Shown here one piece after another: positions 1 through 32,365 of a stretch of DNA of 32,365 nt (position 1 is its first letter; each line of letters starts with the position of its first letter). Position numbers and translations under genes: made by a program. Source of the DNA: an uncultured Solobacterium sp. (GTDB lineage: Bacteria; Bacillota_I; Bacilli_A; Erysipelotrichales; Erysipelotrichaceae); the NCBI GenBank assembly GCA_946415785.1, contig CAMKTV010000012.1, positions 1-32,365 of the forward strand, written 5' to 3'. The notes below the pieces were generated by a model. It was not told the origin of the DNA. It saw nothing but the letters and a program-made list of their open reading frames with translations, and did no database searches.

Positions 1-66
1 CTTAATTCCACATTAGATATATCTGGTAATTAATAATTATCATATATATTAAATATATTAATACAT

Positions 67-97
67 AAAGATAGAAGCTGTTGCTTCTATCTTTTGT
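67..97. terminator. Rho-independent-type hairpin
   Basis: aaagatagaagc-tgtt-gcttctatcttt, 12-bp arms, followed by tttg; probably serves a gene left of the window and/or the convergent operon. Confidence 0.6.
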
Positions 98-172
98 ATA
101 TTGTAAAGTAATAATTAAGTATTAAAAATAAGCATTAGGTCTACAAATCAACTAATTATAGAAATTAATTCT

Positions 173-919
173 TTATTTCCCAACTAACTTTAAGAATTTC
201 TTATCATTCATTTGTTCATTACTGATATATTTTCCATCAAAGAATAAAGCATAATTAGTAATCGGTGTAGGTGCATTTTGAGCAGTCTTCTTATCGCTTA
301 TATGAATAGCTTTAAAATTAATATTATTATCTTTAGCACATTTCTCTAAGATAGGTATATATTTTCCATTAAATGGACATTGATTAGTGAAATATAATAC
401 ATATCCTTTTTCTTCAATATGAGGATGTTTTGCGCAATCTTTAAATGACGGCTTATTGGCATCTTTCTTAAATGGCAGATACCATAACTGTATACCATTA
501 TCAGCTTCGTCTGCTACTTCAAAGCCTTTATATTTAAGATATTTAGGATCAGCTAAGAAAGGTAATTTCTTGGCACTAGAAAGAATACATAGGCCTATCT
601 TTCCTTTTTTCTTACTATCTTTAATACATTCATTTAATAAATCATTTGAATAACCATGTCCCTTAAAAGAGCCTGATACCCATAGACAATTAATAAACAT
701 ATAATCTTTACCAATAAGTGGATTCCAAGCATTTTCAATAGGTATATATTCAATAAAACATTTTCCTCTTTCAACACTTTTTAAAAAGACTAGCCCATCA
801 TCAAAACATTTTTCCAGCCATTGTTTTTTAGATGATACCTGAACATCATTATTATTAGAAATAGCACAACAGATGTGCTCATTTATTAGATTTTCTTTTG
901 TGAGTTTTATATATTCCAT
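173..919 (-). CDS. GNAT N-acetyltransferase with C-terminal YoaP-like thioredoxin-fold domain
   Basis: ORF; acetyltransferase-like N-terminal half (FINCLWVSGSFKGHGYSNDLLNECI) and YoaP-like C-terminal half (YVLYFTNQCPFNGKY). Confidence 0.7.
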   Translation of the reverse strand: MEYIKLTKENLINEHICCAISNNNDVQVSSKKQWLEKCFDDGLVFLKSVERGKCFIEYIPIENAWNPLIGKDYMFINCLWVSGSFKGHGYSNDLLNECIKDSKKKGKIGLCILSSAKKLPFLADPKYLKYKGFEVADEADNGIQLWYLPFKKDANKPSFKDCAKHPHIEEKGYVLYFTNQCPFNGKYIPILEKCAKDNNINFKAIHISDKKTAQNAPTPITNYALFFDGKYISNEQMNDKKFLKLVGK

Positions 920-2674
920 TTAGATATTATATTGTGAACGATAATTATTTAATAGATTATCATATTCTTCTTTTTGAGCATCATTAAGTGTTTCTAAGAA
1001 GTTGTGCATATTTAGTGAGTCGTTCTCTAGGCCAATAATCGTTAAAGCGATATTACTACAATGGTCACCAACTCTTTCTAAATCAGTAATTAAATCATTG
1101 AAGGCTATACCGTGTTCAATAGTACATTCACCTTTCTTTAATCTTTCAATATGATTAGATTTCATCTTTTCACAGATATCATCAATGAGTTGTTCAAAAG
1201 GTTCAATTGAATAAGCAAGGTGTATATCATTATTTACGAATGCTTCAACAGTTATCGTAATCATATCGGAAATAGCTAAGGCTAGAGTCCTCATTTCTTT
1301 TAAACCATCTTCAGAGAAAGATATACCATTTTCATTTAATTCTTTAGAAGATTGAGCGATATTTAATGCGTGATCAGACAATCTTTCATAATCGCCAATC
1401 GCATGTAGATATTTAGAAACTTCTTCATTTTGAGTTTTATTTAATTCTTTACGGGTAATCTTGATCATATATGTGCCAAGTTTATCCGCATACCTATCAA
1501 TTATTTCTTCTTTATTTTCAACTTTCTTAAAATTCTTATCATTATAATTACCAATTAATTCACAAGCCAATTGAACATTTCTTCTGGCGAAATTAGCCAT
1601 TGAATTAATTGTCAGACGACATTGTTCAATCGCTAAAGCAGGATGGGCGATGAATCTTTCCTCTAATAAATCTTCTTCATATAAATCTTCATCATCAACT
1701 TCATCTTTAATTATTTTCTTCGTTAATAAATCAATCAAATTAATAAAAGGAATTAATAAGATAATATAAACTGCTCGATATAAAGTATTGATTAAAGCGA
1801 TAGAGAATGTATTTAATACTAAATTATCAATATTAAAATGAATTAAATAATTTAAGCCATAGAATAAGACAGAAATAATGATGGCTCCAAATGCATTAAT
1901 TAGTAGATAAGAAAAGGCCGAACGTTTAGCTTCAACAGAAGCACTTAAAGCTGATAAGATAACAGGTAAAGAAGCACCAATACCAATACCCATCAAAATA
2001 GGAAGGGCAATAGGCAAACTTATAACGCCTGTACTTGATAAGGCTTGTAGGATACCAACAGCAGCACTGGCTGACTGAATGATGGCAGTAAAAATCATAC
2101 CAACTAATATTCCAATTATTGGATTAGAGAAATTAGTTAACAGATTAATAAATACTTCTGACTGTCTTAAAGAAGATACTGAATCAGACATTGTTTGCAT
2201 ACCAAACATTAAGATCGCAAAGCCCATTAAGATATTACCAATATTCTTTTGTTTTGTATGTTTACAAAACATTCTTAAATAAATACCAATAATCGCAATT
2301 AGGGCAGTGAGTGTATCAGCTGATAGTAATTGTAAGACATTAGAAGTTTTACCAAGTGATGATAAAGAAATAATCCAACCAGTAATTGAAGTACCAATGA
2401 CAGCACCCATTATTACCGCAATAGCCTGTTTTGATTTCATCATCTTAGAATTGACAAAACCGACAACCATTACTGATGTCGCTGAAGATGATTGGATAAC
2501 GGCTGTAATGCCAGTTCCTAATAATAAGCCTTTTAAAGGATTAGATGATAATTTATAGAGAACTAATTCTAATTTATTTCCTGCTACTTTTTTAAGACCA
2601 TCAGACATGAGTGTCATTCCAAAAAGAAATAACGCAACGCCAGATAATAATGCTAAAACATTACTAATTCCCAT
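920..2674 (-). CDS. Na/Pi cotransporter family protein with C-terminal PhoU-like domain
   Basis: QSSSATSVMVVGFVNS and QSASAAVGILQALSSTG repeats typical of the NptA/PNaS family; PhoU-like helical C-terminus; SD ggagg upstream. Confidence 0.9.
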   Translation of the reverse strand: MGISNVLALLSGVALFLFGMTLMSDGLKKVAGNKLELVLYKLSSNPLKGLLLGTGITAVIQSSSATSVMVVGFVNSKMMKSKQAIAVIMGAVIGTSITGWIISLSSLGKTSNVLQLLSADTLTALIAIIGIYLRMFCKHTKQKNIGNILMGFAILMFGMQTMSDSVSSLRQSEVFINLLTNFSNPIIGILVGMIFTAIIQSASAAVGILQALSSTGVISLPIALPILMGIGIGASLPVILSALSASVEAKRSAFSYLLINAFGAIIISVLFYGLNYLIHFNIDNLVLNTFSIALINTLYRAVYIILLIPFINLIDLLTKKIIKDEVDDEDLYEEDLLEERFIAHPALAIEQCRLTINSMANFARRNVQLACELIGNYNDKNFKKVENKEEIIDRYADKLGTYMIKITRKELNKTQNEEVSKYLHAIGDYERLSDHALNIAQSSKELNENGISFSEDGLKEMRTLALAISDMITITVEAFVNNDIHLAYSIEPFEQLIDDICEKMKSNHIERLKKGECTIEHGIAFNDLITDLERVGDHCSNIALTIIGLENDSLNMHNFLETLNDAQKEEYDNLLNNYRSQYNI

Positions 2675-2726
2675 ATGACCTCCACTTTATTTTATTTTCA
2701 CATAAACTCATATAGATGTAAAACGC

Positions 2727-4169
2727 TTATATCTTTTTATATGATCTTGGTGCAAATAATAATAAGATAGGCAATAATTCTAATCTTCCTGCTACCATAT
2801 CAAACATCAAAACACATTTTGAAAAATCAGATAAAGCAGCATAATTTCCAGTAGGACCGATAATATTAAGTCCTGGGCCAATGTTATTTAAAGTAGCTGC
2901 AACAGCTGTAAAACTTTCAATTAAATCAATAGTATCAATCGCAACTAATAAGACAGACGCTAAGAATACTAATAAGAATATTTGAATATATAGGCCAACT
3001 GATTTTAAAGTATCTTCTTCAACAACCTTACCATCTAATTTTATCTTTCTTACTTCATTTGGATGAATATAACGATGTATTTCTTCTTTAGCCATCTTGA
3101 AAGATAAAAGAATTCTTGATACTTTAATGCCTCCACCAGTAGACCCAGCACAAGCACCAATAAACATCAATAAAACTAAGATAGCTTTAGAGAATGTTGG
3201 CCATAAGTTAAAATCGGTTGTCGCAAAACCAGTTGTGGTAATAATAGATGCAACCTGGAAAGAAGATTGTTGCAAAGATATGCCAAAAGATCCGTATTGC
3301 GATAAAGTATTAAAGGCAATAAGTAATGTAGCAATAATGGTAATTAAAAGATAATATCTAACTTCTTCCATCTTGAAGATTTCTTTACGATTCTTTGATT
3401 TGATTAAGCAATAATAGACATTGAAATTTAAACCAAACATTAAGATAAAGACGTTGACAATTATCTGAATTAAAACAGAATAAGAAGCTAAAGAATCATT
3501 CTTTATTCCAAAGCCGCCCGTTCCAGCTGAGGCAAAACTTGCGCATATCGCATCATATAAAGGCATGCCCGCAATCTTTAAAGAAATGATTTCTAATAAT
3601 GTTATGACAATATAGATAATATATAGCATTTTGGCCGTTTCTTTTACTTTAGGGACAAGTTTACCAACTTGAGGTCCTGGAGATTCAGCTCTCATTAAAT
3701 GCATATTATTACCACTATTATTAGGAAATATCGCCAACATAAAGACAATGACACCCATGCCCCCAATCCAGTGTGTTAGACAACGCCAGAAATTAGCTGC
3801 ATTGCTTAAATCTTCAACAGCTAATAGAATACTAGAACCAGTAGTAGTAAAGCCTGATAAGGTTTCAAATAGGGCATTGATAAAATCAGGTATTTCTTTA
3901 GAGATAATAAAAGGAATAGCCCCAAATAAGCCCATCAATATCCATGCTAAGCCAACAGATATAAAGCCTTCTTTAGCATAAAATACCGGTGCTTTTTCTG
4001 AATTTAATGAAAGTAAAAAACCAACAATAAAAGTAATAAGGGCTGTTGATAAATAATAATAAGCAACCTGTTCATGGTAGATAATTCCTACTAAAAAAGG
4101 CAACAAAAGAAGTATCGCTTCGATCTTTAATACATTTCCTAGGAAATTACCGATGACCCGGTATTTCAT
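2727..4169 (-). CDS. trkH: TrkH family potassium uptake protein
   Basis: TGF/GSTGGG selectivity-loop segments (SGFTTTGSS, GTGGFG, TTGFATTDF, GACAGSTGGGIKV, NNIGPGL). Confidence 0.93.
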   Translation of the reverse strand: MKYRVIGNFLGNVLKIEAILLLLPFLVGIIYHEQVAYYYLSTALITFIVGFLLSLNSEKAPVFYAKEGFISVGLAWILMGLFGAIPFIISKEIPDFINALFETLSGFTTTGSSILLAVEDLSNAANFWRCLTHWIGGMGVIVFMLAIFPNNSGNNMHLMRAESPGPQVGKLVPKVKETAKMLYIIYIVITLLEIISLKIAGMPLYDAICASFASAGTGGFGIKNDSLASYSVLIQIIVNVFILMFGLNFNVYYCLIKSKNRKEIFKMEEVRYYLLITIIATLLIAFNTLSQYGSFGISLQQSSFQVASIITTTGFATTDFNLWPTFSKAILVLLMFIGACAGSTGGGIKVSRILLSFKMAKEEIHRYIHPNEVRKIKLDGKVVEEDTLKSVGLYIQIFLLVFLASVLLVAIDTIDLIESFTAVAATLNNIGPGLNIIGPTGNYAALSDFSKCVLMFDMVAGRLELLPILLLFAPRSYKKI

Positions 4170-5539
4170 GAATTATTATCTCCAACTAAGATATCACTTA
4201 GATTTTTAATCTGTTTTTGTTTACCAACAACAACAATCGTATCGCCTGGTAATATACAAGATTGACCATTAGGGATAATGATTTCTTTGCCTCTTCTTAT
4301 ACAGGCAATTAATATACCTTCTTTTGTATGAAGACTGGCCAATGGTTTATTAGTAATAAGTGATTCATTATTGATTGTAAAACCGCATGCTTCAACCTTA
4401 CCTTTAATTATTTCATGTAAGGTTTCAATTTGTGAATCACCTTGGGCATTATTTAAAGCTCTTACATATCTTACAATATTATCCGCAATGATATTTTTTG
4501 GGTGAATTAAACTGCCTAATTCTAAAGAATTAATCACTTCATTATAAGCAATACGATCTATTTTTGTGATAACTTTAGTAACGCCACATTTAGAAGCAAA
4601 TAATGATAAGAAGATATTTTCTTCATCAATACCAGTTAAAGATACAAAGGCATCAATATCTTCAATTCCTTCTTCTTTTAAGATTGCTTCTACAGAACCA
4701 TCCGCATTGACAATTGTAACTTGAGGTAATATGCCTGCCAATTCTTCACATCTATTCTTGTCCTGTTCAATAATCTTAAGATCAATATTTTTATTAGCTA
4801 ACTGTTGACATAAATAAAGGCCTATCTTACTTCCCCCAACAATCATGGCATTTCTTACTCGTTTTATATCAATACCAATTGATTTAAAGAAGTCTTTCGC
4901 AATATATTGAGAAGAAACTAAAGTAATCTTATCATTAGCTTCAATCACAAATGAACCATTAGGAATGATGGCTTCTTCTTTTCTTTCAACACAACATATC
5001 AAAGTATTACCTTTAAATTTCTTATCGATTTCTGAAAGACTTAAACCGACAATTGGTGAATTTTCAGGGATGACAAATTTCATTAATTCTACTTCGCCAT
5101 TAGCGAAAGTATCAATTTTAACAGCAGCAGGGAAACGTAATAAACGAGCTATCTGTTTAGCAGCAGCTCTTTCAGGGTTGACAATCATTGAAAGACCCAA
5201 TTCACGAGAAATAAAGCTTATATCTTCTGATAATTCAGGATTTCTAACTCTGGCAATAGTTTTACAATTACCAGCTTTTTTAGCCAAGAGACATGTCAAA
5301 AGATTTAATTCATCAGAATCAGTTACAGCAATCAATAATTCTGTTTCATCTATTCCTGCTTGTTTTAATACTTTTAAACTTGTGCCATTGCCGACAAGCC
5401 CCATGACATCATAAGCATTAGTAATATCTTCAATGATGCGTGGATTAACATCGATGGCTACAATATCATGTCCTTCATTAGATAACTGTTCAATAATTGT
5501 GGCACCAACTTTACCGCATCCTACAATAATAATACGCAT
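4166..5539 (-). CDS. trkA: Trk system potassium transporter TrkA (two RCK/TrkA-N + TrkA-C repeats)
   Basis: MRIIIVGCGKVGATI and NAMIVGGSKIGLYLC NAD-binding repeats; 4-bp overlap with trkH. Confidence 0.94.
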   Translation of the reverse strand: MRIIIVGCGKVGATIIEQLSNEGHDIVAIDVNPRIIEDITNAYDVMGLVGNGTSLKVLKQAGIDETELLIAVTDSDELNLLTCLLAKKAGNCKTIARVRNPELSEDISFISRELGLSMIVNPERAAAKQIARLLRFPAAVKIDTFANGEVELMKFVIPENSPIVGLSLSEIDKKFKGNTLICCVERKEEAIIPNGSFVIEANDKITLVSSQYIAKDFFKSIGIDIKRVRNAMIVGGSKIGLYLCQQLANKNIDLKIIEQDKNRCEELAGILPQVTIVNADGSVEAILKEEGIEDIDAFVSLTGIDEENIFLSLFASKCGVTKVITKIDRIAYNEVINSLELGSLIHPKNIIADNIVRYVRALNNAQGDSQIETLHEIIKGKVEACGFTINNESLITNKPLASLHTKEGILIACIRRGKEIIIPNGQSCILPGDTIVVVGKQKQIKNLSDILVGDNNS

Positions 5540-5700
5540 AAGTCCCCCTAGATACTTATTAATTATAACCTAAATACTGATAATATGCCTTTTATGGGCA
5601 AACTGAGAATAAAAAAAGAGCAGCGCCTTCGGTTATGATTGCGTCCCTCTTAAAATATATAATAGCAAAACTATATGACAATTCAAGAAAAATCTTTTAA

Positions 5701-5865
5701 AAAAGCTATTATAAAATCACAAAAAATGTACCAGTTAATGCACCAGTTAATTCGTCCAAGGAATGTCCGGTTCTTGAGATTTTAATCGCTCCAAAAAGCA
5801 TTAGAGAGATAGCAAAACGCCTAAGATATAAAGAGTACCTAAGTAACAGCAAAATACCCAAGTAA
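5701..5865 (+). pseudogene. Relic of an AlbA_2/RecG-like ATP-binding regulator C-terminus
   Basis: Start-less open frame KSYYKITKNVPVNAPVNSSKECPVLEILIAPKSIREIAKRLRYKEYLSNSKIPK*; VPVN-repeat linker plus HTH-like segment. Confidence 0.4.
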
Positions 5866-5894
5866 AAGTACCTAAGTAAAAACACCCAAGTAAA
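5834..5894. repeat. Short imperfect tandem repeat, four copies of (T/C)ACC(T/C)AAGTAA
   Basis: tacctaagtaa, tacccaagtaa, tacctaagtaa, cacccaagtaa in about 60 bp. Confidence 0.7.
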
Positions 5895-5910
5895 CTCCAA
5901 TAGATTTATT

Positions 5911-5942
5911 AAAAAAAGAGAACGGTTATTTTTCCGTTCTCT
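5911..5942 (-). terminator. Rho-independent terminator of the APC permease gene
   Basis: Minus strand AGAGAACGG-loop-CCGTTCTCT-TTTTTT, overlapping the end of the CDS. Confidence 0.85.
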
Positions 5943-7308
5943 TGTTGTTTCTGTTAAAGAATAAGCCAAGACCCATTATGATAATAAAGAATATTAAATA
6001 ATAGATAATCTGTTTTATTCCATATGCCATGTAGCAACAGTAACACATAAATAATGAAGCAACTGTTGACAATAATGGAATGATGAAACGATAGAAGAAA
6101 CCAAAGGTCTTTTCTTTAAACATGACACAAATAAACATAGGAACATACATAGCATATAAAGTCATGATACAGATTTCATCTGCTTCCCAAGCTAATAGCC
6201 AATCAGGATTACCTGTACCATTGAACGCTAATGGACCCTGGAAGAATAAAGTAGAAGTCTGGAATAGCCAGAATCCTAAGAAGATTAAAGCAATAATACA
6301 GCTCTTTAAAGGCATACCAGTCTTTTCATCAACTTCTTTGATTACTTCTGGTTTAGGGCCTTCATTTCTTATAGCTAAGGCATAGAAACTTCTCATTGAA
6401 CATAAGATCATACCATTAGCTGTACCTAGACATGAAATAATAATAAATACTAAGACAATAGAACCAATGAAATTGCCAAACACATTAGAGAAAGCAATAA
6501 CAGGTAAATTATCACCAGCAGCTATAATACCATCTACTGATAAAGTAGCTGACATAGATAATACATATAACATATATAAGACAGTACAGAAAATACCACC
6601 AATAATTAAAGCTAAAGGAAGATCTCTTTTAGGATTCTTTAATTCAGAATTGATAGTAGTACAAGATATCCAACCTTCATATGCGAAAGCAAAAGCACAT
6701 ACACCAGCAAATAATCCACCAACAGGAGCATTATCAACTGCAGTATTTAATACATTTATAGTATTGCCATTAACAACACCAACAATTAAACCAACAATTG
6801 CCATTAAAACTAAAGGTATTAATTTAATAACTGTCATTGATACCTGTAATTTACCAGCAAGACTTGGTCCTAACATATTGATAGCAACAAGAACTAGCAT
6901 AAAGAATACTGCAATACCAGTAGTAGTCTGGCCATACATTTCTAGTCCAAATAACATTGATACATATGATGCAGCAATATATGAAAGAGTAGCACCAATA
7001 ATAGGATTATAGAAACAAGCCATAAACCAGCCAATAATATAGCCATATTTCTTACCTAATGTTGCCTCAGCGTAGTCAATTAAACCATTACAATGAACAT
7101 ATTCTTTACCCATCTTAGCAAAGAATAATGAACAAACTATACAGATACAACCAACAACACCAATGACTAATAATGACATCTTCATATTGCCACCAGTCAG
7201 TTTTAATACTTTAACAGCTTTAAAGAAGATACCAGACCCAATAACAATACCAACAACCATGGCAAGTGCCATAGGGAAGCCATAACGTTTTTTCATCTTG
7301 TTTTCCAT
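5926..7308 (-). CDS. APC family amino acid permease
   Basis: GIVIGSGIFFKAVKVL N-terminal signature; ~12 hydrophobic segments; SD gagg upstream. Confidence 0.9.
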   Translation of the reverse strand: MENKMKKRYGFPMALAMVVGIVIGSGIFFKAVKVLKLTGGNMKMSLLVIGVVGCICIVCSLFFAKMGKEYVHCNGLIDYAEATLGKKYGYIIGWFMACFYNPIIGATLSYIAASYVSMLFGLEMYGQTTTGIAVFFMLVLVAINMLGPSLAGKLQVSMTVIKLIPLVLMAIVGLIVGVVNGNTINVLNTAVDNAPVGGLFAGVCAFAFAYEGWISCTTINSELKNPKRDLPLALIIGGIFCTVLYMLYVLSMSATLSVDGIIAAGDNLPVIAFSNVFGNFIGSIVLVFIIISCLGTANGMILCSMRSFYALAIRNEGPKPEVIKEVDEKTGMPLKSCIIALIFLGFWLFQTSTLFFQGPLAFNGTGNPDWLLAWEADEICIMTLYAMYVPMFICVMFKEKTFGFFYRFIIPLLSTVASLFMCYCCYMAYGIKQIIYYLIFFIIIMGLGLFFNRNNKRTEK

Positions 7309-7426
7309 AAGTTGCCTCGCAATAATAATGATATTATTCTATCACTAAATAGATGGTAATGAGTAAATAACAATTGCAAACAAAAGATTTAATAAAGGTT
7401 TTATATCGATGTAGTAAAATATAAGC

Positions 7427-8173
7427 ATGTTAGGAATGTACATTGTAATAATAACAATATGGTTTGGTTTTATAATTTGGCTAAGTCTCACTAGAAATAC
7501 AAGAAGAGGCCAAAGAGGAGAACTTTTTGTTGCAACAATATTAAAAAGACTCCCAAAAGATGAATACCATGTGTTAAATGATTTAATGATTGAAAACAGT
7601 GGATATGGGACAACTCAAATTGACCATATCGTTTTGTCTATTTATGGAATATTTGTAATAGAAACGAAGAATTATTCAGGTTCTATATATGGTGGAGAAC
7701 GTTCCGAAGAATGGACAAAAAATGTATATGGAAATAAGTATTCGTTCAGAAATCCAATTAGACAGAACTATGGACATATAAAAGCACTATCAAATAAATT
7801 AGGTGTAGATGAAAAGTATTTTATACCGATAGTTGTATTCACGAATAGAGCAAGACTAATAGGAGATTTTGAATCGCCAGTAATATATGCAGGCGAATTA
7901 CTAAAAGAAATAAAATTTCACAATACTATTAAGTTCACAAAAGAACAGATTATAAGAATGTATGATTTATTAAATAGTATTCCGAAATATGATAGAGACA
8001 CTAAGAAAAAGCATGTAAAAGATATTAAAGAAAAAGTAAAAAACAAACAAGATTTAATAAAAAAAGGAATTTGTCCAAAATGTGGCGGTAAGCTAATTGG
8101 AAGAGAAGGAAAGTATGGAACATTTTATGGATGTTCAAATTATCCTAAGTGTAAATATACTTTGAATCCTTAA
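7427..8173 (+). CDS. NERD-domain (nuclease-related) protein with N-terminal TM and C-terminal topoisomerase-type C4 zinc finger
   Basis: GELFVATIL, TQIDHIVLSIYGIFVIETKNYSG (D...ExK), CPKCGGKLIGREGKYGTFYGCSNYPKCKYT. Confidence 0.88.
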   Translation: MLGMYIVIITIWFGFIIWLSLTRNTRRGQRGELFVATILKRLPKDEYHVLNDLMIENSGYGTTQIDHIVLSIYGIFVIETKNYSGSIYGGERSEEWTKNVYGNKYSFRNPIRQNYGHIKALSNKLGVDEKYFIPIVVFTNRARLIGDFESPVIYAGELLKEIKFHNTIKFTKEQIIRMYDLLNSIPKYDRDTKKKHVKDIKEKVKNKQDLIKKGICPKCGGKLIGREGKYGTFYGCSNYPKCKYTLNP

Positions 8174-8179
8174 TGCTTA

Positions 8180-8208
8180 ATGACAGTTGAAACTGCTTAG
8201 ATTATAAT
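8180..8208 (+). promoter_or_regulatory. Promoter of the NUDIX-helicase operon, predicted leaderless
   Basis: ATGACA (8180-8185), 17 bp, TATAAT (8203-8208), then 6 nt to ATG 8215; no SD. Confidence 0.6.
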
Positions 8209-8214
8209 TATTTT

Positions 8215-8601
8215 ATGAAAGCTATTAGAGTAGTAGCTGCAATTATAGAAAAAGATGATCATATTTTGATTGCCAGAAGAAACCATGGCGAATTTGAAGG
8301 ACTATGGGAATTTCCTGGTGGTAAATATGAAGAAGGCGAAACTGGAGAACAAGCCATTAAAAGAGAAATAAAAGAAGAATTTGATACAGATATAAATGTT
8401 AAAAAGTATTTGTGTACAATTGAACATCAATATGATTCGTTTTATTTAGTTATGGATTGCTATATTTGCGATTTAATAAATAATAATTTACATTTGCACG
8501 ATCACTCAGCAATTAAATGGATAGATCCATGCGAAGAGAATATTGAATGGGTGCCAGCAGATGTTAAAGTAATAAATAATTATAAAGAGAGTCTTAAATG
8601 A
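8215..8601 (+). CDS. NUDIX hydrolase, MutT-like (deoxy)nucleoside triphosphate pyrophosphohydrolase
   Basis: NUDIX box GGKYEEGETGEQAIKREIKEEFD. Confidence 0.9.
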   Translation: MKAIRVVAAIIEKDDHILIARRNHGEFEGLWEFPGGKYEEGETGEQAIKREIKEEFDTDINVKKYLCTIEHQYDSFYLVMDCYICDLINNNLHLHDHSAIKWIDPCEENIEWVPADVKVINNYKESLK

Positions 8602-11423
8602 GTATCTATAATAATGAAGCTGACACACTTCCTAGATTGATTTGTAATAATCCATCACAAAACATTAAAGTAATTTCTGAACTTGAAAAGTGCTTTGAAA
8701 AATGTGAAACATTTTCTTTATCCATTGCATTTATAAGTGATTCTGGGTTGTCTGCTTTAAGACAAACATTATTAGATTTAAAAAGAATTGGTAAAAAGGG
8801 AAGAATTGTTACTTCAACATATTTGGGCTTTAATAATCCTAAAATGTTTAGACAATTAATGGAATTAGATAACATTGAAGTTCGTCTTTTTCCTTTTGAT
8901 GGTTTTCATCCAAAAGGTTATATTTTTCAATATAGTAATCAAGTTAAGATAATTATTGGAAGTTCAAATTTAACACAAAACGCTTTATCAAAAAACCAAG
9001 AATGGAATGTCAGCTTAACTTCTTTTAGTAATACAGAAATTATTGAAAGAATAATGAGCGAATTTGAAGATCAATGGAATATATCAGTACCTTTAACTAA
9101 CGAATGGATTGATAAATATGGGCTTAAATATGTCGAGCCAATTCCTAGAAGCGTTGTTAAGCCTGGTGACAAAGAAATAAAACCTAATTTGATGCAAGAA
9201 GAAGCATTAACTTCATTACAGAATTTACGTAATGAAGAGAAAGACCGAGCATTATTAATATCTGCTACAGGCACTGGTAAAACATTCTTGTCAGCATTTG
9301 ATGTTAAACAATTTAATGCAAAGAAGATGCTGTTTGTAGTACACAGAGAAAACATTGCACGTAAAGCGTTAGAATCTTTTAAATTAATCATGCCAGATAA
9401 AACGTACGGTATATTTACAGGCAATAGAAAAGAAGCGGAATGTGATTATATATTTTCTACTGTTCAAACAATTGGAAAATATGAATACTTAAATCTTTTT
9501 GATAAAGATGAGTTTGATTACATTGTTTTAGATGAAGTGCACCACGCTGGTGCACAAATGTATAACAATGTAATAGAGTATTTTAAGCCTAAATTTATGT
9601 TAGGTATGACTGCTACACCAGAAAGAACTGACAAAAAAGATATCTATTCATTATTCGATTACAATATTGCATACGAAATTAGATTACAACAAGCCATGGA
9701 ATATGATTTGTTATGCCCATTCCATTATTATGGTATTTCTGATTTAGAAGTTGATAATGAAGTACATGATGATTTTCATGATTTTACTCGTTTAAATCTT
9801 GAAGCTAAAGCTAATCACATTATTGAAGCAATTAATAGTTATCATTATTCAGGAAAGAAAGTGCATGGATTAATCTTTGTAAGCAGAAAAGAAGAAGCAA
9901 AACTATTATCAGACATCTTTAATGACAAAGGTTTTAAAACAGTTGCTTTAACTGGTGAAGATAGTGAAGAAACTAGAAGAGTTATGATTGACCGTCTTGA
10001 AAAAGAAGAAGGCGATGATGCGTTAGACTATATATTTACAGTTGATATCTTTAATGAAGGCGTTGATATCCCATCTATTAATCAAGTTGTTATGGTTAGG
10101 CCAACTGAATCAGCAATTATTTTTGTTCAACAATTAGGTAGAGGCTTAAGAAAGAGCGGAAACAAAGAATATGTAAATGTCATAGATATAATTGGCAACT
10201 ATGATAAGAACTTTTTGATTCCAATTGCTTTAAGTGGTGATAACACTTATAACAAAGACAATTACAGAAGATTTTTATCAGATAGCAATGTTGAAATCAG
10301 CGGAGCATCAACGATTAGCTTTGATACTATTTCTAAAGAAAGAATTTATAAAGCAATAGATACTGCTAACTTTTCAGAAATTAATCTAATTAAAGAGTCA
10401 TATCAACAATTAAAAATGAAACTAGGAAGAATTCCTTCGTTAATGGACTTTATTAAATACGGTTCTATTGATCCACTTAGAATCTTTGACAATAATAACT
10501 TAGGTTCTTATCACGTTTTCTTAAGCAAATATGATAAGGATTACAATGTTTCTTTGGATGAAATAGAAAAAGAATTTATTGAATATGTATCTAAAAAATT
10601 TGCAGCAGGAAAAAGAATACAAGAATTAGAAGCAATTAAACAATTAGTGAATTATAAAAACAGAATGTTTTATCATTTGAATAATTGCTTAATTGATAAC
10701 TACGGTTTTCCACTTGATAACAAATTAAAGAAAACTATCGTAAACGAATTAACATTAAACTTTTTAACAGGATCTGCCAAGGGAAGATATAGTAAAATAA
10801 ACTTTATCATTGAAGATGGTGATGATTATCATATTTCTCCTTTATTAGACAGATTATTAAATAATAAAGATTTCTATAATCAATTAATGGAAGTTGTAGA
10901 TTTAGGAATTTATAATTACTTAAGACAATATAGCAATAAATACCAAAATACAGATTTATGCTTATATAAGAAATATACATATGAAGATGTATGTAGATTA
11001 TTAAACTGGGAAAAAGCAGAAGTTGCATTAAATATTGGTGGATATAAATACGACAAATATTCAAACACTTTTCCAGTGTTTATTAATTATGAAAAAAAGG
11101 ATGTACAAGCATCAATTAATTATGAAGATGAATTTTTGGGTGAATCACATTTAATAGCCATTTCTAAAAGCAAAAGAACAATTGAATCTGATGATATGCA
11201 AACGATATTAAATTCAAAAAGAAATAATACAGCAATTCATTTGTTTGTAAGAAAGAATAAAGATGATGCAACATCAAAAGAATTCTATTATTTAGGAAGA
11301 ATATATCTTAATGGAGAAATGATTCCAATCAAAATGAAAGGAACCAATGATAATGCAGTAAAAATACCATACGAATTAGAAACATCTGTAAGAGAAGACA
11401 TATATAGATATATTACTGAGTAA
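8598..11423 (+). CDS. PLD-type nuclease + SF2 DEAD/DEAH helicase + DUF3427-like C-terminus
   Basis: HPKGY...GSSNLTQNAL (PLD HKD-like); SATGTGKT; VLDEVHHAG; GMTATPER; QQLGRGLRKS; C-terminal GGYKYDKYSNTFPVFINY. ATGA overlap with the NUDIX gene. Confidence 0.9.
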   Translation: MSIYNNEADTLPRLICNNPSQNIKVISELEKCFEKCETFSLSIAFISDSGLSALRQTLLDLKRIGKKGRIVTSTYLGFNNPKMFRQLMELDNIEVRLFPFDGFHPKGYIFQYSNQVKIIIGSSNLTQNALSKNQEWNVSLTSFSNTEIIERIMSEFEDQWNISVPLTNEWIDKYGLKYVEPIPRSVVKPGDKEIKPNLMQEEALTSLQNLRNEEKDRALLISATGTGKTFLSAFDVKQFNAKKMLFVVHRENIARKALESFKLIMPDKTYGIFTGNRKEAECDYIFSTVQTIGKYEYLNLFDKDEFDYIVLDEVHHAGAQMYNNVIEYFKPKFMLGMTATPERTDKKDIYSLFDYNIAYEIRLQQAMEYDLLCPFHYYGISDLEVDNEVHDDFHDFTRLNLEAKANHIIEAINSYHYSGKKVHGLIFVSRKEEAKLLSDIFNDKGFKTVALTGEDSEETRRVMIDRLEKEEGDDALDYIFTVDIFNEGVDIPSINQVVMVRPTESAIIFVQQLGRGLRKSGNKEYVNVIDIIGNYDKNFLIPIALSGDNTYNKDNYRRFLSDSNVEISGASTISFDTISKERIYKAIDTANFSEINLIKESYQQLKMKLGRIPSLMDFIKYGSIDPLRIFDNNNLGSYHVFLSKYDKDYNVSLDEIEKEFIEYVSKKFAAGKRIQELEAIKQLVNYKNRMFYHLNNCLIDNYGFPLDNKLKKTIVNELTLNFLTGSAKGRYSKINFIIEDGDDYHISPLLDRLLNNKDFYNQLMEVVDLGIYNYLRQYSNKYQNTDLCLYKKYTYEDVCRLLNWEKAEVALNIGGYKYDKYSNTFPVFINYEKKDVQASINYEDEFLGESHLIAISKSKRTIESDDMQTILNSKRNNTAIHLFVRKNKDDATSKEFYYLGRIYLNGEMIPIKMKGTNDNAVKIPYELETSVREDIYRYITE

Positions 11424-11445
11424 AAGAAATTGAAAGAAGCCTTTT

Positions 11446-11547
11446 ATGAAGTTTGATGATTTGTATTTGAATGCAAACTCGTATCTACTATTGAATGGAA
11501 ATATAAAGCTATCCTATGTTATGAACGTTTTTAACGATCATTATTAA
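11446..11547 (+). CDS. Small ORF, 33 aa, unknown
   Basis: MKFDDLYLNANSYLLLNGNIKLSYVMNVFNDHY*; below the supplied ORF cutoff; weak SD. Confidence 0.25.
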   Translation: MKFDDLYLNANSYLLLNGNIKLSYVMNVFNDHY

Positions 11548-11559
11548 AGAGCATATAGT
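11531..11559 (+). promoter_or_regulatory. Putative promoter of the helicase-nuclease fusion gene
   Basis: TTAACG (11531-11536), 17 bp, TATAGT (11554-11559), 6 nt to ATG 11566; no SD. Confidence 0.45.
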
Positions 11560-11565
11560 ATTAAA

Positions 11566-14427
11566 ATGTTTAAGTATGAGATAATATCCTTAGTTAATAC
11601 TAAAAATGTTATGTTACCAATTAAGAAAAGAAAAAACGCAAAAAAAGACATTGAACTGTCTAAGGAACAACAATATTTTATTGAAAAGGCTCTAGAAGGA
11701 AACAACATATTGGTTGATGCTTGCATTGGCTCTGGTAAGACAACTTCCATTCAGAAACTTTGTGATGAACTAACAGACAAAAGTGTTCTATATTTGACTT
11801 ATAACAAGCTATTAAAAATCGATGCTAAATCCAAGATAAAAAACAAAAACGTTATGGTAACAAATTATCATGGTTTTGCCTCGTGGATTTTGTTTAAAAA
11901 CAATATATCTTTTGGTTATTCAGATTCGGTAACTGTCTTTGTAGAAAAAAAGCTGCCTATTCCAAGGTACGATGTTTTGATAATAGATGAGTATCAGGAT
12001 ATAGAGACTGAATTGGCAGAAATGCTTGAATATATTAAAGAAAATAATCCTGGTATACAAATAATTGCTGTTGGTGACATGGAGCAGAAAATCTATGATA
12101 AAACCACACTTAATGTAATGGAGTTTATAAAGCCTTTTTTAGGAGAGTATCTAGAAATAGAATTTACTAAGTGTTTTAGGATCTCAGCCGAACTGGCAGA
12201 GATGCTCGGTAGAATCTGGAACAAGAATATTGATGGGGCCAATGAGAATTGCGAAGTGGTAGAAATGACAACAGAAGATGTTGTTGAATATTTAAAAGAT
12301 AAGAAACCTTGTGATATATTATGTCTCGGTTCCAGAAGTGGTGGAATGACTTCTCTGCTAAACAAATTGGAAGAAGAACAACCTGATATTTTTAATAAGA
12401 AAAGCGTGTATGCTTCTATTAGAACACAAGAAGGCGGCGCTACCCAACCAAATAAGAATAGTGCTGTATTCACAACATTTGATGCATGTAAAGGTATGGA
12501 AAAGCCGATTTGTATTATTTATGACTGGACATATGATTATTGGCAAACACGTTTACATAAACCAGACACATCTTATGAAATATTAAGAAATATTTTCTGT
12601 GTTGCAGCTTCAAGAGGAAAAGACAAAATAATATTCGTTGTTGATAATAACGATATGCTTCTGACAGAAGAAGATCTGTTGGAACCAGGGGATAATGGAA
12701 AAAGCAACGATGTTTTAATGATAGATTCAATGTTTGATTTCAAATACAAAGAAGACATTGATGAGGCATATAAATGCTTGAATATCAAAAGAATAGATAT
12801 TCCTTTGGAAAAAACTGGTGAACTGGCAATTAGAGATAAAGATGAACTGATAGATCTGTTGCCATGCATAGGTATTTACCAGAAAGCAGTATATTTTGAA
12901 AAGTATAAAATTGATGATCAAATAAAAATATTTCTTAATGCTAATCCGGATTATAAACATTTATATGATGGTGATGTCAAAAAAACAGGACTGGATGAAA
13001 AAATATTGTTTCTTGTATCTTTAATGACTCGTCATAACAGATATAGAACGCAGGTTAGACTGCCGCTTGTTTCATACGAAGAAAGACAAAAACTGACCGA
13101 AAGGTTATCTGTGGTTCCTAAAGATGCAAATGTCCAATTGGATGCAGAAATCATTGTGAACGATGAAAAAGGGAATCAGAAGCTTTCACTCGTAGGGCTA
13201 GGAGACTGTGTTCTAGACGAATGCTATTATTCAATCAAATATCTGTATTCGATTTCTAATGTAGATTTTTTAGTGTGTGCATGTTATAGTTTAGCACTTG
13301 ATACTGAAAAAGGAATTCTATGGAATATTCACGATAATTCTCAATATGAAATCTCAATTACTAATAAAAAGATTTTTATGGATAAAGTTGTTAATGCTAT
13401 AACTAAAGGAAAAATGAAGAGTGTTTCTAGCATGCGACTAGATGGCGTAACAAAATTTGCAGTTATAGATACAGAAACTAATTATGATGACGAAGTAATA
13501 TCTATTGGTGTTGTTGTGGCCGAAGTTAAGGAAGACAAATCAGAATTTGAAGCAATCGACAAAAGATATTACATTATTACTCCAGAATGTCTAAAACTGG
13601 CTATGTTCTCTAGTCAATTGGAACATAAAAAAGTAGAGACTCATTTAAAATCAAATAGAAAAGATGTTTTGAAGGATATTGCTACGTTCTTGCAGGATTA
13701 CGGCATAGAAAACATATTCGCATATAACGCTTCTTTCGATTATCACCACTTGCCTGAACTGAAGAATATGTGCTGGTACGATATCATGGGTGTAGCAGCA
13801 TACAAACAATATAATTACTCTATTAAAAAAAGAGAAGCAACATGCTCAACTGGTCGTTTGCTTACAAACTATGGAGTTGAACCTATATTGAATAGATTGC
13901 TAGCATGTTCTACTAATGTAAAAAAGCATTATTACGAAATTCACAACGCATTAACTGATGCCATAGATGAACTTCATGTTATGCAAATGTTAGATCTACC
14001 GTTATATGTATATAACATCGCGATCATCAACGAAGATAAGCCGAATCATGATGAATTGTTAAGAATTAATTCAATTCAAAAACAGGTTGATTCAAAAAGA
14101 CTATTACAAGCTTCAAAAGAAAAGAAGAATAAAGAAAAAAAGTTAAAAAACAGAATAAAAGAGACATATATTGCTTGGGAACCAGTTTTGGTGAATAAAT
14201 ATAGCATAACCAATAAATTTGGCGCAAAAGGATTTATAGTTTTTCTAGCAGAAATAAACAAGAAAGAGAATAAACATTCTGTTTATGTTTCATTTTTAAA
14301 AAACTACGAGATACTCTATTCGCAGTATTTTGAAAAAGAACAAGGTATTATTGAAATACAAATTTATGATGATGAATCGTATAAGAGCATGATAAAAAAG
14401 ATATTCTTAAAAACTTCAAAAAAATAA
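11566..14427 (+). CDS. UvrD/Rep-type SF1 helicase fused to a PD-(D/E)XK-like region and a C-terminal DEDDh 3'-5' exonuclease
   Basis: ACIGSGKTT, LIIDEYQD, GDMEQKIYD, CFRIS, CKGME, VAASRGKDK (SF1 motifs); GDCVLDECYYSIKYL...CYSLALDTEKGILWN (PD-(D/E)XK-like); VIDTET, AYNASFDYHHL, HNALTDAIDE (DEDDh). Confidence 0.88.
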   Translation: MFKYEIISLVNTKNVMLPIKKRKNAKKDIELSKEQQYFIEKALEGNNILVDACIGSGKTTSIQKLCDELTDKSVLYLTYNKLLKIDAKSKIKNKNVMVTNYHGFASWILFKNNISFGYSDSVTVFVEKKLPIPRYDVLIIDEYQDIETELAEMLEYIKENNPGIQIIAVGDMEQKIYDKTTLNVMEFIKPFLGEYLEIEFTKCFRISAELAEMLGRIWNKNIDGANENCEVVEMTTEDVVEYLKDKKPCDILCLGSRSGGMTSLLNKLEEEQPDIFNKKSVYASIRTQEGGATQPNKNSAVFTTFDACKGMEKPICIIYDWTYDYWQTRLHKPDTSYEILRNIFCVAASRGKDKIIFVVDNNDMLLTEEDLLEPGDNGKSNDVLMIDSMFDFKYKEDIDEAYKCLNIKRIDIPLEKTGELAIRDKDELIDLLPCIGIYQKAVYFEKYKIDDQIKIFLNANPDYKHLYDGDVKKTGLDEKILFLVSLMTRHNRYRTQVRLPLVSYEERQKLTERLSVVPKDANVQLDAEIIVNDEKGNQKLSLVGLGDCVLDECYYSIKYLYSISNVDFLVCACYSLALDTEKGILWNIHDNSQYEISITNKKIFMDKVVNAITKGKMKSVSSMRLDGVTKFAVIDTETNYDDEVISIGVVVAEVKEDKSEFEAIDKRYYIITPECLKLAMFSSQLEHKKVETHLKSNRKDVLKDIATFLQDYGIENIFAYNASFDYHHLPELKNMCWYDIMGVAAYKQYNYSIKKREATCSTGRLLTNYGVEPILNRLLACSTNVKKHYYEIHNALTDAIDELHVMQMLDLPLYVYNIAIINEDKPNHDELLRINSIQKQVDSKRLLQASKEKKNKEKKLKNRIKETYIAWEPVLVNKYSITNKFGAKGFIVFLAEINKKENKHSVYVSFLKNYEILYSQYFEKEQGIIEIQIYDDESYKSMIKKIFLKTSKK

Positions 14428-14627
14428 TCAAGCACATGGTTTTAGTTTTAAAGATTTGAGAAACATGTAGATGGAGGCTACTTATATATCCGAAATAAAA
14501 TGGACATCAACGTCTCAACAAAAAAGAATAATAAATAGCATCAACTATGAATGAAATTATACTTTCTTTGTTCTTTTTATCATCTAGTTTTGTATGAGAT
14601 AATATGTTTATCTTTGTTAGTTTGTTT

Positions 14628-15776
14628 ATGAAAGTTTGGAATATTAAAAAAATCACTATTATCATACTGCTTGTTTTAAGTTTATTTGGTTGTCGTACTA
14701 GAGAAGACAACCATTTAATCTACATCATCAGTGATACTCACTATATGTCTGATTATTTAGTTGATCCTAATAATAAACTTTATACTAAGAAATATTTAAC
14801 TCCTGATTGTAGGAACCAAGAAGATGAAGATATCTTAATAGATGCTTTAATAGATGATATTAATAATAGTCATGTTGATTTAGTAGTATTTACTGGTGAT
14901 CTTTCTTTTCATGGAGCTTTAATTAGTTTAGAAGAATTTAAGAAAAAAATTGATAATATTAATACTCAAGTATTAGTAATACCAGGTAATCATGATTTAT
15001 ATATTCAAAATACTTATTCTTTTATTAACGATATAGATCACAAAGTAGATAATGTGGATAATGAATCTTTTAAGGAATTATTTAAGGATAATGGCTATGA
15101 TTCTTTATACCAAGATAAAGATAGCTTATCTTATGCCTATATATTAAATGATGAAATAATGTGTCTAATGTTAGATACAACTAAATGTCGATATAATGAT
15201 GCGAATAATGCTAATCTGGCAGGAGGTTATTTAAATAATAATACTCTTAATTGGATAGAAGAAATGCTTAAATATGCCAAAGAGAATGATTTAAGAGTTA
15301 TTTCTTTTAGTCATCATAACTTATTAATGCATAATGAATTATTTAATACTGGTTATGTAATTGATAATGCGGAGGCATTAGTTAATTTATATAAACAATA
15401 TGATGTGAAATTAAATCTATCAGGACATATGCATATTCAACATATTAAAGAAGAAGATGGAATTGTTGATATAGCTAATGAATCATATCTTATATATGGT
15501 AATAGATATGGCATATTAAATATAAGTGATAATGAGATTAAATATGAATCTAAACAAATAAAGATAGATGATATACAAGATAATTCTTTAAATTGTTTTA
15601 AGACTTTTAATTCTTTTAATAATGAAGATATTGGTATATTTATGGCTCATTATTTTGATGGAGATTATAAATATATCAAAGAGAATTATCCAAAATATAA
15701 TGCTGATGATAGCTATTATAATTATTTATTTAATAACTTAGAAGACAGAGATCAGCATTCTATAGTAATCAGATAG
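14628..15776 (+). CDS. Metallophosphoesterase, predicted lipoprotein
   Basis: Signal peptide with lipobox LSLFGC; ISDTHYMSD, FTGDLSFHG, PGNHDLY, SHHN, SGHMHIQH. Start chosen at internal ATG 14628 (track gives 14604). Confidence 0.85.
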   Translation: MKVWNIKKITIIILLVLSLFGCRTREDNHLIYIISDTHYMSDYLVDPNNKLYTKKYLTPDCRNQEDEDILIDALIDDINNSHVDLVVFTGDLSFHGALISLEEFKKKIDNINTQVLVIPGNHDLYIQNTYSFINDIDHKVDNVDNESFKELFKDNGYDSLYQDKDSLSYAYILNDEIMCLMLDTTKCRYNDANNANLAGGYLNNNTLNWIEEMLKYAKENDLRVISFSHHNLLMHNELFNTGYVIDNAEALVNLYKQYDVKLNLSGHMHIQHIKEEDGIVDIANESYLIYGNRYGILNISDNEIKYESKQIKIDDIQDNSLNCFKTFNSFNNEDIGIFMAHYFDGDYKYIKENYPKYNADDSYYNYLFNNLEDRDQHSIVIR

Positions 15777-15945
15777 TAAGGCTAATAGCTGTTATTAAAT
15801 ATTCTTTTGACATTTAGCACTTGTTTATCAGAATAAATGTAGGATTTTTTATATGTCAAATGTAATAAAGAAATATGAGAAGATTATTTCTGAATTATAA
15901 GAGTTTATGGAAGCCTTAATTGATAACTAAACTTATATTTATGTA

Positions 15946-15974
15946 TTGTAAAATTAACATTATATTGTTAAAAT
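15946..15974 (+). promoter_or_regulatory. Promoter with embedded inverted-repeat operator for the TA pair
   Basis: TTGTAA (15946-15951), 17 bp, TAAAAT (15969-15974); IR TTAACA-N6-TGTTAA at 15954-15971. Confidence 0.55.
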
Positions 15975-15999
15975 AAATTTACATAAGGAGGATAAGATA

Positions 16000-16683
16000 A
16001 TGAGTGTTTCTGATAACATTATTTCTTTACGTAAGAAATTCAATTATTCTCAACAGGAAATAGCAGATAAACTTGGTATAACAAGACAGACTTATATAAA
16101 AATTGAAAAAAATGATAGTGAGCCTACTGTTAAAGAACTTAATGAACTGGCTAATATTTATGGAATACCAGTAGAAGAATTCTTTTATGGTGTTCAAAAT
16201 ATAGAAAAATTTAAACAGATGTATTTATATATTCTTTCTAAATTCAAAAAAAGTGGCTTACCTAAAACAAAACTGGCTAAATTATTATATTTCGCTGATT
16301 TCAGACATTTTTATAATACTTTAGAATCTATGTCTGGTGTTTTATATAGATGTAAAGATTATGGACCTTTAGCTGATCCTTTTTTAGAATTAACTGAAGA
16401 TTTAGCTCAATCAGGTAACATTCAGGTTGAATGTCTTTCAGGAGGAGCTAATATGATTACTATTAAGACATCAACTTTTAATAATAATTATGATTTATTA
16501 TCTAAAGAAGAATTAAAAGAAATAGATGATATTTGTGAAAAATGGAAAAATATAGATACTAAACAGATGGTAAGTTATACTCATCAGCAAAAGCCTTGGA
16601 TGGCATGTAGAAAAGGCGAAATAATCCCGTATGAATTAATACTTCAAGAAGATCCAGATCATGTTGATACACCAATTACCTAA
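16000..16683 (+). CDS. XRE HTH + Panacea (SocA/DUF4065) domain antitoxin
   Basis: HTH IADKLGITRQTYIKIEKNDSEPTVKELNELANIY; Panacea-like LPKTKLAKLLYFADFRHFYNTLESMSGVLYRCKDYGPLADPF; SD aaggagg. Confidence 0.85.
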   Translation: MSVSDNIISLRKKFNYSQQEIADKLGITRQTYIKIEKNDSEPTVKELNELANIYGIPVEEFFYGVQNIEKFKQMYLYILSKFKKSGLPKTKLAKLLYFADFRHFYNTLESMSGVLYRCKDYGPLADPFLELTEDLAQSGNIQVECLSGGANMITIKTSTFNNNYDLLSKEELKEIDDICEKWKNIDTKQMVSYTHQQKPWMACRKGEIIPYELILQEDPDHVDTPIT

Positions 16684-17107
16684 GAATAATGAATTGCTTT
16701 CGGTAATTTTTACCGACTATTCTAAACATCATTATTTAAAAAACTTTGAAAAAAGATATAAAGGCAAACAATGGGATTCTACAAAAAAGTCTATTATTGA
16801 AGACTTAAGCCGTTTAAGAGTAGAAAACAATACTACTCAATTATCATCACAAATTGATGAATTGAAATATGATGATCAAGAATATCTGGCTAAATATGAC
16901 TTTAAAGTAGCTTTAACTAAAGAATCTACAAAATCATCTGGTAATAGATGCATATTATATATAAACAATAAAACAGATACTATTAAAATATTATTAATCT
17001 ATAACAAAAAAGATCTTCCAAAGAATAAAGATGAAACTAAATTCATCATGGATGAAATAGAGAATAATTTTGAATCAGAAATAAAAAGATTGATTAAAAA
17101 TATATGA
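16661..17107 (+). CDS. Candidate toxin of the Panacea TA pair, RelE/ParE-like
   Basis: 23-nt overlap with the antitoxin gene; RelE-like pattern KYDFKVALTKESTKSSGNRCILYINNKTDTIKILLIYNKKD. Confidence 0.55.
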   Translation: MLIHQLPKNNELLSVIFTDYSKHHYLKNFEKRYKGKQWDSTKKSIIEDLSRLRVENNTTQLSSQIDELKYDDQEYLAKYDFKVALTKESTKSSGNRCILYINNKTDTIKILLIYNKKDLPKNKDETKFIMDEIENNFESEIKRLIKNI

Positions 17108-17116
17108 TTTCTAGCC

Positions 17117-17147
17117 CCTGTAAAAGTGTTAACTTTGCAGGTTTTTA
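17117..17147 (+). terminator. Rho-independent-type terminator after the TA pair
   Basis: cctgtaaaag-tgttaa-ctttgcagg followed by ttttt (one bulge, one G-T). Confidence 0.6.
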
Positions 17148-17186
17148 TATGTTTATTTATTATAAAAAACATTTAGCACTTGTGCA

Positions 17187-17519
17187 ATGGTGCGTATAAA
17201 TCATAGATATGCTGATATGATTACAAAAGAAACGATATCTGCCAATGATTTAGAAAGAATTACTATTAAAAATAAATTAAAAGGTAAACAAAAAAAGATT
17301 TACGAGCTTATCGCAAGAAACCCTGGACTAACCAAAAGTGAATTGCGCCAACTGTCGAACATAGATGAACAAGAGTTTAAAAACGCTTCGGATGCTCTTA
17401 AAGCAAAAAGCCTTGTTTATTCTGAAGGAAGTGGCAACAAAAATCAACAGTGTTTTACAAAAAATCCGCAAAAAACTACTAAAGCTATGTTAAATTGCTC
17501 ACATATAAGGATACATTGA
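17187..17519 (+). pseudogene. Winged-helix-like fragment, unknown parent
   Basis: KGKQKKIYELIARNPGLTKSELRQLSNIDEQEFKNASDALKAKSLVYSEG is wHTH-like; ends of ORF do not resemble a complete protein. Confidence 0.35.
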
Positions 17520-17628
17520 GTTAATCTGTAAATGGTATATAGAACTAACACTTTAATATGTGAGGGAGACATTTTGGTGACTTATATGGTTTTAGTTGAT
17601 AAATGATATATACATTAAGATAAAATGG

Positions 17629-17655
17629 TTTGAGGTTCCAATTTGGAACCTCAAA
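17629..17655. repeat. 27-bp perfect palindrome
   Basis: TTTGAGGTTCCAA-T-TTGGAACCTCAAA. Confidence 0.95.
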
Positions 17656-17750
17656 TGAAGAACAAGTTGGTCGTGGTGGTAGAAGATACTATCCGTATGT
17701 CTATACTGAGCAAGGAAACAGCATGCTTGCCAGCGTACTTCACAGCAAGG
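17630..17750 (+). pseudogene. ORF6N-domain protein fragment
   Basis: LRFQFGTSNEEQVGRGGRRYYPYVYTEQGNSMLASVLHS matches the ORF6N core; stop just upstream, unrelated sequence downstream. Confidence 0.6.
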
Positions 17751-17822
17751 TGGGAACGGCTCATTCCCAATCGCAATTTGAAGTTAAAAACAGGATTCAT
17801 TTTACGAATCCTGTTTGTGTAA

Positions 17823-19802
17823 TTATTTTATCTTTCCTTCAATTTCTTCTAATCCTTCATTGAAGAAATTAGTGTCTTTATAATGTCTTATGTTTTCAAG
17901 TCTAAATGCACATGGCCATGCTGGTAACCATTGTGATGGCATAAATTGTGGAACTGATCTTCTTGACCATCTAGTATGGAAGATAGCTTCATCTTGAGAT
18001 CCTGTTGGTCTTAATCGATTATTGATATAAAGTGTTCCATCTGATATACACTGACATGCATTACACCAGAACGCTTTAGCTCTTTCTAACCATTGTTTGT
18101 TATCTGTTAATTCATGAAGTCTAATGAAAGATAATACATCTCTTAGGGCATATTGGTCTAAGGCCTGATGAGGTGTTGAAACTGAAGTAGAGCCAAATGT
18201 ATCATAACCCATCTTACCTAAGACAGAATCTTTTGGATATTTGATTGTATATGTCATCATCCATGTACATAGATACCAGGCTATCTTTTCTGCTGCTTCA
18301 ATATATTTATCTTCTTTTAAGACATCATATAAAGCTAGAGCATCTCTTAATAATGGACTAGCTGATTCTTTATCAATTGAATAGGTATCTAGAGCACCAG
18401 CTGTTGTAAAGCCATCTTTTAATAATGCTGAATAATAGAAATTAAATGCTTTTATAGCACTATCTAGATATTTAGCATCTTTTGTTTTCTTGTAAGCTTC
18501 TATAATTGGAATTATTAAGAAACAGCCTACAGTACCATCTTTCGCTAATACTTCTCCTTCTTCAGTCCAGGACTTGGCGTAGCCACCTTCCTCATTTTGA
18601 TTATTTAAGGCAAAGTCACATACATCCAGTGCAGCTTCCTTATATTCAGGCTTATCTATATTTATTGATTTCAATAAATCATAGGCTTCAAAATACATTT
18701 CAGCAGCTGTACCAAGATTGCAGGCATCTACTGATAATTTAATCTTGCCATTTTCATCTCTTCTGAATTTTCTGCCACGATATGCCATATGTGATTCATA
18801 TTCTGCTTCTCCAAGTTTCCAAGGATCAGGGACATAATCTAGAGGATATTCTTTTTCTCTCCACCAGTGGTAATCAATTCTGCTTGCCAGCATGCCTTTT
18901 GGAAGTTTTCCAAACTGAAGCCAGGCATCGTGTATTTCAATGGCTGTTTTTAAATCATCTTCATTATGATTTATAATGTAGTTATAGATATAGGCATTGG
19001 CCATTGATGCACTTGTGCCAACCCAGCCAATTTCATATCGATGTGCTGTCTTATGATATGAAGTGTCTTCTTTAAACCATTGACTGCCCATTGTAAAGCC
19101 TATAAAGCCGTTCTGTTCTTTTTCTAGTAAGAAGCGACAGTAGGCAATAGATAGATCATATAATTTTTCTACATCATATTCAGGATATATTTCATGTCCA
19201 TAATATCTCCAGGCAAAATCTAATAGATCTTTATATCTATACTTTTCTCCATTTGAAGGTACTATTAGAAGAATTGCTTCAAAGGTATCTATTGGCTCCA
19301 TTTCTCCTTTAAAAGCTGGACCCCAGAAATGTCTTTGTAAAGTCTTAGGACCTTCTTCTTCTGGAAATAACAGGATATGTTTTTGTATGCCATCTTCTTT
19401 ATATAAACTACATGCACTGTTAGAATCTACATTGGCCATTAATGATAAAGATATTTCATCATTTTCTGAATATGTACAAGATGGAATAGTAGATCTATGC
19501 CATGCGTAAGTCCAAGGAACACCATTTTCATCTCTATCTCCTACATATTCTGGTACACTTCCCCAACCATTGCCATTATAGGAAATTGATGGAACCATGG
19601 TAAAAGTAGCTTCTTTTAATAATTCAGCTACCATTTTCATTTCTGTTACTTTTTGACTTGTTTTTCTTGTCCATCTATAGGCATATGTATCAATCTTAAT
19701 AAAAGTATCTTCATAATCTTTATTGCCTATAATTCTTACTACTTCTTTGTCATCTTTTAGAAAATAATAATCATTTTCTTTTTTAATCATTGATATTTCC
19801 AT
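17823..19802 (-). CDS. Putative cytoplasmic glycoside hydrolase, (alpha/alpha)6-barrel-like, family not recognised
   Basis: Many Trp/Tyr-rich repeats (DFAWRYYGHEIYPEY, GYAKSWTEEGEVL, SRIDYHWWREKEYP); 1-bp gap from GH43 gene. Confidence 0.55.
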   Translation of the reverse strand: MEISMIKKENDYYFLKDDKEVVRIIGNKDYEDTFIKIDTYAYRWTRKTSQKVTEMKMVAELLKEATFTMVPSISYNGNGWGSVPEYVGDRDENGVPWTYAWHRSTIPSCTYSENDEISLSLMANVDSNSACSLYKEDGIQKHILLFPEEEGPKTLQRHFWGPAFKGEMEPIDTFEAILLIVPSNGEKYRYKDLLDFAWRYYGHEIYPEYDVEKLYDLSIAYCRFLLEKEQNGFIGFTMGSQWFKEDTSYHKTAHRYEIGWVGTSASMANAYIYNYIINHNEDDLKTAIEIHDAWLQFGKLPKGMLASRIDYHWWREKEYPLDYVPDPWKLGEAEYESHMAYRGRKFRRDENGKIKLSVDACNLGTAAEMYFEAYDLLKSINIDKPEYKEAALDVCDFALNNQNEEGGYAKSWTEEGEVLAKDGTVGCFLIIPIIEAYKKTKDAKYLDSAIKAFNFYYSALLKDGFTTAGALDTYSIDKESASPLLRDALALYDVLKEDKYIEAAEKIAWYLCTWMMTYTIKYPKDSVLGKMGYDTFGSTSVSTPHQALDQYALRDVLSFIRLHELTDNKQWLERAKAFWCNACQCISDGTLYINNRLRPTGSQDEAIFHTRWSRRSVPQFMPSQWLPAWPCAFRLENIRHYKDTNFFNEGLEEIEGKIK

Positions 19803-19803
19803 A

Positions 19804-20703
19804 TTAAATCTCCACTATCATTTTTCCATCTTTGATTATTACATCAGCTATAACTGCTTTTCTATCTTGTGAAGGATGACTTTCATCTGTTTGAATATGA
19901 AAAGCCATTTTTAAATTATTATTGAAATCTCTAAAGAAACAGTTGTGTCCTGGTCCTGAAAAATCATTACCTATTGGTTTTGCCTTTACGATAGGATTAA
20001 TATCATCCTGTTTAATAAATGGTCCTAATGGATTATCTGCTTTGGCTAAACATATACAGTAATCATTAGAAGCATAGAAATTTGCGGAATATGTTAAATA
20101 ATATTCAGTATCTTCATAGATTATTGCTGGGCCTTCATTCCATCTGTATATGCCATGAGGCACGGTGTCATATGTTTTATCTGGTGTAGTAATTAAGACA
20201 GGTTCTCCAATTACATTTAATAAATCATCACTTAATCTGTAGGCATATATCTGTGATGTCTTATAGCCATCTTCTTTCAGATTAGTTGAACAGTCTCTTG
20301 AATAGAACAGATAATAATTGTTGCCTTCTTTTAAGACATGCCCATCAATTACGGCATAACCTAACTCAAACATTGGGCCCTTATAAACATCAATAAATGG
20401 TCCAGCTGGACTATCTGCTGTTGCTACTCCTATTCTTAATTCGTTATTTTCTTTTGATCTAGCAGAATAGTGCATGACATATTTGCCTTGATGTTTTACT
20501 ACTTCTGGTGCCCAGAATGATTTATAGGCCCAGGAATCAGATAAATCTAAGGCTGTGCCTAAAGACTTCCAATTAATCAAATCATCAGAAATACGAGCTT
20601 TAAATCCCTCTACATCAAAATCTGTACTATACATATAATAATGTTTTCCATCATTAAGTATAAAAGGATCTCCAATATTAATTACATTCGTTCTTATAAG
20701 CAT
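19804..20703 (-). CDS. Glycoside hydrolase family 43 protein
   Basis: IGDPFILNDGKHYYMYSTDF, YAVIDGHVLKEGNNYYLFYS, RWNEGPAIIYEDTEYYLTYSA (D/D/E catalytic pattern of GH43). Confidence 0.88.
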   Translation of the reverse strand: MLIRTNVINIGDPFILNDGKHYYMYSTDFDVEGFKARISDDLINWKSLGTALDLSDSWAYKSFWAPEVVKHQGKYVMHYSARSKENNELRIGVATADSPAGPFIDVYKGPMFELGYAVIDGHVLKEGNNYYLFYSRDCSTNLKEDGYKTSQIYAYRLSDDLLNVIGEPVLITTPDKTYDTVPHGIYRWNEGPAIIYEDTEYYLTYSANFYASNDYCICLAKADNPLGPFIKQDDINPIVKAKPIGNDFSGPGHNCFFRDFNNNLKMAFHIQTDESHPSQDRKAVIADVIIKDGKMIVEI

Positions 20704-20749
20704 ATAATCATTATAAAATAATTTGATTTATTATGCTTATGGGAATTTA

Positions 20750-21949
20750 TTAAACATTGATGTTTAAAAGCCAATCCGCAATATTTATTATTTTGATTCC
20801 TTCGTATTGATATATAGGATGGTTTGTTTTTGCTATTAAAATTTTTGGATATGCATCTTTAATTTTTAATAAAGGATTGACTTCTCTTTGAAAAGTTGAT
20901 TCATCTGTTATATTGTCTGAAACTTGAATATAATATTTTTCGCTTTCATGAATCGCAACAAAGTCTATCTCCTTTTCATACAATTTTCCGATATAAACTT
21001 CATATCCACGTCTTTTTAATTCTAAATAGACCATATTTTCATATACTCTTCCATAATCAAGATTTCTTGTGCCTAAAACCGCAAAGCGAATGCCGTGATC
21101 AGAAACAAAATACTTTTTATTGCTACTTAAATACTTCTTGCCTTTTAAATCATATCTAAAAGCAGAATATAGAATAAAGGATTTTTCAAGAAGCGAAATA
21201 TATTTAGTTACGGTTTTTTCGTTGATTGTACTATTATTTTTTTGTAATTCATCTGCAATATTGTGTGGTGAAGATAAATTTGAGATGTTATCTAGCATAA
21301 AGTCGCAAAGCAAAGTCAATTCCTTTTTGTTTCTTAACTTATACTTTTGAAATAAATCTCTTTCTAGAATTGTTCTATAAACTTCCCTAATATAGTCAAC
21401 CCTTCTCTTTTCGTCTTTATACTCGTATGATCCTGGCAAGCCGCCCATTTCAAAATAATCATCAAATTCTTTTTGAATATCTGTTTTTTCAAAGTATTCA
21501 TGATATTCACTAAATGAAAAAGGTAGTACTTCAATTTCCATTGTTCTTCCTGTAAATAGAGTTGCTAAATCGCTACTCATTAAAAAAGCATTTGAGCCAG
21601 CAACATATATATCGAACATGTTCTTTGCGTGTAAACTATTGATTGCTTTCTCAAATTTTTCACATAGTTGAACTTCATCAATGACTAAAATGTTACTTTT
21701 TGATTTTTTATGTTTCTTAATGCAATAATCGTGTAGCTTGTTGTAGTCCAATAATTGGTCAAAATCTAGCTGCTGTAAATCAATATAGATAAGATTAATA
21801 TTTTTGAAATTGTTTTCTAGGTATCCCATATATTGCTTTATCAAAACCGATTTACCACAACGACGAATACCAGTTATAACTTTTATATCTGAGGTTCCTT
21901 TGCATGATATTAGTTTATTTAAATAATCTTTTCTTTCTATTATTTTCAT
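20750..21949 (-). CDS. ATP-binding protein, AAA_14 + DUF4143
   Basis: VITGIRRCGKSVLIKQY, NILVIDEVQLCEKFE, C-terminal YENMVYLELKRRGYEVYIGKLYEKEIDFVAI; SD aaggaga. Confidence 0.92.
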   Translation of the reverse strand: MKIIERKDYLNKLISCKGTSDIKVITGIRRCGKSVLIKQYMGYLENNFKNINLIYIDLQQLDFDQLLDYNKLHDYCIKKHKKSKSNILVIDEVQLCEKFEKAINSLHAKNMFDIYVAGSNAFLMSSDLATLFTGRTMEIEVLPFSFSEYHEYFEKTDIQKEFDDYFEMGGLPGSYEYKDEKRRVDYIREVYRTILERDLFQKYKLRNKKELTLLCDFMLDNISNLSSPHNIADELQKNNSTINEKTVTKYISLLEKSFILYSAFRYDLKGKKYLSSNKKYFVSDHGIRFAVLGTRNLDYGRVYENMVYLELKRRGYEVYIGKLYEKEIDFVAIHESEKYYIQVSDNITDESTFQREVNPLLKIKDAYPKILIAKTNHPIYQYEGIKIINIADWLLNINV

Positions 21950-21971
21950 GTTGTCTCCTTAATAATTGCTT

Positions 21972-22049
21972 ATTCCGGAAAAATAAAATAATTTAATATT
22001 TCCGGAATTATTATAACCTGTACATTTATATATCACAAGTGACTGTCAC
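21972..22049 (-). promoter_or_regulatory. Promoter and operator-like inverted repeats of the DUF4143 gene
   Basis: Minus strand TTGTGA-17 bp-TATAAT (22038-22010); IR ATTCCGGAAA-N17-TTTCCGGAAT (21972-22008); GTGACAGTCAC at 22039-22049. Confidence 0.65.
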
Positions 22050-22087
22050 TAGAGTGGCAAAAGCACAAAAGTTTTTTGCTTACACAA

Positions 22088-22972
22088 TTAAACAATTATC
22101 TTAACTGCTCTTTTTCTATTAGTTATATTAACAGATTTGTGACTGCCCCCATATTCGCCATCTAAGGTCCAAGGGACATCTTCTTCAAAATCAAAACGAA
22201 GTTTCTTTGTCTTAAAAGAAATTACCATATTAGTATTGATATTGTTACCTAATAGATAAGAAGTTATTTCATTAAATTCGCCCGCATTCTTTGGTTCCTT
22301 TACTAACATCACTTCTAATTGGCCATCATCTAGTTCTACTACTTTTTGGTCTAATTTATAGATGCCTCCTACCTGATAGGTGTTTGTAACCATGCCATAA
22401 ATGAACGAATCTTCAATAATCTGTTTGTCATATTCAATCTTAAGTTTATAGGCACTTATTTCAGTTAAACTCTTTAGACCTTCTAATAGATATGCAAAAT
22501 GTCCTAAGATATTTTTTGTATCCTGTGGTGTATCATAAGAAACTCTTGTGAAGGCACCAAAAGCGGCAATATATGTAAAATAACGATTATTTAATTTTCC
22601 TAAATCAAATTCTTTGATCTGACCATTAATGATATTCTCGGCTGCTTTTTCCATATTCTTAGGAATCTTTAGACTGGCGGCATAATCATTGGTTGAACCA
22701 GCAGGAATATAACCTAAAAGAATCTTTTCATTTAGGCCAGTAGCCATTAGACCATTTATTACTTCATTTAAGGTACCATCTCCTCCTGAACAGATAATCA
22801 AATCAAATTCTTGGGCATTTTTCTTTATATATTCGCTGGCTTCTTTTTGTTTTCTAGTAGGCAAAACAGTTAAATCATATTCTGCTTTAGCGAAAATATT
22901 TAAAATATTATAAAGATGACTCTTTATCTGCATCATTCCAGAGATAGGGTTGTAGATGAACAATGTTTTCAT
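22088..22972 (-). CDS. Diacylglycerol kinase family lipid kinase (YegS/DgkB-like)
   Basis: FIYNPISGM, LIICSGGDGTLNEVINGL, LGYIPAGSTNDYAASL. Confidence 0.9.
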   Translation of the reverse strand: MKTLFIYNPISGMMQIKSHLYNILNIFAKAEYDLTVLPTRKQKEASEYIKKNAQEFDLIICSGGDGTLNEVINGLMATGLNEKILLGYIPAGSTNDYAASLKIPKNMEKAAENIINGQIKEFDLGKLNNRYFTYIAAFGAFTRVSYDTPQDTKNILGHFAYLLEGLKSLTEISAYKLKIEYDKQIIEDSFIYGMVTNTYQVGGIYKLDQKVVELDDGQLEVMLVKEPKNAGEFNEITSYLLGNNINTNMVISFKTKKLRFDFEEDVPWTLDGEYGGSHKSVNITNRKRAVKIIV

Positions 22973-22978
22973 AAGATT

Positions 22979-22991
22979 ATTATAGTATAAT
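22979..22991. promoter_or_regulatory. Back-to-back divergent -10 boxes
   Basis: ATTATA-G-TATAAT palindrome between divergent dgk-like gene and pduL. Confidence 0.55.
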
Positions 22992-23016
22992 TAAAACGTT
23001 AAAAAAGGAGTTAATT

Positions 23017-23586
23017 ATGACAAAGGTATTAGTAGAAACAAGTGCTAGACATGTTCATGTAACTGATGAACATTTAGAGATTTTATTTGGTAAGGGACAC
23101 AAACTTACAAACAAGAAAGATTTGAGTCAACCAGGTCAATTCGCATGTGAAGAAAAAGTAACTATCGTTGGTCCTAAAGGACAATTAAAAGCTTCAATTC
23201 TTGGACCTACAAGAAAAGCTACACAGGTTGAATTATCATTAACTGATGCTAGAACTGTAGGATTAGTAGCTGAGATTAGAGAATCTGGTGATATTGCAGG
23301 TAGTCAAGGATGTAAATTGGTAGGGCCAGAAGGTGAGGTAGAAATTAAAGAAGGTGTTATCGCTGCTAAAAGACATGTTCATTTAGATCCTGAAACTGCT
23401 AAAGAATTTGGTATTGAAAATGGCCAGATTATTTCTGTAAAAGTTGAATCAGAAGCAAGATCACTAATCTTTGGTGATGTTGTAGCGAGAGTATCAGAAA
23501 AATTTGCACCAGCTGTACATATTGATACTGATGAAGCTAATGCTGCTGGTTTAAAAGGTGCAGTTGAAGGTGAAATCATTAAATAA
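23017..23586 (+). CDS. pduL: Phosphate propanoyltransferase (PduL-type phosphotransacylase)
   Basis: Two RHVH repeats (SARHVHVTDEHLEILFG; AKRHVHLDPETAKEFGI) plus LGPTRKATQVELS; SD aaggag. Confidence 0.9.
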   Translation: MTKVLVETSARHVHVTDEHLEILFGKGHKLTNKKDLSQPGQFACEEKVTIVGPKGQLKASILGPTRKATQVELSLTDARTVGLVAEIRESGDIAGSQGCKLVGPEGEVEIKEGVIAAKRHVHLDPETAKEFGIENGQIISVKVESEARSLIFGDVVARVSEKFAPAVHIDTDEANAAGLKGAVEGEIIK

Positions 23587-23608
23587 TTTAATAGGACAAT
23601 TAAGATAC

Positions 23609-23636
23609 ATGGGCTATGCTTCATAGCCCATTTTTT
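23609..23636 (+). terminator. Rho-independent terminator after pduL
   Basis: atgggctatg-ctt-catagcccat-ttttt. Confidence 0.9.
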
Positions 23637-23656
23637 AAAAATATTTAAGGAAAGAA

Positions 23657-25390
23657 ATGGGAATATTTAAGAATTTAAAGAAAATAGATGTATTGTTTAT
23701 AGGCTTAATGGTATTTAGTGTAGCTTTTGATGTCTATTTTGAATTAAAGATGCCTGAATATACCAGTGCTTTGGCAAGTCTGGTACAGATGGGAAGCGCA
23801 GATATGCCTTTAGTATTAGACAATGGTTTAAAGATGTTAGGTTGTGCTTTAGCCAGCACTGTCAGTGGCATGTTTACATTTGTCTTTGTTTCTTTTATTG
23901 CGAATAATTTTGAAAAGAATTTAAGGTCAAAAGTTTTCAGAAAAGTTGTCGCTTATTCTGATGATGAAATAAACAATTTTTCAGTTGCTTCTTTAATTAC
24001 TAGAACTACCAATGATATTACCCAAACTAATATGTTATTAAGTCTGGGCTTACAGTTATTTATTAAAGCTCCTTTGATGGCAGGATTAGCAATCATTAAA
24101 ATATCTAACGCTGATTTAAAATGGACCTATACTACTTTAGCGATTGTCGTTGTAATTGTACTTTCTGTAGTGACAACTGCTTTAATATGTATTCCTCGTT
24201 TTAATTTAATTCAGAAATTAACAGATAAATTAAATAATGTCACAAGAGAAAATATTTCTGGTGTTAGAGTCATAAGAGCTTTTAATGCTGAAGAATACCA
24301 AAAGAATAAATTTGAAAAAACCAATAATGATATCTATAAAAATCATGTCTTTACAGGTAGAGTAACAGGCTTAATCATGCCAATAATGACAATTGGAATG
24401 AACGGCTTAACTTTAGCTATCTATTGGATAGGTGCTATTATCATCAATTCATATATGGGAAATGATGCCCTTATTAATCGTGCCAACGTAATAGGTAATA
24501 TGACAGCCTTTACTTCTTATGCCTTACAGGTTGTAATGTCATTTATGCTCTTGTCGGTAACATTCTTAGTTTTACCAAGAGTCATTGTTTCAATCAAAAG
24601 AATCAATGAAGTCTTAAATACAGATATCAGTCTTATTGATGGAAGAAAAGAAAGTAATAATATTAAAGGCAAGATAGAATTTAAAGATGTTGATTTTTCA
24701 TATAATGGACAGGAACATGATGTCTTAAATGATATTTCGTTTGTTGCCTTAAAAGGAGAAACAATAGCGATAATTGGCGCTACTGGTTCAGGTAAGACAA
24801 GTCTGGTTAATCTTATTCCCCGTTTTTATGATGTCAATAAAGGTAAAGTATTAGTTGATGATATTGATGTCAAAGATTATAAATTGGAAGTATTAAGAGA
24901 TAAGATTAGTTTCGCTTTTCAAAAAGCAGCATTATTTAAAGGAACTGTCTTAGACAATATTACTTATGGTAGCCAAACAAAAGATACTGATAGAGTTAAT
25001 TTAGCTTTAAAGATAGCTCAGGTTGATTTTATTGATGATCTTAATTTTGAAATAAGCCAGGGTGCTACTAATCTATCTGGTGGACAAAAACAACGATTAT
25101 CAATTGCCAGAGCTTTATATAAGGACAGCGAAATAATTATCTTTGATGATACTTTTTCGGCATTAGATTATAAGACAGATATGTTAGTAAGAAAGGGCAT
25201 TAAAGAGAATTATAAAGATAAAACAATTATTATCATTGCCCAAAGAATCGGCACAATTAAAAATGCGGATAAGATTTTAGTATTAGATGAAGGCCGCATT
25301 GTCGGAATGGGCAAACATGAGGAACTATTAAAGACTTGTCCTGTATATAAGGAAATAGCTTTAACACAATTAAAGCAGGAGGAATTATAA
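23657..25390 (+). CDS. ABC exporter half-transporter (degenerate-site subunit)
   Basis: IGATGSGKTSL, NLSGGQKQRLSIARAL, IIIFDDTFSALD, IAQRIGTIKNAD. Confidence 0.93.
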   Translation: MGIFKNLKKIDVLFIGLMVFSVAFDVYFELKMPEYTSALASLVQMGSADMPLVLDNGLKMLGCALASTVSGMFTFVFVSFIANNFEKNLRSKVFRKVVAYSDDEINNFSVASLITRTTNDITQTNMLLSLGLQLFIKAPLMAGLAIIKISNADLKWTYTTLAIVVVIVLSVVTTALICIPRFNLIQKLTDKLNNVTRENISGVRVIRAFNAEEYQKNKFEKTNNDIYKNHVFTGRVTGLIMPIMTIGMNGLTLAIYWIGAIIINSYMGNDALINRANVIGNMTAFTSYALQVVMSFMLLSVTFLVLPRVIVSIKRINEVLNTDISLIDGRKESNNIKGKIEFKDVDFSYNGQEHDVLNDISFVALKGETIAIIGATGSGKTSLVNLIPRFYDVNKGKVLVDDIDVKDYKLEVLRDKISFAFQKAALFKGTVLDNITYGSQTKDTDRVNLALKIAQVDFIDDLNFEISQGATNLSGGQKQRLSIARALYKDSEIIIFDDTFSALDYKTDMLVRKGIKENYKDKTIIIIAQRIGTIKNADKILVLDEGRIVGMGKHEELLKTCPVYKEIALTQLKQEEL

Positions 25391-25391
25391 G

Positions 25392-27191
25392 ATGCCACCA
25401 ATGGGTAGAAATATGCAGATAGATCCTAACGCTAAGATGGACTTTGGGGCACTAGGCAAATTAATAAAATTCGCCAAGCCTTTCTTATTATCTATAGTTT
25501 TAATTGTGCTATGTTCTTTATTAGCGACAGTTCCTAATATTATTGGGCCAAGATTAATTTCTAATTTGATGGACATTATAACTAAAGGCGTAAAGAATAT
25601 TGAAGGCGTTGATATGACTGCCTTTTCTAAGACTTGTCTATTCCTTTTATGTTTATATGCCATAGGTGCTTTTATATCTTATCTTTCTCAATGGATGATG
25701 GTTAATACAACTCAAGGATTAGGCAAGAATTTAAGAACCAGCTTAAATAATAAATTAAATAATTTACCATTGAAGTATTTTGATGGAACTTTAATAGGTG
25801 ATATTCTTTCTCGTTTTACCAATGATATTGATACAATATCACAGGCTCTATCACAAACTGCCGCTACATTATTAAGTTCAATTGTGATTTTCATTGGTGT
25901 CATCATTATGATGTTTTCAATTAATGTGACATTGTCGTTAGTATCAATTGGCTGTTCATTATTTGGTTTTATCATGATGTTTACATTAAGCAAGAAAGCA
26001 AGGAAGTATTTCAATTCTCGTCAAAAGAATCTGGGTGAAATCAATGGCCATATTGAAGAAATATATACTAATCATCATGTGGTTAAATCATTTAATGGTG
26101 AAGATAAGGCAATTGAAGATTTTGATAAGAAGAATGAAGAATTATATAGAAATTCAATAAGAGCTAATTTAATCATGGGCATATCTAGACCATTTATGGC
26201 TTTCTCAGCTAATTTGGCTTATGCAGCTATCTTTATTGTGGGCATATCATTTATTCTAAGTGGTAAGGGTAATATAACTTATGGAACAATCATTTCTTTT
26301 ACTATCTATGCAAGATTATTCTCACAACCTTTAAACAGCTTCGCTCAATCAATGACTTCAATCTTACAGGCAAGTGCTGCCAGCAAGCGTATCTTTGAAG
26401 TATTAGAGGAAGAAGAATTAGAAGATGAAAGTGATAAACAGATAATTGTAACTGATTGTAAAGGAGATGTTGCTTTTAATGAAGTTCATTTTGGCTATAA
26501 AGAAGATACAGAAATAATCCATGGCTTTACAGGTAATTTTAAAGCAGGACAAAAAGTCGCTATCGTTGGACCAACAGGAGCAGGCAAAACAACAATCGTT
26601 AATTTATTGATGCGCTTTTATGAAATCAATAGTGGAACAATCACTATTGATGGAGTAAGTATCAAAGATATGAAAAGAGAAAATGTCAGAGATCTGTTTG
26701 ATATGATCTTACAGGATACCTGGCTATTTGAAGGAACAATCAAAGAGAATCTGATCTATAATCAGGAAAACGTATCTTCACAAAGATTAAATGAAGTATG
26801 TAAGGCAGTTGGCTTAAGACATTTTATTAAATCATTGCCACAAGGATATGACACGATGCTGGATGCATCTTTATCTTTATCAGAAGGTCAAAAACAACAG
26901 CTAACAATCGCCAGGGCAATGATAAAAGATTCACCATTACTGATTCTTGATGAAGCTACTTCTAATGTTGATACAAGAACAGAAATGATTATTCAAAAAG
27001 CGATGGATGAATTAACTAAGAATAGAACATCATTTGTGATTGCACATCGTCTATCTACTATTAAGAATGCGGATATCATTTTAGTATTAAATAAAGGCGA
27101 TATTATTGAAACAGGCAATCATGAAGAATTATTAGAAAAGAAGGGTTTCTACGCTCAACTATATAATTCACAATTTGAAGTGGTTGCTTAA
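25392..27191 (+). CDS. ABC exporter half-transporter (canonical Walker B/H-loop subunit)
   Basis: VGPTGAGKTTI, SLSEGQKQQLTIARAM, LLILDEATSNVD, IAHRLSTIKNAD. Confidence 0.93.
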   Translation: MPPMGRNMQIDPNAKMDFGALGKLIKFAKPFLLSIVLIVLCSLLATVPNIIGPRLISNLMDIITKGVKNIEGVDMTAFSKTCLFLLCLYAIGAFISYLSQWMMVNTTQGLGKNLRTSLNNKLNNLPLKYFDGTLIGDILSRFTNDIDTISQALSQTAATLLSSIVIFIGVIIMMFSINVTLSLVSIGCSLFGFIMMFTLSKKARKYFNSRQKNLGEINGHIEEIYTNHHVVKSFNGEDKAIEDFDKKNEELYRNSIRANLIMGISRPFMAFSANLAYAAIFIVGISFILSGKGNITYGTIISFTIYARLFSQPLNSFAQSMTSILQASAASKRIFEVLEEEELEDESDKQIIVTDCKGDVAFNEVHFGYKEDTEIIHGFTGNFKAGQKVAIVGPTGAGKTTIVNLLMRFYEINSGTITIDGVSIKDMKRENVRDLFDMILQDTWLFEGTIKENLIYNQENVSSQRLNEVCKAVGLRHFIKSLPQGYDTMLDASLSLSEGQKQQLTIARAMIKDSPLLILDEATSNVDTRTEMIIQKAMDELTKNRTSFVIAHRLSTIKNADIILVLNKGDIIETGNHEELLEKKGFYAQLYNSQFEVVA

Positions 27192-27208
27192 AAATATTAT
27201 TAAATATA

Positions 27209-27250
27209 AAAAAACTGCCAGGTTCATTAAGAATTGACTGGTAGTTTTTT
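27209..27250. terminator. Bidirectional terminator between convergent genes
   Basis: aaaaaactgccag...ctggtagtttttt. Confidence 0.8.
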
Positions 27251-27258
27251 AATACAGA

Positions 27259-28131
27259 TTATTTTAATCTTTCTCTTTCGTATGAACTTCTATTTACTGT
27301 TATCTTATATACATATTCTTCGCCATCAGGAGAAGTAAGACTAAATTCAGTTTCACCTATTTTCTTAAATTCAGCATTTACCATATATTCTTCAATATTT
27401 TCTTCATAGACAATATATAATCTGCCAAAGTCTTCATCTTTAAGTGTAACGGTATATGTATCATCAAATTCAAATCCAGTTTCACCGCCACTGATAAGAA
27501 CGGTTGTATTGTAATAATTGTTACCTTGGACAATTGATAGAACACTCATGCCAATTAATGTAACGATACTAATACCTAAACTGATGTATTTTAATTTCTT
27601 GTCATTAAAAATAAATAAAGAATATAAAATCATTGTAAAGGCACAGAATATTGCGCTTAAAAGATGATTAGGGAAGAAGGTTAAAGCTTCTCTTAAGAAA
27701 CCACTATAATGGCTTCCGACAAATAAAATAACAGGCGTCAATATAAATAAACCCCACCATTTATCTTTCTTTAAATAATAGCCAACATATCCCATTGGAA
27801 GTGTTAAACAGGTCCACTTAAACCATTCAGGATAATACTTGAATATTCCCCAGCCATAAGGGTTAAATGGTACCTGTACTAAATAAACTAATGGTTGAGA
27901 TATTAAAAAGAACACAAAACACTTTAAAGCTGATTCTTTTGGACTTTTAGAATTGATAATAATTAATGTTCCAAATAATACCCACCATTCAAATGTGATA
28001 GATATATCAGCAAACGATGTATCCCTTAAAAATGGCAACATTGCGACTACACCAGTATATATTCCGATTATTATGGAAAATATAATTAATTTCTTCCAGG
28101 TTATATTAAGTTCACCAAATATTTTTTTCAT
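27259..28131 (-). CDS. Membrane protein of unknown function (about 7 TM helices plus soluble C-terminal domain)
   Basis: ORF with hydrophobic segments; SD ggaga upstream. Confidence 0.7.
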   Translation of the reverse strand: MKKIFGELNITWKKLIIFSIIIGIYTGVVAMLPFLRDTSFADISITFEWWVLFGTLIIINSKSPKESALKCFVFFLISQPLVYLVQVPFNPYGWGIFKYYPEWFKWTCLTLPMGYVGYYLKKDKWWGLFILTPVILFVGSHYSGFLREALTFFPNHLLSAIFCAFTMILYSLFIFNDKKLKYISLGISIVTLIGMSVLSIVQGNNYYNTTVLISGGETGFEFDDTYTVTLKDEDFGRLYIVYEENIEEYMVNAEFKKIGETEFSLTSPDGEEYVYKITVNRSSYERERLK

Positions 28132-28214
28132 ATTCTCTCCATTTCTCTTGAAAATGTTATATCACAGAAATCTGATATAGATTTTAATTCACAGATTTAT
28201 TCTTATTTATTAAT

Positions 28215-29171
28215 CTACAATATTTCCCAATAGCCATATCGTTTGCCATTGATTCTTTTAATTTGTTTGCTTTCTTGTAGTGTTGATGTTAACGATTTAA
28301 CGGTTCTAATAGAAATATTTAAGTTTTTAGCGATATCATCTATTTTTATATGAGGATTATCTTTGATCAATTTTAATACTCTATTTTCTTTTGAATCATT
28401 CATATCAGAGACTGTTTTAATATGTAAATCTTTGTTTTGAAGTTTATTATTTTTATTCATTAATAGATTTTCTAAGAAAGCTATTAAATAAGAATTATCA
28501 GCATATATGCCTTTATTAATATTTGTATAATTCGCTCTTACTAACGCGTTTCTAAAATACCAAGAATTTTTCGCAAATATATCATTTGTAACATCAAAAC
28601 CCAAACTGCGTAAATACTTAATCACAAAAACAGCCGTTGTTTTTGTGTTGCCCTCTTCAAAAGCATGTATCTGCCATAGGCTGCCAATAAAAAAAGACAG
28701 ATGTTCAATTACTTCTTTTGTTGATAAGCCTCGATAATTAAAACTTTTTTCTAAATTGAAATCATATTCTAAAGTTTCTTTTAGTTGTCGATAGTCACCA
28801 TATGAAACAGAAGCGTTATCTAAAATCCACTCTTTTTTTGAAATATTATAAGTCCTTAATTTTCCAGCATTTTTGATTATTCCTTTAAATAAATAACTAT
28901 GTATTGATAAAAATTGGCCAACAGTAAATGAAAAAGAATTATCAGAAAGTAATTTAGAAATTCTGATAGCAACTTTGTCTGTTTCTTCGCTTCTATCATT
29001 AACTATATTTTTGCTTTTATAATAAGTCGTTATTATATTATCCAATTCATCAAGGGTGATTTCACCTTTTATGTATTTAGATGATTCTTCAATAAAATAA
29101 GAAGAATTATTGAGCCTATCTACATATTGTAGTCCCTTGCCAGTTTCGATTAAATATTTGTTATTTTTCAT
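28215..29171 (-). CDS. Fic family protein with C-terminal winged HTH
   Basis: Fic core GKLRTYNISKKEW...IHAFEEGNTKTTAVFVIKYLRSLGF...FRNALVRANY; HTH NPHIKIDDIAKNLNISIRTVKSLTSTL. Confidence 0.9.
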   Translation of the reverse strand: MKNNKYLIETGKGLQYVDRLNNSSYFIEESSKYIKGEITLDELDNIITTYYKSKNIVNDRSEETDKVAIRISKLLSDNSFSFTVGQFLSIHSYLFKGIIKNAGKLRTYNISKKEWILDNASVSYGDYRQLKETLEYDFNLEKSFNYRGLSTKEVIEHLSFFIGSLWQIHAFEEGNTKTTAVFVIKYLRSLGFDVTNDIFAKNSWYFRNALVRANYTNINKGIYADNSYLIAFLENLLMNKNNKLQNKDLHIKTVSDMNDSKENRVLKLIKDNPHIKIDDIAKNLNISIRTVKSLTSTLQESKQIKRINGKRYGYWEIL

Positions 29172-29195
29172 ATTATTATGTTATCAATTTAATTT

Positions 29196-29232
29196 CCAAA
29201 GTGTAATTCTCAAAGTGCAATTTGCACTTTGG
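29196..29232. promoter_or_regulatory. Operator-like inverted repeats upstream of the fic gene
   Basis: CCAAAGTGTAA (29196-29206), CAAAGTGCAA-T-TTGCACTTTG (29211-29231). Confidence 0.65.
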
Positions 29233-29250
29233 AAAGTGAACAAAATAATA

Positions 29251-29276
29251 AAAAATCACTGATTTGCATCAGTGAT
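29251..29276 (-). terminator. Terminator of the RloC-like gene
   Basis: Minus strand ATCACTGAT-GCAA-ATCAGTGAT-TTTTT. Confidence 0.8.
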
Positions 29277-29373
29277 AACAAACTATAAATGGGGCGATAA
29301 CAAAAATTATCTGAAACCCTAAAGTAAAAGTTGATAAACAACTAATTCCTATAAATATTATAGCACATTTATT

Positions 29374-31515
29374 TTAATTTGTCATAGCAGAAAAATGATT
29401 TTTATCAGTTTCATTGATTTTTCTCATTAAATATTTTGCACTTTTTAGTATTTGATCTGGTGTTCGTATAGTTTGATGAGATAGTATATTACATAAATCT
29501 AATAATGCTGGAATTTGTATATTATCTTGATGAGAACAATTTACATCACCACATAATGCAATTTTTACATTTGTTATATTATCTAGTGTTGGACTAGATT
29601 TTTTTACTTTAAACCTCATGAATTGTTCTAATACTTTTCTCATAACATTTGGATAATGATACATTTCGCACTCATCTAAATCATCTGCATTATCTTTTTT
29701 TGAAAATTCATATATTTCTTTAAAATCATGCATATAAGGTGTTTCATTTGTTTTTGTTTTTACAATATAACTGCCTTTTTCATTCTTTTTAATTTCATAA
29801 AATCTATATGGTGTTTCATTTCCATTTGCATCTTTTTTATCAGTCTTACCATAACTCATATTGCAAAAATCATCCCATACATGTGTAAAAATAAATACTT
29901 GTGGATTGCTTAATTCTAATAGTTTTTTTATTAATTCTAATACATACACCTTATTAACATCATCTACACTAGATATTGGGTCATCTATAATAATATATTT
30001 TATTTCATCTTTAAAGTTTTGTTGAACTTTATCATTAAATAACTCATAATAGAAGAATAATAATGCTAATAAATTATTTTCGCCTTCGCTTACATCATTT
30101 ATGGTTAATGAAATATCATCTCTTCTGTGCTTTATTGTATAGTTGTTATTTATTATATCAAGATAAAAATCTATTCCTAATTCTTGTAATAGTTCGTTTA
30201 TAAAATTAGCAAAATCATTTGTAGTAGATTTACTATTTTTTAATTCATTTATTTCTCTTGTTAATATGCTATTAGATTTAGATACTGATATTATTTCGTT
30301 TTCTTTATTTTCTAATTCTTTAAGTCCATTAGCAATGGTTTTACTTTCTGATATTTCTAATGCTATTGAGCCTTTAATTAAAGTATTACTCTTTTCAATC
30401 ATTTTACTTAATTCTTTTTCTTTTTCTTGTTTAGAATTACTAATTTCTAATTGATTATCATTAATATTACTCATAATATGTTTTAATGTTGTAGAATCAA
30501 ATGGTTCATTTTTTTCAAAGTTATCAAGTTTTGCTTTAATCTTTCCATTTATAGATATTAATTGTTGCTGATTATCGCCTAAAGCATCATAATATTTATG
30601 TATTGAATCATTGACTAAACTACCCATTAAATCTTTATTATTTTTTAAATCTAGTTCTATAATTGATTTTATTTCAATATGTAATCTGTTAAGCATAATT
30701 AAATCTTTTTGCTTCTTATCATTTAAATAATTATTGATTATTTCTTCAATTTCGTCTATTTCAATACTACTTCCACAAAATTTGCATTTTTTTGAATTAT
30801 CGTGTTTATGAATAGCTAATCCTTGCTCTAGCCAAGATAATATTTCAGCGGATGGTATTTCGTTCTTTTCATAGTTTCTATTCATAATTGATGATATTGT
30901 ATCAATTTCATCATTCGTTAAAGTCTGTATTGTTAATAACTCAATATCTTGAAGAGTATTTAATTCTTTTTCGTAGCTAGATGAATCTTTTACATTTTTC
31001 AAATCATCCTTTGATTTAACAACTTTTAGCGCTGCTTCTAAATCTTTTCCGTATGAGGAAACTAATTCTCTTACACTTTCGGCAGTTCTTTTCTTTATTG
31101 AAGAATTTCCTTTTTTTGAATCAAAAATTCTATTAACCTCATTTTTGATAATTTGTTCTGCTTGTTCTTTCTCATTTTGTATAAGTGAAATATCTTTATA
31201 ATTCTTCATTTTTTCTTCAATTGCTTTCTCTATATCAACATTTTCTTTACCAAAATTTGCAACAATACCTTTCAAATCAATATTATTTTCTAACAACAAA
31301 TTATCTTTGATAAAATCCTTATTAAAAAATCGATAGTTTTCATCCGTCAAACTTGAATCCTTTTTGATTTCTGCTAAAATTCCTTTTGATAAAGCAGTTT
31401 TCCCTTTTCCATTGTATCCAAAAAATATATTTTTTTGTTTAAATTTATCTTCTGAATTTGGACCAGTATAATTTTTAAAAGATTTAAAAGTATAATTGTT
31501 AATTACTTCTATCAT
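29374..31515 (-). CDS. AAA_13 / RloC-PrrC-like ABC ATPase, candidate anticodon nuclease with zinc-hook CxxC
   Basis: GYNGKGKTALSKGI, INDVSEGENNLLALLF, IIIDDPISSVDD, FIFTHVWDD; CKFCG in coiled coil; C-terminal MRKVLEQF...NCSHQD. Start moved from 31545 to ATG 31515 because ggatggag precedes it. Confidence 0.75.
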   Translation of the reverse strand: MIEVINNYTFKSFKNYTGPNSEDKFKQKNIFFGYNGKGKTALSKGILAEIKKDSSLTDENYRFFNKDFIKDNLLLENNIDLKGIVANFGKENVDIEKAIEEKMKNYKDISLIQNEKEQAEQIIKNEVNRIFDSKKGNSSIKKRTAESVRELVSSYGKDLEAALKVVKSKDDLKNVKDSSSYEKELNTLQDIELLTIQTLTNDEIDTISSIMNRNYEKNEIPSAEILSWLEQGLAIHKHDNSKKCKFCGSSIEIDEIEEIINNYLNDKKQKDLIMLNRLHIEIKSIIELDLKNNKDLMGSLVNDSIHKYYDALGDNQQQLISINGKIKAKLDNFEKNEPFDSTTLKHIMSNINDNQLEISNSKQEKEKELSKMIEKSNTLIKGSIALEISESKTIANGLKELENKENEIISVSKSNSILTREINELKNSKSTTNDFANFINELLQELGIDFYLDIINNNYTIKHRRDDISLTINDVSEGENNLLALLFFYYELFNDKVQQNFKDEIKYIIIDDPISSVDDVNKVYVLELIKKLLELSNPQVFIFTHVWDDFCNMSYGKTDKKDANGNETPYRFYEIKKNEKGSYIVKTKTNETPYMHDFKEIYEFSKKDNADDLDECEMYHYPNVMRKVLEQFMRFKVKKSSPTLDNITNVKIALCGDVNCSHQDNIQIPALLDLCNILSHQTIRTPDQILKSAKYLMRKINETDKNHFSAMTN

Positions 31516-31652
31516 AAACTCCATCCCAATTAAATATTTTATCATATTTATCTCATTAGTTTTGTTTTACAACAGATAAATTGAACAAATTTCAAAGAAA
31601 GCCTTCTCAAGATAAAATAAAAATGCTTTAATTGTTATAGGAGGCAGAACAC

Positions 31653-32365
31653 ATGAAAAATAAAAAGTATACTTATATTAGTTTGTTTAGTAGTGCTGGT
31701 ATTGGATGCTATGGATTTAAAATGGAAGATTTTGAATGTGTTGCTACTAATGAACTTATAGAAAGAAGATTAAATGTTCAAAAAGTTAATCATAAATGTA
31801 AATACAATTCTGGTTATATATATGGAGATATAACTTTGGATGAAACTAAAAATAAACTATTTGATGAAATAAAATTATGGAATAAAAAAGAAAACATAGA
31901 TAATATTGATGTAGTCATTGCAACTCCACCTTGTCAAGGTATGTCTGTTGCTAATTTAAAAAAGAATAATGAAATTAATAGAAATTCACTTGTTATTGAA
32001 TCTATTAAAATTATTAAAGAAATTAAACCAAAAATTTTTATCTTTGAAAATGTATCTGCATTTTTAAAAACGGCTTGTATTGATACAGATGATAAAATTA
32101 AATCTATAGAAGAAGCTATTAATTATAATTTAGATAATAATTACGTAATTATGAGTCGTGTCATAAACTTTAAAGATTATGGTTCTAACTCTAGTAGAAC
32201 TAGAACTCTCGTAATTGGAGTTAGGATGGATTTTGAAGATTATATTTCTCCAATAGACCTATTCCCAAAGAGAAGAAAAGAAAAAAATTTAAGGCAAGTT
32301 ATTGGAAAATTAAAACCATTGACTGAATTTGGTGAAATAAGCAATGATGATATTTATCATTTTTT
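31653..32365 (+). CDS. DNA (cytosine-5) methyltransferase, truncated by the window edge
   Basis: ISLFSSAGIGCYGFK, VVIATPPCQGMSVANL, PKIFIFENVSAFL, NFKDYGSNSSRTRTLVIGV; SD aggagg; not in the supplied ORF track. Confidence 0.9.
   Translation, partial: MKNKKYTYISLFSSAGIGCYGFKMEDFECVATNELIERRLNVQKVNHKCKYNSGYIYGDITLDETKNKLFDEIKLWNKKENIDNIDVVIATPPCQGMSVANLKKNNEINRNSLVIESIKIIKEIKPKIFIFENVSAFLKTACIDTDDKIKSIEEAINYNLDNNYVIMSRVINFKDYGSNSSRTRTLVIGVRMDFEDYISPIDLFPKRRKEKNLRQVIGKLKPLTEFGEISNDDIYHF

Follow-up and report, generated by a model that had tools for sequence, protein, structure and literature searches.

What does a protein that couples a DNA motor to two nucleases do when one of the nuclease sites appears to have decayed, and is the decay a property of its family or of a single copy? 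The question is raised by a gene in a 32,365-bp stretch of DNA from an uncultured Solobacterium sp. (GCA_946415785.1, contig CAMKTV010000012.1), hereafter the window. A sequence-only reading had claimed that one open reading frame (ORF) joins a UvrD-type helicase, a PD-(D/E)XK-like domain that has lost its ExK glutamate, and an intact DEDDh exonuclease.

The three parts of the protein

The ORF encodes 953 aa without internal stops (Table 1), and a whole-genome search found it to be single-copy in the 1.37-Mb draft genome. Its motifs, predicted structure and relatives all agreed with a fusion of three parts in one reading frame. Among Pfam models only the helicase was recognised (AAA_19 and UvrD-helicase, above cut-off), and PHROGs gave a phage DNA helicase family. 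PADLOC matched only the Walker B part of its GajB models and NCBIfam gave nothing near cut-off, both in copies used without a dedicated model.

Table 1. Features of the fusion gene and its neighbours (window positions; aa and residue numbers refer to the 953-aa protein)
Feature	Position	Strand	Remark
Helicase / predicted PD-(D/E)XK pseudonuclease / DEDDh exonuclease fusion, 953 aa	11566..14427	+	
SF1A (UvrD/PcrA-like) helicase core, aa 30-365	11653..12660	+	all motifs intact; Pfam, Foldseek
Helical connector, aa 366-480	12661..13005	+	family-conserved
PD-(D/E)XK domain, aa 481-615	13006..13410	+	predicted fold kept, active-site residues lost; AlphaFold, Foldseek, homologues' PDDEXK_3
D547, catalytic Asp, retained	13204..13206	+	invariant in family
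S556 at ExK glutamate position	13231..13233	+	E in every other aligned member
K558, catalytic Lys, retained	13237..13239	+	
V570 at Q-motif glutamine position	13273..13275	+	Q in every other aligned member
DEDDh 3'-5' exonuclease domain, aa 630-822	13453..14031	+	five residues intact; PolC profile match
C-terminal extension, aa 826-953	14041..14424	+	low-confidence coiled coil; not conserved
PLD-SF2 helicase-DUF3427 type IV restriction enzyme	8598..11423	+	PADLOC mREase_IV E 4e-235, full length; Pfam
Nudix gene overlapping type IV enzyme	8215..8601	+	PADLOC PDC-S07
Metallophosphoesterase	14604..15776	+	conserved right edge of hotspot

The full SF1 motif set claimed for the helicase was found in order and is conserved across relatives: GSGKTT (55-60), DEYQD (141-145), GDMEQKIYD (170-178), FR (204-205), FTTFDACKG (302-310) and VAASRGK (346-352). 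The best Foldseek matches of the core were PcrA, UvrD and Rep (E 7e-12), and the Walker A and B and other SF1 motifs on a UvrD fold place it among the UvrD/PcrA-like SF1A helicases. For the SF1A motors UvrD and PcrA, 3' to 5' movement is established.

The middle region was modelled with AlphaFold (aa 370-625 with 48 homologues, actinobacterial sequences being left out of the input alignment), giving a mean pLDDT of 93.3 and a pTM of 0.90. The predicted strand order, E-E-E-H-E-E, is typical of PD-(D/E)XK: a three-stranded sheet, a helix and two further strands, the Asp and Lys lying where strands end. The earlier claim depended on such a core being there, and the predicted structure shows it. 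Foldseek matches to solved structures were Cas4 (SSO0001), ACE1 (an Argonaute-associated Cas4 protein), RecBCD chains, AdnB and RecE, all weak (best E 3e-3, TM ~0.4); as their E values run from 3e-3 upward, the domain can be assigned only loosely to a family of the superfamily. The best predicted-structure matches to the connector and nuclease region were giant-virus 'helicase/exonuclease' proteins, from Faunusvirus (1.7e-9) and from Pithovirus LCPAC102, the latter a UvrD-like helicase (4e-6); these share just 13-15% sequence identity and belong to viruses of eukaryotes. Five relatives (L013, L026, L035, L048 and L050) scored above the Pfam cut-off of PF13366 PDDEXK_3 (33.9 against 22 for L013), whereas the window protein did not match this model at E up to 0.1. 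PF12705 matched neither seven helicase-nuclease relatives (E up to 5) nor the window protein (E up to 0.1), and when PDB sequences were searched with a profile of the nuclease domain, only a chance hit came up.

In its C-terminal half the window protein has D635, E637, D725, H793 and D798, none of which varies among the 37-38 sequences compared, a count that leaves out one divergent mycoplasmal second copy. With DxE, an Asp in Exo II and HxxxxD in Exo III, the domain is a DEDDh (DnaQ-like) exonuclease, and its Exo I/II/III set is intact as first read. Its profile matches the PolC exonuclease 2p1j (E 0.0025). No Pfam exonuclease model matched the window protein or even the intact stand-alone versions, and the domain is thus a divergent DEDDh branch. 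One stand-alone DEDDh protein (L050, 9835-10665) has a weak C-terminal stretch resembling the PcrA/UvrD tudor-like domain (E 0.017).

The lesion in the PD-(D/E)XK site

The family motif of the nuclease core is G544-x-A-D547-x8-E556-L-K558-F-V-S-E-L-x-H-x-H-F-L-Q570-C-A-x-Y. The window copy reads GDCVLDECYYSIKYL in the middle segment, with S556-I-K558 and, at the Q-motif position, V570, exactly as the sequence-only reading had it. E556 and Q570 occur in 51/51 other aligned members, actinobacterial ones included, in 17 further loci (mostly mycoplasma-like, read with TGA=Trp) and in three viral contigs, so that D547, E556, K558 and Q570 are all kept in about 70 relatives from Clostridia, mycoplasmas, actinobacterial plasmids and viral contigs. 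The claim that one nuclease site was lost and the other kept is borne out by this comparison. S556 and V570 are found in the window copy alone, which keeps D547, K558 and Y574. The earlier reading had allowed that homologues might take the acid from an adjacent residue; their glutamate sits exactly at 556, and no acid at 555-557 of the window copy substitutes for it. The active-nuclease motif, D...(E/D)xK plus Q, is satisfied by every aligned relative and fails in the window copy.

The change reaches beyond these two residues. No stretch of the family is more conserved than residues 540-590, where mean identity among relatives is 0.73 (5-95% range 0.61-0.86) against 0.39 in the window copy. 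Elsewhere the window copy was within the family range: 0.60 against 0.66 in the helicase, 0.40 against 0.51 in the connector, 0.40 against 0.49 in aa 481-539, 0.45 against 0.55 in aa 591-615 and 0.45 against 0.53 in the exonuclease, which is no more diverged than in peers. Counting columns at least 90% conserved, the window copy deviates at 16/28 in aa 540-590 and at 12/158 in the helicase; for most relatives the number of deviations in the core is 0-2 out of about 25 columns, with a maximum of 6/27. Set against the rest of aa 29-615 (21/206 changed), the excess in the core gives a Fisher p of 5e-8, which is a guide only because fold constraints act on the columns jointly. Over the whole nuclease domain 19/46 conserved columns were changed.

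A compensated frameshift was rejected: both alternative frames are interrupted by stops, and the alignment is gapless across the core, where D547, V549, Y555, K558, F568, L569, C571, A572 and Y574 align.

Every other alignable fused member keeps both nuclease sites, and on this alignment site decay is not a property of the fused architecture. Since the helicase and exonuclease of the window copy diverge normally, the loss is, as judged from the residues, targeted to one site. RecB D1080 is the equivalent acid, and D1080A abolishes nuclease activity (PMC2828478); from this essential acid we expect the middle domain, in view of its residues and its model, to be folded yet catalytically dead. In a search for relatives with which to date the loss, none closer than about 60% core identity was found in 146 family, 316 order, 395 class and 392 phylum genomes.

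The site might alternatively be rewired instead of dead. In Cfr10I-type enzymes the acid follows the lysine at a spacing that corresponds to about positions 570-572. By the Cfr10I-type precedent (PMC551604), S556-x-K558 could draw its acid from the helix that comes next. One candidate is D567, a residue at the helix start that is specific to the window copy and is His in nearly all relatives. However, there is no acid at 570-572, and the loss of the Q-motif glutamine and most nearby conserved residues (16/28) resembles relaxed constraint; because the Q motif is lost as well, we consider rewiring with D567 unlikely. It seems still less probable that the whole gene is a non-functional relic on its way out, with nuclease decay as the first visible sign. 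The presence of the copy in one genome only and the 19/46 altered columns would fit such a relic, but all 953 codons are open, the helicase motifs and five DEDDh residues are intact, and neither the helicase nor the exonuclease has diverged more than in peers.

Distribution of the family and its exonuclease partner

Scanning of bacterial genomes gave 55 loci, mainly in Lachnospiraceae, Oscillospiraceae and other Clostridia, with one in Acholeplasmatales and one in Mycoplasma; whole-genome searches added further mycoplasma-like genomes. A plasmid search added two actinobacterial plasmids (34% identity over aa 12-614) and one weak helicase-only match. Three viral contigs matched, all with an intact site, and the phage records searched gave no match to the helicase-nuclease. 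In the searched sets no genus mate carried the helicase-nuclease, the window copy being found in one genome only. On plasmids pGKT2 and pGS01 (L004, L005) the helicase-nuclease lies in a common block with a topoisomerase and hypothetical genes of like size and order. The mycoplasma-like genomes (L064-L066, L078-L091) contain one or two helicase-nuclease copies, several followed by a DEDDh stretch, and in some of them TAA/TAG stops inside the match indicate gene turnover in small genomes.

The common core of the family is about 600 aa and comprises the helicase, the helical connector and the nuclease domain. The DEDDh exonuclease is fused to it in 23/52 aligned members, is a separate ORF directly downstream in nine loci (L021, L031, L033, L035-L037, L050, L053, L056), lies upstream in L030 and in L051, in the latter joined to another ORF; no DEDDh copy was found inside the fetched flank of the remaining members. 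A tree built from the helicase part requires six changes of the fused state, at least two of them forced, and places the window protein by itself on a branch 0.72 changes per column in length. The helicase and the DEDDh protein are functionally linked, as the latter may be fused, adjacent downstream, adjacent upstream or absent. Since the gene shifts between fused, adjacent and absent states, there is good evidence that the two would share a substrate.

Several known systems resemble the family in part. UvrD-Cas4 fusions, known in restriction-modification and Vsr/Dcm contexts and predicted to act in defence (PMC5704561), likewise join a UvrD-like SF1 helicase to a RecB/Cas4-type nuclease; they match PF12705, whereas intact relatives of the present family match PF13366 PDDEXK_3 only, and no DEDDh partner was described for them (PMC5704561), unlike here. 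RecB, AddA and AdnB also place an SF1A motor before a PD-(D/E)XK nuclease that processes DNA ends, but the present family is about half the size, carries an extra DEDDh exonuclease and has an accessory distribution, and no RecC/AddB/AdnA-type partner was found in the window or recurrently near relatives. Gabija GajB is a UvrD-like defence helicase to which the window protein is weakly similar around Walker B (PADLOC), below the level of membership; the window protein differs in having its nucleases in cis, and GajA (an OLD/Toprim nuclease) occurs neither beside the window gene nor among the listed families of 94 family neighbours. A literature search, made without most subscription papers, gave no report of the three-part family or of its inactivated form.

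Genomic neighbourhood and proposed role

The PLD-SF2 helicase-DUF3427 gene lies immediately upstream of the fusion gene and is preceded by the Nudix gene. In a genus relative (G060) the Nudix/type IV pair is present without the helicase-nuclease. Directly before the pair, at 7427-8173, we found a NERD nuclease-like domain with a topoisomerase zinc ribbon. To the right, the block metallophosphoesterase - HTH/Panacea - 148 aa - 659 aa - GH43 is syntenic in another genus relative (G002), where it is preceded on the left by two unassigned genes and then Vsr, a cytosine methylase (Dcm) and MzaE/D/C. These Vsr, Dcm and Mza genes, at the matching position in G002, mark the site as a defence hotspot. 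The metallophosphoesterase has sub-cut-off similarity to the DS9_1 anti-phage phosphoesterase, and a short remnant copy of it lies at 11446-11583 in L102. At 16000-17107 a gene with HTH and Panacea (SocA-like antitoxin) domains overlaps a 148-aa ORF that belongs to no known family. The two are 88-90% identical in G002 and make a candidate Panacea toxin-antitoxin pair with an undescribed toxin.

Several relatives also lie beside defence genes, of kinds that vary by locus, the exonuclease being the only constant partner. In L021, L033 and L035, PprDinG and PprPIWI are found upstream in an operon-like row with the helicase, and the DEDDh gene comes directly after; these may be an extended pPIWI-RE system. 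Wadjet JetC/JetD lie near L009, L050 and L063 (the last may equal the L050 locus), a type I restriction subunit near L016 and L026, and a type IIG enzyme near L050. As a control we took 85 ORFs from five 20-kb stretches elsewhere in the host genome, a small sample of one genome and not of the neighbours' genomes; 0/85 matched these defence kinds, while generic PADLOC models matched some. A mads3 neighbour of L037 was dropped, as the mad3/mad8 models also match five control ORFs.

The original suggestion of defence, made from the PLD-helicase neighbour, is thus strengthened by the PADLOC type IV call, by the hotspot, and by relatives beside Wadjet, pPIWI-RE and type I/IIG restriction genes; the function remains one that we infer. 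We consider it fairly probable that the window gene encodes a defence helicase-nuclease that is accessory and scattered horizontally, and the context indicates that the uncharacterised family is probably antiviral.

The main rival is a repair role. MrfA is an SF2 helicase of the YprA family. In the MrfAB pair of B. subtilis, which mends mitomycin damage, a helicase is functionally paired with a DEDDh exonuclease as in the present family (PMC10889028); the latter differs in its SF1A motor, its PD-(D/E)XK domain and its frequent fusion. The family could act generally in DNA repair or recombination, as a small AddA/RecB or a module like MrfAB, and be found beside defence genes only because both are accessory; the window exonuclease might then trim damaged or stalled ends. 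Repair is the typical setting of both UvrD-like motors and RecB-type nucleases, many family loci have no recognised defence neighbour, and the family is present in mycoplasmas with small genomes. However, its distribution is patchy inside genera and families, it stands in an operon-like row with pPIWI-RE and close to Wadjet and restriction genes, and the window site is a defence hotspot; we regard the repair role as doubtful.

For the defence role the following mechanism may be proposed. The ancestral core, of about 600 aa, would have consisted of a UvrD-like SF1A motor moving 3' to 5' and, C-terminal to it, a PD-(D/E)XK nuclease; a DEDDh 3'-5' exonuclease would have been added to it, either fused or acting in trans. 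In members with both sites intact, loading would take place at a free or nicked DNA end, or on single-stranded DNA made by a partner system; the motor would then translocate, the PD-(D/E)XK site would cut and the DEDDh site chew the 3' strand. In the window copy the PD-(D/E)XK domain is predicted to keep its fold, but E556, the acid that would bind metal, is gone, as are Q570 and conserved residues around them. The domain should therefore act only as a DNA guide or in a structural role, while the motor would unwind and degradation would proceed through the DEDDh site alone. The neighbouring type IV enzyme, NERD protein and Nudix protein could, speculatively, supply cuts or clean up. In all this we infer the loss of catalysis, the polarity, the substrate and the action against phage or foreign DNA. 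Only tentatively do we go further and picture an undescribed modular defence family of SF1A helicase, PD-(D/E)XK and exchangeable DEDDh exonuclease, a DNA-destroying module shared by different primary systems such as Wadjet, pPIWI-RE and restriction enzymes; selection would have switched off its first nuclease in one lineage, leaving the exonuclease as the sole effector.

The window copy is a natural single-site mutant in an otherwise strictly conserved family, and therefore what each of its two nuclease sites does can be tested directly. It points to a module of helicase and DEDDh exonuclease that recurs beside several unrelated defence systems.
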